NCBI RefSeq assembly: GCF_038397715.1
Contig: NZ_CP151633.1
Location: 3,162,001-3,226,000, forward strand
DNA length: 64,000 bases
Reading direction: 5' to 3'
Origin: Microbacterium sp. LWO14-1.2
GTDB lineage: Bacteria; Actinomycetota; Actinomycetes; Actinomycetales; Microbacteriaceae
This document shows positions 1 to 64,000 of the stretch, piece after piece. How positions within the stretch are numbered: the first letter of the stretch is position 1; every line of letters starts with the position of its first letter. The position numbers and the translations under genes were made by a program. The notes below the pieces were generated by a model. It saw only the letters and a list, made by a program, of their open reading frames with translations. It was not told the DNA's origin and did not search any database.

Positions 1-1
1 C

Positions 2-391
2 CTGGGGGACGCGCTCGGACGTGTGGTGTCGGACTACTCCGCGGGTATGACGAAGAAGATCATGCTCGCGGGTGCGATGATCCACTCGCCTCGGGTGCTC
101 GTGCTCGACGAGCCGTTCGAGGCGGTCGACCCCGTGTCGTCCGCGGTGATCCTCGACATCCTCCGCGCGTACGTGGCGCACGGCGGCACGGTCATCCTCT
201 CCAGCCACGGCATGGACCTCGTGGAGCGGGTGTGCTCGCGCGTGGCGATCATCGTCGGCGGCGACGTGCTCGCCGAGGGGACGATCGACGAGGTGCGGGC
301 CGGTCAGACGCTCGAGGCGCGGTTCGTCGAGCTCTCCGGCGGCATCGGCGAGGTGGAGGGGCTCGAGTGGCTGCACACGTTCTCCGACTGA
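2..391 (+). CDS. ABC transporter ATP-binding protein, 3' part
   Basis: This is the C-terminal part (129 residues) of an ABC-transporter ATPase; the gene starts before the window, so Walker A and the Q-loop are not visible. The visible part opens just before the signature motif, which reads YSAGMTKK rather than LSGGQ. It is followed by Walker B with the catalytic Glu (VLVLDEP), a D-loop-like AVDP and the switch His in SSHGMD. This form of signature is usual in the drug or lipid exporter branch that pairs with separate membrane proteins. The next gene overlaps its 3' end by 25 bases, so the two are likely one exporter. The substrate is unknown. Confidence 0.93.
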   Translation: MGDALGRVVSDYSAGMTKKIMLAGAMIHSPRVLVLDEPFEAVDPVSSAVILDILRAYVAHGGTVILSSHGMDLVERVCSRVAIIVGGDVLAEGTIDEVRAGQTLEARFVELSGGIGEVEGLEWLHTFSD

Positions 392-1932
392 GGGCAGCGC
401 TCCTGATCGGGTCGCTGCGCGGCGAACGACGGGTGCGCACCCTGCTGATGTTCGTCGTCGTCGTGGCGCTCACCGTGGTGGTGTGCTCGGCGATCCTGAG
501 TCTCGACGACGCTCCGGTCGAGGTCGCGCGCACGGTGATCGTGCTCGGCAGCGGCGCGCTGTTCCTCGGCTTCCTCGTGGGCCCGCTGCTCGTCGGCGCC
601 ACCGATCAGCTCGACCCGCGGCGCTTCGCCGTCTTCGGCGTCGATGAACGTCAGATGCCGTGGATCCTCGCGCTCGCGTCGCTCGTGAGCGTGCCGAGCT
701 TCGCCGTGCTCGCCGTGCACTCCAGCGTGTGCATCGTCGCCATCCGCCTCGGAGCGCCGTGGCCGGCTGCTGTGCTGATGAGCGTCCTCGCGGTGCTGTC
801 GACCGTTCTGGTGGCCCGCATCGGGATGGCCCTCAACGCCCTCCTGCTCCCGGAGCGGCGCTCGCGCGAGCTCACGGCCGTCTTCGCGCTCGCCGTGCTG
901 GTCGTCGCCTTCCCCGTCGCCGTCTTCCTCGCGTCGCTCAACTGGGAGGGACAGGTTCCCGCCTCGGTCGCGAACGTCACGGCGGTCGTCGGGCTCACGC
1001 CGATCGCGGCCGCCCCGCGGTTCCTGTTCGCGGCGGCAGCCGGCGACACGTCCAGCTCGTGGATCAGCGGCCTCATCGCGGCAGCCACCGCCGCCGTGCT
1101 CTGGGTCCTCTGGACATGGCTCGTCCGTCGCCTGCTCACGACCACCGAGCGCCCCGCGGCCTCCCGTGAGCGCACAGGCCTCGGGTGGTTCGGTCTGCTG
1201 CCGTCGAACGCCTTCGGCGCGATCGCCGCGCGCAGTCTCGTGTACTGGCTGCGCGACCGCCGCTACATCATGAACGTGATCGTGGTGCCGATCGCGGGCG
1301 TCCTCACGGTGCTCCCGCTGCTCGTGGCCGGCGTGCCGCTCGAGATCGCCGCGCTGTTCCCCGTGCCGGTGATGGCGCTGTTCTTCGGCTGGCTGCCGCA
1401 CAACGACGTCGCGTACGACTCCACGGCCCTGTGGACGCATGTGGCCAGCGGGGTCCGCGGCGCTCCGGACCGTCTCGGCCGTCTCGTCCCCGTCGTGCTC
1501 GTCGCTGTGCCGGTTCTCGCGATCGCCGTGCCGCTCACCCTGCTGTGGATCGACGACTGGCGGCTCCTGCTTCCGCTCGTGGGTCTCGGAGCGAGCCTGC
1601 TGCTCGCCGGTCTCGGGCTCTCGAGCATCGTCTCGGCCGTCGCGCCCTACGCCGTCTCGCGTCCGGGTGACAGTCCGTTCCAACAGCCGCAGCGTGCGGC
1701 ATCCCGAGGCGTCTTCGGGCCGGCGGCGGCGTTCCTCGGAGCGATCGTCGTCAGTGCTCCGACGGCGTGGCTGTTCGCGATGACCGTCTTCGAGGGCTCC
1801 GAGTACGCGCCGGCGACCTTCTGGACGGGTCTCGGAACGGGCGTCGCGGTGCTCGCGATCGGCGTGACCGTGGGCGGTCTGATCTTCGAGCGCGGCGGTG
1901 AGCGGCTGATGGAGTTCGTCGAGACGGCATGA
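367..1932 (+). CDS. ABC exporter membrane subunit
   Basis: This is a polytopic membrane protein of about 521 residues with roughly ten to twelve hydrophobic stretches, and no catalytic motif was seen. The chosen GTG start lies inside the end of the ATPase gene, with a GGAGG-like ribosome site just before it. The open frame extends further upstream, but only as an out-of-frame shadow of the ATPase. A basic segment (RGERRVR) precedes the first membrane span, as expected for an inside N-terminus. Translational coupling with the ATPase supports a two-gene exporter. What it moves cannot be told from the sequence. Confidence 0.85.
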   Translation: MAAHVLRLRAALLIGSLRGERRVRTLLMFVVVVALTVVVCSAILSLDDAPVEVARTVIVLGSGALFLGFLVGPLLVGATDQLDPRRFAVFGVDERQMPWILALASLVSVPSFAVLAVHSSVCIVAIRLGAPWPAAVLMSVLAVLSTVLVARIGMALNALLLPERRSRELTAVFALAVLVVAFPVAVFLASLNWEGQVPASVANVTAVVGLTPIAAAPRFLFAAAAGDTSSSWISGLIAAATAAVLWVLWTWLVRRLLTTTERPAASRERTGLGWFGLLPSNAFGAIAARSLVYWLRDRRYIMNVIVVPIAGVLTVLPLLVAGVPLEIAALFPVPVMALFFGWLPHNDVAYDSTALWTHVASGVRGAPDRLGRLVPVVLVAVPVLAIAVPLTLLWIDDWRLLLPLVGLGASLLLAGLGLSSIVSAVAPYAVSRPGDSPFQQPQRAASRGVFGPAAAFLGAIVVSAPTAWLFAMTVFEGSEYAPATFWTGLGTGVAVLAIGVTVGGLIFERGGERLMEFVETA

Positions 1933-1960
1933 CGCCCGCCCGACGTCGTGCGCGCGCGGC

Positions 1961-1966
1961 TAGAAT
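1961..1966 (+). promoter_or_regulatory. -10 box of a leaderless transcript (DUF3039 gene)
   Basis: TAGAAT followed by six bases (CTCGTC) and then the ATG. At this distance transcription would begin at or next to the start codon. There is no Shine-Dalgarno sequence. Confidence 0.7.
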
Positions 1967-1972
1967 CTCGTC

Positions 1973-2239
1973 ATGAGTACTCCGCTGGACAGCCCCGATC
2001 AGGGCGGCGTGGCAACGCTTGATCGCGAACTGGAAGAGCTCCTCCGGGAGGAGAATCTCGAACCGGGCGACCACGAGCGCTTCTCGCACTACGTGAAGAA
2101 GGACAAGATCCTCGAGTCCGCGATCACCGGCAAGCCGGTGCGTGCGCTGTGCGGCAAGAAGTGGACGCCGGGTCGCGACCCGGAGAAGTTCCCGATCTGC
2201 CCCACCTGCAAGGAGATCTACGAGTCGATGGTCGGCTGA
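1973..2239 (+). CDS. DUF3039 domain protein
   Basis: This small acidic protein of 88 residues matches the actinobacterial DUF3039 family. Its N-terminal third is a Glu/Leu-rich helix (DRELEELLREENLEPG). It then carries HYVKKDKI and ALCGKKWTPGRDPEKFPICPTCKEIY, the latter holding a C-x(14)-C-x2-C pattern (residues about 60 to 79). That pattern suggests a metal or zinc-ribbon-like site, but the family function is not known. It is transcribed alone, apparently without a leader, from the TAGAAT box just upstream. The gene is short but shows normal coding bias and sits between two clear housekeeping genes, so it is real. Confidence 0.9.
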   Translation: MSTPLDSPDQGGVATLDRELEELLREENLEPGDHERFSHYVKKDKILESAITGKPVRALCGKKWTPGRDPEKFPICPTCKEIYESMVG

Positions 2240-2249
2240 CCGCCCGCGG

Positions 2250-3575
2250 TCACTCGGCGTCGACGAAGACCGTCGGGATCGCCGGATCCGACTTGCTGAG
2301 CGCGAGCGCCCGCACCGGCAGCTCTTCGCGGACCCGCAGGTGGTGCTGTCGCGCCGACGTCGTCCCCGCCGCGCCCTCGAACGTCGAGTCGATGTCGCCG
2401 TTGTCGACGAACGTCGTCTGCAGAGCGCGACCGTCCGGGTGCTCCGCGGCGGTTCCGAGCTCTTCGAATCCATCGGACACGACGACGGTCTCAGCGGTCG
2501 CCACGCCGTCGGACAGCGTGCGGAACGCGGCCTTGCGTCCGCCGTGGGACGCCTTGTCGGTCGAGGCCTTCGCGACACCCACCCAGGAGCCGTCGGCGTC
2601 CTGCCGCGCGACGAGCTTGTAGACCATGCTGGCGGTGGGGTAGCCCGATCCTGTCACCACCGACGTGCCGACACCGTAGGCGTCGACGGGGGAAGCCGCG
2701 AGGGCGGCGATGGCGTACTCGTCGAGGTCGCTCGTCACCGTGATGCGGGTGCCCGTGGCGCCGAGCTCGTCGAGCTGCGCCCGTACCTCGGCGGCCACGA
2801 TCGGCAGGTCGCCGGAGTCGATGCGCACTCCGCCGAGTCCGGAGCCCGCGACCCGGATCGCGGTCTCGACGCCGGTGCGGATGTCGTACGTGTCGACCAG
2901 CAGGGTGGTGTCGGTGCCGAGGCTCTCGATCTGCGAGCGGAACGCGTCCTCCTCGCTGTCGTGGAGCAGCGTCCAGGAATGCGCGGCGGTGCCCATGGTG
3001 GGGATGCCCCACTGGCGGCCCGCCTCCAGGTTGCTCGTCGCGCCGAAGCCCGCGATGTACGCGGCCCTCGCGGCGGCGACGGCCGAACGCTCCGCCGCTC
3101 GTCGCGATCCCATCTCGGCGAGCGGACGCTCACCTGCGGCGATGCTCATCCGCGATGCCGCGGTCGCGACGGCGGAGTCGTGGTTGAGCACGCTCAGAGC
3201 GAGGGTCTCGAGCACGACGGCATCCGCGAAGCTGCCCTCGACGGTGAGGATCGGGGAGCCGGGGAAGTAGAGCTCGCCCTCGCGGTAGCCGCGGATGCTG
3301 CCGGTGAAGCGGTACGACTCGAGGTACTTCAGAGAGTCGGCATCGACGACCTGGCCGTCGCGCAGGAATCGCAGTTCGTCGTCGCCGAAACGGAAGTCGC
3401 GCAGGAGCGTCAGCAGGCGTCCGGTGCCCGCGACGACGCCGAAGCGACGCCCACCGGAGAGTCTTCTCGAGAACAGCTCGAAGACGCTCGGCCGTGCGGC
3501 CGTCCCGTCGCGCAGGGCGGCGGCGAGCATGGTCAGCTCGTAACGATCGGTCAGAAGCGCCGTGGACGTCGTCAT
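2250..3575 (-). CDS. pncB: nicotinate phosphoribosyltransferase
   Basis: The enzyme joins nicotinate to PRPP to make nicotinate mononucleotide, the entry step of NAD salvage (Preiss-Handler route). The 441 residues match the usual family length. Visible family features are the N-terminal [10 protein letters not shown], the phosphate-binding VRIDSGDLP in the centre, and GVGTS followed by MVYKLV and the SHGGRK segment towards the C-terminus. It is convergent with the DUF3039 gene (10 bases between stops) and divergent from murI. A TAAGCT -10 box ends six bases before the ATG, so it is probably leaderless. Confidence 0.95.
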
Positions 3576-3581
3576 GCGCTC

Positions 3582-3587
3582 AGCTTA
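3582..3587 (-). promoter_or_regulatory. -10 box of pncB, leaderless type
   Basis: On the minus strand TAAGCT is followed by GAGCGC and the pncB ATG. The murI -10 box (3633-3638) lies about 45 bases away on the other strand, making this a compact divergent promoter region. Confidence 0.6.
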
Positions 3588-3632
3588 GTGACGGCCGACG
3601 CAGGGAACGCCGCGCATGTCGGTGCGCCGGAC

Positions 3633-3638
3633 TAGGCT
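3633..3638 (+). promoter_or_regulatory. -10 box of murI
   Basis: TAGGCT lies eight bases before the murI ATG. The GGGGAG between them is too close to the ATG to act as a good ribosome site, which again fits a leaderless or near-leaderless mRNA. Confidence 0.6.
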
Positions 3639-3646
3639 GGGGAGTC

Positions 3647-4474
3647 ATGAACGACGCGCCGATCGGAATCTTCGACTCCGGTGTCGGCGGGCTCACGGTG
3701 GCCAGGGCCATCCGCGCCCAGCTGCCCCGCGAGTCGTTCGTCTACATCGGCGACTCGGCCCACTCGCCGTACGGGCCGAAGCCCATCGCCGACGTGCGCC
3801 GCTACTCGCTCGAGGTGCTCGACACGCTCGTGGATCAGGGCGTCAAGATGCTGGTGATCGCCTGTAACACGGCATCCGCCGCGATGCTGCGCGACGCCCG
3901 CGAGCGCTACGACGTGCCGGTGGTCGAGGTGATCGGCCCCGCGGTGCGCAGAGCCGTCTCGACGACCCGCAACGGCCGTGTCGGTGTGATCGGCACGGTC
4001 GGCACCATCGGCTCGCGTGCCTACCAGGACATGCTCGAGGTCAACGAGCGGCTGCAGGTCTTCACCGCCGCCTGCCCCCGCTTCGTGGAGTTCGTCGAGG
4101 CCGGCATCACCGGCACCCCCGAGGTGCTCGCCACCGCTGAGGAGTACCTCGCCCCGCTCAGGGAGGCCGACGTCGACACCCTCGTTCTCGGGTGCACGCA
4201 CTACCCGTTCCTGCGCGGCGCCATCAGCTACGTGATGGGCGAGGGAGTGACGCTGGTGTCGAGTGACGACGAGACCGCCGGCGATGTATACCGCCAGCTC
4301 GTGCGGGGAGACCTCCTCGCGCCCGCCGATGCGACCGCCTCGTACGTCTACGAGGCCACGGGCGCCTCGACCGCCGAGTTCACGGCTCTCGCCAACCGTC
4401 TGATGGGGCGCGAGGTCCGCGACGTCCAGCTCGTGCAGACGGGTGTGATCACGCTCCCCGACGCCGTCCATTGA
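3647..4474 (+). CDS. murI: glutamate racemase
   Basis: MurI interconverts L- and D-glutamate and so supplies D-Glu for peptidoglycan stem peptides. The 275 residues have the normal length. Both catalytic cysteines are in place, C73 in IACNTAS and C183 in GCTHYPF, and the substrate-binding IFDSGVGG is at residues 8-15. The open frame extends upstream to 3494, but the ATG at 3647 directly precedes the conserved N-terminus and follows a TAGGCT -10 box, so it is the start. rph and rdgB follow in the same direction, a common actinobacterial order. Confidence 0.96.
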
Positions 4475-4532
4475 CCTGACCGTAGTACCCCCGTCCTCCG
4501 CCGCCCCCGCGTCCCCCATCGAAGGAACCCCC

Positions 4533-5267
4533 ATGTCAGACACCGTCCGCGCCGACGGGCGCTCCACCGACCAGCTCCGCGAGGTCACCATCGAGCGCGG
4601 GTGGAGCGCACATGCCGAGGGATCGGCGCTCATCAGCTTCGGAGGCACGAAGGTGCTGTGCACCGCGTCGTTCACCAACGGCGTGCCGCGGTGGCTCACC
4701 GGCAAGGGCAAGGGCTGGGTCACCGCCGAGTACGCGATGCTGCCCCGCGCCACCAACAGCCGCAACGACCGCGAGAGCGTGAAGGGCCGCATCGGCGGAC
4801 GCACGCACGAGATCTCGCGACTCATCGGGCGAGCACTGCGCGCGGTCGTCGACACCAAGGCGCTCGGCGAGAACACGATCGTGATCGACTGCGACGTGCT
4901 CCAGGCCGACGGCGGCACGCGCACGGCCGCGATCACCGGCGCGTACGTGGCCCTCGCCGACGCGATCGAGTGGGGTCGGGAGATGAAGTTCATCGGCAGG
5001 AACTCGACGCCCCTGATCGACTCGGTCTCGGCGATCTCCGTCGGCATCATCGACGGCGAGCCGATGCTCGATCTGGCATATGTCGAAGACGTGCGCGCCG
5101 AGACCGACATGAACGTCGTCGTCACCGGGCGAGGACTCTTCGTCGAGGTGCAGGGCACCGCCGAGGGAGCTCCGTTCGACAAGCGAGAGCTCGACGCGCT
5201 GCTCGACCTCGGAGTCGCCGGGTGCAACGACCTGAAGGACGCTCAGCGGAAGGCGCTCGCGGGCTGA
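4533..5267 (+). CDS. rph: ribonuclease PH
   Basis: RNase PH is a phosphate-dependent 3'-exoribonuclease that trims tRNA precursors. The 244 residues match the family. Visible signatures are the Arg-rich [19 protein letters not shown] region that lines the active site, and [19 protein letters not shown], which holds catalytic acidic residues. A GAAGGA ribosome site stands seven bases before the ATG. The stop codon overlaps the ATG of rdgB by one base, so translation of the two is coupled. Confidence 0.97.
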
Positions 5268-5860
5268 TGCGGGTCGTCCTCGCCACGCACAACCCGCACA
5301 AGGTCGCGGAGTTCCAGCAGATCGTGTCGTCGACGCGGCCCGATCTGGAGATCGTCGCATACGACGGGCCTGAGCCGGTCGAGGACGGGGTGACCTTCGC
5401 CGAGAACGCGCTCCTCAAGGCGCGCGCGGCGTCGGCGCACACCGGGCTCCCTGCCCTCGCCGACGACTCCGGGATCTGCGTCGACGTCCTCGGCGGGTCG
5501 CCGGGTGTCTTCTCCGCGTACTGGGCGGGACAGCGGAAGGATGCCGCGGCCAACCTCGAGCTCCTCCTCGACCAGTTGCACGACATCGCCGACCCGCACC
5601 GCGCGGCGCATTTCACCTCGACGATCGCCCTGGTGATCCCGGATGGCGCCGAACACGTGGTCGAGGGCATCTGGCCCGGTCGCCTCGCGCACGCGGCATC
5701 CGGAGCCGGCGGGTTCGGCTACGACCCGATCTTCATCCCCGACGGGCAGCCAGCGGGCGAAGAGCGCTCGGTGGGGGAATTCTCGGCCGAGGAGAAGCAG
5801 TCGCAGTCGCATCGGGCGCGGGCCTTCGCTGAACTCGTACCCTTGCTCGCCACTCTCTGA
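5267..5860 (+). CDS. rdgB: XTP/dITP pyrophosphatase (RdgB/HAM1 family)
   Basis: This enzyme hydrolyses non-canonical purine triphosphates (dITP, XTP) to monophosphates and keeps them out of DNA and RNA. The 197 residues carry the family motifs: THNPHKVAEF at the N-terminus (nucleotide binding), LADDSGICVDVLGG with the catalytic acidic pair, and GFGYDPIF in the C-terminal half. The ATG overlaps the rph stop (TGATG). The rph-rdgB pair is widespread in bacteria. A strong dyad begins ten bases after the stop (5871-5910). Confidence 0.96.
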   Translation: MRVVLATHNPHKVAEFQQIVSSTRPDLEIVAYDGPEPVEDGVTFAENALLKARAASAHTGLPALADDSGICVDVLGGSPGVFSAYWAGQRKDAAANLELLLDQLHDIADPHRAAHFTSTIALVIPDGAEHVVEGIWPGRLAHAASGAGGFGYDPIFIPDGQPAGEERSVGEFSAEEKQSQSHRARAFAELVPLLATL

Positions 5861-5870
5861 CACAGCGAGG

Positions 5871-5910
5871 GTAACCACTACGCTTGACGTACTTCATGCG
5901 TAGTGGTTAC
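5871..5910. promoter_or_regulatory. 40-bp near-perfect dyad, probable operator
   Basis: The arms GTAACCACTACGC (5871-5883) and GCGTAGTGGTTAC (5898-5910) are exact inverse complements. After one mismatch the symmetry continues with TGA/TCA inside. It has no T-run, so it looks less like a terminator than like an operator. TTGACG (5884-5889) inside it could be a -35 element, and the next gene starts ten bases after the second arm. A repressor bound here would cover the promoter of the reductase gene. Confidence 0.6.
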
Positions 5911-5920
5911 GGTGGTGGGC

Positions 5921-6496
5921 ATGAGAGAGCTCACGTACTACATCGGCGTCACGCTCGACGGGTTCATCGCGGGGCCGGCTGACGAGGTCGACTTCTATCC
6001 CGTGACGGAGGGCTTCGCCGAGATGCTCGGCAGCGAACTGTCCGACATCCAGCCGGCTTTCGTTCGCGCCGGTCGAGGAGAAGCGGACGAACCGCTGACC
6101 CGCTTCGACACCGTGGTGATGGGTCGCCGTACGTACGAGCCCGCGCTCGCGCAGGGGGTCGTCGATCCGTACTCGCAGCTGCGCACGATCGTGATGAGCA
6201 CGACGCTCGACGATCCGGGGCATGACAACGTCGAGATCGTGCGCACCGACCCCGTGGCGCGAGTCCGAGAGCTCCAGGCCGAGGACGGCCTCGGTATCTA
6301 CCTCGCGGGCGGGGGCGGTCTCGCCGGTGTCCTCCTCGACGAGATCGACCGCCTGATCGTCAAGAAGTACCCGGTGATCGCCGGTTCCGGCATCCCCATG
6401 GTCGACCACGGGTTCCGACCGACGTCCTTCGCGCTCGACCGCGTGCGCACGTTCGACAACGGCTGCGCGGTGCTGGAGTACACGCGGACGCGCTGA
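5921..6496 (+). CDS. RibD C-terminal / dihydrofolate reductase-like protein
   Basis: A stand-alone protein of 191 residues with the fold of the RibD C-terminal reductase domain. It shows YYIGVTLDGFIAGP at the N-terminus, VMGRRTYE in the middle and IYLAGGGGLAGVLLDEID with the Gly-rich NADPH loop near the C-terminus, followed by KKYPVIAGSGIPM. Such single-domain proteins are common in actinobacteria and usually have no assigned substrate; true DHFR or riboflavin activity should not be assumed. The ATG at 5921 is preferred over an in-frame GTG at 5903, which would lie inside the dyad. The dyad upstream suggests control by a dimeric repressor. Confidence 0.88.
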   Translation: MRELTYYIGVTLDGFIAGPADEVDFYPVTEGFAEMLGSELSDIQPAFVRAGRGEADEPLTRFDTVVMGRRTYEPALAQGVVDPYSQLRTIVMSTTLDDPGHDNVEIVRTDPVARVRELQAEDGLGIYLAGGGGLAGVLLDEIDRLIVKKYPVIAGSGIPMVDHGFRPTSFALDRVRTFDNGCAVLEYTRTR

Positions 6497-6517
6497 GCGA
6501 TGCCGACGGACACCTAC

Positions 6518-6532
6518 TGAGAATCATCACCA
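6518..6532. promoter_or_regulatory. Zur/Fur-like box before the CDF exporter
   Basis: TGAGAATCATCACCA matches 12 of 15 positions of the symmetrical Zur-type pattern TGATAATCATTATCA. It sits 45 bases upstream of the -10 box of the metal exporter gene. The match is suggestive only, because the second half-site is weak. Confidence 0.35.
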
Positions 6533-6576
6533 TTCCCGAGTAGCGAGATCCGCCCCGAGCGGCCGGATCCCGCGTC

Positions 6577-6582
6577 TAGCCT
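6577..6582 (+). promoter_or_regulatory. -10 box of the CDF gene, leaderless type
   Basis: TAGCCT, then GGTCAC, then the ATG at 6589. This is the same six-base spacing as for several other genes in the window. Confidence 0.6.
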
Positions 6583-6588
6583 GGTCAC

Positions 6589-7509
6589 ATGCACGATCAC
6601 GCGCCCGCCGCCGGCGGCATCCGCTCGGCCAGCCACCGCCGCCTTCTGGCGATCTCGCTGACCCTGACGGCGACGATCATGGTCGTGCAGGTGGTCGGGG
6701 CGATCCTCACGGGCTCGCTCGCTCTGCTGGCCGATGCGGCGCACATGTTCACCGATGCGTCCGCACTCGTGATCGCGCTCATCGCCGCAGCGGTCGCCGC
6801 ACGGCCCGCCGATGACCGGCGCACGTTCGGCTATCAACGCGCCGAGGTCTTCGGCGCCCTCATCAACGCGATCATCCTCATCCTCCTGTCCGGCTGGGTC
6901 GGCATCGAGGCGATCGGCCGTCTCGTCGACCCCGGCGAGACGGAGGTCGCCGGCGGACTCATGCTGGTCGTCGCCGCGGTCGGCCTCATCGCCAACGCCG
7001 TCTCGATGTGGCTGCTGAGCCGCGCTCAGCGCAGCAGCATCAACGTGCGCGGCGCGTACCTCGAGGTCATGGGCGACCTCATCGGCTCCGCCATGGTGAT
7101 CGTCGCCGCGATCGTCATCGTCACGACCGGATGGACGCCGGCGGACGCGATCGCGTCGATGGCCATCGCCGTCATGATCATCCCGCGCGCCATCGCCCTG
7201 CTCCGGGAGGTGTTCTCCGTGCTGTCCGAGTCGGCGCCGAAGGGGACCGCGGTCAGCGACATCCGCCAGCACCTGCTCGACTACGACGGCGTCGTGGGTG
7301 TGCACGACGTGCACGTGTGGCAGCTGACGAGGGGCGCGCCCGTGTTCAGCGCGCACGTGAGCGTCGAACCGGCTCTGCTCGCCGACGGCCGCTCCGCGCG
7401 GCTCCTCGCCGATATGCAGTCGTGTCTCGCCGAGCATTTCGACGTCGAGCATTCGACCTTCCAGATCGAACCGGCGGAGCAGTCGGACTGCGAGCCGTAC
7501 CACGCCTGA
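6589..7509 (+). CDS. cation diffusion facilitator (CDF) metal exporter
   Basis: This is a six-span membrane protein of 306 residues of the CzcD/ZitB type, which exports divalent metals (usually Zn2+) in exchange for protons. A His-containing N-terminus precedes TM1. TM2 carries the metal site H52-M-F-T-D56. In TM5 the matching site reads E159-V-M-G-D163, with Glu where Zn exporters such as ZitB have His, which could shift the metal preference. The C-terminal cytoplasmic domain (VHDVHVWQLT and the following strand) matches the regulatory metallochaperone-like fold. It is transcribed alone. A Zur-like box upstream is possible. Confidence 0.93.
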   Translation: MHDHAPAAGGIRSASHRRLLAISLTLTATIMVVQVVGAILTGSLALLADAAHMFTDASALVIALIAAAVAARPADDRRTFGYQRAEVFGALINAIILILLSGWVGIEAIGRLVDPGETEVAGGLMLVVAAVGLIANAVSMWLLSRAQRSSINVRGAYLEVMGDLIGSAMVIVAAIVIVTTGWTPADAIASMAIAVMIIPRAIALLREVFSVLSESAPKGTAVSDIRQHLLDYDGVVGVHDVHVWQLTRGAPVFSAHVSVEPALLADGRSARLLADMQSCLAEHFDVEHSTFQIEPAEQSDCEPYHA

Positions 7510-7515
7510 GCGCGT

Positions 7516-9471
7516 TCAGGACTCGATGACGACCTCGTCGGGGCTCTTGTCAGGGCGCAGGCCCCGCCACCGGGCGTGTCGCAGCACGCCGTCGGGGGTC
7601 CAGTTCGCGAACTCGACCTCGCCGACGAGCTCGGCGCGCACCCACAGCGCGTCCGAGGAGTCAGGGGCGGGCACGCCGTCGAGCGGTGCGTCCTTCACCC
7701 GCAGCGGAGCGAGCCGCGCGAGCAGGTCACGCAGCATCCTGTCGGTGAATCCCGTGCCGACGCGACCGACGTAGCGCAGGCCCCCGGCATCCGGCACAGC
7801 GAGGAGAAGCGATCCGAACGTGCCCTCGCGGTCGCCCTTGCCGGGTCGGATGCCGACGATCACCGCCTCCTGCATGCGGGTGTTCTTGAGCTTCAGCCAC
7901 GCCGGTGAGCGTTGCCCGGCGCGGTAGCGCGACCGCGGATCCTTCACGACGACGCCCTCCAGTCCGAACTCGTCGCTGGCGGCGAGAGCGGCGTCGACGT
8001 CGTCGAAGACCGGCGGCACCTGGATCGGGGCGTCGAGGTCTGACACCACGTCCTCCAGCAGAGTCCGGCGTTGCGACAGCGGCAACGAGGCGAGGTCGTG
8101 GCCGTCGAGGCGCAGCAGGTCGAACACCATGTACACGATGGGGGTGCGGACGACCTCCCGCTCGATCTCCCGAGGTCGAGTGAGGTGCATGCGGTTCTGC
8201 AGCAGCGAGAAGCTGGGCCGGCCGTGCGAGTCGAACGCGACGATCTCACCGTCGAGGATAGCGTCGCCGACCGGCAGGAACGGGGCGCCGTCGGCCGTGA
8301 GCTCCGGGTACCGCGCAGTGATGTCGGTGCCGCTGCGGGCGTGCAGGCGCAGCCGTCCGTCGCTCCACGTGCCGAGTGCGCGGATGCCGTCCCACTTCAC
8401 CTCGACCCACGAGGGGTCGCTGAGCCCGCGGGCGATCGCCGGGGTGCCGTTCTCGGCGAGCATGGGGGAGACGGAGGCTGCGACGGTATCGCCCGCGGAC
8501 GATGCTGCCGTGATGCGCGGGCGGTGCTCGGAGCGCACGCGACGCGGTGCCTCCGGCTGCTGCGCCGAGGCGGCGGCGTCGGCAGACGGACGCAGCGACG
8601 CCAGCGGATCGCTGCCCGACGCGGCGCGCTCGAGCACCTCCTCGAAGTCGAGCTGCCGCAGGTCGGGGTCGTCGAGCTCGTCCCAGGTGCGCGGGGCGGC
8701 GACCCAGGGGTGCGCGCGACCGCGCATCGAATACGGCGAGATCGTGGTCTTGCGGCCGTTGTTCTGGCTCCAGTCGAGGAACACCTTGCCGCCGCGCGCG
8801 ACCTTGGCCATCGTGCTCGTCGCGAGGTCGGGGTGGTCGTTCTCGATGAGGCGCGCCACCTCCTTCACGACGGCGGAGATCTCGTCGCTCGTCTGCTGGC
8901 CGGGCAGGTTCGCATAGAGGTGGATGCCCTTGCTGCCGCTCGTGACGGGGAGCGGGTCGAGTCCGATGCCGGCGAGGATGCCGCGGGCGATGCGCGCGAC
9001 CTCCGCGCACTGCGCGAGCTCGACGCCGGGACCCGGATCGAGATCGAGCACGAGGCGGTCGGGGCGCCCGGGGAGCCCGTCGGGGGTGAACCGCCACTGC
9101 GGGACGTGCAGTTCGATGGCTGCGACCTGCGCGAGCCAGACGAGCGTCGGCACGTCGTCGACGAGCGGGTAGTCCTTCGGTCCGTCCGAGTGCTCGATGG
9201 CCTGTCGCGGGATCCACTTCGGTGCTCCCGGTTCGAGCTGCTTGGTGAAGAAGGAATCCTCGGGGTTCCTGGCCGTGCCGACGCCCTCGACCCAGCGCTT
9301 CCTGGTGACCGGGCGGCCGTCGAGCAGGGGCAGCAGCTGCGGGGCGATCGCGGTGTAGTAGGCGATGATCTCGCCCTTGGTGGTGCCGGTCTCGGGGTAG
9401 ACGACCTTGTCGAGGTTCGTGACGCGCAGACGGCGGCCCTCGATCTGCACGTTCTGCGCCTCCGGAGCCAT
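7516..9471 (-). CDS. ligD: NHEJ polymerase-ligase LigD (no phosphoesterase domain)
   Basis: LigD repairs double-strand breaks with Ku by non-homologous end joining. Of 651 residues, about 10-290 form the primase-polymerase domain, with metal ligands in DLDPG (D143, D145), H184 in SGSKGIHLY and D233 in LDWSQNNG. After an Ala/Ser/Pro linker (about 285-335) comes the ATP-dependent ligase, with adenylated Lys359 in EVKWDGIRAL, then DGEIVAF, GLEGVVVKDP and WLKLK. The 3'-phosphoesterase domain of mycobacterial LigD is absent. The open frame runs 28 codons further upstream, but the ATG at 9471 fits the conserved N-terminus and a TACGCT -10 box. It is divergent from ku. Confidence 0.95.
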   Translation of the reverse strand: MAPEAQNVQIEGRRLRVTNLDKVVYPETGTTKGEIIAYYTAIAPQLLPLLDGRPVTRKRWVEGVGTARNPEDSFFTKQLEPGAPKWIPRQAIEHSDGPKDYPLVDDVPTLVWLAQVAAIELHVPQWRFTPDGLPGRPDRLVLDLDPGPGVELAQCAEVARIARGILAGIGLDPLPVTSGSKGIHLYANLPGQQTSDEISAVVKEVARLIENDHPDLATSTMAKVARGGKVFLDWSQNNGRKTTISPYSMRGRAHPWVAAPRTWDELDDPDLRQLDFEEVLERAASGSDPLASLRPSADAAASAQQPEAPRRVRSEHRPRITAASSAGDTVAASVSPMLAENGTPAIARGLSDPSWVEVKWDGIRALGTWSDGRLRLHARSGTDITARYPELTADGAPFLPVGDAILDGEIVAFDSHGRPSFSLLQNRMHLTRPREIEREVVRTPIVYMVFDLLRLDGHDLASLPLSQRRTLLEDVVSDLDAPIQVPPVFDDVDAALAASDEFGLEGVVVKDPRSRYRAGQRSPAWLKLKNTRMQEAVIVGIRPGKGDREGTFGSLLLAVPDAGGLRYVGRVGTGFTDRMLRDLLARLAPLRVKDAPLDGVPAPDSSDALWVRAELVGEVEFANWTPDGVLRHARWRGLRPDKSPDEVVIES

Positions 9472-9477
9472 GACGCC

Positions 9478-9483
9478 AGCGTA
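9478..9483 (-). promoter_or_regulatory. -10 box of ligD, leaderless type
   Basis: On the minus strand TACGCT is followed by GGCGTC and the ligD ATG, again a six-base gap with no ribosome site. Confidence 0.55.
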
Positions 9484-9491
9484 GTCAAGGG

Positions 9492-9528
9492 ACTGGTTGT
9501 GACAGGTGCGACTGGTGTTCACTGGTTG
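9492..9528. repeat. three ACTGGT direct repeats between ligD and ku
   Basis: ACTGGTTG (9492-9499), ACTGGTGT (9511-9518) and ACTGGTTG (9521-9528) lie in the 59-base divergent promoter region of the two NHEJ genes. They could be sites for a shared regulator, or chance in a short region. Confidence 0.4.
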
Positions 9529-9530
9529 GC

Positions 9531-10400
9531 ATGAGGACCATCTGGAAGGGCGCACTGACGTTCGGACTCGTGAACGTGCCGGTGAAGGTGTACTCGGCGA
9601 CCGAGGACCACGACGTTCCGCTGCACCAGGTGCACGACAAGGACGGCGGGCGCATCCGCTACCAGCGCACGTGCGAGGTGTGCGGTGAGACCGTCGCCTA
9701 CTCCGACATCGACCGCGCCTACGTCGATGACGGCCAGACGGTCGTGCTCACGAAGGACGACCTCGCGGCGCTGCCCGCCGAGCGGAGTCGGGAGATCGAC
9801 GTCGTCGAGTTCGTGCCGTCGGGACAGGTCGACCTGCTCACTCTCGACAAGGCGTACTACCTGGAGCCGGACTCGAAGTCGCCGAAGGCCTACGTGCTGC
9901 TGCGCAAGACGCTGGAGCAGACCGACCGCACCGCGATCGTACGGTTCACCCTGCGCCAGAAGACCCGGCTCGCCGCGCTCCGCGTGCGCGGCAAGGTGCT
10001 CGTGCTGCAGACGCTGCTCTGGGCGGACGAGGTGCGCGAGGCCGATTTCCCGTCGCTCGACGAGGACGTGCGCATCTCGAAGAAGGAGCTCGAGCTGTCG
10101 TCGTCGCTCGTCGACAGCTACTCGGCCGACTTCGACGCCGAGTCGTTCGTGGACGAGTATCAAAAGGAGCTGCGCACCCTCATCGACGCGAAGATCGAGG
10201 CCGGGGACACGTTCGACGTGTCGGACACGTTCGGCGAGGAGGATGCCGACGCGAAGAGCGGCGAGGTCATCGACCTCATGGAGGCGCTCCGCGCCAGCGT
10301 CGCCAAGTCGAAGGCGGCGCGGTCCGGCGGCAAGGACGCCGACTCCGACGAGAAGCCGAAGAAGGCGTCGAAGCCGACGTCGAAGAAGAAAGCCGGCTGA
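9531..10400 (+). CDS. ku: bacterial Ku DNA end-binding protein
   Basis: Ku forms a homodimeric ring on DNA ends and recruits LigD. The 289 residues begin with the typical IWKGALTFGLVNVPVKVYSA, and the core runs to about residue 250. The N-terminal part holds C-x2-C (TCEVCGETV). The C-terminal 40 residues are a basic tail rich in Lys (SDEKPKKASKPTSKKKAG), which in other Ku proteins binds DNA and aids LigD. It is transcribed away from ligD across 59 bases, so the two genes form a divergent pair able to carry out end joining alone. Confidence 0.96.
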   Translation: MRTIWKGALTFGLVNVPVKVYSATEDHDVPLHQVHDKDGGRIRYQRTCEVCGETVAYSDIDRAYVDDGQTVVLTKDDLAALPAERSREIDVVEFVPSGQVDLLTLDKAYYLEPDSKSPKAYVLLRKTLEQTDRTAIVRFTLRQKTRLAALRVRGKVLVLQTLLWADEVREADFPSLDEDVRISKKELELSSSLVDSYSADFDAESFVDEYQKELRTLIDAKIEAGDTFDVSDTFGEEDADAKSGEVIDLMEALRASVAKSKAARSGGKDADSDEKPKKASKPTSKKKAG

Positions 10401-10419
10401 CCGGCATCCGCTCCGCTCG

Positions 10420-11190
10420 TCAGTGCTTGCCGTCGCCGTCGAGGTCGGGCGCGCGGTCGAAGACCTCGGGCTCGAGCGCGAGTTCCTCGGCCTCCGCGGC
10501 GTCGGTGGTCGCGTCGCCGGCAGCTGCCGCCTTCTTCGCCTTGTGACGCTCGGACAGGTAGTGCCACAAGGTCACGAGCGCCGTGCCGCCGACCGCGGCG
10601 AGCAGGATGAGGTCGATGTAGCTCTCGACGAACTCGGCGACGGGCGGGATGAAGCCGATCAGGTAGCCGAACATCGTGAGGCCGAAGCCCCACAGCACGG
10701 CGCCGATGAGGTTGTACAGCGTGTACTTGCGCCAGGGCATGTGGCCGACGCCGGCCGCGACGGGCGCGAAAGTGCGGACGATCGGCACGAAGCGGGCGAG
10801 GATGACGGTGATGCCGCCGAAGCGCTCGAAGAACGCGTTCGTGCGTTCGACGTTCTTCTTGCTGAAGAGGCCCGATTCCTTGCGTTCGAAGACCGCGGGG
10901 CCGCCCTTGTGGCCGATCACGTAGCCGACTTCGCCGCCGACGAACGCGGCGAGGCCGATGAGCAGCGCCACGAACCACACATTGATGCCGAACACCCCGT
11001 GCTCCGACCCCGCGAGCGGGTGCGAGAGGAGGCCCGAGATCACGAGCAGAGTGTCGCCGGGGAGCAGGAAGCCCACGAGGAGTCCGGTCTCGGCGAACAC
11101 GATGAAGCACACCACGAGAAGCGCCCAGGGACCGGCCGTGCCGATGATGGTGGCGGGGTCGAGCCAGGGGATGAGAGCGGCGTGATGCAT
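10420..11190 (-). CDS. DedA family membrane protein
   Basis: The protein has 256 residues and several membrane spans. It carries the DedA/VTT signatures GFLLPGDTLL in the N-terminal half and RFVPIVRTFAPVAAGVG in the centre, followed by the W-G xxG segment VLWGFGLTMFGYLIG. DedA proteins act in membrane homeostasis and are linked to phospholipid (undecaprenyl phosphate or PE) flipping; the exact substrate here is not given by the sequence. The C-terminal 45 residues are charged and Ala-rich. The longer open frame would run into the tRNA gene, so the ATG at 11190, preceded by GGGAAG, is taken as the start. Confidence 0.92.
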   Translation of the reverse strand: MHHAALIPWLDPATIIGTAGPWALLVVCFIVFAETGLLVGFLLPGDTLLVISGLLSHPLAGSEHGVFGINVWFVALLIGLAAFVGGEVGYVIGHKGGPAVFERKESGLFSKKNVERTNAFFERFGGITVILARFVPIVRTFAPVAAGVGHMPWRKYTLYNLIGAVLWGFGLTMFGYLIGFIPPVAEFVESYIDLILLAAVGGTALVTLWHYLSERHKAKKAAAAGDATTDAAEAEELALEPEVFDRAPDLDGDGKH

Positions 11191-11256
11191 GGACTTCCCG
11201 TCGTAGAGCTGTGTGCGGCGGCTTGGTCGTCGGCCGCCGAGGATGCGACTGATCGG

Positions 11257-11338
11257 TGCGGAAGGTGGGACTTGAACCCACACGCCCGAAGGCACAGGAA
11301 CCTAAATCCTGCGTGTCTGCCGATTTCACCACTCCCGC
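11257..11338 (-). tRNA. tRNA-Leu (anticodon UAG)
   Basis: The minus strand folds into a class II tRNA. The acceptor stem is GCGGGAG/CTTCCGC, the anticodon arm is CAGGA-TTTAGGT-TCCTG with UAG in the loop (reads CUA and CUG), and there is a long variable arm closed by a TTCG loop. The T-arm is GTGGGTTCAAGTCCCAC. The discriminator is A. The full CCA is not encoded (CCG follows). Confidence 0.97.
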
Positions 11339-11457
11339 GCGGTGGGATAAGTCTACTGACCGGGGCATCCGGTGTTGCTGGGGATCCGCCCGCAGCCGTA
11401 TGAGGACGGTGTGGATAAGTCCCGCCGCGTGCCCCGCAACCTTGCGAGGATGCTCGG

Positions 11458-12645
11458 GTGATCCAGCCCTCCGTCCTCATCGCCGAACGCGTACGCGCGC
11501 GACTGCGCAGCCGGGGCATCGAACCGGCCCTCGACGCGGATGCCGCGAGGGCGGTGGCCCAGGCCGAGGTGCGTCGGTTCAACGACCTCGCGCTGACGCA
11601 GGGCGGTCTGCTCGTCGACGATGAGACCGCGTGCCTGCGAGACGTGCTCGCGTCGCTCGGCGGATTCGGTGCTCTGCAGCCTCTGCTCGACGACCCCGAG
11701 ATCGAGGAGATCTGGCTCAACGGACCCGACAGCATCCACATCGCCCGTCACGGGGTGGCGGAGCGGATCGATCTGCGGTTGACGGGGGAGGGCCTGCGCG
11801 ACCTCATCGAGCGGATGCTGCACTCGACCGGTCGCCGGGTCGACATCAGCCAGCCGTTCGTCGATGCCTCGTTGCCCGACGGCTCACGCCTGCACGTCGC
11901 GATCGCGGACGTCGTGCGGGGCGGTACGGCGGTCAACATCCGCAAGTTCCTGCCGCGCTACCGGTCGTTGGAAGCGCTCGTCGAGCAGGGGGCGCTGCCG
12001 GCTCAGCTCGCGAGGAGGCTCGCGGATTCGATGCGGGAGGGGCGGAGCATCGTGGTCTCCGGAGCGACCCACGCGGGCAAGACGACGGTCCTCGGTGCGC
12101 TGCTCGCCAGCTGCGTGACCGGGCAGCGCGTGGTGACCGTGGAGGAGACGTTCGAGCTCGCGCTCCAGGGACCCGACGTGGTCGCACTCCAGGGGCGACA
12201 GGCGAGTCTGGAGGGCAGCGGCGAGATCACACTGCGGCGGCTCGTGAAAGAGGCCCTTCGCATGCGCCCCGATCGGCTGGTGATCGGCGAGGTCCGCGAT
12301 GCGGAGGCCCTCGATCTCGTGCTCGCCCTCAACACCGGCGTTCCCGGCGCGGCGACCGTGCACGCGAACTCCGCCGCGGAGGCGCTGGAGAAGCTCACGC
12401 TCCTACCGCTCCTCGCCGGCCGGAACATCGACCGAAGCTTCGTCGCCCCCGCGCTCGCGCGAGCGGTGGACCTGGTGGTGCACTGCGCACGAGACGCCGA
12501 CGGGGCACGGCGCATCGAGGAGGTCATCGAGCCGACGGGAGACGTCGTCGACGGCCGCGTCGCGGCGCGGACGGTCTACCGGCACCTCGACGGGACCGCG
12601 CAGCCCGGCGGGTTCGGTCTCGGACGGGTGGGGGCTGCGCTGTGA
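11458..12645 (+). CDS. tadA: TadA/CpaF-type secretion ATPase
   Basis: This is the hexameric motor ATPase of a Tad (tight adherence) or related type IV pilus-like secretion system, 395 residues with a GTG start. Walker A is GATHAGKTT (about residue 200), and Walker B with the conserved Glu is in RLVIGEVRDAEALD. The Arg-rich IRKFLPR and the His box GAATVHANSA follow family pattern. It is the first gene of an eight-base-overlap-or-less cluster with the TadB and TadC membrane proteins and small pilin-like genes. In many actinobacteria a TadZ/Ssd-like ATPase precedes this gene; here a tRNA lies there instead. Confidence 0.95.
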   Translation: MIQPSVLIAERVRARLRSRGIEPALDADAARAVAQAEVRRFNDLALTQGGLLVDDETACLRDVLASLGGFGALQPLLDDPEIEEIWLNGPDSIHIARHGVAERIDLRLTGEGLRDLIERMLHSTGRRVDISQPFVDASLPDGSRLHVAIADVVRGGTAVNIRKFLPRYRSLEALVEQGALPAQLARRLADSMREGRSIVVSGATHAGKTTVLGALLASCVTGQRVVTVEETFELALQGPDVVALQGRQASLEGSGEITLRRLVKEALRMRPDRLVIGEVRDAEALDLVLALNTGVPGAATVHANSAAEALEKLTLLPLLAGRNIDRSFVAPALARAVDLVVHCARDADGARRIEEVIEPTGDVVDGRVAARTVYRHLDGTAQPGGFGLGRVGAAL

Positions 12646-13505
12646 CCCTGTTCCTGGGAGCCGTGCTGGCTGCGGGCGTCCTCCTCGTCGCGTCACCGTG
12701 GCTGTGGCCGCGACGCGAGGACTCATCCCCTTCTCCGGTTGCGCGTCGTGGCCTTCTCGCGCGGATGCTGGAGGAGGCGGGCTTCGCCGCTGTCGCGCCT
12801 CGCACGCTGGTCGTCGTGATGGTCGCGCTCGCCGCGGCGACGGCATCCGTCGTGTGGCTGGTCATCCCGATTCCGGCGCTCGCGGTGCTCGCCGCGGCCA
12901 TGGCCGCCGTCACGCCCGTGATGTTCCTGCGCGCTCGCCGCCTGCGGCTGCGCAAGCTGCGTCGCCAGGTGTGGCCCGACGTCTGCGACCTCCTGATCGC
13001 GTCGATCCGCGTCGGGCTGTCGCTGCCGGATGCCGTCGCCAGCCTGGCGGAATCCGCACCCGGGATGTTGCGGCCGGCTTTCGTCGTCTTCGCCCGAGAC
13101 CTTCGCGCGACGGGACGCTTCGAATCGAGCCTCGACCGGCTCAAGACCTCGCTCGCCGATCCCATCGCCGACCGCATCATCGAGACGCTGCGCATGGCGC
13201 GCCAGGTCGGCGGGACCGAGCTCGGCGCCGTGCTGCGGGCGCTCTCGGCCTCCGTGCGCGCCGACGCCGCACTCCGCGGAGAGGTCGAGGCGCGACAGTC
13301 CTGGATCAGGGGGGCTGCGGTGCTCGGAGCGGTCGCGCCCTGGGTGATCCTCGGGCTGCTCGTGATGCGTCCGGAAGGAGCGTCCGCCTACGCAACCCCG
13401 GAGGGGGTCATCGTGATCGCGGTGGGGGCGGCCGTCTCGGTGATCGCCTACCGGATCATGATCCGGATCGGACGCCTCCCCGAGCCGGAACGGTGGTTCG
13501 GATGA
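12642..13505 (+). CDS. tadB: TadB-like inner-membrane platform protein
   Basis: This protein of 287 residues belongs to the type II secretion F domain family. It has membrane spans near the N-terminus (residues about 2-20 and 50-90) and a final pair near residues 215-280. The central cytoplasmic domain holds the pattern PDVCDLLIASIRVGLSLPDA, typical of TadB. The GTG start overlaps the stop of the ATPase gene (GTGA), so translation is coupled. With TadC it should form the membrane platform through which the ATPase drives pilin assembly or secretion. Confidence 0.9.
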   Translation: MTLFLGAVLAAGVLLVASPWLWPRREDSSPSPVARRGLLARMLEEAGFAAVAPRTLVVVMVALAAATASVVWLVIPIPALAVLAAAMAAVTPVMFLRARRLRLRKLRRQVWPDVCDLLIASIRVGLSLPDAVASLAESAPGMLRPAFVVFARDLRATGRFESSLDRLKTSLADPIADRIIETLRMARQVGGTELGAVLRALSASVRADAALRGEVEARQSWIRGAAVLGAVAPWVILGLLVMRPEGASAYATPEGVIVIAVGAAVSVIAYRIMIRIGRLPEPERWFG

Positions 13506-14440
13506 GCGCCCTCTCCGCTGCGGCCGTCTCGATCCTCGGCGGAGGAGCGCTCGCCGCGGGCCTGCTGCTGATGCTCTCGGCTGTTCCGCGATGGTCGGCT
13601 GCCCCGCTGATCACGCGTCTCGCCCCATACGTGCGCGACTCGGTCGCCGACGACGCCGTGCCGAGTGCCGCGCTGCCCTCGATGCAGCGGCTTCCCGCCG
13701 CGCCACGCTCGCACCGAGAACGCCTGATGACGGTGATCGAACGCGTGCTCGGGGGGAGCGATGCGCTGCGACGTCGCCTCGCGCAGGCGGCGAGCGATGT
13801 GTCGCCGACCGTCTTCCGCAGCCGCCAGCTCGGATGGCTGGTCGCCGGGATCGGGGTGGGCGCCGCGATCGTGGTGATCGTGGTGGTCGCGGGTCGCATG
13901 TCGCCTCCGGTGGCGGTGCTGCCTCTGCTGCTCGGAGCGGGTGCGGCCATCGGGTATGACATGAGGCTCACCGCTCGCGTCGCATCCCGTCGCGCGCGTC
14001 TCGCGGACGAACTCCCGACCACGTTGGAGTTCCTCTCGCTGTGCCTCTCGGCGGGGGAGAGCCTGCTGGATTCACTCCGGCGGGTCGCTGCTGTCGGAAC
14101 CGGCGAGCTCACGACCGAGCTGCGACGCGTGGTCGTCGAGGTCGGCACCGGGGCGCCCCTCGGTGATGCGCTGCGCGAGTTGGCTTCGCGCCTGGACCTG
14201 CCAGGGCTCAGCCGCGCGGTCGATCAGGTGATCGCCGCCCTCGAGCACGGGGCGCCGCTTGCCGGCGTCCTGCAGGCCCAGGCCGGCGATGCCCGGGAAG
14301 ACGCCAAGCGCGTGCTCATCGAACAGGCCGGGCGCAAGGAGATCCTCATGCTCCTCCCGCTGGTCTTCCTCATCCTGCCGCTGTCGGTGCTCTTCGCCAT
14401 CTACCCCGGCCTCTTCATCCTGCGACTCGGCATCGGCTGA
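13502..14440 (+). CDS. tadC: TadC-like inner-membrane platform protein
   Basis: This is the second platform subunit, 312 residues, with the same F-domain family as TadB. It has an N-terminal span (about 5-28), a pair of spans in the middle (about 110-160), the cytoplasmic F domain (LPTTLEFLSLCLSAGESLLDSL), and a last hydrophobic hairpin at the C-terminus (LMLLPLVFLILPLSVLFAIYP). The ATG overlaps the TadB stop (ATGA). The order ATPase-TadB-TadC is the core of a Tad locus. A 20-base gap leads to the pilin-like gene. Confidence 0.9.
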   Translation: MSALSAAAVSILGGGALAAGLLLMLSAVPRWSAAPLITRLAPYVRDSVADDAVPSAALPSMQRLPAAPRSHRERLMTVIERVLGGSDALRRRLAQAASDVSPTVFRSRQLGWLVAGIGVGAAIVVIVVVAGRMSPPVAVLPLLLGAGAAIGYDMRLTARVASRRARLADELPTTLEFLSLCLSAGESLLDSLRRVAAVGTGELTTELRRVVVEVGTGAPLGDALRELASRLDLPGLSRAVDQVIAALEHGAPLAGVLQAQAGDAREDAKRVLIEQAGRKEILMLLPLVFLILPLSVLFAIYPGLFILRLGIG

Positions 14441-14460
14441 GCGCCCTCAGAAAGGACGAC

Positions 14461-14658
14461 ATGAACGACTCCCCTCTCCGCGGCTTCCGCGCAGTGCGAT
14501 GGATCCGCGACCTGCTCGACGACGAGGCCGGCGATGTCCCGGGCTGGGTGCTCGTCACGTTGATGACCGCCGGTCTCGTCGTGCTGATCTGGGCCGTCGC
14601 GGGTCCCGCGTTGAGCGCGCTGTTCGAGCAGGCGATCCAGCGCGTGTCGGGTCTGTGA
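14461..14658 (+). CDS. small Flp-pilin-like membrane protein (DUF4244-like)
   Basis: A protein of 65 residues with a charged N-terminal part, an acidic stretch (DLLDDEAGD) and a single hydrophobic helix (about residues 29-50). Position and build match the Flp-type pilin or DUF4244 protein found at this place in actinobacterial Tad clusters. It differs from classical prepilins: after the likely processing Gly (EAG-DVPGW) there is no Glu at +5. An AGAAAGGA ribosome site precedes the ATG. It may be the structural subunit, or a minor or decoy pilin. Confidence 0.75.
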   Translation: MNDSPLRGFRAVRWIRDLLDDEAGDVPGWVLVTLMTAGLVVLIWAVAGPALSALFEQAIQRVSGL

Positions 14659-14662
14659 GCGC

Positions 14663-15067
14663 GTGAAACCGATGCGCGTTCTCCGGGGTGACGACAGCGG
14701 GTCCAGCCCGGTCGAGTTCGTGCTCGTCGGCACGATGCTGACCGCGTTGACGCTCGCGGTGCTGCAGCTCGCGCTCGCGGTCTACGTGCGCAACGTCGTC
14801 CATGATGCCGCGATCGAGGGTGCTCATCATGCGGCTCTGGCGGACGTCGCCCCGGAGGAAGGCGCGATTCGCGCACGTCAGGTGATCGCGCAGACGATCG
14901 GCTCGGCCTATGCCGACGACGTCTCGGCGGCGCGGGTGGAGGAGAGCGGGCGCGACGTGGTGGTGGTGCGGATCCGCACGGCGCTGCCGGTCATCGGTCT
15001 GATCGGCATCCCCTCGGCGATGCACGTCGACGCCGAAGCCCCGGCGGAGTCGTTCGATGAGCGATGA
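14663..15067 (+). CDS. TadE-like pseudopilin
   Basis: A protein of 134 residues with a type IV pilin-like N-terminus. GDDSGSSPVEFVLVGTMLTAL has a Gly followed by Glu at +5 and then a hydrophobic helix, which is the TadE pattern and suggests prepilin-peptidase processing. The rest is a small extracytoplasmic domain. The GTG at 14663 is given as start; an ATG three codons later (14672) is equally possible. Its end overlaps the next TadE-like gene by 11 bases. Likely a minor pilin of the Tad system. Confidence 0.82.
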   Translation: MKPMRVLRGDDSGSSPVEFVLVGTMLTALTLAVLQLALAVYVRNVVHDAAIEGAHHAALADVAPEEGAIRARQVIAQTIGSAYADDVSAARVEESGRDVVVVRIRTALPVIGLIGIPSAMHVDAEAPAESFDER

Positions 15068-15491
15068 TCGCGGGTCCGCCGCGCTCGAGTTCATCACCGT
15101 CGGGGTGATCCTGCTGGTGCCGCTGGTGTACCTCATCGTCGCGCTCGGGAGCATCCAGGAGCACATGCTCGGGGCCGAGGCCGCGGCTCGTCACCTCGCG
15201 CGGGTGATCGCACTCGCGCCGGATGCCGAGACGGCGGCCGAGCACGGCGACCGTGTCGTCGAGAACATCGCCGAGCAGTACGGGATCGAGCGCGGGTCGC
15301 TGGACGTGTCGGTGACATGCGCCCCGCGCGCCGCCGAATGCCCTGCGCCCGGCGCGCTCGTGACGGTCGTCGTCGCGACGAGGGTCCCGCTCCCTCTGGT
15401 GCCGTCGGTTCTGGGGCTCGACGCCGCAGCATCCATCCCCGTCGAAGGGACTGCGGTGCAGAAGGTGTCCCGTTTGTGGGGAGCGCCATGA
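15057..15491 (+). CDS. TadE-like pseudopilin
   Basis: A second TadE-family protein, 144 residues. The N-terminal RGSAALEFITVGVILLVPLVY again has Gly, then Glu at +5, then a hydrophobic helix. The remaining part is an extracytoplasmic domain with two Cys (TCAPRAAEC) that may form a disulfide. It overlaps the preceding gene by 11 bases and is followed by an ATGA overlap with the next, so the whole cluster is one translational unit. Expected role: minor pilin or assembly factor of the Tad apparatus. Confidence 0.85.
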   Translation: MSDDRGSAALEFITVGVILLVPLVYLIVALGSIQEHMLGAEAAARHLARVIALAPDAETAAEHGDRVVENIAEQYGIERGSLDVSVTCAPRAAECPAPGALVTVVVATRVPLPLVPSVLGLDAAASIPVEGTAVQKVSRLWGAP

Positions 15492-15898
15492 CTCGGGGAG
15501 ATGAGGCCGGGAGCGTGCTCCTGCTCACCCTCGGGTACGCCCTGCTCGCCCTCGCCCTCATCCTGGTCGCCGTCACCGCGACCGACCTGTACATCGCGCA
15601 GAAGCGCCTCGATGCGCTCGCCGACTCCGCCGCGCTCGCCGGAGCGGACGGCTTCACGGTCGAGGTGGAGGGTGACGTCGTGCACGCGAGGCTCACCGAC
15701 GGGGGAGTGCGCGAGCAGGCGACAGCCGTGCTCGAGGGGATGCCGGGGCGGGCCGCGCTCGTCGCCGCGACCGCGCCGGACGGACTCTCGGCCCGGGTGA
15801 CGATCGCCGCGGACTGGCACCCGCCGGTCGTCTCGCTCTTCGTCCCGGAGGGCGTGCACCTCGAAGCCACCGCCACGAGCCGCACCGCGCTGCGGTGA
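15488..15898 (+). CDS. TadG-like / Rv3654c-like Tad-cluster protein
   Basis: This is the last gene of the Tad cluster, 136 residues. The N-terminus DEAGSVLLLTLGYALLALAL is hydrophobic but lacks the Glu of true pseudopilins. The segment LYIAQKRLDALADSAALAGADG is the conserved core of the family that occurs at this place next to secretion and helicase genes in actinobacteria (Rv3654c type) and is shared with the TadG Flp-assembly protein. The rest is predicted to lie outside the membrane. No prepilin peptidase gene (TadV) is found in the cluster, so processing must depend on one elsewhere. Confidence 0.82.
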   Translation: MTRGDEAGSVLLLTLGYALLALALILVAVTATDLYIAQKRLDALADSAALAGADGFTVEVEGDVVHARLTDGGVREQATAVLEGMPGRAALVAATAPDGLSARVTIAADWHPPVVSLFVPEGVHLEATATSRTALR

Positions 15899-15929
15899 CG
15901 GATCCGCTCTCCTCGGTCGCGGGAAGAGG

Positions 15930-16084
15930 TCAGGGGAAGAGGTGCCCGAGCACGTACCAGTCCCCGGAATCGAAGGCTGCCGCGACGAACGGGACGATGG
16001 CCGGATCGATGCCCGGGGCGAGCCGCGTCCAGAGCACCCTCGCAGCCGTCAGGTCACGGTTGCGATCTTCGCGCGGAGCTCCAT
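15930..16084 (-). pseudogene. possible small frameshifted gene
   Basis: On the minus strand a strong -10 box (TATATT) ends seven bases before an ATG at 16084. That frame stops after 11 codons (MELRAKIATVT). A -1 shift opens a frame that runs on to the stop at 15930, with the plausible protein end RVLWTRLAPGIDPAIVPFV and SGDWYVLGHLFP. Alternatively the second part could start by itself at GTG 16037 (35 codons). I do not recognise it. It may be a decayed gene, a programmed shift, a sequencing error or chance. The region 15899-16134 holds nothing else that I can see. Confidence 0.3.
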
Positions 16085-16134
16085 GAGGAGGAATATATCG
16101 AGGCGCTGTTACCGGCGCCAGGGCCGCCCGCGAT

Positions 16135-16686
16135 TCAGCCGCGCAGCCGCGCGAGCGCGTGCTCCACGCGGCGGTGGAACTGGGGCGGCACCTCGTCGGG
16201 GAGTGCGTCGATCGGCCACCATCGCACGTCCTCCGACTCGTCACTGACCCGCAGCGCGCCCTCGTCGGCGACGACGAACACGACCCCGACGTCGAGGTGT
16301 GAGGCGCACCGGCCGAAGGCGGCGGACAGCTCGTGGTGGTCGAGGTCGTAGACGAAGGAATCGCCGGGCGGCGGGGCCGCGACGCCGGTCTCCTCCCGCA
16401 GTTCACGGAGCGCGGCATCCGCTATCGACGCGTCGCCGGGTTCGAGGTGACCGCCCGGCTGCACCCAGAAGCGCCCCTTGCCGTGGAACACGAGCAGGAT
16501 GCCGGAGAGCGACCGATCGAAGACGAACGCCGACGCCGTCGCATGGCGGGGTCCGTCGTCGCGCTGCACCGGTCCGTCGTCGTCGGAGAAGAAGGAGGCG
16601 AAGTCCTCCTGCACCACTCGATCCTGGTCCGAGGTCACCGGGAAGCCGGCGACCAGACGGCGGATGTCTGCGCCGAGGGCGCTCAT
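16135..16686 (-). CDS. NUDIX hydrolase
   Basis: A Nudix-fold pyrophosphohydrolase of 183 residues. The Nudix box lies around residues 78-100 (GGHLEPGDASIADAALRELR then EETGV); the usual first Glu is Asp. The segment FHGKGRFWVQPGGH before it and the later DVRWWPIDAL are typical of the 8-oxo-dGTP/ADP-ribose-like subfamilies, but the substrate cannot be fixed from the sequence. Its ATG overlaps the stop of the MFS gene upstream (ATGA), so both are one operon read leftwards. Confidence 0.9.
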   Translation of the reverse strand: MSALGADIRRLVAGFPVTSDQDRVVQEDFASFFSDDDGPVQRDDGPRHATASAFVFDRSLSGILLVFHGKGRFWVQPGGHLEPGDASIADAALRELREETGVAAPPPGDSFVYDLDHHELSAAFGRCASHLDVGVVFVVADEGALRVSDESEDVRWWPIDALPDEVPPQFHRRVEHALARLRG

Positions 16687-17960
16687 GCGTCATCCTTCGT
16701 CCGCGGCACGAACCGGGGGATCCAGCGGATGAAGCCCACCGCACCGACGAGTCCGATCACGCCCATCGCGGCGGCGGCGATCGGCAGGGAGGCGACGGCG
16801 GTGATGCCCGACACGAGGAGCGGAGCGGCCGCGCCACCGGCATCCGTGAGCGTCCGCCACGAGCCGAGGAACGCCGCCGGCTCGCGCTTCGGGGCTACGT
16901 CCGCCCCCAGGGTCAGCAGGATGCCGCTGGACAGCCCGTTGCCGACGCCGAGGACGGCGGCGAACATGCCGAACCACAGCACCGCGGCATCCAGATCATG
17001 GGTGAGCGACAGCGCGACGAAGCCCGCCCCCATGAGGAGCATCGCAGGCATGGCCGCCCAGAGTCGCCCGAACCGGTCCATCACCTGTCCGCTCGCGTAG
17101 AAGAGGGCGAAGTCGATCGCTCCGGAGACGCCCACGACGAGCGCGATGGTCGAGGCGTCGAGTCCGAGCGAGAGACCCCACAGCGGCAGCACGACCTGGC
17201 GGGCAGAGCGCACGGCAGACAGCGATGCGGCGGCGAGGCCGAGGCGGCCGAGCACTGTGCGCTGCAACCACATCGTGCGGAAGATGCCGGCGCGTTCAGC
17301 GGTGGGGATCGATCCGCTGACCGCCTCACCCGAATCCGACATCAGGGGAGCGGTGCGCACCGCGGTGGTCGGAGGGATCGTCTTCTCGGGGTCGGGTCCG
17401 AACAGCACGAGCACGACCATCACGACGAGGCAGGCGAGGAAGAACCAGATCGCCGCGATCTCGGACCCGAACAGCTGCAGCAGGCCGGCGGCCACGAACG
17501 GGCCGATGAAGACCCCGAGGCGGAAGCTGCCGCCCAGCAGCGACAGCGCCCTCGCGCGGAATGCGATCGGCACGCGGGTCGTCATGAACGCGTGCCGCGC
17601 GAGACCGAACGCCGCCGCGCAGAAGCCGAGGAGGAAGACGGATGCCGCGAGCACCGCGGGCGACGGGGCGAACACCATGCCGACACCCGCCCCGATCGCG
17701 ACGATGCCGGCGATGACCATGGTGTACCGCTCGCCGATCCTCGCGACGGCCCAGCCCGCGGGCAGGTTGCCGCACAACTGGCCCACGACGAGCGCCGAGG
17801 CGACCAGGGCGGCGAAGGCGACATCCGCGCCCATCGAGGCGGCGATGACGGGGATGAGAGGGATGACCGCGCCCTCGCCGAGGGAGAAGAGGATCGTCGG
17901 GAGGTACACCATCGGCCCGAAACGCCTCAGGACCGTGGATGCACCGCTCACTCCCTTCAC
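16683..17960 (-). CDS. major facilitator superfamily transporter
   Basis: This is a 12-span membrane transporter of about 425 residues. The motif between TM2 and TM3, GWAVARIGERYTMV, resembles MFS motif A, and the long central loop (about residues 195-225, charged) separates the two six-helix halves. The second half shows the matching MDRFGRLWAAMPAM. It is most like drug-efflux or sugar-type MFS proteins, but the substrate is unknown. GTG at 17960 is chosen because GGGAG stands four bases before it; GTG at 17951 is an alternative. The open frame runs on through prfB, but that part is only its shadow. Confidence 0.88.
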   Translation of the reverse strand: MKGVSGASTVLRRFGPMVYLPTILFSLGEGAVIPLIPVIAASMGADVAFAALVASALVVGQLCGNLPAGWAVARIGERYTMVIAGIVAIGAGVGMVFAPSPAVLAASVFLLGFCAAAFGLARHAFMTTRVPIAFRARALSLLGGSFRLGVFIGPFVAAGLLQLFGSEIAAIWFFLACLVVMVVLVLFGPDPEKTIPPTTAVRTAPLMSDSGEAVSGSIPTAERAGIFRTMWLQRTVLGRLGLAAASLSAVRSARQVVLPLWGLSLGLDASTIALVVGVSGAIDFALFYASGQVMDRFGRLWAAMPAMLLMGAGFVALSLTHDLDAAVLWFGMFAAVLGVGNGLSSGILLTLGADVAPKREPAAFLGSWRTLTDAGGAAAPLLVSGITAVASLPIAAAAMGVIGLVGAVGFIRWIPRFVPRTKDDA

Positions 17961-18005
17961 GCTACTCCCGTTCACCGGGCGTCCCCGTCCGAGCAGGCGG
18001 CACGT

Positions 18006-18011
18006 TAGGCT
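18006..18011 (+). promoter_or_regulatory. -10 box of prfB
   Basis: TAGGCT lies nine bases before the prfB ATG. On the other strand TAACGT covers nearly the same bases and could serve the MFS gene. Confidence 0.5.
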
Positions 18012-18020
18012 GGATGCGCC

Positions 18021-19130
18021 ATGCTCGAACTCGATCTCTCCGCCGACATCCAGGCCCTCCGCGTCACCTACGGTGACATCCGCGAGGTCGTCGATGTCGA
18101 TGCGCTCCGCTCCGACATCGCCAAGCTCAGTGAAGAGGCCGGCGCTCCCGACCTCTGGGACGACACCGAGCGCGCACAGAAGGTCACGAGCGCCCTCAGC
18201 CACCGCCAGTCGGCCCTCGCGCGCGTCGAGGGCATCGGCCGCCGTCTCGACGACCTCGAAGTGCTCGTCGACCTCGCGAACGAGATGGGCGACGAGGACT
18301 CCGCGATCGAGGCCCGCAACGAGCTCGCCGCGCTGACCGAGGTCATCAACCAGCTCGAGGTGCAGACGCTCCTCGACGGCGAGTACGACGAGCGCGCCGC
18401 GATCATCACGATCCGCTCGGGCGCCGGCGGCGACGACGCCACGGACTTCGCCGAGATGCTCATGCGCATGTACCTGCGCTACGCCGAGCAGCACAAGTAC
18501 CCGGTCAAGGTCATGGACACGTCGTACGCGGAGGGCGCCGGCATCAAGTCGGCGACGTTCGAGATCGACGCGCCCTACGCCTTCGGCACCCTGTCGGTCG
18601 AGGCGGGTACCCACCGTCTCGCACGCATCAGCCCGTTCGGCTCGGCCGACAAGCGTCAGACGTCGTTCGCCGCCGTCGAGGTCATCCCGCTCATGGAGGA
18701 GGCGACCGAGGTCGACATCCCCGAGGGCGACATCCGCGTCGACGTGTTCCGCTCGTCGGGCCCCGGCGGCCAGTCGGTCAACACGACCGACTCGGCCGTG
18801 CGCATCACGCACCTCCCGACCGGGATCGTCGTGTCGATGCAGAACGAGAAGTCGCAGATCCAGAACCGCGCCGCCGCGATGCGCGTGCTGCAGACCCGCC
18901 TCCTGCTGCTGCAGAAGGAAGAGGAAGCAGCGAAGAAGAAGGAACTCGCGGGCAACATCACCGCGAGCTGGGGCGATCAGATGCGCTCGTACTTCCTCTA
19001 CGGCCAGCAGCTGGTCAAGGACCTCCGCACCGGACACGAGTCGGGCAACCCGGCAGCGGTGTTCGACGGAGACCTCGACGGTTTCATCTCTGCCGGCATC
19101 CGCTGGCGCAAGCGCAAGGAAGAGGACTGA
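18021..19130 (+). CDS. prfB: peptide chain release factor 2
   Basis: RF2 ends translation at UGA and UAA. The 369 residues carry the stop-codon reading tripeptide SPF (in ARISPFGSADKR) and the catalytic GGQ in SSGPGGQSVNTTDSAVR. The gene is one uninterrupted frame from ATG to stop: the in-frame UGA and +1 shift used by E. coli and many other bacteria to autoregulate RF2 is absent, as is usual in actinobacteria. ftsE, ftsX and smpB follow in the conserved order, here separated by an opposite-strand gene. A long perfect hairpin ends the transcript. Confidence 0.97.
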   Translation: MLELDLSADIQALRVTYGDIREVVDVDALRSDIAKLSEEAGAPDLWDDTERAQKVTSALSHRQSALARVEGIGRRLDDLEVLVDLANEMGDEDSAIEARNELAALTEVINQLEVQTLLDGEYDERAAIITIRSGAGGDDATDFAEMLMRMYLRYAEQHKYPVKVMDTSYAEGAGIKSATFEIDAPYAFGTLSVEAGTHRLARISPFGSADKRQTSFAAVEVIPLMEEATEVDIPEGDIRVDVFRSSGPGGQSVNTTDSAVRITHLPTGIVVSMQNEKSQIQNRAAAMRVLQTRLLLLQKEEEAAKKKELAGNITASWGDQMRSYFLYGQQLVKDLRTGHESGNPAAVFDGDLDGFISAGIRWRKRKEED

Positions 19131-19151
19131 GCGCCTCAGTCCTGCCGCACT

Positions 19152-19193
19152 GAGAGAGGGCCGGAATCCCCGCGGGGATTCCGGCCCTCTCTC
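19152..19193. terminator. bidirectional terminator, 42-bp perfect palindrome
   Basis: The 21-base arms GAGAGAGGGCCGGAATCCCC+G and its exact complement meet without a spacer. It lies between the stops of the convergent genes prfB (19130) and the DUF2510 gene (19205). In RNA the centre would open to a short loop. Only a weak T-rich tail (CTCTCTCG) follows. Confidence 0.85.
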
Positions 19194-19204
19194 GTCGTCG
19201 GGGC

Positions 19205-20773
19205 TCAGCCGGCGGTCGGGGTGACCGTGATGCGCGCGACCTCCTGGAACATCTCGTCCGTGACGATGACGGTGTACGAGGCGCTCTGCGCGACGTCGAA
19301 CGTGACCTTGCCGCTGATCGAGTCGCCGGCCTCGAGGTCCTCGCTGCTGAGCTGGCCGTCGGCGAAGAAGTCGTACGTACCCTCGGCGCCCTCCGCCGTC
19401 TCGATCGCGAAGTAGATGGGGTTGACGTAGCTCGTGCCCTCGAGACCGGTGACGGTCACGTCGAGGATGACGAAGCCGCCGTTGGTCGACGGGATGCTGG
19501 AGCCGTCGCTCGTGCTCCACGTCGCGGACGTGACGGTGATTTCGCTGGCGCCGGAGTACTGCTCGATCGTGATGGGCTCGCCGAGCGTGCCCTCGACGAC
19601 CTCGGGCGGGGTCGAGGTGCCGTCATCGGAGTCGTCCGTGCTGTAATCGCTCGACGGCGGTGCGCTCGGAAGGTCGCGCACCACGCCGGCGACCGTCGAG
19701 ATCGCGAAGACGAAAGCCATGACGACAGCGATTACGGTCCCCACGACCGAGAGCACGATACCGGCGATGCCCGGCCACTTCCTGCCCTTGAGGAACACCG
19801 AGATCAGCGACACGATGAAGCCTGCGGCGAGCAGGATCCAGCCGAACACGAACGTGAACGGGATGCAGGACAGGATCGTGCCGAGTGCAGCGGCACCGAG
19901 GCCGATCAGACCCACGATCGAGAGCGGCGCGGGCGCTGCGGGGGCGGCGGCATACGGGTATCCGCCGGGGGCGCCGTACGCGGGGGCTGCGGGCGGGTAG
20001 GCGCCGCCCTGATAGCCCTGCTGGGCCGCACCGGGGTACGACGGTGCGCCGCCGTACGAGGGCGCCTGCGGCGGCTGGGGTGCCGGTGCGGAACCGGGGT
20101 ACGAGGCTGCGGCCCCCGGGTAGACGGGCGCGCCCGCGTACGGCGGCGCACCGCCGTCGACAGGCGCGGTCGGGCCGGTCGAGCCAGGAGCCGTGAAGGG
20201 CGTGGTCGGCTGTGTGCCGTAGCCGGATGTGTCCGCGCCATCCGCTGCGCTCGGCGCAGACCACGACGGCGTCGACTCGGGTGCGACGACCGTCTCTTCG
20301 GCCGGCTCCGCCGCAGCGGGCGTCGAGTCCACGGGGGCGGTCTGCTCAGGAGCGGTCTGCTCGTGCGCCGCGGGCTCGTGCGCCGCGGGCTCGTGCGCCG
20401 CGTGCTCGTGCGCCGCGTGATCGGTCGCGGCGGGCTCGGCGGAGGGAGCGGGAGCGCCCGTCGACGGCTGCTCCCATGCGCCGCTCTCGACGGCCGAGAT
20501 CGACTCGACTGCGGCTGCGGTCTCGGCGGCGGCGGCCGACTCGGGCACGCTTGCGTCGGCGTCCGACTCGGGCACGCTTGCGTCGGCGTCCGCAGAGGCG
20601 CCGGCGTCCGAGGCGCCGACGATCGAGGCGTCGGCGACCGGCGAGTCCGCGGTCTGCTCGGCGCCGGAGTCCGCGGCATCCGCGGCCGGGGCGAAGTGCT
20701 CCGTCCACTGCGTGCCGTCCCACCAGCGCTGACGTCCGGATCCGTCGTCGTACCAGCCTGCGGGCGTCGTCAT
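19205..20773 (-). CDS. DUF2510 membrane protein with long Ala/Pro region
   Basis: The protein has 522 residues. Residues about 4-28 are a DUF2510 domain (PAGWYDDGSGRQRWWDGTQW). Residues 30-250 are low complexity, first acidic Ala/Ser/Asp with the repeat VPESDADAS twice and several AAHE units, then a Pro/Gly/Tyr-rich stretch. Residues about 260-345 form two or three membrane spans around FLKGRKWPG. The rest is an extracytoplasmic beta domain like DUF4352, probably a binding or cell-envelope domain. Such proteins are common in Microbacteriaceae and their role is unknown. The gene splits the usual prfB-ftsE link and is read in the opposite direction. Confidence 0.85.
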   Translation of the reverse strand: MTTPAGWYDDGSGRQRWWDGTQWTEHFAPAADAADSGAEQTADSPVADASIVGASDAGASADADASVPESDADASVPESAAAAETAAAVESISAVESGAWEQPSTGAPAPSAEPAATDHAAHEHAAHEPAAHEPAAHEQTAPEQTAPVDSTPAAAEPAEETVVAPESTPSWSAPSAADGADTSGYGTQPTTPFTAPGSTGPTAPVDGGAPPYAGAPVYPGAAASYPGSAPAPQPPQAPSYGGAPSYPGAAQQGYQGGAYPPAAPAYGAPGGYPYAAAPAAPAPLSIVGLIGLGAAALGTILSCIPFTFVFGWILLAAGFIVSLISVFLKGRKWPGIAGIVLSVVGTVIAVVMAFVFAISTVAGVVRDLPSAPPSSDYSTDDSDDGTSTPPEVVEGTLGEPITIEQYSGASEITVTSATWSTSDGSSIPSTNGGFVILDVTVTGLEGTSYVNPIYFAIETAEGAEGTYDFFADGQLSSEDLEAGDSISGKVTFDVAQSASYTVIVTDEMFQEVARITVTPTAG

Positions 20774-20914
20774 GGGGTCCCCCTCGAATCATCGTCCGTG
20801 CGATCGGCACGGATCGGCATCGCCGCTGTATACCGGCACATCATGTATAGCAGTGCGCCACGACGCGCAGGGGGCCACAGGGGTGTCGCTCGCGGGCAGG
20901 GGAATCAGCGCACT

Positions 20915-20920
20915 TAGGCT
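20915..20920 (+). promoter_or_regulatory. -10 box of ftsE
   Basis: TAGGCT ends nine bases before the ftsE ATG. No ribosome site is visible between them. Confidence 0.5.
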
Positions 20921-20929
20921 CGTATCGCC

Positions 20930-21997
20930 ATGATTCGGTTCGAGAACGTCACGAAACGCTATCGCGGGACCACCAGGCCCGCGCTGTCCGGCGTCGACTT
21001 CGAGGTCCAGCGCGGGGAGTTCGTCTTCCTCGTCGGTGCCTCCGGGTCGGGGAAGTCGTCGTGTCTGCGGCTGATCCTGCGCGAGGACGTACCCACTTCG
21101 GGGCGCGTCGCCGTGCTCGGTCGCGACCTGCGCTCGCTCGCCAACCGCAAGGTCCCCTACTTCCGCCGGCACATCGGGTCCGTCTTCCAGGACTTCCGCC
21201 TCCTGCCGTCGAAGACCGTCTATCAGAACGTGGCGTTCACCCTGCAGGTGACCGGATCGTCGCGCGGCTTCATCCAGCAGGCCGTGCCGGAGGCGCTCGC
21301 CCTCGTCGGCCTCGACGGCAAGCAGAAGCGGATGCCGCATGAGCTGTCGGGCGGCGAGCAGCAGCGCGTCGCGATCGCGCGTGCACTTGTCAACCGTCCG
21401 CAGGTGCTGCTCGCCGACGAGCCGACCGGAAACCTCGACCCCGCGACCTCGGTCGACATCATGCAGCTGCTCGCCCGCATCAACGCGGGCGGTACGACGG
21501 TGCTCATGGCCACCCACGAGGCGGCGTTCGTCGATCAGATGCAGCGGCGCGTCATCGAGCTCCGCGACGGCGTGATGGTGCGCGACGAGGTGCACGGCGG
21601 CTACGGCGACACCTCTCAGATCCCGCGACTCGTCCCCGAAGAGGTGCGCGGAGCCGCTGCGGCCGCCGCGCTCACCGCCGTACAGGAGGTGCAGCGCCAG
21701 ACGGCCGACCTGTCTGTCGTGCGCGCCGCTCTCGCCGAGGAGCTCAGCGCACAGCGCAAGGCGGCTGCGGCCGCGCCGGACGCCGTGCCCACGGCATCCG
21801 AGACGCCGGAGGCGCAGGCAGTGCCCGCCGAGCCGTCGGTGGAGGAGGCGACGGTGGTGCCGGAAGCACCTGCCGCGCAGACCCCGCCGCGCACGCATCC
21901 CATCGTGCTCCCCGAGGTCGACGTCGCCGAGTTGGGGGTCGCCGATCGCCTCGGCCTCTCGGATGACGGCGACGAGAAGGTGGGGCCGACGTCATGA
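20930..21997 (+). CDS. ftsE: cell-division ATP-binding protein FtsE with C-terminal extension
   Basis: FtsE is the ATPase of the FtsEX complex, which controls peptidoglycan hydrolases at the division site. The first 230 residues are a full ABC domain: Walker [10 protein letters not shown] (about 36-44), signature LSGGEQQR, Walker [14 protein letters not shown] and the switch His in ATHEA. FtsE is usually about 230 residues, but here 125 more follow. They are Ala, Glu and Pro-rich, with a helix-prone part ([20 protein letters not shown]) and a conserved-looking end [20 protein letters not shown]. The role of this tail is unknown. The stop overlaps the ftsX ATG. Confidence 0.95.
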
Positions 21998-22908
21998 GAA
22001 TCGGACTCATCCTCACGGAGGCCCTCGTCGGCCTCCGCCGCAACATCTCCATGGTCATCTCCGTCGTGCTCGTGACGTTCGTGTCGCTCACGTTCGTCGG
22101 CGCCGCGATCCTCATGCAGTCGCAGATCGGGACCATGCGCGGCTACTGGTCGGAGCGCGCGCAGGTCGCCGTCTACATGTGCTCGTCGATCTCGGAATCG
22201 GACACGTGCATCGACGGCGCGGCGACGGAGGATCAGGTCACCGCTGTCCGCGACCAGCTCGAGGGCGACGCGCTGTCGCCGCTCATCAACGAGGTGACCT
22301 TCGACAGCAAGGAAGACACCTACGCCAAGCTCGTGGCACAGCTCGGTGAGGAGCAGGCCAGCGTCATCACCCCCGACCAGGCCTTCGAGGTCTTCTTCGT
22401 CACGATGAAGGACCCGGGGCAGTCGCAGGTGATCGCCGAGGCGTTCAGCGGCGTCGCCGGGGTGGAGCAGGTGCGGGACCAGCTGCAGTACCTCGAGCCG
22501 CTGTTCTCGGCGCTGACCGTCGCGACGTACATCGCGGTCGGCATCGCCGTGCTCATGCTCATCGCCGCCATCCTGCTCATCGGGACCACCATCCGCCTCT
22601 CCGCGTACGCGAGACGCAAGGAGATCGGGATCATGCGTCTCGTCGGCGCCTCGAACCGATTCATCCAGACGCCGTTCGTGCTGGAGGGCGTGTTCGCCGC
22701 CTTCCTCGGCTCCGTGCTCGCGAGCGCGGCGGTCGTGGCGGGCGTGCACTTCGGCGTCAACGGCTATCTCCGCGGCCGGGTGCCGTTCATCACCACCTGG
22801 ATCGGGATGCAGGATGCCGCGGTCGTCGTGCCCGTGCTGATCATCATCGGCGTCGTGCTCGCCGCGCTCTCGGCGGGCTTCGCGATCCGCCGGTGGCTTC
22901 GCACCTGA
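21994..22908 (+). CDS. ftsX: cell-division protein FtsX
   Basis: FtsX is the membrane part of FtsEX: 304 residues, one span near residues 22-45, a large extracytoplasmic domain (about 46-165) that contacts cell-wall hydrolases such as RipC in mycobacteria, and three further spans (about 178-205, 228-255, 270-298). Typical features are [10 protein letters not shown] at the N-terminus and the cytoplasmic loop [20 protein letters not shown]. The extracytoplasmic domain has two Cys close together ([15 protein letters not shown]). The ATG overlaps the end of ftsE, so the subunits are made together. Confidence 0.96.
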
Positions 22909-22918
22909 CCCGGCGCGG

Positions 22919-22926
22919 TATAGACT
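22919..22926 (+). promoter_or_regulatory. -10 region of smpB
   Basis: TATAGACT gives two overlapping good -10 readings (TATAGA, TAGACT). The leader of about 50 bases contains the small dyad CGGTGACG/CGTCACCG (22938-22958) and ends in AGGAGAG before the ATG. Confidence 0.55.
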
Positions 22927-22983
22927 GACAGGCTGCTCGGTGACGGATCGCGTCACCGACGTCGTCACGCACAGGAGAGAATC

Positions 22984-23460
22984 ATGCCCAGGGAACGCGG
23001 GGAGAAGGTCATCGCGACCAATCGTCGCGCACGTCACGACTACAACATCGAGAAGTCGTACGAGGCGGGGATGGTGCTCACCGGCACCGAGGTCAAGTCA
23101 CTGCGTCAGGGACGCGCGAACCTCAGCGACGGGTATGCGTTCGTCAAGGGCAACGAGGTGTTCCTCGACGCCGTGCACATCCCCGAGTACTCGCAGGGTC
23201 ACTGGACCAATCACTCGGCCAAGCGCATCCGCAAGCTGCTGCTGCACCGCGAGGAGATCGCGAAGCTCGCGCACGCCGTCTCGGCGGGCGGCTACACGCT
23301 CATCCCGCTGAAGCTGTACTTCTCCGACGGACGCGCCAAGGTCGAGATCGCGCTCGCGAAGGGCAAGCGCGAGTACGACAAGCGTCAGACGCTCCGCGAG
23401 CGGCAGGACACGCGCGAGGCGGAGCGGGCCATGCGCCTGCGCAACCGCGTCGGCGAGTGA
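22984..23460 (+). CDS. smpB: SsrA-binding protein SmpB
   Basis: SmpB binds tmRNA (SsrA) and brings it to stalled ribosomes for trans-translation. The 158 residues include [20 protein letters not shown], the [19 protein letters not shown] core, and the C-terminal basic tail [20 protein letters not shown] that enters the decoding path. It has a good AGGAGAG ribosome site. The ssrA gene itself is not found beside it. The stop codon is directly followed by the stop of the convergent S9 peptidase gene with no gap. Confidence 0.97.
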
Positions 23461-25326
23461 TCAGCCCGCCGGTCTGAAGCCGAACACCCGGCCGAGGAAC
23501 GCGAGCTCCCGCTCCAGTGCGTCGACGATGGTCTCCGCGGCGCGGAACCCGTGTCCCTCCGTCGGGTACAGCACGTACTCGTGTTCGACCCCGCGCGCTG
23601 CCAGCGCACCGCGGATCGCCTCCGATTGCGCCGGCGGCACCACGCGGTCTTCTCCGCCCTGCATGAGCAGCACCGGCACGTCGATGCGATCGGCGCGCGT
23701 GAGCGGTGAGCGCTCGACGTAGAGGTCTTCCGCCTCGGGGAGCGGACCGACGAGCCCCTCGATGTAGTGCGCCTCGAAGTCGTGGGAGTGCTCGACGAGC
23801 ATCCGCAGGTCCGCGACGCCGTATCGGCTGATTCCGGCCGCGAACGTGTCCCCGCGCACGAGCGCCGACAGCACCGTCCAGCCGCCGGCGGAACCGCCCT
23901 TGATCGCGATGCGTGCGGGGTCGGCGAGCTCCGCCTCGACGAGCCCGCGCGCCGCAGCGATCACGTCGTCGACGTCCACGACGCCCCACGCGCCGTCCAG
24001 GCGCTCTCGATACGCGCGCCCGTACCCGCTCGAGCCGCCGTAGTTCACGTCGAGCACCCCGATGCCGCGACTCGTGTAGAACGCCATAGCCGAGGACGTC
24101 GCGCCGGTTACGTGGGCGGTCGGACCACCGTGCACGAGAACGACGTACGGCGGCAGCTCTCCCTCGGGGGCGATCGCCGACGGGTGGGCCGGTGGGTAGG
24201 CGAAAGCGTGCACGGGGCCGTGGAGGCCGTCGACGACGAGGGGGGATGCCGTGGGCATCCACGCCGGGTCGACCGGTGCGCCACCGGCGACGGCCTCGAC
24301 CGCGCCGGTGTCGACGTCGACGAGCCAGAGACCGGGAGCGGACGTCGAACTGCTGCCGGAGAGGAGGATGCGCGTTCCGGCGACGTCATCGACGCTGACG
24401 TGGCCGTCCGGCGGGACGGTCAGCGGGCGAGCGCTGCCATCGGAGGAGATCACGACCACCGCGTCCCTGCCGTCGGTCCGCACCGCGACGAGGCGACCGT
24501 CGTCGAGGGGCTGATACCAGCGGTTGCCGAGCACCCAGAGTCCGTACCCCGTGTCGGCGTCCACATCGGCGGCGGTCACCGGCTCTGGCGTCCCGTACCG
24601 CCCGTCGGCGTCGACGCGCACCCTGTGCAGGGCCCACCGCCCGGACGGGTCATCGGCGACCACGAGTTCGTCGTCGCCCGTCCACTCGGGCTGCAGAGCG
24701 GCGCGCGTCGGCACGACGGTGGTGAGAGAGCCGTCGGTGACCGCGAGACGCGCCGACTGCCACGGCATCCGTGTCGCGTCCCACTCGACCCAGGCGACCC
24801 GGTGTCCGTCCGGACTCGGTGCGGGGTGCGCGAAGAAGCCGTCGCCCTCGACGATCACCCGCACCGCGCCGGGATCGTCTGCGGCCGATCCGTCGACCGG
24901 GATCTCGACGACGGCGCGCCGGTGCGGCTCGACGGTCAGATCCTCGCGCACCGCGAACAGCCGCCCCCGCTGCACGCGCAGACCGCCGTGGACAGGGCCA
25001 GGGGCTGTGAGGACTGCGGGCTCGCCGCCGCGCGGCATCCTCCGCACGCGCTGGTCCTTCGCGTCGACGAAGTAGAGCGTTCCGTCGTGGTCGGCCGCCC
25101 ACGCGCCGCCGCCGTACTCGTGAACGCGGGACCGTGCGCTCCACGGCGCCGGGAGGATCTGGTCGCCGGTCGAGCTCCGGACGGTGACGCGACCGCTTTC
25201 CGATGGGACCGACTCGCCCCACCAGACCTCGTCCCCGACGAAGCGGGCGCCGTCGATGCGCGGCGACGACGCCGCGACGGATGCCGGAGTGAACGGTGAA
25301 GGCCAGGAGCCGAACGGTGCGGACAT
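23461..25326 (-). CDS. S9 family prolyl oligopeptidase-like hydrolase
   Basis: A serine peptidase of 621 residues of the S9 family, with an N-terminal beta-propeller (about 1-360) and a C-terminal alpha/beta-hydrolase domain. The nucleophile is Ser in IKGGSAGGWT, the acid is in LMQGGEDRVVPPAQ and the His is in YPTEGHGF. HGGPTAH forms the oxyanion region. It has no signal peptide, so it is likely cytoplasmic, cutting short peptides after Pro or acylated residues; the exact specificity is not readable. A TAGGCT -10 box is seven bases before the ATG. Confidence 0.92.
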   Translation of the reverse strand: MSAPFGSWPSPFTPASVAASSPRIDGARFVGDEVWWGESVPSESGRVTVRSSTGDQILPAPWSARSRVHEYGGGAWAADHDGTLYFVDAKDQRVRRMPRGGEPAVLTAPGPVHGGLRVQRGRLFAVREDLTVEPHRRAVVEIPVDGSAADDPGAVRVIVEGDGFFAHPAPSPDGHRVAWVEWDATRMPWQSARLAVTDGSLTTVVPTRAALQPEWTGDDELVVADDPSGRWALHRVRVDADGRYGTPEPVTAADVDADTGYGLWVLGNRWYQPLDDGRLVAVRTDGRDAVVVISSDGSARPLTVPPDGHVSVDDVAGTRILLSGSSSTSAPGLWLVDVDTGAVEAVAGGAPVDPAWMPTASPLVVDGLHGPVHAFAYPPAHPSAIAPEGELPPYVVLVHGGPTAHVTGATSSAMAFYTSRGIGVLDVNYGGSSGYGRAYRERLDGAWGVVDVDDVIAAARGLVEAELADPARIAIKGGSAGGWTVLSALVRGDTFAAGISRYGVADLRMLVEHSHDFEAHYIEGLVGPLPEAEDLYVERSPLTRADRIDVPVLLMQGGEDRVVPPAQSEAIRGALAARGVEHEYVLYPTEGHGFRAAETIVDALERELAFLGRVFGFRPAG

Positions 25327-25333
25327 GCCTCCG

Positions 25334-25339
25334 AGCCTA
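25334..25339 (-). promoter_or_regulatory. -10 box of the S9 peptidase, leaderless type
   Basis: On the minus strand TAGGCT, then CGGAGGC, then ATG. CGGAGG could also be read as a very close ribosome site. Confidence 0.5.
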
Positions 25340-25378
25340 GGCGGAGCCGGCCGGCCGGTCGGCTCCGGCCGGAAGACC

Positions 25379-26065
25379 TCAGACGGCGCGCAGGACCGCG
25401 ACGACCTTGCCGAGCACCACGGCCTCGTCGCCGAGGATGGGCTCGAACGCCGAGTTGCGCGGCAGCAGCCAGGTGTGGCCGTCGCGGCGGCGCAGCACCT
25501 TGACGGTGGCCTCGCCGTCGAGCATCGCGGCGACGATCTCGCCGTTCTCCGCGCTGTTCTGCGAGCGGACGACGACCCAGTCGCCGTCGCAGATGGCGGC
25601 GTCGATCATCGACTCGCCCGAGACCTTGAGCATGAAGAGGTCGCCCTTGCCCACGAGCTGGCGGGGGAGGGGGAAGATCTCCTCGACCTGCTGGTCGGCG
25701 GTGATCGGCACGCCGGCGGCGATGCGGCCGACCAGCGGGACGAGGGCGGCGTCGCCCACCGGGGTCGCGACATCGGCCGGGTTCTCGGCGCCGGTGCCCG
25801 GCAGATCGATCAGCACCTCCATGGCACGGGTCTTGCCGGGGTCGCGGCGCAGATACCCGCTCAGCTCGAGCTGTCCGAGCTGGTGGGTGACGCTGGAGAG
25901 CGACTTCAGCCCCACCGCGTCGCCGATCTCGCGCATGCTCGGCGGGTAGCCGTAGCGGCTGATCGACGTCTGGATGACCTCGAGGATCGCCATCTGCTTG
26001 GGGCTGAGGCTCTTCCTCCGCCGAGTGCGCGGCGCCTCGGACTCGGGGGCGGAGATCTCGCTCAT
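25379..26065 (-). CDS. lexA: SOS repressor LexA
   Basis: LexA represses DNA-damage genes until RecA triggers its self-cleavage. The 228 residues contain a winged-helix DNA-binding domain (about 20-85, [20 protein letters not shown] as recognition region). The cleavage site is Ala117-Gly118 in GRIAAGVPI, and the catalytic pair is Ser152 (SGESM) and Lys189 (ATVKVLRR). GAGGAG stands before the ATG at 26065; the open frame continues upstream only by chance. A LysM-type gene is divergent, with candidate LexA boxes in between, as in other actinobacteria and Bacillus. Confidence 0.97.
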
Positions 26066-26134
26066 GGTGCTCCTCAGGTGTGCGGTATCGCGGTCCGGAT
26101 TCGAATGTCGGTGGCCCGTGATGGGGTGTGCGTA

Positions 26135-26150
26135 TCGAAACCGTATCCGA
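26135..26150. promoter_or_regulatory. candidate LexA (SOS) box 1
   Basis: TCGAAACCGTATCCGA matches 9 of 12 fixed positions of the actinobacterial consensus TCGAAC-N4-GTTCGA. It lies 70 bases upstream of lexA and 30 bases, about three helical turns, from box 2. Confidence 0.45.
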
Positions 26151-26164
26151 GAATCACGCCGATC

Positions 26165-26180
26165 TGGAATATCTGTTCGA
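26165..26180. promoter_or_regulatory. candidate LexA (SOS) box 2
   Basis: TGGAATATCTGTTCGA matches 10 of 12 positions of TCGAAC-N4-GTTCGA, with one perfect half-site GTTCGA. It lies between lexA and the LysM gene. Confidence 0.6.
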
Positions 26181-26219
26181 GCGTGTCGGCTGATTCGGAG
26201 AACGGGTTTCGAAGAACTC

Positions 26220-26248
26220 TTGACAGACATTCGAATTCGAAGATACCT
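26220..26248 (+). promoter_or_regulatory. promoter of the LysM gene with embedded SOS-like dyads
   Basis: TTGACA (26220-26225) is a perfect -35 hexamer, and GATACC (26242-26247) can be the -10. The spacer holds the palindrome TTCGAATTCGAA (26230-26241), and CGAAG-ATAC-CTTCG (26238-26251) overlaps the -10. A LexA-type dimer here would block the promoter. About 100 bases of leader follow before the ATG. Confidence 0.55.
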
Positions 26249-26356
26249 TCGGAACGTAGCTTCGCATTCATGACTCCCGGCCGAGTCGCGAATGCGAACG
26301 CTACGCCAACTTCATCGCTGATGCAGACGCACAGCGGTAGAGCAGAGGAGCACCAG

Positions 26357-26719
26357 ATGACCACCATTACCTTCAGCACTGCAGCGGTCCTTCCGGCACG
26401 TCCGGCGACGCGGCTCCGGCTGACGGCGCGCGGTCGTCGCTTCCTGCTCGCTCTCGCCGCCGTCCCGCTCGCCGGGGGCATCGCGTTCGCGGCTTTGAGC
26501 GGGGGCACGGCCCTCGCCTCGAACGAGAGCGTCGCGACGGCATCGTTCGAGACGGTCACCGTGATGCCGGGCGACACCCTATGGTCGATCGCCGAGAGCG
26601 TCGCGCCTGGTGCCGACCCGCGAGAGGTCATCGGCGACATCACCCGCCTGAACGTCCTCCAGGGCGGTGCGCTCCAGATCGGCCAGGAGATCGCGATCCC
26701 CGCGCAGTACTCCGAGTGA
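26357..26719 (+). CDS. LysM protein divergent from lexA, YneA/ChiZ-like
   Basis: A protein of 120 residues with a basic N-terminus (RLRLTARGRRF), one hydrophobic span (about 28-49) and a single LysM peptidoglycan-binding domain (about 66-116, TVMPGDTLWSIAESVAPGAD to GQEIAIP). Size, build and place next to lexA match the SOS-induced division inhibitors YneA of Bacillus and ChiZ (Rv2719c) of Mycobacterium, which stop septation during DNA repair. That role is inferred from context. GAGGAG precedes the ATG. The hisC gene follows after 46 bases with its own promoter. Confidence 0.85.
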   Translation: MTTITFSTAAVLPARPATRLRLTARGRRFLLALAAVPLAGGIAFAALSGGTALASNESVATASFETVTVMPGDTLWSIAESVAPGADPREVIGDITRLNVLQGGALQIGQEIAIPAQYSE

Positions 26720-26752
26720 CGTCACCCGGCAGCCGGGCGCCACTGCGCGGCC

Positions 26753-26758
26753 TACCAT
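26753..26758 (+). promoter_or_regulatory. -10 box of hisC, decides the start
   Basis: TACCAT lies seven bases before GTG 26766. An in-frame ATG at 26757 overlaps this box and would be upstream of the transcription start, so GTG is preferred. Confidence 0.5.
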
Positions 26759-26765
26759 GGGAAGG

Positions 26766-27851
26766 GTGACCGCATCACTCGCCGACCTCCCGCTTCGTGA
26801 CGATCTTCGAGGACTCACTCCCTACGGGGCCCCTCAGGCGCCGCTGCCCATCGCCTTGAACGTCAACGAGAACACGCATCCCGTCCCGGATGCCGTGGCG
26901 AGCGACATCCTCGATGACATCGCCGTGGCTCTGCGTGACGTCAACCGCTACCCCGACCGCGAGTTCACCACCCTCCGCGAGGGTTTCGCCGAGTATCTCG
27001 GGCACGGTCTCGAGGCGGAGCAGATCTGGGCAGGAAACGGCTCGAACGAGGTCCTGCAGCACATCCTGCAGGCCTTCGGCGGTCCGAGGCGCACAGCCTT
27101 CAGCTTCGCGCCCACCTACTCGATGTACCCGCTCATCGCGAAGGGCACGGGCGCGACGTGGGTCGCCGGCACGCGCCAGCCCGACTACTCGCTCACTCCC
27201 GACGATGCTGCCGCGCAGGTCGAGGAGGCCGACCCCGATGTGATCCTCCTGTGCGCGCCGAACAACCCGACCGGCACCCCGTTGTCGCTCGATGTGATCG
27301 AGGCGGTGTACGAGGCCAGCCGAGGGATCGTCGTGGTGGATGAGGCGTACCAGGAGTTCGCTCCGCGCGAGGCGGCATCGGCGCTCACGTTGCTCGACGG
27401 GCGTCCGCGACTCGCGGTCTCGCGCACGATGAGCAAGGCCTTCGCCTTCGCGGGTGCACGCGTCGGCTACCTCGCGGCCGATCCCGCGTTCATCGACGCG
27501 CTGCGTCTCGTGCGGCTGCCCTACCACCTGAGCGCGCTCACGCAGGCCGCCGCCATCGCGGCTCTGCGCAACTCCGACGTCATGCTCGGCATGGTCGAGG
27601 AGATCATCGAGCAGCGCGACCGCATCTCGGCGACGCTCGAGGCGCTCGGGTACACGCCCCACGAATCATGGTCGAACTTCGTGCTCTTCGGGGGCGTCTC
27701 CGATCCCCGTGCGGTCTGGCAGCAGCTGTACGACCGCGGGGTGCTGATCCGCGACGTGGGCATCCCGGGGCACCTCCGGGTCACCGCCGGCACGGAGGCG
27801 GAGACCACCGCGTTCCTCGACGCACTGGCCTCGATAGGATCGGCTTCATGA
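26766..27851 (+). CDS. hisC: histidinol-phosphate aminotransferase
   Basis: HisC is a PLP enzyme that transfers an amino group from glutamate to imidazole acetol phosphate in histidine synthesis. It has 361 residues from the GTG start. Features of fold type I are [11 protein letters not shown] near the N-terminus, the cofactor-phosphate loop [19 protein letters not shown], the DEAYQEF Asp/Tyr pair and the PLP lysine in [17 protein letters not shown]. The hisB ATG overlaps its stop, so hisCBH are one translational unit. hisG and hisD, often first in actinobacterial his operons, are not in the window. Confidence 0.96.
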
Positions 27852-28465
27852 GCAGCACCGCCCTGACCCCTCGCACCGCGACGCGTGTGCGCAGCACCTC
27901 GGAGTCCACTGTCGAGCTCGAGCTGAACCTCGACGGCACCGGTGCGAGCCACATCGACACGTCGGTGCCCTTCTTCGATCACATGCTGACGGCGTTCGCG
28001 AAGCACTCCCTGACCGACCTCACTGTCCGCGCCTCGGGCGACACGAACATCGACGCCCACCACACGGTCGAGGACATCTCGATCGTGCTCGGCCAGGGGA
28101 TCCGCGAGGCGCTGGGCGACAAGTCCGGCATCTCCCGCTACGGCGACGCGCTCGTGCCCCTCGACGAGGCACTCGCCCAGGCCGTGGTCGACATCTCGGG
28201 GCGCCCGTACCTCGTCCACACGGGCGAGCCGGCGGGTTTCGAGCACCACCTCATCGGCGGCCACTTCACCGGCTCCCTCGTCCGTCACACATTCGAGGCG
28301 ATCACGTTCAACGCCGGGCTGACCGTGCACGTGCGGGTGCTGGGCGGACGCGATCCGCACCACATCGCCGAGGCCGAGTATAAGGCGTTCGCGAGGGCGT
28401 TCCGCCAGGCGAAGGCACTCGACCCGCTCGTCGACGGCATCCCCTCCACGAAGGGCGCGCTGTGA
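27848..28465 (+). CDS. hisB: imidazoleglycerol-phosphate dehydratase
   Basis: HisB dehydrates imidazoleglycerol phosphate to imidazole acetol phosphate, a Mn-dependent step. The 205 residues are the single-function form. Metal-binding motifs are [27 protein letters not shown] and the repeated FEHHLIGG ... [18 protein letters not shown] in the second half of the pseudo-dimer. The ATG overlaps hisC (ATGA), and its stop overlaps the GTG of hisH. Confidence 0.97.
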
Positions 28466-29103
28466 CCGGGGCACCCCGCGTCGCCGTGTTCAACTACGAG
28501 TCGGGCAACGTGCACTCCGCCGTCAAGGCTCTCGTCGCGGCAGGCGCGGATGCCGTGCTCACCCGCGACCGCACCGAGGCGCTCGAGGCCGACGGCCTGC
28601 TCGTCCCCGGCGTCGGCGCGTTCCAGGCGGTCCGCGACGCGCTCCACGCGCACGGAGGGGACGAGATCATCGATCGCCGCCTCGCGGGGGGCCGCCCGGT
28701 TCTCGGGATCTGCGTCGGCATGCAGGTGCTCTTCGCCCACGGCGTCGAGCGCGGCACCGATGCGGAGGGGCTCGGGGAATGGCCGGGTGCCGTCACCGAG
28801 CTCAACGCTCCGGTGCTGCCCCACATGGGGTGGAACACGGTGGAGCCGGGCGCAGACAGCATCCTGTTCCGCGGGATCGAAGACGAGCGGTTCTACTTCG
28901 TGCACTCGTACGCGGCGCAGTCGTGGGAGCTCGACGTCATCCCGCCGTTCCCGCAGCCCGTGCTCACCTGGTCGACGTACGGTGAGCCGTTCCTCGCGGC
29001 CGTCGAGAACGGTCCGCTCTCCGCCACGCAGTTCCACCCCGAGAAGTCTGGGGAAGCCGGCATCCAGCTGCTGCGCAACTGGGTGAACAGCCTGCGCGAC
29101 TGA
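28462..29103 (+). CDS. hisH: imidazole glycerol phosphate synthase, glutaminase subunit
   Basis: HisH releases ammonia from glutamine and channels it to HisF. The 213 residues are a class I glutamine amidotransferase: the Cys nucleophile in [10 protein letters not shown] and the His/Glu pair in TQFHPEKSG, with [10 protein letters not shown] at the N-terminus. The GTG start overlaps the hisB stop. The gene for the partner HisF is not in the window. The his run is interrupted after this gene by an opposite-strand MinD-like gene whose stop directly abuts it. Confidence 0.96.
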
Positions 29104-30777
29104 TCAGAAGCCGCGTGCGACCGCGGCAGCGGCCGACAGCCAGGCGCGCTGCGTCGGCGCGGCCAGAGCCCGCAGCCGCAGGTGGCCGTCGACCATCTCA
29201 CGGTCGTAAGGGATCTGCACGACATCGCGGGCGAGCGGCTGGTACCCGGCCACGACCTCGGCGACGTCGGCCGACGACGCCTTGGGGTCGGCTTGGCTGA
29301 CCACGACCACAGACTCGCGCGCCAGTCGCGCTGAGCGCTCGTCGCGGTCCTCGAGGGCCTCGAGCAGCAGAGCGCCGGCTTCCGCATGATCGTCGCGGGT
29401 GGTGGTGGCGACGACGATCTGGTCGGCGAGCTCGATCATCCGCAGCCACATCGGGTCGGACTCGTCGTTGCCGGAGTCGATGATGATGAGGCGGTAGAAC
29501 TTCGCAGCCACGGCGTGGATCGCGTCCACGTCATCGGGGCTCAGCCGGTTCTCGTGCGCGAGACGGATGGGCTTCGAGCGCAGCACGTCGTACTTCTCCT
29601 GCGGCTGATGATGCACGAAGTGGGCGAGATCCGCCGACTGACCCTGGGCGCCGAGGAGCCGCTGCGTCTGCGGGAGCAGCTCGAGCAGTGTGCGGTCGTG
29701 GGCGCCGGTCTCGGTGCGCCAGCCGAGCGTGCCGCGGGTCTGGTTGTTGTCCCAGGCGAGCACCCCGGCCCCGCCGTACTGCGCGAACACGGCCGAGAGC
29801 AGCACGGTGGCGGGGGTCTTGCCCGCCCCGCCCTTGCCGTTCACGACCGCGACCGTGCGCGGGCCCGGCCAGTGCCGGCTCACGGCGTGCTCGTCCTCGC
29901 GCACCGCGCGCTCCTGCGCGTTCGGGGCGAGGGAGAAGCCGAGCCGGTTGAGCACGCCGCGACCTCCGTGGCGGGCGGGCTCCTCGCGGGGGTCCTGCTG
30001 CAGGAAGGAGCGTCGCTCCAGGCCCTGCTCCCGCTGCAGTCGACGGGATGAGGTGAGCGGGTCGACGGTCGGGGCGGTACCGGCGGGTCCCGGCGCACCC
30101 GGGGGAGCGGACGGGATAGACGGGGGAGCAGCGGGCGCCGCCGGAGCTCCGGTGACCGGGGCGACGGGCGCCGACGCGACAGGGGCGGCCGGCTGGCCGG
30201 AGCGCACCGGCTGCGCAGGCTGCACCGGCGCGGGCTGCCCGGGCTGGAGCGGCTGCACCGGCAGTGCCGTGGGCGCGGCCGGAGCGGGACGCGTCGGAAC
30301 CGGCGCCGTCGTGGGCACGGAGGTCGGGGCAGGCGGCGCTGCCGGAGCAGGCAGCAGCGTCGGGACGGAGGAGACGATGGGCTGGCTCGCCGGTGCGGTC
30401 GGCTGAGAGGGCGTGGTCGGCTGGGCCGGTGCGGTCGGCTGGGCCGGTGCGCCGGGCGCTCCGGGCGCGGAAGGCGCGGCGGCAGGAGTGCCGGGCGTCG
30501 GGGAGGCGGGCGCCTCGGGCCGCACGGGAGCGGCGGGCGATCCCCCGGATGCGGCGGCCGCGGCCTCGGCGCGTGTCGACGGCGCCGTTCCTGCGTCGCC
30601 ATCGGCCTGGTCGACCGTCTCGGGCCGCGGTCGCAGCGCGCTGGCCGGAAGAGTGGGCCAGTCGTCGTCGTCCTGCGGTGAGAGGGGCACGTGCTCGACG
30701 ATCTCGGGCGCCGGTGGCGGGGGAGTGTTACCCCGCCGCAGGGGGCCTCCGCCGTATGCTTCCCCGTCGCGCGCCAT
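29104..30777 (-). CDS. MinD/ParA-like ATPase with long Pro/Ala-rich N-terminus
   Basis: The protein has 557 residues. Residues about 15-245 are disordered, rich in Pro, Ala, Gln and Thr (repeats like [14 protein letters not shown]). From about 300 on it is a deviant-Walker P-loop ATPase of the MinD/ParA/EspI type: [17 protein letters not shown], with Pro after GKT, the switch-like [13 protein letters not shown], and [12 protein letters not shown] as Walker B. Related Pro-rich ATPases act in chromosome or polar positioning, or in type VII secretion (EspI). Neither role can be settled here, and no secretion genes are near. ATG at 30777 has GAGGAG seven bases upstream. It sits inside the his gene run, between hisH and hisA. 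Confidence 0.85.
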
Positions 30778-30853
30778 GAACCATCTCCTCATCGACCGAA
30801 TAGACGTGATATCGAGGCTACAGCGTGTGGCCGGTCCCTCACCGTCATCTCAT

Positions 30854-30882
30854 TTGGAGCGGACTCCCGCGGAGGCTAGTGT
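30854..30882 (+). promoter_or_regulatory. promoter of hisA
   Basis: TTGGAG (-35, 30854-30859), a 17-base spacer and TAGTGT (-10, 30877-30882). The minus-strand -10 of the ATPase gene (TAGCCT, 30820-30815) lies close by, so this is a divergent promoter region. Confidence 0.55.
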
Positions 30883-30931
30883 CGTTTCTCGTGCCGGTGA
30901 TCAGGCGCATCCCATCTCACCTGAGGACGTC

Positions 30932-31678
30932 ATGAACGACTTCGCGCAGTCCCCCTCTCTCACCCTGCTTCCCGCGGTCGATGTGGCCGGCGGCAAGGCC
31001 GTTCGGCTGACCCAGGGTGAGGCCGGCACCGAGACCAGCTACGGCGACCCGCTCGACGCGGCCGGCGAGTGGGTGTCGCAGGGGGCGAAGTGGATCCACC
31101 TCGTCGACCTCGATGCGGCGTTCGGACGCGGCAGCAACGCCCCGATCCTGCGCAAGGTCATCAAGCAGTACCGCAACGTGAACGTCGAGCTGTCCGGCGG
31201 CATCCGCGACGACGCGACGCTGGAGGCCGCCCTCGAGAGCGGTGCGACGCGCATCAACCTCGGAACCGCTGCACTGGAAAACCCCGAGTGGGCTGCCGAC
31301 GTCATCGGCCGCTACGGCGAGGCGATCGCCGTGGGGCTCGACGTGCGCGGCACGACGCTGGCCGCGCGCGGCTGGACGAAGGAGGGCGGCGACCTCTGGG
31401 AGGTGCTGGAGCGCCTCGAGGATGCCGGGTGCAGCCGCTACGTCGTCACCGACGTCACCAAGGACGGGACGCTCAAGGGCCCGAACCTCGAACTGCTTCG
31501 CGAGGTCACCTCGCGCACGCCGAAGCCCGTCGTGGCGTCGGGCGGCATCTCGAATCTCGACGACATCATCGCTCTTCGCGACCTCGTGCCGCTCGGTGTC
31601 GAGGGTGCGATCGTCGGGAAGGCCCTCTACGCCGGCGCGTTCACGCTGGCCGAGGCTCTGGATGTCGCAGGGGACTGA
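30932..31678 (+). CDS. hisA: phosphoribosyl isomerase HisA/PriA
   Basis: This is a (beta/alpha)8-barrel isomerase acting on ProFAR in histidine synthesis; 248 residues. Catalytic acids sit in [15 protein letters not shown] near the N-terminus and in [15 protein letters not shown] in the second half. Phosphate is bound by GGIRDDATL and GGISNLDDI. In actinobacteria this protein is usually PriA, which also does the TrpF step of tryptophan synthesis; whether that holds here depends on a missing trpF elsewhere. It is cut off from hisCBH by the MinD-like gene. The next gene starts 17 bases before its stop. Confidence 0.95.
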
Positions 31679-32453
31679 CGACCCGGGCCCCGTCGGGCAT
31701 CACCACGCCGACTCGGCCGGGGTGCCGTGGGAGGGCCGCAGCTTCGAGTCGAACCCGCACTCCGGCGACGACGGATCCGCCGACCCTGCGCTGCTGTCGG
31801 CCTTGCTGAGGTTCCGCGCGGGCGAAGGGTCGCAGGTCGAGGTGGTCGACGCGTTCCGCGCCGCGCGGGTGCTGATTCCTCTCATCGCCGAGAAGGGCGA
31901 GGAGGGCGTGGCGCCCAGCGGTCTCGCCGTCGACAAGACGCAGGAGTTGTCGATCGTGACGGTCGCGGCGCCCGACGGGCGTCGCGTGCAGCCGGTGTTC
32001 TCGTCGGTGCAGACGATGCAGCACTGGGATGCCGCGGCGCGGCCGATCCCCGTCGAGGCCGTGCGCGTGGCTCTGTCGGCATCCGCTGAGGACACGGATC
32101 TCATCGTGCTCGACCCGACCGCCGACACCGAGTTCGTCATCCGTCGACCCGCGGTCTGGTCGATCGCGCAGGGGCTTGCGTGGGAGCCCAGCTTCCTGTC
32201 GCCGGAGGTCTTCCGCGCCCTCCAGGAGAGCGTCGCACACGAGCTCGCCGTGATCGACGTGTCGGTCGCCGCCGGCGACCCTGACGCGCGGCTGCGGGGT
32301 CCCGAGCTCGTCGTCGTCCTGGAGCTCGTCGACGGTCTCGAGCGTGAAGTGCTGGATGCCGTGCTCGCCCGTCTCGCGCAGCGGTGGGCGGCCGACGACC
32401 GCATCGCGGTGCTCGCCGACTCCCTCACGGTCAAGCTCCGTCGCTCCGCCTGA
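31662..32453 (+). CDS. SseB family protein
   Basis: The protein has 263 residues with an SseB-type N-terminal domain (about 35-145: [41 protein letters not shown]) and a C-terminal half like that of SseB-related proteins of actinobacteria. Enterobacterial SseB (enhanced serine sensitivity) is not well understood, and no enzyme motif is visible. The ATG lies inside the end of hisA in another frame, so its translation should be tied to hisA. The hisA-SseB link is conserved in Microbacteriaceae as far as I know, but the reason is unclear. Confidence 0.82.
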
Positions 32454-32471
32454 CCCGACGAGTCGGCCCGC

Positions 32472-32477
32472 TAGGGT
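32472..32477 (+). promoter_or_regulatory. -10 box of the lipoprotein gene, leaderless type
   Basis: TAGGGT, then GGGCGGT, then ATG at 32485. Confidence 0.5.
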
Positions 32478-32484
32478 GGGCGGT

Positions 32485-32877
32485 ATGCGCAGAGCAGCGG
32501 GGCTCGTCCTGGCGATGGTGTCCGGAGTGCTGCTGCCGGGATGTGGGACCGCGTGCCCTGCGATCGGGTGGACCAATGGCGTCGTGATCGACGCCTCGGT
32601 TCACGCGCCGGACGTGTTCCTCCAGGTGTGCTCGGAGCACGGGTGCTCTCCGGCGCCGGGAGTCGCTCCGACGCCGGAGATCGATCCTTCGACCCCGACC
32701 GGGGGAGACGACGGTCAATTCTTCTTCGGTTTCGACGCGCCGGAGGTGATCACCGTCCGCGTCTTCGATGCCGGCGGCATCCTCCTCGCCGAGTCCGAGG
32801 AGACGATCGACTGGACGCACTCCACCGATCGCTGCGGAGGTCCGTCGACCGCGCCGCCGATCGTTCTGGAGGCGTGA
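32485..32877 (+). CDS. small Cys-rich lipoprotein, function unknown
   Basis: A protein of 130 residues with a lipoprotein signal: Arg pair, hydrophobic stretch and lipobox VLLPGC, so C20 should be lipidated after cleavage. Five more Cys (C24, then CSEHGCS, then DRCGG) could form disulfides outside the cell. The mature part has a beta-sandwich look (VFLQVCSEH, VITVRVFDAGGILLAE) with a Thr/Pro linker in between. I do not recognise the family. It is monocistronic, with a leaderless-type promoter, and is followed by two copies of a short direct repeat. Confidence 0.75.
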   Translation: MRRAAGLVLAMVSGVLLPGCGTACPAIGWTNGVVIDASVHAPDVFLQVCSEHGCSPAPGVAPTPEIDPSTPTGGDDGQFFFGFDAPEVITVRVFDAGGILLAESEETIDWTHSTDRCGGPSTAPPIVLEA

Positions 32878-32964
32878 GGCGTTTCGTCTCGCTCCGCTCG
32901 CTCGACGACCGGAGGGTTCACCTCGAGCGGCGTTTCATCTCGCTCCGCTCGCTCAACGATCCGG
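32878..32964. repeat. two copies of a 35-bp intergenic direct repeat
   Basis: GGCGTTTCGTCTCGCTCCGC... (32878-32912) and GGCGTTTCATCTCGCTCCGC... (32929-32964) share 33 of 35 aligned bases or so, including CTCGCTCCGCTCGCTC and ACGA.CCGG. They lie between the convergent lipoprotein and DUF1844 genes. This resembles a dispersed REP-like element; a third copy was not seen in the window. Confidence 0.7.
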
Positions 32965-32984
32965 AGCGGGCTCCGCGGGGTCGG

Positions 32985-33383
32985 TCAGGTGACCGGGCCG
33001 GTCCACTTCTCGCCGGGACCCTTGCCGATCGGATCGGGGATGGTCGACGCCTCGCGGAACGCGAGCTGGAGGGAACGCAGTCCGTCGCGCAGGGAGCGAG
33101 CGTGCATGTCGCTGATCTCCGGCGCGCCGGCGGTGATGAGACCGGCGAGGGCGTTGATGAGCTTGCGGGCCTCGTCGAGGTCGAGCTGCTCGGCCGCGTT
33201 CGGGTCGTCGGCGAGCCCCAGCTTCACGGCGGCGGCGCTCATGAGGTGCACGGCGGCGGTGGTGATGACCTCCACGGCGGGCACGTCGGCGATGTCGCGG
33301 GTGGCCGACGAGGCGGCCGCCTCCTGCCGTGCCCAGCGCTCCTCGCGCTCGCGTGCGGAATCGTCCGATACCTGGTTCGTCAC
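32985..33383 (-). CDS. DUF1844 family protein
   Basis: A protein of 132 residues, a typical actinobacterial DUF1844 member that almost always lies next to infC. Its core (AVEVITTAAVHLMSAAAVKL and DLDEARKLINALAGLI) is helical. Residues 1-30 are acidic and basic mixed and probably disordered. The function is unknown. GTG start with AAGGCGAA upstream. The minus-strand TAGTCT (33407-33402) overlaps the infC -10 box, so both are likely controlled from one short divergent region. Confidence 0.9.
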   Translation of the reverse strand: MTNQVSDDSAREREERWARQEAAASSATRDIADVPAVEVITTAAVHLMSAAAVKLGLADDPNAAEQLDLDEARKLINALAGLITAGAPEISDMHARSLRDGLRSLQLAFREASTIPDPIGKGPGEKWTGPVT

Positions 33384-33400
33384 TTCGCCTTGCTCTCTGT

Positions 33401-33406
33401 TAGACT
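33401..33406 (+). promoter_or_regulatory. -10 box of the infC-rpmI-rplT operon
   Basis: TAGACT, with TSS expected near 33412. It is divergent from DUF1844. Confidence 0.55.
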
Positions 33407-33411
33407 ATGTC

Positions 33412-33639
33412 GGGCTCCGGAGCGTCATGCTCCGGTACGAAAGAGGATTCACTTCCCACCCGCGCTTGCCGTTCCAGGCTACCGGGTCTTGCACTCCGCC
33501 GGATCGCGTCGTCAGATGCGTCCGGTAGACAGGGTGCGAAGCCGGCGTCTGACTGCCGGCGGGTGGGGGACGATTCCGATTTCGCTCGGGATGCAGACAG
33601 CATCCTGATGGCCGAATCCCATCGTCTAAGGAGTTCCGC
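33412..33639 (+). promoter_or_regulatory. long structured infC leader
   Basis: About 230 bases without a convincing gene lie between the promoter and infC. Hairpins are CCGGAGC-GTCAT-GCTCCGG (33417-33435) and GCCGGC-GTCTGACT-GCCGGC (33541-33560). The leader ends in AAGGAG six bases before the ATC start. Ribosomal leaders that bind L20 or sense IF3 control this operon in other bacteria; this one could do so, but I do not recognise a named class. Confidence 0.5.
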
Positions 33640-34254
<615 letters not shown>

Positions 34255-34328
34255 CGACCGCCCCCACCGACTCCCGCACCGCGGGTTGACCCCGTCGCCT
34301 GAGAAGGCGCCATACGAAGGAAGAGAAG

Positions 34329-34523
34329 ATGCCGAAGCAGAAGACCCACTCGGGTGCTAAGAAGCGCTTCAAGATCACCGGCAGCGGCAAGCTGAAGAAG
34401 CAGCAGGCGAACATGCGCCACAACCTCGAGCACAAGTCGAGCCGTCGCACCCGTCGCCTGAACCAGGACCAGGTGCTCTCGAAGGCCGACTTCAAGGTCG
34501 CCAAGAAGCTTCTCGGCCGCTGA
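34329..34523 (+). CDS. rpmI: 50S ribosomal protein L35
   Basis: A small very basic ribosomal protein of 64 residues with the family start [20 protein letters not shown] and the His/Arg segment [16 protein letters not shown]. It is part of the large subunit, and the gene lies between infC and rplT in the usual order. GGAAGAG precedes the ATG. The 74-base gap after infC and 32-base gap before rplT show no own promoter. Confidence 0.98.
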
Positions 34524-34555
34524 CGCGCCGAACGCACGAATAGGAACACACGAAA

Positions 34556-34942
34556 ATGGCAAGAGTCAAGCGGGCAGTAAACGCCCACAAGAAGCGCCGC
34601 GTCATCCTCGAGCGCGCGTCCGGTTACCGCGGTCAGCGTTCGCGCCTGTACCGGAAGGCCAAGGAGCAGGTCATCCACTCCCTGGTCTACTCGTACCGGG
34701 ACCGTCGCAAGCGCAAGGGTGACTTCCGTCGCCTCTGGATCCAGCGCATCAACGCCGCTGCACGCCAGAACGGCATCACGTACAACCGCTTCATCCAGGG
34801 CCTCGGCCTCGCGGGTGTCACGGTCGACCGTCGCATGCTCGCCGACCTCGCGGTCAACGACGCGGCGACGTTCACGACGCTCGTCGAGACGGCCAAGAAG
34901 GCTCTGCCTTCCGACGTCAACGCGCCGAAGTCGGCTGCGTAA
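34556..34942 (+). CDS. rplT: 50S ribosomal protein L20
   Basis: L20 binds 23S rRNA early in assembly and in several bacteria also represses its own operon. The 128 residues start [20 protein letters not shown] and contain [15 protein letters not shown] and [20 protein letters not shown]. The C-terminal globular half holds [19 protein letters not shown]. It is the last gene of the operon; a strong UUCG hairpin follows 13 bases after the stop. Confidence 0.98.
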
Positions 34943-34955
34943 GCAGCTCGTCAGC

Positions 34956-34991
34956 ACAGAGGGCGCCTTCCTTCGGGAAGGCGCCCTCTGT
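34956..34991 (+). terminator. terminator after rplT
   Basis: A 16-base stem (ACAGAGGGCGCCTTCC and its complement) with the loop TTCG, followed by a short T-rich CGTTTCC. Confidence 0.85.
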
Positions 34992-35033
34992 CGTTTCCCC
35001 GCTGTTCTCCGCGGATCAGGCGTCGCTGTTCCC

Positions 35034-35039
35034 TAGACT
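35034..35039 (+). promoter_or_regulatory. -10 box of the SpoU methyltransferase gene
   Basis: TAGACT, then GAGATC, then GTG at 35046. Leaderless type with a GTG start. Confidence 0.6.
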
Positions 35040-35045
35040 GAGATC

Positions 35046-35858
35046 GTGCTGGAGAACCCCCGGTCCCCCCGAGTCCGTGCTGTCGCGAAGCTGACCAAGC
35101 GCAGCGCGCGCACAGAGACGGGTCTGTTCCTGTCGGAAGGGCCGCAGGCGGTCCGCGAGGCGCTCACCTACAGCCCCGAGGCGATCGTCGAACTGTTCGC
35201 GACGCCGACTGGATGGGACAAGCATCCCGACATCCGCGCGAAGGCGTCGGATGCCGACGTCACGGTGGAGTTCGTCACCGAGTACGTGCTCAACGCCATG
35301 GCCGACACCGTGACGCCGCAGGGGCTCGTCGCCGTCGTCCGGCAGACGCCGACCTCGGTGCGCGACATCTTCGACGCGTCGCCCCGGCTCGTCGCGATCT
35401 GCGAGGAGATCCGCGACCCGGGCAACCTGGGCACGATCATCCGGGCGGCGGACGCGGCGGGCGCCGATGCCGTCGTGCTCACCGGCCGCACTGTCGACCC
35501 TTACAACCCGAAGGTCGTGCGCGCGACCACGGGCTCCCTCTTCCACCTCCCGGTGTCGGTGGGAGCCGAGCTCGACGACGTCGTGCAGCGCGCGCATGCC
35601 GCCGGGCTCACGATCCTCGCCGCCGACGTCAAGGGCGACGACCTGCTGCAGGCACGTGCCGAGGGAGTGCTCGCCGGGCCGACGGGCTGGCTGTTCGGGA
35701 ACGAGGCGCGGGGGCTCGACGACGACGCGCTCGACCGCGCCGACCGGGTGCTGAAGCTGCCGATCTTCGGCCGTGCCGAGTCCCTGAACCTCGCCACCGC
35801 AGCGAGCGTGTGCCTGTACGAGAGCGCCTTCGCGCAGCGCGCCGGCACCGCTGCCTGA
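35046..35858 (+). CDS. TrmH/SpoU family RNA 2'-O-methyltransferase
   Basis: An AdoMet-dependent RNA ribose methyltransferase with a deep trefoil knot, 270 residues. The first 100 residues are the substrate-binding domain (FLSEGPQAVREAL). The SPOUT motifs follow: motif 1 RDPGNLGTIIRAADAAGAD, motif 2 LFGNEARGL and motif 3 ESLNLATAASVCLYE, which form the AdoMet pocket. The target may be 23S rRNA (RlmB or TsnR-like) or tRNA; the sequence does not decide. It lies directly after rplT, a common actinobacterial neighbour. Confidence 0.93.
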   Translation: MLENPRSPRVRAVAKLTKRSARTETGLFLSEGPQAVREALTYSPEAIVELFATPTGWDKHPDIRAKASDADVTVEFVTEYVLNAMADTVTPQGLVAVVRQTPTSVRDIFDASPRLVAICEEIRDPGNLGTIIRAADAAGADAVVLTGRTVDPYNPKVVRATTGSLFHLPVSVGAELDDVVQRAHAAGLTILAADVKGDDLLQARAEGVLAGPTGWLFGNEARGLDDDALDRADRVLKLPIFGRAESLNLATAASVCLYESAFAQRAGTAA

Positions 35859-35905
35859 CCGTTCCCTGACACCGCCGTCGACTCTTCGACGCCCACCCCG
35901 GCTGG

Positions 35906-35911
35906 TAGGGT
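35906..35911 (+). promoter_or_regulatory. -10 box of the two-component operon
   Basis: TAGGGT, with a leader of about 32 bases that contains GGAGAAGGGGA before the ATG. Confidence 0.45.
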
Positions 35912-35949
35912 TTGTCCCTGCGCGTGGGCGGAGAAGGGGACCGGGGTCG

Positions 35950-36618
35950 ATGCGGATTCTGATCGTGGAGGACGACGAGCGCGTCGCCGCCGCACTCGAC
36001 GCGTTCCTCGCCCGATCCGGCTACGCCACGGTGCGCGCGGCCGACGGCGCCGCAGCGCTCGACCTCCTCGGCGCCGACACCGAGGTCGTCCTCCTTGACC
36101 TCGGCCTCCCCGATGTCGACGGCATCGACCTGTGCCGGCGCATCCGCGGACGCTCCGACGTGCCGATCGTGATCGTGACGGCCCGCAATCAGGTGACCGA
36201 GCGCATCAAGGGGCTGCGGGCCGGCGCCGACGACTTCGTGGTCAAGCCCTACGACGTGCACGAGCTGCTCGCCCGCATCGAGGCGGTCACGAGGCGCTCC
36301 CGCCCGGTGCGACCGGAGTCGGAGGGCGTCGTCGATCTCGACGGTGGCGCGGTGCGGATCGATCTCGTGGCCCGGCAGGTCATGGTCGACGGAGGCCCCA
36401 TAGAACTGACGCGCAAGGAGTTCGACATCGTCGCGGTGCTCGCGCGTTACCCCGGCGTGGCCGTGCCGAAGGAGAGACTGATCCGCGAGGTGTGGAACAC
36501 CGATTGGCGCGGATTCGGCCATTCCCTCGAGGTGCACGTCGGAGCGATCCGTCGCAAAGCGGGTCAGCGCCGGCTGATCGAGACCGTCCGCGGCGTCGGC
36601 TACCGGCTGGCGGGCTGA
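35950..36618 (+). CDS. OmpR-family response regulator
   Basis: A DNA-binding response regulator of 222 residues. The receiver domain (1-115) has acidic D8 and D9, the phosphoacceptor D50 in VVLLDLGLPDVDG, Thr in IVTARN and Lys in VVKPYD. The C-terminal winged helix (about 130-222) has LTRKEFDIVAVLA and GRRHS-like EVHVGAIRRKAG. The histidine kinase follows after three bases and the TAXI protein overlaps that, so all three are one operon. Tandem CTCAAGAA repeats after the operon (38967-38985) are possible target sites. Confidence 0.93.
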   Translation: MRILIVEDDERVAAALDAFLARSGYATVRAADGAAALDLLGADTEVVLLDLGLPDVDGIDLCRRIRGRSDVPIVIVTARNQVTERIKGLRAGADDFVVKPYDVHELLARIEAVTRRSRPVRPESEGVVDLDGGAVRIDLVARQVMVDGGPIELTRKEFDIVAVLARYPGVAVPKERLIREVWNTDWRGFGHSLEVHVGAIRRKAGQRRLIETVRGVGYRLAG

Positions 36619-36621
36619 GGG

Positions 36622-37998
36622 ATGCGCAGACGCCTGGTGGTCGTCTTCCTCGTGCCGTTGATCGCGATCCTCGTGTCTCTCGGCGGCGCCACGGCGTGGA
36701 GCGCGACGCGCAGCATCCAACAGGCCTTCTACACCGAGCAGCTCGGTGATCTCGCGTACTTCGTGACCAGTGCGAGACAGGCGCTGCGTTCGGGGAGCGC
36801 CACGGTGATCGACGCCGAGGTGCGCCGATTCCACGAGGTGTACGACATCGACGTCCGCGTGTTCGATCTCGCCGGAACCGCGTGGGCGGCGGGTGACCGT
36901 GATGACGACGTGCTGACCGACGAGGAGACCGCGCGCGTGGGCCTCGCGCTGTCGGGGCGGCGAGCGGAGGCCCCGGCGCCGGTGTTCCCGTGGAGCGTCG
37001 CCGAGTCGTCGCTCGTCGAGCCGGTCTTCGACGACGGCGACGTGATCGGTGCGGTCATGGTGTCGGCCGACACCGCGGCTCCGCGGGCCGAGATCGTGCA
37101 GCAGGTCATCGTCCTCTCGCTCGTGGCGCTGGCCACGGTGGGTCTCGGCATCCTGCTGGTGATGCAGCTCGCGCGCTGGGTGCTCTCGCCCGTGCGGCGA
37201 CTCGACGAGGCGATGGCTGCGATCGAGAGAGGGGAGATGGACGCCCGCGTCTCCGAGGACACGGGCCCGCCCGAACTGCGACGGATGACTCGCGTGTTCA
37301 ACGGCATGGCCGACGAGATCGAACGCGTCATGACGAGGCAGCAGGAGTTCGCGCTGAACGCCTCCCACGAGCTTCGGAACCCCCTCAACGCCCTGCTCCT
37401 ACGCGTCGAGCACCTGTCGACGGGACTCGGCGACGACTGGCGCGACGACGTCGAGGAGACACGCGAGGAGGGGCGGCGCATGGCGCGCATCCTCGAGACG
37501 CTGCTCGGGCTGGCCAGGGGCGGACGCGGCGACACCGCGATCTCGGCGGTCGACCTGACGGCCCTCGCCGGCCGGCGCGCGGAGGCGTGGCGCGACGTCG
37601 CCGGTCAGCGGGGGATCTCCGTCGTGGCAACGGGAGGCGAGCCGGTGATGAGCGTGACCGACCGGACGATCGTCGAGAGCGCCCTGGATGCCGTGATCGA
37701 CAACGCCGTGAAGTACTCGACACCCGATTCGGTCGTGGTGGTCACGGCGCGGCGGGACGAGCAGTCGTGCCGGCTCACCGTGCGCGACCAGGGCCCCGGT
37801 CTCACCGCCGAGCAGGCGGCCGCCGCCACCGATCGGTTCTGGCGCAGCGATGACAGGGGGGACACTCCGGGTTCGGGGCTCGGGCTCGCGATCGCGACCG
37901 ACCTGCTCGACTCCCTCGGCGCCGAGCTCCTCGTCGAGTCGCCGGACGCCGGCGGACTGCTCGTCACGCTGCTCCTGCCGGACGGAGTCCACGCATGA
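36622..37998 (+). CDS. sensor histidine kinase
   Basis: A membrane kinase of 458 residues: TM1 about 5-27, extracytoplasmic sensor part about 28-165, TM2 about 170-195, HAMP (SPVRRLDEAMAAIERGEMD), phosphoacceptor His in FALNASHELRNPLNALL, N box DNAVKY, and G boxes RDQGPGL and GSGLGLAIA. Its partner regulator is directly upstream. The stop overlaps the ATG of a TAXI solute-binding lipoprotein, which suggests that the binding protein delivers the signal to the sensor rather than to a transporter. The ligand is unknown. Confidence 0.93.
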   Translation: MRRRLVVVFLVPLIAILVSLGGATAWSATRSIQQAFYTEQLGDLAYFVTSARQALRSGSATVIDAEVRRFHEVYDIDVRVFDLAGTAWAAGDRDDDVLTDEETARVGLALSGRRAEAPAPVFPWSVAESSLVEPVFDDGDVIGAVMVSADTAAPRAEIVQQVIVLSLVALATVGLGILLVMQLARWVLSPVRRLDEAMAAIERGEMDARVSEDTGPPELRRMTRVFNGMADEIERVMTRQQEFALNASHELRNPLNALLLRVEHLSTGLGDDWRDDVEETREEGRRMARILETLLGLARGGRGDTAISAVDLTALAGRRAEAWRDVAGQRGISVVATGGEPVMSVTDRTIVESALDAVIDNAVKYSTPDSVVVVTARRDEQSCRLTVRDQGPGLTAEQAAAATDRFWRSDDRGDTPGSGLGLAIATDLLDSLGAELLVESPDAGGLLVTLLLPDGVHA

Positions 37999-38963
37999 GG
38001 CGGCGCGAGGTCGCGCGCCCGATCGTGGCCGGAGTGCTCGCCGTGCTCGTCGCGGCGTCGGTCACCGCGTGCTCGCCGCGTTCCGGCGAGTGGGGCGACA
38101 CCGCGTACGAGATCGCGGGGGGAGGTGCCAATGGCGTCTACTTCGCCTACGGCGAAGGCCTGGCCGACGAGCTCTCCGCCGCCCTCGATGTCCGCGTGAC
38201 CGCGGAACAGACCGCCGGTTCGGTCGACAACCTGCTTCGCGTCAGTTCGGGGGATGCTCTCCTCGGCTTCGCACAGGGGGATGCAGCTGCGGATGCCGTG
38301 GAGGGCGAGGGCGCCTTCCCGGAGCCGCTGCCTGTGCAGGCCGTCGCCCGTCTGTACGACGAGTACCTGCACGTCGTGGTGCGTTCCGACTCCGACATCG
38401 ACGGACTCGACGACCTCTCGGGGCGCGTCGTCTCGTTGGGGGCCGAGAACTCCGGGGTCAACGTCATCGCGTCGCGGGTGCTGGATGCCGCCGACGTGGA
38501 TCCCTCGTCGATCAGCGACCCGGAGCTTGGCCTCGCCGCGTCGATCGAGGCGCTCGAGAGCGCGGAGATCGACGGATTCTTCTGGGTCGGCGGCATCCCG
38601 ACCCCCGGCATCGCCGAACTGGCGCAGACCACGCCCGTGCGGCTCCTGCCCATCGAGCAGAGCTGGGTGAACGACGTGAACGAGCGGTATTCGTACGCGT
38701 ACCGGCCCTCCGATCTGCCGGTCGGTCTGTACGGCCTGGAGGAGTCGGAGCCGACGCTCGCGGTGCCGAACTACCTCGTCACCTCGAGCGATACTCCGCC
38801 AGGCGTGGTGCGCGACGTCCTGCGAGGACTCTTCGACGGTCGCACCCGGCTCGCGCACGATGTGCCGGCCGCCGCGCTCCTCGACCGCACCCAGGCGATC
38901 TTCACGGGTCCTGTTCCCCTGCACCCCGGGGCGGTCGAGTACTTCCGCGAGCAGCGCGACTGA
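37995..38963 (+). CDS. TAXI family solute-binding lipoprotein
   Basis: A periplasmic-type binding protein of 322 residues, TAXI (TRAP-associated extracytoplasmic immunogenic) family. The signal ends in the lipobox SVTAC (C26). The mature protein has AGGGANGVYFAYGEGLAD, TAGSVDNLLRVSSGDALLGFAQGD and the central SLGAENSGVNVIASRVL, all typical of TAXI proteins that bind small acids such as glutamate or 2-oxoglutarate. No TRAP membrane subunits are found within 25 kb on either side in this window. It is co-translated with the kinase (ATGA overlap), so a sensory accessory role is likely. Confidence 0.9.
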   Translation: MRRREVARPIVAGVLAVLVAASVTACSPRSGEWGDTAYEIAGGGANGVYFAYGEGLADELSAALDVRVTAEQTAGSVDNLLRVSSGDALLGFAQGDAAADAVEGEGAFPEPLPVQAVARLYDEYLHVVVRSDSDIDGLDDLSGRVVSLGAENSGVNVIASRVLDAADVDPSSISDPELGLAASIEALESAEIDGFFWVGGIPTPGIAELAQTTPVRLLPIEQSWVNDVNERYSYAYRPSDLPVGLYGLEESEPTLAVPNYLVTSSDTPPGVVRDVLRGLFDGRTRLAHDVPAAALLDRTQAIFTGPVPLHPGAVEYFREQRD

Positions 38964-38966
38964 CGC

Positions 38967-38985
38967 CTCAAGAAATCCTCAAGAA
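38967..38985. promoter_or_regulatory. tandem CTCAAGAA repeat, 11-bp period
   Basis: CTCAAGAA-ATC-CTCAAGAA gives two exact 8-mers one helical turn apart, the form of site bound by dimers of OmpR-family regulators. It starts four bases after the TAXI stop codon. Confidence 0.5.
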
Positions 38986-39304
38986 GTTCTCGTCGCGGCA
39001 TCCTGCTCTGCCAATCTGGGGTCGATCGCGCACGATTCGACGGAGAATTCAGATGCCACAGACCCGACGACCTGCCCGCAGGCTCGGGTTCCGGCATCCC
39101 GCCGGATCGCCTCGCGATCTCATCCGATCGGAGGCTTGCTGCCTCGCGCCCTTCGGGGGAGGGGCACGGCAGCAGGGACGCCCCCACGGTCTGCGGGGGC
39201 GGACCGGGGGGGCACTCCGCTGGTCGGCCGGAACGGGCTCGATCAGGGGATTACGAACGTGTAAATCTCGACGAGCCCGCCTGGAGACCCGCCACCCCCG
39301 TGGC
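38986..39304. other. gene-poor, GC-rich structured intergenic region
   Basis: There is no recognisable gene in these 319 bases. An 84-codon frame (39053-39307) starts with ATG after GGAGAATTCAG, but its product is very Arg-rich and looks like random high-GC translation. Several stems are visible: TGCTGCC/GGCAGCA around 39139-39176 enclosing a GCCC-TTCG-GGG part, and CGCCCCC/GGGGGCG at 39180-39206. TGTAAATC near 39260 could be a -10 element. It may be a structured leader of the gluA operon or a small RNA; this is unproven. Confidence 0.4.
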
Positions 39305-39310
39305 TAGTTT
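39305..39310 (+). promoter_or_regulatory. -10 box of the glutamate transporter operon
   Basis: TAGTTT, then GGAGAA, then ATG at 39317 (a second ATG follows at once). GGAGAA may serve as a ribosome site if transcription starts further upstream. Confidence 0.45.
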
Positions 39311-39316
39311 GGAGAA

Positions 39317-40066
39317 ATGATGACCTCTGATAAGCCCCTCGTCGTGGTCGACGACGTGCAGAAGCACTACGGCGACTTCCAGGCGCTCACGGATATCAAC
39401 CTCACGGTCAACGCCGGCGAGGTCGTGGTCGTGATCGGCCCGTCGGGGTCGGGCAAGTCGACCCTGTGCCGCACGATCAACCGCCTCGAGACCATCACGA
39501 GCGGAACGATCAGCATCGACGGCAAGGCTCTGCCCGCCGAGGGCAAGGGACTCGCGAACCTCCGTGCCGACGTCGGCATGGTGTTCCAGTCGTTCAACCT
39601 CTTCGCGCACCTCACGATCCTCGAGAATGTGACGCTCGGCCCGATCAAGGTCCGTGGCCAGAAGAAGGCGGATGCCGAGAAGGAGGCGATGGCCCTGCTC
39701 GAGCGCGTCGGCGTCGCCCAGCAGGCATCGAAGCTCCCCGCTCAGCTGTCCGGCGGCCAGCAGCAGCGCGTCGCGATCGCCCGCGCACTCGCGATGCACC
39801 CGAAGGTGATGCTCTTCGACGAGCCCACCAGCGCGCTCGACCCCGAGATGATCAACGAGGTGCTCGACGTCATGGTCGAGCTCGCTCAGGAGGGCATGAC
39901 GATGATCGTCGTGACCCACGAGATGGGCTTCGCCCGCAAGGCGGCCGACCGCGTCGTCTTCATGGCCGACGGGCAGATCGTGGAAGAGGCGAAGCCCGAG
40001 GAGTTCTTCACGAATCCGAAGAGCGACCGGGCCAAGGACTTCCTCTCGAAGCTCCTCACGCACTGA
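39317..40066 (+). CDS. gluA: glutamate-type amino-acid ABC transporter ATPase
   Basis: This is the ATPase of a polar amino-acid importer, 249 residues (248 if the second ATG is used). Walker A is [10 protein letters not shown]-loop [10 protein letters not shown], signature LSGGQQQR, Walker [15 protein letters not shown] and switch His VTHEMGF, all of the GlnQ/GluA kind. A binding protein and two permeases follow in the order of the corynebacterial gluABCD operon for glutamate. The ligand is assigned by that likeness. Confidence 0.93.
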
Positions 40067-40130
40067 CCCTCTCTCGCGCACCCCGCACACTTCACAGACC
40101 CTGCACACACAGCACACGAAGGAGACGCAC

Positions 40131-41048
40131 ATGCGACGCACACGGACACTGGCAGGACTCGGTATCGCAGCCGCAGCACTGCTCGCCCTGACGGCCTGCA
40201 ACAGCGGCACGCCGTCCAGCACGGGAGCCCCGGAGGGCGGCGACGAGGGCGACTCGTCCAGCAGCACCCCGTGGACCGTCCTCGAGGACGTCAGCATCGA
40301 CGGCAGCCCCACCTTCGACCGGATCTCGTCGTCCGGCACGGTGAAGGTCGGCGTCAAGGAAGACCAGCCCGGTCTCGGCTACCTCGACCCCGTCACGAGC
40401 GAGCGCACCGGATTCGACGTCGACATCGCGCGCTGGATGGCCGCGTCGCTCGGAGTCGACCCGGAGAAGATCGAATTCCAGGCGATCGCTTCTGCCAACC
40501 GTGAGCAGGCCATCGTCAACGGCGACATCGACTACTACGTCGGCACGTACTCGATCACCGACAAGCGCAAGGAGCAGATCTCCTTCGCCGGTCCGTACTT
40601 CGTCACGGGTCAGGGCCTCCTGGTGGCCTCCGACAGCGACATCGAAAGTGTCGACGACCTCAGCTCGTCGACGACCGTCTGCTCGGCAACCGGCTCCACG
40701 CCGATCCAGAACATCAAGACGAACTATCCCGATGTTCCGACCAAGGAATACGACACGTACTCCAAGTGCGTCGAGGACCTCAAGAACGGCCAGGTCGACG
40801 CCGTCACGACCGACGAGGCGATCCTCATCGGCTATGCGGCACAGGATCCCGACAACCTCAAGGTCGTCGGCGAGCCCTTCAGCGAGGAGCGCTACGGCAT
40901 CGGAGTCGCCAAGGGCGATGACGCGCTGGTCGAGTACTTCAACACGCAGCTGACCGACGGCGGAGACATCTGGCAGCAGATCTTCGACAACAACCTCGGC
41001 GCCTCTGGCGTCAAGGCCACCCAGCCTGAGGTCGACCCGGTCGGCTGA
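40131..41048 (+). CDS. gluB: glutamate-type ABC transporter binding lipoprotein
   Basis: The substrate-binding lipoprotein of the importer, 305 residues with signal and lipobox LLALTAC (C23). After a Ser/Gly/Glu linker comes a family 3 solute-binding domain: SGTVKVGVKEDQPGLGYLDP, GFDVDIARWMA, the acidic-amino-acid site region IVNGDIDYYVGTYSITDKRKE, and ERYGIGVAKGDDAL. Similar to GluB of Corynebacterium. AAGGAG lies before the ATG. It is expected to be made in excess over the other subunits; no hairpin was seen to explain that. Confidence 0.93.
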   Translation: MRRTRTLAGLGIAAAALLALTACNSGTPSSTGAPEGGDEGDSSSSTPWTVLEDVSIDGSPTFDRISSSGTVKVGVKEDQPGLGYLDPVTSERTGFDVDIARWMAASLGVDPEKIEFQAIASANREQAIVNGDIDYYVGTYSITDKRKEQISFAGPYFVTGQGLLVASDSDIESVDDLSSSTTVCSATGSTPIQNIKTNYPDVPTKEYDTYSKCVEDLKNGQVDAVTTDEAILIGYAAQDPDNLKVVGEPFSEERYGIGVAKGDDALVEYFNTQLTDGGDIWQQIFDNNLGASGVKATQPEVDPVG

Positions 41049-41126
41049 TGACGACGGGGCGGTCGGCGCGGTCGGCCGCCCCATATCAGCAGGTCCATCC
41101 AAGAACCCGAATCGACAGGAGCAGCA

Positions 41127-41774
41127 GTGGGAGTCATCACCGACCACCTCGACCTCTGGGGAGAGGCGCTGTGGGGAACCATCGTCCTGTTCCTGGGCGG
41201 GGGGCTGATCGCCCTGGTCCTCGGACTCATCGTCGGAGCAGCCCGCGTCTCCCCGGTACCGATCGCTCGAACCGTCGGCGCCGTGTACGTCAATTGGATC
41301 CGCAACACCCCGCTAACGCTCGTGATGTTCTTCTTCGCGTTCTGCCTGCCGATCCTTCTGGGGCAGCGGGTGAACTCGTTGCTGCTCGCAGTCCTCGCGC
41401 TCGGTATCTACACGGCGACGTACGTCGCTGAGGCGCTCCGCGCCGGCATCAACACGGTGCCCGTCGGCCAGGCCGAAGCCGCGCGAGCGATAGGTCTGAA
41501 CTTCGGGCAGGTCATGCGCTTCGTCGTGCTACCGCAGGCGACCCGTTCGGTGGTGCCGCCCATGATGAGCGTGCTGATCGCGCTCATGAAGAACACGACG
41601 GTCGCCGCCGGGTTCTCGGTCGTCAACCTCGGCACTATCCGCGCGGCTCTCAGCGAACGCGGAGAGAGCGCCCTCGCCGTGCTGTTGTGGGTCATGGTCA
41701 TCTTCGTCGTGCTCGTGCTGGTGCTCAGCTGGGTGCAGAACAGACTCGAGAACAAGTGGAGGATCGTGCGATGA
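41127..41774 (+). CDS. gluC: glutamate-type ABC transporter permease
   Basis: A membrane subunit of 215 residues with about five spans, and the ABC-importer EAA loop EALRAGINTVPVGQAEAARAIGL that docks on the ATPase. GTG start with AGGAGCAGCA upstream. It overlaps the next permease gene (ATGA), so the two form the heterodimeric channel. The family is the HisM/GlnP type of polar amino-acid permeases. The DNA between gluB and this gene (78 bases) holds no clear signal. Confidence 0.92.
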   Translation: MGVITDHLDLWGEALWGTIVLFLGGGLIALVLGLIVGAARVSPVPIARTVGAVYVNWIRNTPLTLVMFFFAFCLPILLGQRVNSLLLAVLALGIYTATYVAEALRAGINTVPVGQAEAARAIGLNFGQVMRFVVLPQATRSVVPPMMSVLIALMKNTTVAAGFSVVNLGTIRAALSERGESALAVLLWVMVIFVVLVLVLSWVQNRLENKWRIVR

Positions 41775-42688
41775 GCTCCGTTCTTTTCGACGTCCCGGGC
41801 CCGCGCGCCGTCGTCCGCAACCGCATCATCGGCGCGGTCACCGTGCTGGTCGTACTCGCCGTGCTCGGTTGGGTCGTCTGGAGACTCTTCGCCACCGGGC
41901 AGTTCTCTGCGGCGAAGTGGAACATCTTCACCTTCTCCGCCGTGTGGGTGCGATTCGGCGAAGGCCTGCTGAGTACTCTGGCCGCGTTCGCTGTCGCCGG
42001 GATCGGGTCTCTCGCTCTCGGGTTCCTCCTGGGCGTGGGCCGGCTGTCGGAGCATGCCTGGGTCAGGGAGCCCGTCCGGTGGATCATCGAGGTCTTCCGC
42101 GCGATCCCGGTCCTCATCCTCATGATGCTCCTTTACTACGGCCTTCCGGTGATCGGGGTGCGGATGCCCCCGTACTGGGCAGTCGTCATCGCGCTGATCG
42201 TGTACAACGGATCGGTGCTCGCCGAGGTCCTTCGCGCCGGGGTGGAGTCCCTGCCTCGCGGGCAGAAGGAGGCCGGTTATGCGATCGGCCTGCGCAAGAC
42301 CGGAGTCATGCGGCTCATCCTGCTGCCGCAGGCTGTCCGCGCGATGATGCCGGTCATCATCGCCCAGCTCGTCGTCGCGCTCAAGGACACCGCGCTCGGG
42401 TTCATCATCACTTACCAGGAGCTGCTCTACGTCATCAACCAGATCGGCAACCAGGCGCCGTACGGTTCCCCGCTGATCCCGTCCGCCATCATCGGCGGGT
42501 CGATGTATGTGGCCGTCTGCCTCCTCCTCTCCTACGTCGCCTTCCGGCTCCAGAAGCGCGTGAAGCGTTCACCGGCGCAGGCTGCCGCGGCTGGGAACAT
42601 CGCGGCCGACGACGAGGCGACGTTGACTCAGGTCATCGCGACCCAGCGGGAGACCGGTGGACCGCGGGATTCGACACCGGCGAGGTAG
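41771..42688 (+). CDS. gluD: glutamate-type ABC transporter permease
   Basis: The second membrane subunit, 305 residues, longer than GluC because of an N-terminal span and insertion (about 1-70) and a soluble C-terminal tail of 40 residues (KRSPAQAAAAGNIAADDEAT). The EAA loop is EVLRAGVESLPRGQKEAGYAIGL. It is the last gene of the operon. The open frame reaches further upstream, but the ATG overlapping the gluC stop is the natural start. Confidence 0.92.
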   Translation: MSSVLFDVPGPRAVVRNRIIGAVTVLVVLAVLGWVVWRLFATGQFSAAKWNIFTFSAVWVRFGEGLLSTLAAFAVAGIGSLALGFLLGVGRLSEHAWVREPVRWIIEVFRAIPVLILMMLLYYGLPVIGVRMPPYWAVVIALIVYNGSVLAEVLRAGVESLPRGQKEAGYAIGLRKTGVMRLILLPQAVRAMMPVIIAQLVVALKDTALGFIITYQELLYVINQIGNQAPYGSPLIPSAIIGGSMYVAVCLLLSYVAFRLQKRVKRSPAQAAAAGNIAADDEATLTQVIATQRETGGPRDSTPAR

Positions 42689-42732
42689 GCGCTGACGGCG
42701 ACTCGGCGTCTGATCGCGGCACCGTGCGCCGG

Positions 42733-42738
42733 TAGACT
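42733..42738 (+). promoter_or_regulatory. -10 box of pheS
   Basis: TAGACT, then CGACTCTC, then GTG at 42747. It marks a near-leaderless mRNA. I saw no Phe-rich leader peptide or T-box upstream. Confidence 0.55.
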
Positions 42739-42746
42739 CGACTCTC

Positions 42747-43787
42747 GTGTCTGAGTCTCTCGAAATCACCCCGGAAGCGGTCGAAGCCGCTGTCGCGGCG
42801 GCGCTCGACGCCATCGCCGCGGCAGCCGACACCGCCGAGCTGAAAGCCGCTCGCGCGGCGCACGTCGCGGAGGGATCGCCGCTGGCCGTCCTGAACGCCT
42901 CGATGCGCCAGGTCGCACCGGAGAACAAGGCCGCGTTCGGCAAGCTCGTCGGCCAGGGACGAGGACGGGTCACGCAGGCCCTCGCGGCCAAGGAGTCCGA
43001 GCTCGCCGCCGCCGAGGTCGCGGCCCGGCTCGAGTCCGAGCGCGTCGACATCACCGCGGTCTCCTCGCGTTCGCGCGTGGGCGCCCGGCATCCGCTCACC
43101 CTGCTCAGCGAGCAGATCTCCGACATCTTCGTCGGCATGGGATGGGAGATCGCCGAGGGGCCTGAGCTCGAGCACGAGTGGTTCAACTTCGACGCCCTGA
43201 ACTTCGACGTCGACCACCCCGCCCGCCAGGAGCAGGACACGTTCTACGTCGACCCGCCCTCGCGGCACCTCGTGATGCGCACGCACACGAGCCCCGTGCA
43301 GGTGCGCTCGATGCTCGACCGCGATGTGCCGATCTACGTGCTGTGCCCCGGCCGGGTCTACCGCACCGACGAGTTCGACGCCACGCACCTGCCGGTGTTC
43401 ACGCAGTTCGAGGGTCTCGTGATCGACAAGGGCATCTCCATGGCCCACCTCAAGGGGACGCTCGACCACGTCGCGCGCCAGCTCTTCGGTCCGGAGGCCA
43501 AGACGCGCTTCCGCACGAACTTCTTCCCGTTCACCGAGCCCTCCGCCGAGCTCGACCTGTGGCACCCGACCTTCAAGGGCGGCGCGCGTTGGATCGAGTG
43601 GGGCGGGTGCGGAATGGTGAACCCGAACGTGCTGCGCGCCGCGGGGATCGACCCCGACGTCTACAGCGGCTTCGCGTTCGGGATGGGCGTCGAGCGGGCA
43701 CTCATGTTCCGCAGCGACGTGCAGGACATGCGCGACATGGCCGAGGGCGATGTCCGTTTCAGCGAGCAGTACGGGATGGTGGTGTGA
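42747..43787 (+). CDS. pheS: phenylalanyl-tRNA synthetase alpha subunit
   Basis: The catalytic subunit of the (alpha-beta)2 enzyme that charges tRNA-Phe, 346 residues. The N-terminal coiled-coil arm (1-85) binds tRNA. Class II motifs follow: HPLTLLSEQISDIFVGMGW as motif 1 region, VYRTDEFDATHLPVFTQFEG as motif 2, and GFAFGMGVERALMFR as motif 3 with the ATP-binding Arg. It starts at GTG, and its stop overlaps the pheT ATG. Confidence 0.97.
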   Translation: MSESLEITPEAVEAAVAAALDAIAAAADTAELKAARAAHVAEGSPLAVLNASMRQVAPENKAAFGKLVGQGRGRVTQALAAKESELAAAEVAARLESERVDITAVSSRSRVGARHPLTLLSEQISDIFVGMGWEIAEGPELEHEWFNFDALNFDVDHPARQEQDTFYVDPPSRHLVMRTHTSPVQVRSMLDRDVPIYVLCPGRVYRTDEFDATHLPVFTQFEGLVIDKGISMAHLKGTLDHVARQLFGPEAKTRFRTNFFPFTEPSAELDLWHPTFKGGARWIEWGGCGMVNPNVLRAAGIDPDVYSGFAFGMGVERALMFRSDVQDMRDMAEGDVRFSEQYGMVV

Positions 43788-46309
43788 TGCGCGTCCCGCT
43801 CTCGTGGTTGCGTGAATACGTCGATGTGGCAGCGGACAGGACCCCCGAGGACGTCCTCGCGGCCATGGTCTCCGTCGGGTTCGAGGAGGAGGATGTCCAC
43901 CGCTTCGAGCTGCAGGGTCCGATCGTCGTCGGCCAGGTGCTGTCGCTCGAGCCGGAGCCTCAGTCGAACGGCAAGACGATCAACTGGTGCCAGGTCGACG
44001 TCGGCGAGGCGAACGGAGGCGTCCGCGGCATCGTCTGCGGCGCGCACAACTTCGTCGTCGGCGACAAGGTCGTGGTGACGCTCCCCGGAGCCGTGCTGCC
44101 CGGTCCGTTCCCCATCGCCGCGCGCAAGACCTACGGGCACGTGTCCGACGGCATGATCGCGTCGGCACGCGAACTCGGCCTCGGCGACGAGCACAACGGC
44201 ATCCTCGTGCTGTCGGATCTCGGCATCGACGCTCCCGTCGGCGCCGACGCGATCGCGCTGCTCGGCCTCGACGACGTCGCGGTCGATGTGAACGTCACGC
44301 CCGACCGCGGCTACGCCTTCTCGGTGCGCGGCATCGCCCGCGAGTACTCGCACGCGACCGGCGCCTCCTTCCGCGACCCCGCCGAGCGGGACTTCGCCGA
44401 GCTGCAGCCGGGCACGGGGCACACGGCGATCGTCGACGACTCGGCGCCGATCCGCGGCACCGTCGGGGCGAGCGAATTCGTCACCCGCGTCGTGCGCGGC
44501 GTCGACCCGTCGCGTCCCACGCCCCCGTGGATGATCGCTCGTCTCTCGCTCGCCGGCATGCGGTCGCTCGGCGTGCTCATCGACATCACCAACTACGTGA
44601 TGCTCGAGCTCGGACAGCCCCTGCACGGCTACGACCTCGACAAGCTCCAGGGCGGCATCACCGTCCGCCGCGCGACGCCCGGCGAGAAGATGACCACGCT
44701 CGACGGTCAGGAGCGGAAGCTCCACGTCGAGGACCTGCTCATCACCGACGACTCCGGCCCGATCGGCCTCGCCGGTGTGATGGGCGGCGGCAAGACCGAG
44801 ATGAGCGAGACGACCGCGAACGTGCTGATCGAGGCGGCGACGTTCGACCCCATCACGATCGCGCGCACGGCCCGCCGGCACAAGCTGCCGAGCGAGGCGT
44901 CCAAGCGCTTCGAACGAGGCGTCGACCCGCTCGTGCCGTTCGTCGCGGCGCGTCGCGCCGCCGACCTCATGGTCGAGCTGGCCGGGGGGACGCTGACGGA
45001 CGAGGGCGGCGCGCTGTTCGCCGAGATCTTCGTCGCCGAGATCGAGCTGCCCGCCGGCTTCGTTCAGAATCTCATCGGCGTGGACTACACGGATGCCGAG
45101 ATCACCGACGCGCTCACCATGATCGGCGCCGAGGTCAACGCCTCGACGGGGTCGGGATCCGAGGGAGCCGGGTGGACCGTCATCCCGCCGACCTGGCGGC
45201 CCGACATCACGGACAAGTGGTCGTTGGCGGAGGAGGTCGCGCGCATCCACGGGCTCGACCGCATCCCGTCGGTGCTGCCGACCCCGCCCTCCGGCCGGGG
45301 GTTGACCGCTCATCAGCAGGGTCGGCGTCGCGTCGCGAACGCCCTCGCCGCCGCCGGTCTCGTCGAGACGCCCTCGTTCCCGTTCACGACGGAGGCGCAG
45401 AACGACCTGCACGGGTCGGCGTCGGGGGAGCACCTGCCCAGCATCCGGCTGGCGAACGCCCTCGACCGGGCCGCGCCGTTCCTGCGGCGCTCGCTCATCC
45501 CCGGTCTGCTGCAGACCGCGCACCGCAACATCTCCCGCGGCCTGACCGATCTCGCGCTGTTCGAGACGGGTGTGGTCTTCCTCCCCGAGGCCGGCGTCAG
45601 CTACGGCACCGACGAGGTACCGCCGCTCGGTGAGCGTCCCTCCGACGAGACCCTCGCGCAGCTGAACGCGTCGATCCCGCCGCAGCACCGTCATGTCGCC
45701 GTGCTGCTCACCGGAAACACCGTGACCCGCCAGCCCGGCCGTGCGGCCGAGGCTTCCGGTCTCTCGGAGGCTCTGGATGCCGTGCGCGTCATCGGTGAAG
45801 CGGCCGGCGTCACGATCGACGTCGCCCAGTCGCAGCGCGCGGCGCTGCACCCGGGGCGAACGGGCGTGCTCACGGTCGACGGCACCGAGGTCGGATACGT
45901 GGGCGAGCTCCACCCCGACGTCGCGTCCGCCGCGGACCTGCCCGGCCGCGCGACCGTGGTCGAGCTGGACCTCGACGGCCTGCTCTCGCTCGCCGGTGAG
46001 AAGGCCGTCGCACCGTCGCTGTCGACGTTCCCCGCCGCGACGCAGGACGTCTCGCTCGTCGTGGACGCGGCGGTGCCGGCCGGAGATGTCCGCGCGGCTC
46101 TGCGCGACGGCGCCGGCGCGCTGCTCGAGTCGATCCGTCTCGTCGACGACTACCGCGGAGACGGACTCGCCGAAGGAACGAAGAGCCTCACCTTCGCGCT
46201 GCGCTTCCGCGCCGACGACCGCACGCTCACGGCCGCGGAGGCCACCGAGGCGAAGCTCGCGGGAGTCGCCGTCGCTACGGAGCGCTTCGGAGCCGCGATC
46301 CGCGACTGA
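43787..46309 (+). CDS. pheT: phenylalanyl-tRNA synthetase beta subunit
   Basis: The beta subunit, 840 residues in the usual order. The tRNA-binding OB (EMAP) domain is at about 40-150 (GVRGIVCGAHNFVVGDKVVV), then the B3/B4 editing domain (about 210-395), the B5 domain (about 415-485) and the catalytic-like core. The C-terminal ferredoxin-fold anticodon-binding domain (about 745-838) has SLVVDAAVPAGDVRAAL and SLTFALRFRADDRTLT. It hydrolyses wrongly made Tyr-tRNA-Phe in the editing domain. The ATG overlaps the pheS stop. A 12-base stem hairpin follows. Confidence 0.97.
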   Translation: MRVPLSWLREYVDVAADRTPEDVLAAMVSVGFEEEDVHRFELQGPIVVGQVLSLEPEPQSNGKTINWCQVDVGEANGGVRGIVCGAHNFVVGDKVVVTLPGAVLPGPFPIAARKTYGHVSDGMIASARELGLGDEHNGILVLSDLGIDAPVGADAIALLGLDDVAVDVNVTPDRGYAFSVRGIAREYSHATGASFRDPAERDFAELQPGTGHTAIVDDSAPIRGTVGASEFVTRVVRGVDPSRPTPPWMIARLSLAGMRSLGVLIDITNYVMLELGQPLHGYDLDKLQGGITVRRATPGEKMTTLDGQERKLHVEDLLITDDSGPIGLAGVMGGGKTEMSETTANVLIEAATFDPITIARTARRHKLPSEASKRFERGVDPLVPFVAARRAADLMVELAGGTLTDEGGALFAEIFVAEIELPAGFVQNLIGVDYTDAEITDALTMIGAEVNASTGSGSEGAGWTVIPPTWRPDITDKWSLAEEVARIHGLDRIPSVLPTPPSGRGLTAHQQGRRRVANALAAAGLVETPSFPFTTEAQNDLHGSASGEHLPSIRLANALDRAAPFLRRSLIPGLLQTAHRNISRGLTDLALFETGVVFLPEAGVSYGTDEVPPLGERPSDETLAQLNASIPPQHRHVAVLLTGNTVTRQPGRAAEASGLSEALDAVRVIGEAAGVTIDVAQSQRAALHPGRTGVLTVDGTEVGYVGELHPDVASAADLPGRATVVELDLDGLLSLAGEKAVAPSLSTFPAATQDVSLVVDAAVPAGDVRAALRDGAGALLESIRLVDDYRGDGLAEGTKSLTFALRFRADDRTLTAAEATEAKLAGVAVATERFGAAIRD

Positions 46310-46333
46310 CGGACCACGTCGGAACGGACGACT

Positions 46334-46363
46334 CGTGCTGCGCCCACGCAGGGGCGCAGCACG
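46334..46363 (+). terminator. hairpin after pheT
   Basis: CGTGCTGCGCCC-ACGCAG-GGGCGCAGCACG, a 12-base stem 25 bases after the stop, without a T-run. Confidence 0.65.
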
Positions 46364-46383
46364 GGTCCCACGGCGCCACACGG

Positions 46384-46389
46384 TACCGT
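46384..46389 (+). promoter_or_regulatory. -10 box of the DUF402 gene, leaderless type
   Basis: TACCGT, then GGCGAG, then ATG at 46396. Confidence 0.5.
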
Positions 46390-46395
46390 GGCGAG

Positions 46396-47115
46396 ATGAC
46401 GACCGTGAACCCGCACGCCACGCCGCCAGCAGTCCCGCACGGGTCGCGCCCGCTGGGAGAGGCTCCGTTCCTCGCCCCGGGCGATCAGATCGACTGGCAC
46501 TACCGCCGTCCGGGCTGGCTCCGCGGCGAGCCGTCGACGATCACGCCGATGCGTGTCGTCCGCGACGACGAGCGCGGGCTCGTCGCCTGGCTCGCGCCGG
46601 GGACGGAGCAGGAGGGGCAGGGCGCGGCCGACGGGCAGCGCGTGCGCACGGTTCCGCTCGAGAGACGCTGGATCGAACCGCGCAGGCGAATCGTGGAGCA
46701 CTGGGTGGGCAACGGCATCCTGCGGATCGCTCCGGCCGATCGACCGTGGTCGGTCTGGCTGTTCTGGAGCGAGACGACAGGCGCGGACTGGACATTCGCC
46801 GGGTGGTACGTGAACCTCGAGAACGCGCATCTGCGGACCGACCGCGACACGTTCACGTCGGACCACATCCTCGACGTCGAGATCGAGCCGGACGGACGGA
46901 TCGTCATGAAGGACGAAGACGAGCTCGTCGCCGCCGTCGAACAGGGCCGTCTGGACAGCGATCAGGCAGCGCAGATCACCGAGCACGCCGCGGCGGCCAT
47001 CGCCTCGTTCACCGCCGGAGACTGGCCGTTCGACCCGGAGTGGGTCGCCTGGCGCCCCGACCCCGCGTGGACCGTGCCGGTGCTGGACGGGCTCGAGGAT
47101 CTGCGTCAGCCGTGA
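46396..47115 (+). CDS. DUF402 domain protein
   Basis: A protein of 239 residues with a DUF402 (FAU-1/nucleoside phosphatase-like) beta-barrel domain in the second half. The typical features are WTFAGWYVNLENAHLRTDRD, SDHILDVEIEPDGRIVMKDEDE and a final helical part. DUF402 members elsewhere act on RNA 5' ends or nucleoside di- and triphosphates using the D-x-x-L-D-x-x-I acid cluster visible here. The substrate in this organism is not known. It is monocistronic, between pheT and an epimerase-like gene read in the same direction. Confidence 0.88.
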   Translation: MTTVNPHATPPAVPHGSRPLGEAPFLAPGDQIDWHYRRPGWLRGEPSTITPMRVVRDDERGLVAWLAPGTEQEGQGAADGQRVRTVPLERRWIEPRRRIVEHWVGNGILRIAPADRPWSVWLFWSETTGADWTFAGWYVNLENAHLRTDRDTFTSDHILDVEIEPDGRIVMKDEDELVAAVEQGRLDSDQAAQITEHAAAAIASFTAGDWPFDPEWVAWRPDPAWTVPVLDGLEDLRQP

Positions 47116-47177
47116 CCCGCGCTCCGCTCTGAGCGGATGGGCTTCCCTCGCGCCTCGGATCCTGATGACATGAGGGC

Positions 47178-48143
47178 ATGACGGATGTGCTGATCCTCGG
47201 CGGAACCGGGTGGTTGTCCGGTCGCATCGCGCAGCGCTGGCTGCTCTCGGGCGCTGCGGTGACGTGCCTCGCGCGGGGTGGGCGCCCTGCGCCGCCGGGC
47301 GCGACGCTGATGCTCGGCGACCGTGACGACTCCGCCGTCTACGACGTGGTGTCGCGCAGGGACTGGGATCAGGTCGTCGATGTGTCGTCCCGCGCAGACC
47401 ACGTGAGCGCGGCGGTCGCCGCGCTCGGTGCGCGAGCGGGTCGCTGGACGTACGTGTCCTCGGTCTCGGTGTATGCCGATGACGAGGAGGAGGATGCCGA
47501 TGAGTCCGCCGCGCTGGTCGCGGCCGCCGAGTCGCTGAGCGACGATTACGGCGCTCAGAAGGTCGCCGCCGAGAACGCCGTCCGCCGGCTCGGGGAGGAT
47601 CGGACGCTGGTGGTCAGGCCCGGGCTGATCGTGGGCGACGGCGACCCGAGCGATCGTTTCGGCTACTGGGCTGCGGCGTTCCTCCGGGCGCGCGCCGAAC
47701 CCGTGCTCGTGCCCTTCGCCGGCGGCAGGGATGCGCAGGTCATCGATGTCGACGACCTCGCGGAGTTCGTCGTGACGACCACGGCCACCGGCGTCGTGAA
47801 CGCGATCGGCGACCGGCATCCGCTCACCGACGTGCTCGCCCTGTTCCGTTCCGCCGCGCAGCACGAGGGCGACACCGTGGAGGCCGCGGACGACTGGCTG
47901 GCCGCACAGGGTGTCGACTACTGGATGGGGGAGCGGTCGCTCCCGCTCTGGCTGCCCGCCGATATGACGGGGTTCATGCGTCGCTCGAACCAGCGCTACC
48001 GTGCGGCGGGCGGCGGCCTCCGATCGCTCGAGGAGACGATCGCGACGGTCATCGCCGACGAGGACCGGCGGGGCGTCGACCGCTCGCGTCGCGCCGGACT
48101 CACGCGCGACGACGAACTCGCCCTCCTTCGCCTCCTGAACTGA
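47178..48143 (+). CDS. NAD-dependent epimerase/dehydratase family protein
   Basis: A Rossmann-fold protein of 321 residues of the extended SDR type. The N-terminal nucleotide-binding loop LILGGTGWLSGRIAQRW fits G-x-x-G-x-x-G, SSVSVYADD holds the catalytic Ser region, and DDYGAQKVAAENAVRR has the Y-x3-K pair. It resembles the plant and actinobacterial isoflavone-reductase/epimerase-like group rather than a defined sugar epimerase. Substrate unknown. It precedes the thiamin locus but shares no promoter with it. Confidence 0.85.
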   Translation: MTDVLILGGTGWLSGRIAQRWLLSGAAVTCLARGGRPAPPGATLMLGDRDDSAVYDVVSRRDWDQVVDVSSRADHVSAAVAALGARAGRWTYVSSVSVYADDEEEDADESAALVAAAESLSDDYGAQKVAAENAVRRLGEDRTLVVRPGLIVGDGDPSDRFGYWAAAFLRARAEPVLVPFAGGRDAQVIDVDDLAEFVVTTTATGVVNAIGDRHPLTDVLALFRSAAQHEGDTVEAADDWLAAQGVDYWMGERSLPLWLPADMTGFMRRSNQRYRAAGGGLRSLEETIATVIADEDRRGVDRSRRAGLTRDDELALLRLLN

Positions 48144-48157
48144 GCGGAGGCGATCGC

Positions 48158-48163
48158 TAGACT
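48158..48163 (+). promoter_or_regulatory. -10 box of the thiamin operon
   Basis: TAGACT, with transcription expected to start near 48170, right before the riboswitch aptamer. Confidence 0.65.
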
Positions 48164-48171
48164 GCGAGCAG

Positions 48172-48247
48172 TGACACGGGGTGCCGCATCCGCGGCTGAG
48201 AACACACCCGTCGAACCTGATCTAGTTCGTACTAGCGAAGGGATGTC
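48172..48247 (+). promoter_or_regulatory. TPP riboswitch (THI element)
   Basis: The conserved core is complete: ACACGGGGTGCC on the 5' side, then CGGCTGAGA, ACCCGTCGAACCTGATC and TAGTTCGTACTAGCGAAGGGA. Thiamin pyrophosphate binds this RNA. The ribosome site of thiM (AAGGGA, 48237-48242) is part of the 3' strand of the aptamer, so control is most likely by hiding the ribosome site when TPP is bound. Confidence 0.97.
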
Positions 48248-48250
48248 GCG

Positions 48251-49099
48251 ATGAGCGATCGTCTGCGCCCGCAATCCGAATCGACCGTCACCGGTCCAGC
48301 CGCGGAGCTGCTCTCCGCATTGCGTCAGGCCCCACCGCTGACGCACTGCATCACGAACACGGTGGTCACCGGGTTCACCGCCAACGTGCTGCTCGCTCTC
48401 GGTGCAGCGCCGGCGATGGTCGACATCGTCGACGAGGCCGGCCCGTTCGCGCGGGTCGCCTCGGGGATGCTGGTCAACCTGGGGACCCCCACACCCGAAC
48501 AGCGCGAAGCGAGCCGCGAGGCGGTCGCCGCGGCATCCGCCTCCGGCACGCCCTGGGTGCTCGACCCGGTGGCTATCGGCGCACTGCCTGTACGGACGGC
48601 CCTGGCCAGGGAGCTCGCGGCGTCGCGGCCGACCGCCATCCGCGGCAACGCCTCGGAGATCCTCGCGCTCGCCGGGCTGAGCGAAGGGGGACGCGGGGTC
48701 GACGCGGTCGACACGCCGGATGCGGCAGCGGATGCCGCGGCCTTTCTCGCGGAGAGATTCGGCAGCGTCGTCGCGGTCTCCGGTGCGGTCGACCTCCTGA
48801 CCGACGGCAGACGGACGCTGCGCATCGCCAACGGTCATGAGCTGCTCACGCGCGTCACCGGGGGAGGGTGCGCGCTCGGGGCGGTCATGGCCGCGTTCCT
48901 CGGGACCGCCCGTTCCCTGCCGATCGACGCGCTCACCGCCGTCGCCTCCGCGAGCGTCGTCTACACGATCGCCGCGGAACGTGCGGCAGAGGGATCGGCG
49001 GGCCCCGGCAGCTTCGCGGTGGCCCTGCTCGACGCGGTCGCCGCCGTGCAGCCCGGCGACATCGCGGCCGCAGCACGCATCGAGGAGGTCGTGCGGTGA
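48251..49099 (+). CDS. thiM: hydroxyethylthiazole kinase
   Basis: ThiM phosphorylates 4-methyl-5-(2-hydroxyethyl)thiazole for salvage into thiamin. The 282 residues match the family: [20 protein letters not shown] at the N-terminus, the substrate Cys region, [18 protein letters not shown], and the ATP/anion hole [15 protein letters not shown] with the catalytic Cys. It is the first gene behind the TPP riboswitch, and its stop overlaps the GTG of the ThiE-ThiD-TenA fusion. It lies in a pure salvage locus: no thiC or thiG is seen in the window. Confidence 0.96.
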
Positions 49100-51255
49100 T
49101 CGCCGACCTGTCGCTGTACCTCGTCACCGATCCCGACCTGTGCGGCCGTCGCGGCGTGGTCGAGACGGTGCGGCGCGCTGTCGCCGGAGGAGTGCGCATC
49201 GTCCAGCTCCGAGACAAGAACGCGACGGATGCTGAGACGGTCGCGCAGCTCGTCGCTCTGTCGCGGGTGATCGAGGGGCGCGCGCTCCTCGTCGTGAACG
49301 ACCGGCTCGATGCAGCGCTCGCGGCGCGCGCGGCCGGAGCCCGCGTGGACGGCGTGCATCTCGGCCAGGGAGACGCCTCGGTGCGACGGGCGAGGGCGGA
49401 GCTGGGTCCGCACGCGCTGATCGGCCTCACGGCCAACACCTCCGAGCACCTCGACGACGCCCTCGCTCTTCCCGCGGGCACGGTCGACTACCTCGGTGTG
49501 GGCGTCATCCATCCGACCAGCACGAAACCGGATCACCCGCCCGCACTGGGCGTCGAGGGCTTCCGTGCGTTCGCTGCCCGGAGCCCGCTCCCGTGCGTGG
49601 CCATCGGCGGTGTCGGGCGCGCCGACGTGACCGCTCTGCGCGGTGCCGGTGCGGCAGGGGTCGCGGTGGTCTCGGCGCTGTGCGCGGCGAGCGATCCGGC
49701 ATCCGCTGCGGCCGACCTTCTCGCGACGTGGCGATCCGCCGGCGTGCCCCGGGTGCTCTCCATCGCGGGCAGCGATCCGTCCGGCGGTGCGGGGATCCAA
49801 GCCGACCTCAAGTCGATCGCCGCGAACGGCGGGTACGGCATGGCGGCGATCACCGCGCTCACGGCGCAGAACACCCAGGGGGTGCGTGCAGTGCACGTGC
49901 CGCCTCCCCAGATGCTCCACGCACAGCTCGAGGCGCTCGCCGACGACATCGTGATCGACGCGGTCAAGATCGGGATGCTCGCGGACGCCGCCGTGATCGA
50001 GGTGGTCGGCGACTGGCTTCAGCGCGTCCGGCCGCCGATCGTCGTGCTCGACCCCGTCATGGTGGCCACCAGCGGCGACCGGCTGCTCGACCGGGCGGCC
50101 GAGACCGCGATGCGGAAGCTCGTCGAGCTGGCCGACATCGTGACCCCCAACCTCGCCGAGCTGGCCGCGCTGACCGGCGAGTCGATCGGCGGATGGGAGG
50201 ACGCGCTCGCCGCGGCTGAGCGCTTCTCCCGCCGCGCCGGAGTCGCCGTGCTGGTGAAGGGCGGTCACCTGCCGGGCGATGCGGTACCCGACGCGCTGGT
50301 CGACGCGGGTGACGGCATGGTCCGCGAGTTCCCCGGCTCGCGAATCGCGACCGAGAACACGCACGGCACGGGATGCTCGCTCTCGTCCGCGCTCGCGACG
50401 CGGCTCGGCCGCGGGGAGGACCGGGAGACCGCCGTCGCCGCAGCCAGGGAATGGCTGCGCGAATCCCTGCGCTCCGGCGAACGGCTGCGCGTCGGCCGGG
50501 GGAACGGGCCCGTCGACCACTTCGCGGGCCTGTGGGCGCGGGCGGAGGTGACGGATGCCGAAGAGTCGAATCGACCCCGCCCCGGAGATGTCCGGCGCGA
50601 ATGGTGGGAGAGCATCGCCGGCATCCGTTCCGGGATCGACGGTCTGCCCTTCGTCCGAGGACTGGCCGACGGCACGCTCCCGCGCGATGCCTTCCTCTTC
50701 TACCTGCAGCAGGACGCGCTCTATCTGCGCGACTACGCACGCGTGCTCGCCGAGGCGTCACGGCTCGCGCCGACCTCGGCCGAGCAGTCCTTCTGGGCCG
50801 ACGCCGCCCACGGTGCGATCGCGGGAGAGCTCGAACTGCACGCCGCCTGGCTGACCCCCGAGCAGGGCGTGGATGCCGCGACGTTCGACGCCGCGCCGGC
50901 GCCCGCGACCACCGCGTACCTCGATCGTCTGAGGTCGATCGCGTTCGGCGGCGACTATGCCGAGCTCGTCGCGGCCGTCCTGCCGTGCTTCTGGCTGTAC
51001 ACCGACCTCGGTCACCGGCTCCATGCGGGGGAGTTCGGCGCCGCAGCGCGTGACCCCCGGCATCCGTACGCGTCGTGGCTCGCCACGTACGCGGATCCGG
51101 CGTTCGAGGAGGCGACGGAGCGGGCGATCACCTACACGATGTCGGCCGCAGCGGTTGCGGATGCCGGCACGCAGGCCCGCATGCGCCGCGCGTTCGAGGT
51201 CTCCAGCGCGCACGAGCTCGCGTTCTTCGCGGCGGGCACGAGCGGCCTCCTGTGA
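49096..51255 (+). CDS. thiED-tenA: trifunctional ThiE-ThiD-TenA thiamin protein
   Basis: One frame of 719 residues carries three enzymes. Residues about 1-208 are thiamin-phosphate synthase ThiE ([40 protein letters not shown]). Residues about 215-480 are HMP/HMP-P kinase ThiD ([36 protein letters not shown]). Residues about 497-719 are TenA thiaminase II/aminopyrimidine deaminase, with the catalytic Cys in [31 protein letters not shown], and the Glu in SSAHELAFF (a Tyr is usual in place of the His). Together with ThiM it completes salvage of both thiamin halves. GTG start overlapping thiM. Confidence 0.94.
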
Positions 51256-51289
51256 CGCGGCAGATTTGCGCGCCGTGCGAGGCCCGCGC

Positions 51290-51295
51290 TATCGT
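51290..51295 (+). promoter_or_regulatory. -10 box before the Arg-rich leader peptide
   Basis: TATCGT, then CGCGAC, then the ATG of the leader ORF at 51302: the same leaderless spacing as for other genes in this window. Confidence 0.5.
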
Positions 51296-51301
51296 CGCGA
51301 C

Positions 51302-51385
51302 ATGCCTTCGGCCGACTCCGCCACCCTGACGCTCGCTCCGAGCGTCATCGCTGTGCGCCGACGCCGCGGCGGCCGCCGACTGTAG
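51302..51385 (+). CDS. candidate arginine leader peptide upstream of argC
   Basis: A 27-codon ORF that ends [13 protein letters not shown]: six Arg codons (CGC, CGA) within nine positions just before the stop. It starts with ATG six bases after a TATCGT box and ends 108 bases before argC. The build is that of an attenuation leader peptide, in which ribosome stalling at Arg codons would report low charged tRNA-Arg. Between it and argC lie GTGTCG/CGACAC (51425-51449) and other GC-rich stems, but no clear T-run terminator, so the mechanism is open. A chance ORF cannot be excluded. Confidence 0.5.
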   Translation: MPSADSATLTLAPSVIAVRRRRGGRRL

Positions 51386-51481
51386 GCGACCCCGCGCTCC
51401 TGCCTGCCCGGCGGTCGAGTGCCGGTGTCGCCGCCCCGGCCCCCGACACTGCACCCTGAGTTCCGCGAAGGGTCCGACCGT

Positions 51482-51487
51482 TAAGGT
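51482..51487 (+). promoter_or_regulatory. second -10-like box directly before argC
   Basis: TAAGGT, then AGAAGC, then ATG at 51494. If used, it gives a leaderless argC transcript that bypasses the leader peptide; AAGG may instead act as ribosome site. Confidence 0.4.
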
Positions 51488-51493
51488 AGAAGC

Positions 51494-52558
51494 ATGACGT
51501 ATTCCGTCGCCGTCTCCGGCGCATCCGGCTACGCGGGCGGCGAGATCCTACGCCTCCTCGCCGCGCATCCCGACATCGAGATCCGCACCGTCACGGCGCA
51601 CTCGAACGCCGGACAGCCGCTCGTCCAGCACCAGCCGCACCTGCGTTCACTCGCGCACCTCACGCTGCAGGACACGACCCCCGAGATCCTCGCCGGGCAT
51701 GACATCGTGTTCCTCGCGCTGCCGCACGGCCAGTCCGGTCAGTACACGGATGCGCTCGGCGACACCCCGCTCGTGATCGACGCCGGCGCCGACCACCGGC
51801 TCACCTCGCAGGACGCGTGGGACGCGTTCTACGGCGGCGCGTTCCACGACGCCTGGACGTACGGGGTACCCGAGCTGCTCACGGGCGGCGCCAAGCAGCG
51901 CGAGAAGCTGCGCGGTGCGACGAGGATCGCCGCGCCGGGGTGCAACGCCTCGACCGTGAGCCTCAGCCTCGCGCCGGGAGTCGCCGCCGGCGTCATCGAC
52001 CCTCGCGACATCGTCTCCGTGCTCGCCGTCGGCCCCTCGGGCGCCGGCAAGAGCCTGAAGACCAACCTGCTCGCGAGTGAGATCCTCGGCACGGCCAACC
52101 CCTACGCCGTGGGCGGCACCCACCGGCACATCCCGGAGATCCGTCAGGCGCTCGCCGCGGCATCCGGTCTCTCGCCGGAGGCGGCCGCCGACGGCATCCG
52201 CATCTCCTTCACGCCCGTGCTCGTGCCGATGTCGCGGGGGATCCTCGCGACGTCGACGGCGCCGATCGTCGAGGGCGTCACCGACGCCGAGATCCGCGCC
52301 GCCTGGGAGTCCGCGTACGGCGACGAGACGTTCGTGCAGCTGCTGCCGGCGGGCGAGTTCCCTCGCACAGCCGACGTGCTGGGCGCGAACACCGCTCTCA
52401 TCGGACTCGCGATCGACCGCGCCGCCCAGCGCGTGACCGTCGTGACGGCCGTCGACAACCTCGTCAAGGGCACCGCCGGCGCAGCCGTGCAATCCATGAA
52501 CCTCGCGCTGGGACTCCCTGAGTCCCGCGCCCTCTCAGTGAACGGAGTCGCGCCGTGA
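51494..52558 (+). CDS. argC: N-acetyl-gamma-glutamyl-phosphate reductase
   Basis: ArgC reduces N-acetylglutamyl phosphate to the semialdehyde with NADPH in arginine synthesis. The 354 residues contain the nucleotide loop [23 protein letters not shown], the catalytic Cys in [17 protein letters not shown] and the His/Arg segment [10 protein letters not shown]. It is the first gene of argCJBDFH, in which all joints are 1- to 4-base overlaps (GTGA, ATGA, TGATG). The last residues overlap the GTG of argJ. Confidence 0.97.
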
Positions 52559-53712
52559 GCGTCACCGCCCCCGCAGGATTCGAAGCGGCGGGAGTCGCCG
52601 CCGGACTCAAGTCGACCGGCAAGCCCGACGTCGCCGTCGTCGTCAACCGCGGCCCTCGCAAGGTGGGCGCCGCCGTCTTCACGAGCAACCGCGCGAAGGC
52701 GAATCCCATCATCTGGTCGCAGCAGGCCGTGGCCGACCGGGTGGTCGAGGCCGTCGTGCTGAACTCGGGCGGAGCGAACTGCTTCACCGGCAGCTTCGGA
52801 TTCCAGACCACGCATCAGACGGCCGAGAAGGCCGCCGAACTGCTGGGCGTCAGCGCGGGTGACGTGCTCGTCTGCTCGACCGGCCTCATCGGCGTGGGCG
52901 ACGACGTCTTCCGCGGCAAGGTGCTCGCCGGCACGGAGCAGGCCATCGCCGAGCTCTCGGCCGACGGCGGACCCGTGGCGGCCGAGGCCATCATGACCAC
53001 CGACAGCGTGTCGAAGACAGCGGTCGCCAGCCGCGACGGCTGGACCATCGGCGGGATGGCCAAGGGCGCAGGCATGCTCGCTCCCGGTCTCGCGACCATG
53101 CTCGTCGTCATCACGACGGATGCCGTGCTCGAGCCTCTGGAGGCCGACGCCGCGCTGCGGGCCGCGACGGGCCGCACGTTCGACCGCCTCGACTCCGACG
53201 GGTGCATGTCGACGAACGACCAGGTGACGCTGCTCGCCAACGGCGCCTCCGGCATCGCGCCGTCGCTCGACGACTTCGGTGCGGCCCTCCGGGAGCTGTG
53301 CCAGGAGCTCGCCGTCAAGCTGCAGGGCGACGCCGAGGGGGCGAGCCACGACATCACGATCGAGGTGCGCCACGCCGCGTCCGAGAGCGATGCCGTCGAG
53401 GTCGGCCGTTCCGTCGCCCGCAACAACCTGTTCAAGGCCGCGATCTTCGGCAACGACCCGAACTGGGGTCGCGTGCTCGCGGCGATCGGCACGACGAACG
53501 CGCAGTTCGACCCGTACGACGTGGACGTGTGGATGAACGGCGTCCGTGTCTGCAGCGAGGGCGGTCCCGATCGTCCGCGCGAGGAGGTCGACCTGACGCC
53601 GCGCGCCACGCACCTCGTCATCGATCTCAAGGTCGGCGACGAGACGGCGACGATCCTCACCAACGATCTCACCCACGACTACGTGCACGAGAACAGCGCC
53701 TACGCCTCATGA
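52555..53712 (+). CDS. argJ: glutamate N-acetyltransferase / ornithine acetyltransferase
   Basis: ArgJ moves the acetyl group from N-acetylornithine to glutamate and so recycles it. The 385-residue precursor cuts itself before the nucleophile Thr in [17 protein letters not shown], giving two chains. [18 protein letters not shown] and [23 protein letters not shown] are further family signatures. In actinobacteria it often also does the first step with acetyl-CoA; the sequence does not show if this one does. GTG start overlapping argC; stop overlapping argB. Confidence 0.96.
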
Positions 53713-54626
53713 CCGACATCCAGGACACCACGCCGGACGTCGCGGCCGTCAAGGCGTCGACGCTCATCGAATCCCTGCCGTGGCTGAAGAAGTTCCGCGA
53801 TCAGATCGTCGTCGTCAAGTACGGCGGCAACGCGATGGTCTCGGACGAGCTGCAGGAGGCCTTCGCGCAGGACATCGCGTATCTGCGGTACGTGGGCGTG
53901 CTGCCGGTCGTCGTGCACGGCGGGGGACCGCAGATCTCGAACATGCTCGAGCGTCTCGAGATCCCCAGCGAGTTCAAGGGCGGCTACCGCGTCACCAACA
54001 CGGAGGCCATCAGCGTCGTGCGGATGGTGCTCACCGGTCAGGTGAACCCGCAGCTCGTGTCGAAGATCAACTCGCACGGCCCGATCGCGACCGGTCTCAG
54101 CGGAGAGGATGCCGGACTCTTCGGGGGACGCCGCCGCGGGGTCGTCGTGGACGGGGAGGAGATCGATCTCGGACGCGTGGGCGACGTCGTGCAGGTCGAT
54201 CCGACGCCGGTGCTCGACCACCTGACGGCAGGGCGGGTTCCCGTGGTCTCGAGCATCGCGCCCGACCTCGACCACCCCGGTCAGTCGCTCAACGTGAACG
54301 CCGACGCCGCGGCGGCCGCGCTCGCGGTGGCGCTCAGGGCGCGCAAGCTCGTGATTCTCACCGATGTGCCGGGGCTGTACGCCGACTGGCCGAACCGCGA
54401 CTCGCTCGTCTCGCACCTCACCTCGGAGGCTCTCGTCGAGATGCTGCCGTCGCTCGAGTCGGGCATGATCCCGAAGATGCGCGCGTGCCTCGACGCGGTC
54501 GAGGGCGGCGTCGACGCCGCAGCGATCATCGACGGACGAGTACCGCACTCGGTGCTCGTCGAGCTCTTCACGAGCAAGGGAATCGGAACAGAAGTGGTCA
54601 AGGGAAGCGCAGGGACGACGGCATGA
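53709..54626 (+). CDS. argB: acetylglutamate kinase
   Basis: ArgB phosphorylates N-acetylglutamate and is usually the arginine-inhibited step. The 305 residues show [10 protein letters not shown] and [14 protein letters not shown] (ATP and substrate loops), the FKGGYRVTN segment, and [17 protein letters not shown] with [10 protein letters not shown] near the C-terminus. The N-terminal extension (about 1-25, ending [13 protein letters not shown]) matches the helix that arginine-sensitive hexameric kinases use for feedback inhibition, so this enzyme is probably inhibited by arginine. ATGA overlap with argJ. Confidence 0.96.
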
Positions 54627-55830
54627 GCAACTGGCAGGACGACGCGGAGAACGACCTGGTCCTCAACGCGGGACGCCGACTCGCTCTCCTCACGCGCGGA
54701 GAGGGTTCGTACCTCTGGGATTCGGAGGGCACCCGGCACCTCGACTTCCTCGCCGGTATCGCGGTGACCTCGCTCGGTCACGCGCACCCGGTGTTCGTGG
54801 ACGCCGTCGCCACCCAGGCGGCGACCCTCGCACACGTCTCCAACTACTTCGCGACGCCGCCGCAGCTGGCTCTCGCCGCCCGCCTCAAGCGTCTCGCGGG
54901 CGCCGGCATCGAGGGCCGCGTGTTCTTCTCCAACTCGGGAGCCGAGGCGAACGAGGCGGCTTTCAAGCTCGCCCGTCTGCACGGAGGAGCCGACAGGCCG
55001 CGCATCATCGCTCTCGAGAACGGCTTCCACGGCCGCACGATGGGGTCGCTCGCGCTCACGGCGAAACCCGCGATGCGGGCCCCCTTCGAACCCATGCCGG
55101 GGGGAGTCGAGCACATCCCCGCCACCGTCGACGCGCTGGAGGCGGCACTCGACGACCGCGTCGCCGCCGTCATCGTCGAACCGATCCAGGGAGAGGCGGG
55201 CGTCGTCGAACTGCCCGAGGGGTACCTGCAGGCCGCACGGTCGCTGACGCTGGCGCACGGTGCCCTGCTCATCGTCGACGAGATCCAGACGGGCGCTGGG
55301 CGCACCGGCGCCTGGTTCGGCTTCAGTCACGAGGGCATCATCCCCGACGCCATCACGCTGGCCAAGGGCATCGGCGGAGGGTTCCCCATCGGCGCTCTCG
55401 TCACCTACGGTGCGGCCAGCTCGCTGTTCACGCCCGGTTCGCACGGATCGACGTTCGGCGGCAATCCGCTCGCCACCGCCGTGGCCGACGCGGTGCTCGC
55501 CGAGATCGAGCGCGCCGGCCTCGTCGACAATGCCGCCCGTCGTGGGCAGGAGCTGCGCGAGATCATCACGGGTCTCGACTCGCCCCTCGTCGCGGGGGTG
55601 CGCGGACGCGGCCTGCTGATCGGCGTCGAGCTCAGCGCTCCGGTCGCCGGAGACGTGGTGGCCGCCGCTCAGGCGCACGGCCTCATCGTCAATGCGGCCA
55701 ACCCCGAGACCGTGCGCATCGCGCCCGCTCTCACGATCAGGGATGCCGAGCTCGCCGAGTTCCGCGACCTGTTCGCCGCCGCGCTCGCCGACGTCTCGGC
55801 ATCCCTCACCGACTCCGGAAAGGCCCACGC

Positions 55831-55834
<4 letters not shown>
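54623..55834 (+). CDS. argD: acetylornithine aminotransferase
   Basis: A PLP class III aminotransferase of 403 residues that makes N-acetylornithine. Features are the Ser/Gly phosphate loop [28 protein letters not shown], the Asp in [14 protein letters not shown], the PLP lysine in [15 protein letters not shown] and [15 protein letters not shown]. The ATG overlaps the argB stop, and argF overlaps its own stop. It may also serve as succinyl-diaminopimelate aminotransferase, as in other bacteria. Confidence 0.96.
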
Positions 55835-58190
<2,356 letters not shown>

Positions 58191-58245
58191 CGCGGCGTTC
58201 GTCGCGCGCTTCCGGTCGCCGGCGTGCGTCGCAGCCGCGCCCGTG

Positions 58246-58833
58246 TCAGTGCAGCGCCTCGTCGGCGGCCGACCGCGTCCAGCGGGTGAACGTGACGGTG
58301 AGCCCGGCGCGCGTCGGTGCGGCGAGGAAGGGGCCGGCGGATGCGGTCGCCTCGCCGTCGAACGGGGCGACCCGCACGAGTCGCCACGGTCCGTCATCGG
58401 CGCGGGCCCGGACGATGACGGCATCCGCCCATCGACTCACCCGCACGGTGATCTCGCTGTCGAGCCAGTCGTCGACGTGGCCCACCGACCAGTCGGAGCG
58501 GATGGCGGTCACGACGGCGCCCAGTCCGAGGTGGCCGTCGGCGTACTCGACGCCGGCTTTGACCCAGTGCTCGTCGTCGGCTCGGACGAAGACCCCGGCC
58601 TGATCGAACTGGCCGCTCCAGGGCGCGCGGAAGGACACCTCGACGGCCTCACCCACGCCGAGCGGTGCGAGCAGCGCGTGCTCGGTGTCGTGCACGAAAC
58701 CGTAGGCCGTGTGGCGCCAGGCGTCGCTGCCTTCGGCGGCGGTGACGTCGAGGCGGTCGTCGGGGGAGTGGATCGCGGCGGGCGCGGTGGTCCAGGTGCC
58801 CTGGGACCACGGGACGATGACTGAATCAGGCAT
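58246..58833 (-). CDS. DUF1349 domain protein
   Basis: A protein of 195 residues with a concanavalin-like beta-sandwich of the DUF1349 family: GFVHDTEHALLAPLGVGEAV, the pattern QFDQAGVFVRADDEHWVKAG and RVSRWADAVIVRARADDGPW. Homologues are small cytosolic proteins of unknown function, once described as regulating enolase genes in yeast. It has no signal peptide. It is divergent from the SatD-like gene; a dyad in the shared promoter suggests joint control. Confidence 0.9.
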   Translation of the reverse strand: MPDSVIVPWSQGTWTTAPAAIHSPDDRLDVTAAEGSDAWRHTAYGFVHDTEHALLAPLGVGEAVEVSFRAPWSGQFDQAGVFVRADDEHWVKAGVEYADGHLGLGAVVTAIRSDWSVGHVDDWLDSEITVRVSRWADAVIVRARADDGPWRLVRVAPFDGEATASAGPFLAAPTRAGLTVTFTRWTRSAADEALH

Positions 58834-58839
58834 ATCCCC

Positions 58840-58845
58840 ACCTTA
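58840..58845 (-). promoter_or_regulatory. -10 box of the DUF1349 gene
   Basis: On the minus strand TAAGGT is followed by GGGGAT and the ATG. It overlaps the dyad at 58841-58858. Confidence 0.5.
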
Positions 58846-58858
58846 TAGCCATATAAGG
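58841..58858. promoter_or_regulatory. AT-rich dyad between DUF1349 and satD-like genes
   Basis: CCTTATA-GCCA-TATAAGG is a perfect 7-base inverted repeat. It covers the -10 box of the DUF1349 gene and lies where the -35 region of the satD-like gene would be. This is the most AT-rich spot of the window. Confidence 0.6.
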
Positions 58859-58880
58859 CATAAAACTAGACTATGCGTGA

Positions 58881-58886
58881 TATGGT
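58881..58886 (+). promoter_or_regulatory. -10 box of the satD-like gene, leaderless type
   Basis: TATGGT, then TATCCC, then ATG at 58893. A second candidate, TAGACT, is at 58867-58872. Confidence 0.5.
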
Positions 58887-58892
58887 TATCCC

Positions 58893-59537
58893 ATGGTCAT
58901 CGCCGTGGTCGCCGACATCGTGGGCTCTCGCAAGCTCGACGATCGCTCCGCCGCGCAGCGCGTGCTCGACCAGACGATCTCGCTCGTCGAGGGCGACCTG
59001 CCGCTCGCGAGTCAGCCGCTCACGCCTACGGTAGGCGACGAGCAGCAGGGCGTCTACCGATCCCTCGAAGACGCATTGGTCTCCCTGCTCATGATCCAGC
59101 TGCGTCTGCCTGACGGGATCGGCTTCCGATTCGGCATCGGCATCGGAGCGGTCAGCACGGTGGAGTCCGTGCACGGCGAACTCGCCGACGGCCCCGGCTG
59201 GTATGCGGCGCGCGCGGCGATCGAGACCGTGCACGCCAAGGAGGGGCGCGCCGTTCCGCGTTCGAGGACGTGGATTGTCGGTGCCCCCGGGCAGGATGAG
59301 GTGATGGAGAGCACGATCGCCGCGTCGAACGCGTACCTGCTCGTGCGCGACGAGCTCGTCGGCGCGATGTCCGAACGCGAACGCCGGCTCACCTACGGGC
59401 GCCTGATCGGTCGTTCCCAACTCGACCTCGCCGACGAAGAGGGGATCACGCAGCCGAGCGTGTCCAAGTCGCTGCGGAACGCGGGCAGCGCCGCGATCCT
59501 CGACGGGGTCGCCGCCATCAGGGGAGGCAGCGCATGA
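58893..59537 (+). CDS. SatD-like regulator with C-terminal HTH
   Basis: A protein of 214 residues of the SatD family. The N-terminal part VIAVVADIVGSRKLDDR and VGDEQQGVYRSLEDAL resembles a degenerate nucleotide-cyclase-like fold as in other SatD proteins. Residues about 165-205 form a helix-turn-helix (RSQLDLADEEGITQPSVSKSL), so it probably binds DNA, perhaps the dyad in its own promoter. SatD was first seen in a streptococcal acid-tolerance operon, next to a membrane protein; here, too, a membrane protein follows by ATGA overlap. Confidence 0.85.
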   Translation: MVIAVVADIVGSRKLDDRSAAQRVLDQTISLVEGDLPLASQPLTPTVGDEQQGVYRSLEDALVSLLMIQLRLPDGIGFRFGIGIGAVSTVESVHGELADGPGWYAARAAIETVHAKEGRAVPRSRTWIVGAPGQDEVMESTIAASNAYLLVRDELVGAMSERERRLTYGRLIGRSQLDLADEEGITQPSVSKSLRNAGSAAILDGVAAIRGGSA

Positions 59538-60373
59538 TCCTCGCCGGTTTCGCCCTGCTCGCCGTCGGAGCCGCCGACCTCGTGCGGCAGTTCGCGCCGC
59601 GGCGCTGGATCGGCTATCTGACCGTCGCGATCATCCTGCTGTTCCTCGGCAGCGTGAGCGATGCGCTGCTCCCGATGATCGCCGCGCTGGCGATCGGTGC
59701 GCTGTGGGTGTGGAGCATGCCCTCCGAGCGTCGCGCGCCACGGGGATTCTGGCCGGCCGCGCTCTTCGGCATTCTCGTCATCGGTGCCGTCGTCTGGCTC
59801 GGCCCCCGCCGGGAGACCGGCTTGATCGGCAGGATCTGGGAGCTGCGATCTCCTTTCGGCGAGATCCCCTTCGATCTCGCGGTGCTCGCCTTCGGCGCCG
59901 GCGTGTTCCTGCTCGAATCCGCGAATCTCGTCGTGCGCGCGGCGCTCGACGGCGAACACACCTGGCGACCGGTCGACATCGTCCGACCGGTCACTGCGAC
60001 GGAGTCCGACCCCGCCGCGACGTTGTCGACGGCGGCGATGCCGACGGCGGTGACGGCCGCCGAGACGACGGACGCCGTGGCCGACCCGGTCGCCCTCACC
60101 GGAGCGACCGGACCGGTCGACCCCCGCAGCGGGTTCAAGGGCGGTCGGCTGATCGGTCCGCTCGAGCGGATCCTCGTGCTGATCCTCACCCTCGCCGCGG
60201 CGTATCCCATCCTCGCCGCCATGCTCGCCGCGAAGGGCATCGTCCGATTCCCCGAGATCTCCCGCGACGGCGAGACGGGTGCCAGGGCGGAGTACTTCCT
60301 CGTGGGCAGCCTCGTCAGCTGGGTCATCGCTCTCGGTGCGGCGTTCCTCGTGTGGTGGGCCGCGCACAGCTGA
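59534..60373 (+). CDS. membrane partner of the SatD-like protein
   Basis: An integral membrane protein of 279 residues with about seven spans. Residues about 1-90 hold three spans, 105-145 one or two, then a soluble Ala/Thr/Pro loop (about 155-200), and the last two spans are near residues 215-240 and 255-277. I do not recognise a family motif. Its coupling to the SatD-like gene and its build recall the satDE pair, in which the membrane protein may be the effector. The function is unknown. Confidence 0.75.
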   Translation: MILAGFALLAVGAADLVRQFAPRRWIGYLTVAIILLFLGSVSDALLPMIAALAIGALWVWSMPSERRAPRGFWPAALFGILVIGAVVWLGPRRETGLIGRIWELRSPFGEIPFDLAVLAFGAGVFLLESANLVVRAALDGEHTWRPVDIVRPVTATESDPAATLSTAAMPTAVTAAETTDAVADPVALTGATGPVDPRSGFKGGRLIGPLERILVLILTLAAAYPILAAMLAAKGIVRFPEISRDGETGARAEYFLVGSLVSWVIALGAAFLVWWAAHS

Positions 60374-60437
60374 GCGTCCCGCTCGCGGCGGCCCTGGGGG
60401 TGGCGGCGTGACGCGATTCTCGGCGGTCGTGCGCTGA

Positions 60438-60443
60438 TAGCCT
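60438..60443 (+). promoter_or_regulatory. -10 box of tyrS
   Basis: TAGCCT, then GGAAAGC, then GTG at 60451. GGAAAG could also serve as a ribosome site if the start lies further upstream. Confidence 0.5.
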
Positions 60444-60450
60444 GGAAAGC

Positions 60451-61752
60451 GTGTCGAATTCCGCTCTGACGACCGCGACGCCGGCGATCGACCCCACGTT
60501 CGAGAACGTGTGGGACGAACTGGTGTGGCGCGGCCTCGTCCACGTGTCCACCGATCAGGAGGCGCTGCGCGCCCTTCTCGCCGGGGACCCGATCACGTAT
60601 TACTGCGGCTTCGACCCGACGGCGCCCAGCCTGCACCTCGGCAATCTCGTGCAGCTGCTCACCCTGCGCCGCATCCAGCTCGCCGGACACAAGCCCCTCG
60701 GGCTGGTCGGCGGCTCGACCGGACTCATCGGCGACCCCCGACCGACGGCCGAACGCACGCTGAACACGCGTGAGACGGTGGGCGAATGGGTCGACCGGCT
60801 GCGCGCGCAGGTCGAGCGCTACCTGAGCTTCGAGGGTGACAACGCCGCGCGCATCGTCAACAACCTCGACTGGACGGCGCCGCTGTCGGCGATCGACTTC
60901 CTCCGCGAGATCGGCAAGCACTACCGTGTCGGCACGATGCTCAAGAAGGATGCCGTCGCCGCGCGCCTCAACTCCGACGCGGGCATCAGCTACACCGAGT
61001 TCAGCTACCAGATCCTGCAGGGTATGGACTTCCTCGAGCTTTACCGCCAGTACGACTGTGTGCTGCAGACCGGCGGGTCGGATCAGTGGGGCAACCTCAC
61101 GAGCGGCACGGATCTCATCCACCGCGTCGAGGGCGTCTCCGTGCATGCCATCGGTACGCCGCTGATCACCAACAGCGACGGCACGAAGTTCGGCAAGAGC
61201 GAGGGCAACGCGATCTGGCTCGACCCGGAGATGTGCAGTCCCTACCGGATGTACCAGTTCTGGCTGAGCACGGCGGATGCCGACGTGATCGACCGCCTGA
61301 AGGTGTTCACGTTCCTCAGCCGCGCCGAGATCGAGGAGTACGCTGCGCTCGTCGAGACCGAGCCGTTCCGCCGCGCGGCGCAGAAGCGTCTGGCCCTAGA
61401 GGTGGTCGCCACCGTGCACGGCCTCGACGCGGCGGCGGCCGTGATCGCGGCATCCGAGGCGCTGTTCGGCCAGGGAGATCTGACGACGCTCGACGCGGCG
61501 ACTCTGCGCACGGCGCTCGAGGAGCTGCCGAACACGTCGGTCGTGTCGGGCGAGCCGGTCGTCGAGGCTCTGGTCGCGACCGGTCTCGTGTCGAGCCTCT
61601 CGGAGGCGAGGCGCGCGATCGCGCAGGGCGGAGTCTCGCTCGACGGCGTCCGCGTCGACGACGAGGCCGCGACCGTGCAGGGCTCCCTCCCCGGTGGGGT
61701 CTCGGTGCTGCGACGCGGCAAGAAGACCCTCGCCGGCGTCTTCGTCTCCTGA
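60451..61752 (+). CDS. tyrS: tyrosyl-tRNA synthetase
   Basis: TyrRS charges tRNA-Tyr; 433 residues, class I. The HIGH-like motif is PSLHLGNLVQL, the tyrosine pocket is in GISYTEFSYQILQGMDF, QTGGSDQWGNLTSG forms the ATP side, and the KMSKS-like loop is KFGKSEGNAIW. The C-terminal S4 RNA-binding domain (about 365-433, SEARRAIAQGGVSLDGVRV) contacts the tRNA. It starts at GTG. The transcript ends in a 17-base perfect hairpin. Confidence 0.97.
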   Translation: MSNSALTTATPAIDPTFENVWDELVWRGLVHVSTDQEALRALLAGDPITYYCGFDPTAPSLHLGNLVQLLTLRRIQLAGHKPLGLVGGSTGLIGDPRPTAERTLNTRETVGEWVDRLRAQVERYLSFEGDNAARIVNNLDWTAPLSAIDFLREIGKHYRVGTMLKKDAVAARLNSDAGISYTEFSYQILQGMDFLELYRQYDCVLQTGGSDQWGNLTSGTDLIHRVEGVSVHAIGTPLITNSDGTKFGKSEGNAIWLDPEMCSPYRMYQFWLSTADADVIDRLKVFTFLSRAEIEEYAALVETEPFRRAAQKRLALEVVATVHGLDAAAAVIAASEALFGQGDLTTLDAATLRTALEELPNTSVVSGEPVVEALVATGLVSSLSEARRAIAQGGVSLDGVRVDDEAATVQGSLPGGVSVLRRGKKTLAGVFVS

Positions 61753-61762
61753 TCCGATCATG

Positions 61763-61799
61763 ACGGCGATGGCCTGGGATGTTCCCAGGCCATCGCCGT
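61763..61799 (+). terminator. terminator after tyrS
   Basis: ACGGCGATGGCCTGGGA-TGT-TCCCAGGCCATCGCCGT, a perfect 17-base stem, 11 bases after the stop. The -10 box of the next gene (TAGGCT) begins at the following base. Confidence 0.88.
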
Positions 61800-61805
61800 T
61801 AGGCT
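61800..61805 (+). promoter_or_regulatory. -10 box of the DUF4184 gene
   Basis: TAGGCT immediately follows the tyrS terminator. The leader is about 25 bases and has CAGGAG before the ATG. Confidence 0.5.
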
Positions 61806-61836
61806 TCACGCGTTCGCCGCTCGACAGGAGACCGCC

Positions 61837-62643
61837 ATGCCGTTCACGCCGAGCCATGCGCTGGTGGCGCTGCCCTTCATCCGGACGCCGCTGGTCCCTG
61901 CAGCCATCGCGATCGGCGCCATGACGCCGGATCTGCCGTTGTTCCTCCGGGGCGTCGGCCTCGACTACGGGTTCACGCACGATGTCGCGAACATCCCGTG
62001 GACGGCCGTGGTCGCTTTCGCGCTGTTCCTCGTCTGGCGTGTGGTCCTGCGCCCCGGCGTGGGGGAGCTCCTGCCCCTCGCCGTCTCCCGCAGACTGCCC
62101 AGGGACTGGTCGACGACCGGTGCCGCTGCTGTCCGCGCCGCTGTGCTCGGGATGCCGCGGCGCCCGCTGTATCCCGTGGTGCTGGCGGTGTCTCTCGTGC
62201 TCGGCGTGCTGTCGCACATCGTCTGGGATCTGTTCACGCACGAGGGGCGATGGGGAGTCGCCGCGTTCCCGGTCCTCGACGAGATGTGGGGCCCGCTCAC
62301 CGGGTACAAGTGGCTGCAGCACGGGTCGAGCATCCTCGGCCTGGTCGGCATCGGGGTATGGATGCTGCTGCGGCTCGATCGTGCCGAGGAGCGTGACGAC
62401 GTCGTGCGGTCGGTGCCCGCCGCGATCCGTCTCGCCTGGTGGATCTCGCTGCCTGCTCTTCTGGTGGCTGCCGTGGTCGTCGGCTACGCCCTCTTCGGCC
62501 CGTTCACCGAGGACTTCACCGTCCAGCATCTCGCCTATCGGGTGCTGCCACCGGCCTGTGCGCTCTGGGGAGCAGCGACGCTGGCGCTGTGTCTCTCGGT
62601 GCCGCTGTTCCGTCGGTTCCGTCGCGCTCACCAGCGCGGCTGA
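61837..62643 (+). CDS. DUF4184 family membrane protein
   Basis: A membrane protein of 268 residues with about six spans. The N-terminus MPFTPSHALVALPFIRTPLV with GAMTPDLPLFL, and the later VLSHIVWDLFTHEGRWG, carry the His/Asp pattern of the DUF4184 family, which resembles metal-dependent membrane hydrolases (YdjM/LexA-binding-like), but no activity is known. Its own promoter follows the tyrS terminator. The last 16 bases overlap the end of the convergent CoA-transferase gene. Confidence 0.88.
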   Translation: MPFTPSHALVALPFIRTPLVPAAIAIGAMTPDLPLFLRGVGLDYGFTHDVANIPWTAVVAFALFLVWRVVLRPGVGELLPLAVSRRLPRDWSTTGAAAVRAAVLGMPRRPLYPVVLAVSLVLGVLSHIVWDLFTHEGRWGVAAFPVLDEMWGPLTGYKWLQHGSSILGLVGIGVWMLLRLDRAEERDDVVRSVPAAIRLAWWISLPALLVAAVVVGYALFGPFTEDFTVQHLAYRVLPPACALWGAATLALCLSVPLFRRFRRAHQRG

Positions 62644-63977
62644 TCGCGCCCCCATCGGCGCGGGGGCGCGAACTCGACCCCGGGAAGCGCCGGTCGCGCC
62701 GTCGTGAGGCGGAGCCCGTCGATGTCGAAGGCGGCGACGTGCGGGGCGGTGTCGAACTCGCCGACCGGCTGCGGCTCGTGCCGCCGCGGCATGGTGAGCA
62801 GTTCAGCGGCCACCCGGCGGAGCGAGGTGCTGATGTGCCACCCGCCGCCGGTCGCCTCACGGTGCCGGAGCGCGGCCACGATCGACGCGGCGAGCAGATA
62901 GCCGGCACTGTGGTCGAGAGCCTGGGCGGGCAGCACGCCGGGCCGGATGCCGTCGGGGGACTCGACCGCGGCGATCCCCGATTCCGCCTGCACGAGGCTG
63001 TCGAAACCGGCGCGGTCGGGCTGGTCGCGCCCCCACGCGCTGAGCTCGGCGACGACGAGGGACGGATGCCGCGCGAGGAGGTCGCCCGCAGTGAGGCCGA
63101 GGCGGGCGAGCGACGAGGGGCGGTAGCCGAGGACCACCACGTCCGCGTGTTCCAGCAGCTCCCGGAAGCGTTCCGTCCTGGCATCGAGGCGAGCGGAGCG
63201 CTTCCCCTGACCGGTGTCGAAGTGCTGCCACTCCGGCTCGGGAAGATGCGGAGGGTCCAGGCGCAGGACATCGGCTCCGAGCAGCGCGAGCGATCTCGTG
63301 CAGACGGGACCCGCGATGACACGCGTCAGGTCGAGCACACGGATGCCGTCCAGCGGCCGAGTTCCCGCGCCGATCCGCCCGGTGGCCGTGGTGATGGCGG
63401 TGGAGGTGGCGTTCACGGTGGAGCGGTCGGCGGTGCCCTCCATCTGCAGCAGGGGAGACCGACGGAGCTCATCGTCGACGGCCGGCTGCTCGGAACGGAC
63501 CTGCACGGCGAGGCCGCCCGCGGCGACGACGGCGTCGACGACGTCCCGGGATGTCCTGTCTCTCACCGCCTCCTCGAGATCATGGGCGGAGGACTCGTCG
63601 CGCAGGGCGAGTCCGCTCCGCAGTGCGGCAGCGTGGTGGGGGTAGTTCGCATGGGTGCGGATCCAGCCGTCGGTTGTCTGCCAGAAGCCGGACAGCGGCG
63701 CCCAGACCGTCGGCGCCGTGCCGTCGATCGTGAGCACGCGGTCGCTGCGGTAGGACATCGCGATGCGGCGCGGGTCGGGGCGAGTGCGGATGCCGGTGAG
63801 CAGCCCGAGAGCGCGCACGCTGGACCAGGCGAGCTCCGCCGTGGCGAGTCGCGAGGGGAGCGGCACCTCGCCGGCCGACTCGAGGTGGTCGTCAGCCCCG
63901 CGGGGGCGGATACCGAGGTCCGTCCAGACGCGTTCCAGGAGGGCGGAGGCGGCAGCCGAGGAAGAGCGGGAGGACAT
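62628..63977 (-). CDS. class III (CaiB/BaiF) CoA-transferase family protein
   Basis: The protein has 449 residues. The second half (about 195-449) matches class III CoA-transferases: LDGIRVLDLTRVIAGPVCTRSLALLGADVLRLD, with the CoA-binding Arg region, then ADVVVLGYRPSSLARLGL and GFDSLVQAESGIA with the likely catalytic Asp. The first half is a less conserved CaiB-like domain (VWAPLSGFWQTTDGWIRTHANYP). The order suggests a tandem or rearranged protein. Donor and acceptor acids are unknown. A TACCAT box six bases before the ATG marks a leaderless start. No beta-oxidation neighbours are seen. Confidence 0.88.
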   Translation of the reverse strand: MSSRSSSAAASALLERVWTDLGIRPRGADDHLESAGEVPLPSRLATAELAWSSVRALGLLTGIRTRPDPRRIAMSYRSDRVLTIDGTAPTVWAPLSGFWQTTDGWIRTHANYPHHAAALRSGLALRDESSAHDLEEAVRDRTSRDVVDAVVAAGGLAVQVRSEQPAVDDELRRSPLLQMEGTADRSTVNATSTAITTATGRIGAGTRPLDGIRVLDLTRVIAGPVCTRSLALLGADVLRLDPPHLPEPEWQHFDTGQGKRSARLDARTERFRELLEHADVVVLGYRPSSLARLGLTAGDLLARHPSLVVAELSAWGRDQPDRAGFDSLVQAESGIAAVESPDGIRPGVLPAQALDHSAGYLLAASIVAALRHREATGGGWHISTSLRRVAAELLTMPRRHEPQPVGEFDTAPHVAAFDIDGLRLTTARPALPGVEFAPPRRWGRDQPRW

Positions 63978-63983
63978 CCTCAG

Positions 63984-63989
63984 ATGGTA
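63984..63989 (-). promoter_or_regulatory. -10 box of the CoA-transferase gene, leaderless type
   Basis: On the minus strand TACCAT, then CTGAGG, then ATG at 63977. Confidence 0.5.
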
Positions 63990-64000
63990 CGACGGCGAGA

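Follow-up and report, generated by a model that had tools for sequence, protein, structure and literature searches.

Arginine biosynthesis in bacteria is a textbook case of control by ArgR. The closest described counterparts of the element reported here are the leaderless short ORFs with poly-Cys runs that act as attenuators in mycobacteria (Shell et al., 2015, PMC4633059; Canestrari et al., 2020, as cited in PMC9094748 and PMC13236596). They share with the arg leader described below a leaderless start, which for the arg leader is a prediction, a run of codons for the end product near the C-terminus, and a position upstream of the corresponding pathway. The arg leader differs in that it pairs Arg codons with argCJBDFH, occurs in another family, carries a conserved hairpin past its stop codon, and is found where no ArgR was detected. 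An earlier actinobacterial survey (Seliverstov et al., 2005, PMC1262725), whose genome set included Leifsonia xyli, reports that arginine operons were not preceded by conserved RNA structures and that mycobacterial cys leaders showed no conserved terminator hairpin. The same survey describes actinobacterial cys-operon leader peptides without a terminator for which Rho was suggested, a combination that the arg leader shares.

Attenuators of the trp, his, and ilv type, including ilvB1 of Mycobacterium tuberculosis (PMC13236596), resemble the arg leader in their end-product codons and in a stop codon placed such that a terminating ribosome overlaps strand 2; they differ in that no U-run terminator was found for the arg leader and that its output is probably Rho-dependent or translational. 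Consecutive Arg codons also sense arginine in the orf34 leader of speF in Salmonella (PMC6386406), where a hairpin likewise lies just past the stop codon and Rho is involved. Compared by description only, orf34 differs in controlling ornithine decarboxylase, in having a Shine-Dalgarno sequence, and in belonging to the Gammaproteobacteria. In the rbfL leader of S. aureus (PMC13009471), Arg codons sense charged tRNA-Arg as well, but stalling there blocks a downstream RBS and represses a biofilm regulator, and rbfL uses AGA/AGG codons whereas the arg leader uses CGN only. No arginine leader peptide at argC in Actinobacteria was found among the titles and abstract openings of the open-access papers listed.

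The leader ORF and the arg operon

The window analysed is a stretch of 64,000 nucleotides from Microbacterium sp. LWO14-1.2, a member of the Microbacteriaceae (NZ_CP151633.1, positions 3,162,001 to 3,226,000). The locus consists of the following features, all on the forward strand:

51265-51270, + strand: -35-like TTTGCG of the leader promoter, at fixed spacing
51290-51295, + strand: -10 box TATCGT; the transcript is predicted to begin with the A of ATG 51302 or right beside it
51302-51385, + strand: putatively leaderless leader-peptide ORF of 27 codons, ATG at 51302, stop codon TAG at 51383-51385
51356-51367, + strand: early Arg codons CGC CGA CGC CGC, the putative sensor cluster
51374-51379, + strand: late Arg codons CGC CGA, the CGA being nearly invariant
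51385-51432, + strand: hairpin P, in which GGCGAC (51385-51390) pairs with GTCGCC (51427-51432), plus an inner stem
51433-51481, + strand: tail rich in C and poor in G that links P to the Shine-Dalgarno sequence, a candidate Rho-loading stretch
51483-51486, + strand: AAGG Shine-Dalgarno sequence of argC, overlapping the -10-like TAAGGT at 51482-51487
51494-52558, + strand: argC, first gene of the operon (TIGR01850 equivalog, 328.7 bits)
52555-58190, + strand: argJ, argB, argD, argF, and argH (NCBIfam, above curated cut-offs), with overlaps of up to 4 nt; argH ends at 58190

An earlier sequence-only reading had placed an ORF of 27 codons at 51302-51385, six nucleotides after a TATCGT -10 box and 108 nt ahead of the argC ATG at 51494, and had named argCJBDFH as the genes downstream. 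The coordinates proved exact, the distance from leader stop to argC was confirmed, and all six genes scored above their NCBIfam cut-offs. Its description of the Arg run, six codons broken by two Gly, was correct for this species and its close kin but not for the family as a whole, where the pattern was a cluster of early Arg codons followed, at codon -2 relative to the stop position, by a CGA that hardly ever varied. When the whole window was screened on both strands for ORFs of 12-45 codons with the arrangement TANNNT-N5-8-ATG/GTG, three short ORFs were obtained; the leader ORF had six Arg among its last 12 residues and the runner-up three, which argues that the leader ORF is more than a chance occurrence.

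A multidomain (fused) thiamine gene, whose end at 51255 lies shortly before the leader promoter, is itself preceded by a TPP riboswitch (48167-48260, 72.5 bits). The closest named argC relatives were from Microbacterium, at up to 95% identity, with the window's own record possibly excluded from this comparison. No copies of the leader element were found elsewhere in its own genome, which contained a single match to the RNA model introduced below. At the leader site, Rfam gave no match at the gathering score and only chance-level ones (E 2.4 and 6.6), and a T-box, riboswitch, or other Rfam element was rejected because no curated RNA family matches the site. A similar leader was not seen before argG of the same genome, which lies outside the operon (near position 1500 of stretch L122); argG has a TAGACT box shortly before its ATG, has no Arg leader, and itself looks leaderless.

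Conservation of the leader in the genus and the family

An Arg-rich ORF with a predicted leaderless start was present at 29 of 30 argC loci of the same genus, the window included; the one locus without it, L020, belongs to a genome that is 77% complete and gave only a weak match to the RNA model (24.9 bits). Among named loci, of which the 80 best were taken from at least 519 relatives, all 80 had a similar Arg-rich ORF before argC and all 80 matched the RNA model R1. These loci are mostly Microbacterium, with one Frigoribacterium and several titled only Microbacteriaceae or Actinomycetota; they overlap partially with the family genome sample, and the criterion used for their ORFs includes the box and the Arg content.

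In the family sample, ArgC was found in 236 of 249 genomes. Sixty stretches were hand-picked from approximately 150 listed argC places, out of the 236 matched genomes, at about one to two per genus, so that distant genomes are under-sampled; the fetched set, minus the duplicates L032 and L033, came to 118 stretches. Under a criterion that again includes box and Arg content, 90 of the 118 argC upstream regions passed, and 89 remained after one false positive (L074) had been dropped by judgement. The leader was not seen in 29 upstream regions, all of which were re-read with a looser rule without any being re-counted as a leader; L020 and L115, the latter also with a weak model match (21.1 bits), are counted as loci without one. 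One further locus, L105, was missed in one intermediate step.

Conservation of start codon and frame, together with synonymous change within the Arg run, had been named beforehand as signs that would support an attenuator, and both were observed. In order to avoid circularity, nothing but the TANNNT box and a start codon was used to choose starts, and nothing but base pairing to choose the helix. Of 80 candidate starts, 78 were in frame with the Arg codons, at start-to-hairpin distances anywhere between 44 and 113 nt, and this agreement between separate picks of start and hairpin supports the attenuator; the early Arg codons varied between CGC, CGT, and CGA. The leaders underlying model R1 number 68 of the 86, with 18 omitted as unusual or redundant, so matches within the family are not independent of it. 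It matched 119 of the 249 family genomes, once each (E 0.001), and all 93 of these 119 matches whose place was checkable ended at the start of argC. The locus thus shows what leader-peptide attenuators show in general, a short ORF enriched in codons for the end product and conserved in frame, and judged by sequence comparison it is a real and widespread Arg-codon leader with a post-stop hairpin.

Arg codons of the leader

Across the 86 leaders, Arg accounted for 47% of the last 12 codons in frame and for 7% and 16% in the other two forward frames. One reverse-strand frame of the leader end was equally rich in Arg (49%), so the GC-rich base composition helps to produce Arg. All 86 leaders had at least one Arg in codons -10 to -5, and 75 had at least three. 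Codons -9 to -7 of the early cluster were Arg in 66, 64, and 67 of the 86, with mixed third bases, while in the late cluster codon -3 was CGC in 61 of 86 family leaders and codon -2 was CGA in 85 of them, as it was in all 79 readable named loci (from the best 80 of at least 519 relatives); CGN at codon -2 served as the anchor for locating strand 2, its identity as CGA did not. I read the early cluster as an apparent amino-acid constraint because its third bases vary synonymously, and the late CGC CGA as a probable nucleotide or codon constraint. For the near-invariant CGA (51377-51379), slow inosine-A decoding and a pairing role are both possible.

A single tRNA-Arg with inosine decodes CGC, CGU, and CGA. 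These three codons made up 601 of the 639 Arg codons in the leaders (175 were CGA), the remainder being 38 CGG and no AGR, a usage with which the leader might sense mainly one tRNA-Arg isoacceptor. The arg operon of the window has 129 Arg codons, including 6 CGA, 22 CGG, and 6 AGG.

Promoter-like boxes and the predicted leaderless start

The -10 box stood 6 nt before the start codon in 68 of 89 family loci and 7-9 nt before it in the rest, the presence of the box being part of the search criterion. Of 79 named loci, 73 had TTTG before the -10 box at a single constant distance, with 19 nt separating the hexamer from the box; the background in random 22-nt windows was 6.6%. The start codon is thus accompanied by -10 and -35 elements at near-fixed spacing, across the family and the named loci, respectively, and transcription would begin at or next to the leader ATG, with a 70S ribosome starting on the leaderless ORF. 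A scan for sigma-70 consensus promoters, which does not cover actinobacterial promoters, gave no match in 50900-51700.

The post-stop hairpin and competing stems

In the window, P starts at the last base of the leader stop codon and has an MFE of -30.9 kcal/mol (z -4.13, with 0 of 200 shuffles as good). Over the 86 leaders the z-score of P, whose 3' end was chosen by best pairing, averaged -3.54 and was below -1 in 84. The outer helix GGCGAC/GTCGCC was paired in 91.2% of cells, compared with at most 67.3% for slid versions, and its further pair types exceeded 500 of 500 shuffles, the covariation being modest. The outermost four pairs (GGCG/CGCC) are given by my own selection rule, and RNAalifold returned only four outer pairs, without a covariation term. 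In the full-length leader of the window another fold was preferred, leaving P with a probability of 0.03; the family mean was 0.64.

Covarying alternative stems between 51386 and 51480 had been named as a further sign that would support the attenuator. This was borne out in part: a conserved hairpin with modest covariation in its main helix was found; the competing stems 1:2 and 1:3 showed covariation not above shuffles, and stem 1:2 (CGCCGA with TAGGCG) and stem 1:3 were accordingly rejected as proven alternatives. A motif-only pairing test, from which locus L062 is missing, was weak (62% vs 57% shuffled, with 53% for the best slid version), and best-partner pairing reached 5.52 vs 5.16 (sd 0.098), a value also attained in one or more of 5000 permutations. 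In 63 of 86 leaders the stop codon coincides with the base of P, and in 23 it falls 12-30 nt later, inside P, so a terminating ribosome would always disturb P.

A 3:4 stem (GCCG-NNNN-CGGC) following strand 3 was seen by eye in Microbacterium loci only. The bases after strand 3 in L012, L014, L018, and L019 (GTCGCCGTCTCCGGC) are the same as the VAVSG codons of argC in the window (51506-51520); strand 2 could in principle pair with either copy, which may be chance in GC-rich DNA.

The tail, Rho, and the Shine-Dalgarno sequence of argC

The lack of a clear T-run terminator, previously listed as a weak point, was borne out: there were no terminator-like sites in 50900-51700, and no U-run was visible by eye in 68 aligned relatives. 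An intrinsic terminator was rejected on the former count, and since a terminator was searched for and not found, this is not a classical terminator attenuator. The tails of the family averaged 47% C and 22% G, compared with 35% and 34% in the hairpin region and 31% and 34% in argC upstream regions without a leader, and they were unstructured (mean z 0.1). A Rho RNA-binding domain is present in the genome, and the locus thereby combines the C-rich, G-poor, unstructured RNA of a Rho-dependent leader with Rho itself; Rho would be the output step.

A Shine-Dalgarno-like core preceded argC at 86 of 89 leader loci and at 10 of 29 loci without a leader (p 5.5e-12, Fisher's test, relatedness ignored). 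The TANNNT shape was present before argC at 75 of the 89, and the 14 others kept the Shine-Dalgarno sequence. At loci without a leader, 18 of 29 had a box and no Shine-Dalgarno sequence, many of them TAGATT about 6 nt before the argC start. L067, L069, L077, L081, L089, L099, L102, L103, L107, and L110 have no leader, a TANNNT box, and no Shine-Dalgarno sequence. The sequence-only reading had taken TAAGGT as a promoter box of argC's own; the hexamer is there, but it is kept more consistently as a Shine-Dalgarno sequence (86 of 89) than as a box (75 of 89). Given this sequence at leader loci and the box without it elsewhere, the leader mRNA probably serves as the template for ArgC translation at loci that have a leader, and argC is probably leaderless in most loci that have none.

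The cost of opening the Shine-Dalgarno sequence, with the ribosome at the stop compared with the Arg cluster, differed by a mean of 0.16 kcal/mol over the 86 leaders (21 above +1 and 14 below -1), in no consistent direction. Direct sequestration of the argC Shine-Dalgarno sequence by a hairpin switch was rejected for this reason, and transcription with Rho is tentatively favoured over translation as the output.

ArgR and the taxonomic range of the leader

The C-terminal domain of ArgR (PF02863) was detected in none of the 249 family genomes, the window's own included; in a control set it was detected in 8 of 14 well-known named genomes. In an order-wide sample, ArgR was present in 181 of 198 genomes: in 0 of 14 from the family and in 181 of 184 others, the three non-family genomes without it being two of 0.8-0.9 Mb and one that is fragmented. 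The leader model matched 13 of the 14 family genomes vs 0 of the 184 others, and outside the family it gave no match in a class-wide sample of 296. About half of the family sample had no model match (119 of 249 positive), so loss of ArgR and possession of the leader do not always go together; gain of the leader and loss of ArgR were not one event, or else the leader was lost again or diverged in part of the family. In 13 of the 249 genomes of the family, argC could not be detected and ArgR was missing as well; 11 of these 13 are 0.9-1.8 Mb in size.

Mechanism and rival explanations

An Arg attenuator acting on the arg operon through the leader peptide had been suggested at the outset, and the conservation of ORF, frame, Arg codons, and hairpin is in its favour as far as sequences can tell. 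These features, the boxes, the Shine-Dalgarno sequence, the C-rich tail, and the finding of no ArgR led by comparison to the attenuator reading. That it is an Arg-codon attenuator as such is highly probable, and that it is a ribosome-stalling attenuator tuning argCJBDFH to tRNA-Arg charging, in place of ArgR, is likely; the exact wiring proposed here is tentative, with chances slightly below even. When charged tRNA-Arg is short, a ribosome would stall on the early Arg cluster, about 20-30 nt before the stop position, P would fold, and the operon would be made. When arginine is ample, the ribosome would reach the base of P, with the stop there or 4-10 codons beyond, and would keep P open, so that about 90 nt of C-rich RNA (109 nt in the window) would be exposed before argC and Rho would most likely terminate transcription. 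Translation of the leader, stalling, the direction of control, and Rho as the effector are what I infer from this arrangement.

The same sensor could also act through a repressive P, which a ribosome stalled on the late CGC CGA would block. Erm-type translational attenuation is the model for such a scheme, and by analogy it is perhaps also the mode of the mycobacterial Cys leaders. No codon is better conserved than the late CGA (85 of 86 leaders), a ribosome on it would cover strand 2, and the distance of 36-45 nt between P and the argC AUG in 67 of 86 hints at a link to initiation. The early Arg cluster, however, would trap ribosomes where P stays free, and the small mean difference in Shine-Dalgarno opening is inconsistent across the 86 leaders, and I regard a repressive P as unlikely. 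It seems quite improbable that the Arg run is a by-product of constraint on the RNA or DNA, such as a structured 5' UTR or a protein site, with an ORF that is no sensor: the near fixation of CGC CGA and GGCGAC at the nucleotide level, the Arg-rich antisense frame, and two loci with the hairpin at the end of pheT and no Arg leader (L087 and L092, below) would fit, but the frame is kept in 78 of 80 despite changing length, the early Arg codons differ synonymously, and the start codon stands at fixed spacing from -10 and -35 elements.

If argC were expressed mainly from its own leaderless promoter (TAAGGT at 51482), the leader transcript would be minor. The TANNNT shape at 75 of 89 leader loci agrees with this, but the Shine-Dalgarno-like core is found at 86 of 89, including the 14 with a broken box, the 18 of 29 leader-free loci with a box, many TAGATT, do without a Shine-Dalgarno sequence, and inspection by eye revealed no -35 element at a constant distance; the prospect is slim. 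Another reading invokes an arrest peptide responding to free arginine within the ribosomal tunnel, as the fungal arginine attenuator peptide does, and it would suit the Arg-rich C-terminal end with its R at codon -2 in 86 of 86 leaders (CGN there being part of the strand 2 search). Against this, the remaining peptide sequence is not conserved, and the stop, with an offset of 0 in 63 of the 86 leaders, is displaced by 12-30 nt in the other 23, which leaves no fixed arrest site and makes an arrest peptide extremely improbable.

A more far-reaching version of the stalling attenuator is doubtful, namely that ArgR was given up family-wide and that in most of the lineages read a leaderless peptide runs arginine synthesis by sensing mainly one isoacceptor. 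In this version, slow decoding of the nearly invariant CGA would set how long the ribosome sits on the base of P, and P in turn would decide whether Rho gains access. With no ArgR found in the family and Arg-codon leaders before the arg operon in much of it, a sensor based on translation seems to have taken the place of a DNA-binding repressor. At this locus, attenuation on a leaderless mRNA that lacks an intrinsic terminator would be open to direct testing, and arginine production in Microbacterium would gain a point of regulatory control; the locus also presents a recurrent RNA element without an Rfam match at the leader site.

The hairpin at the end of pheT

In two loci, L087 (genus g26) and L092 (genus g57), the R1 match fell on the 3' end of the upstream gene:

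L087, 301-408, - strand: R1 match at the end of pheT, directly before argC
L092, 298-407, - strand: R1 match at the end of pheT, directly before argC

The upstream gene of L087 has a C-terminus of the PheT-type FDX-ACB domain (PF03147, 45.6 bits). The hairpin starts within the last pheT codons (ending GERFGATLRD, then stop), with z-scores of -2.9 in L087 and -2.2 in L092, and is followed by a similar tail and start region. A looser re-reading of both loci gave no separate Arg-rich ORF, and they stay counted as loci without a leader, strong R1 matches as they are. The two genera contribute 9 of the 119 R1 matches, two loci having been read. Hairpin and Arg run are therefore separable; possibly the hairpin arose before the Arg leader did, or possibly L087 and L092 once had a leader and lost it. 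On account of these two loci my confidence in the stalling attenuator was lowered slightly, within the range of likely.

A PheT-like end lies upstream at 31 leader loci and at 14 of 29 others. A general similarity between leader ends and pheT ends was unsupported, with 9.53 of 18 positions identical compared with 9.26 (sd 1.1) after codon shuffling. The Arg leader of L105 ends in GERLGASFPG, which resembles the PheT end GERFGATLRD (23 of 33 nt).
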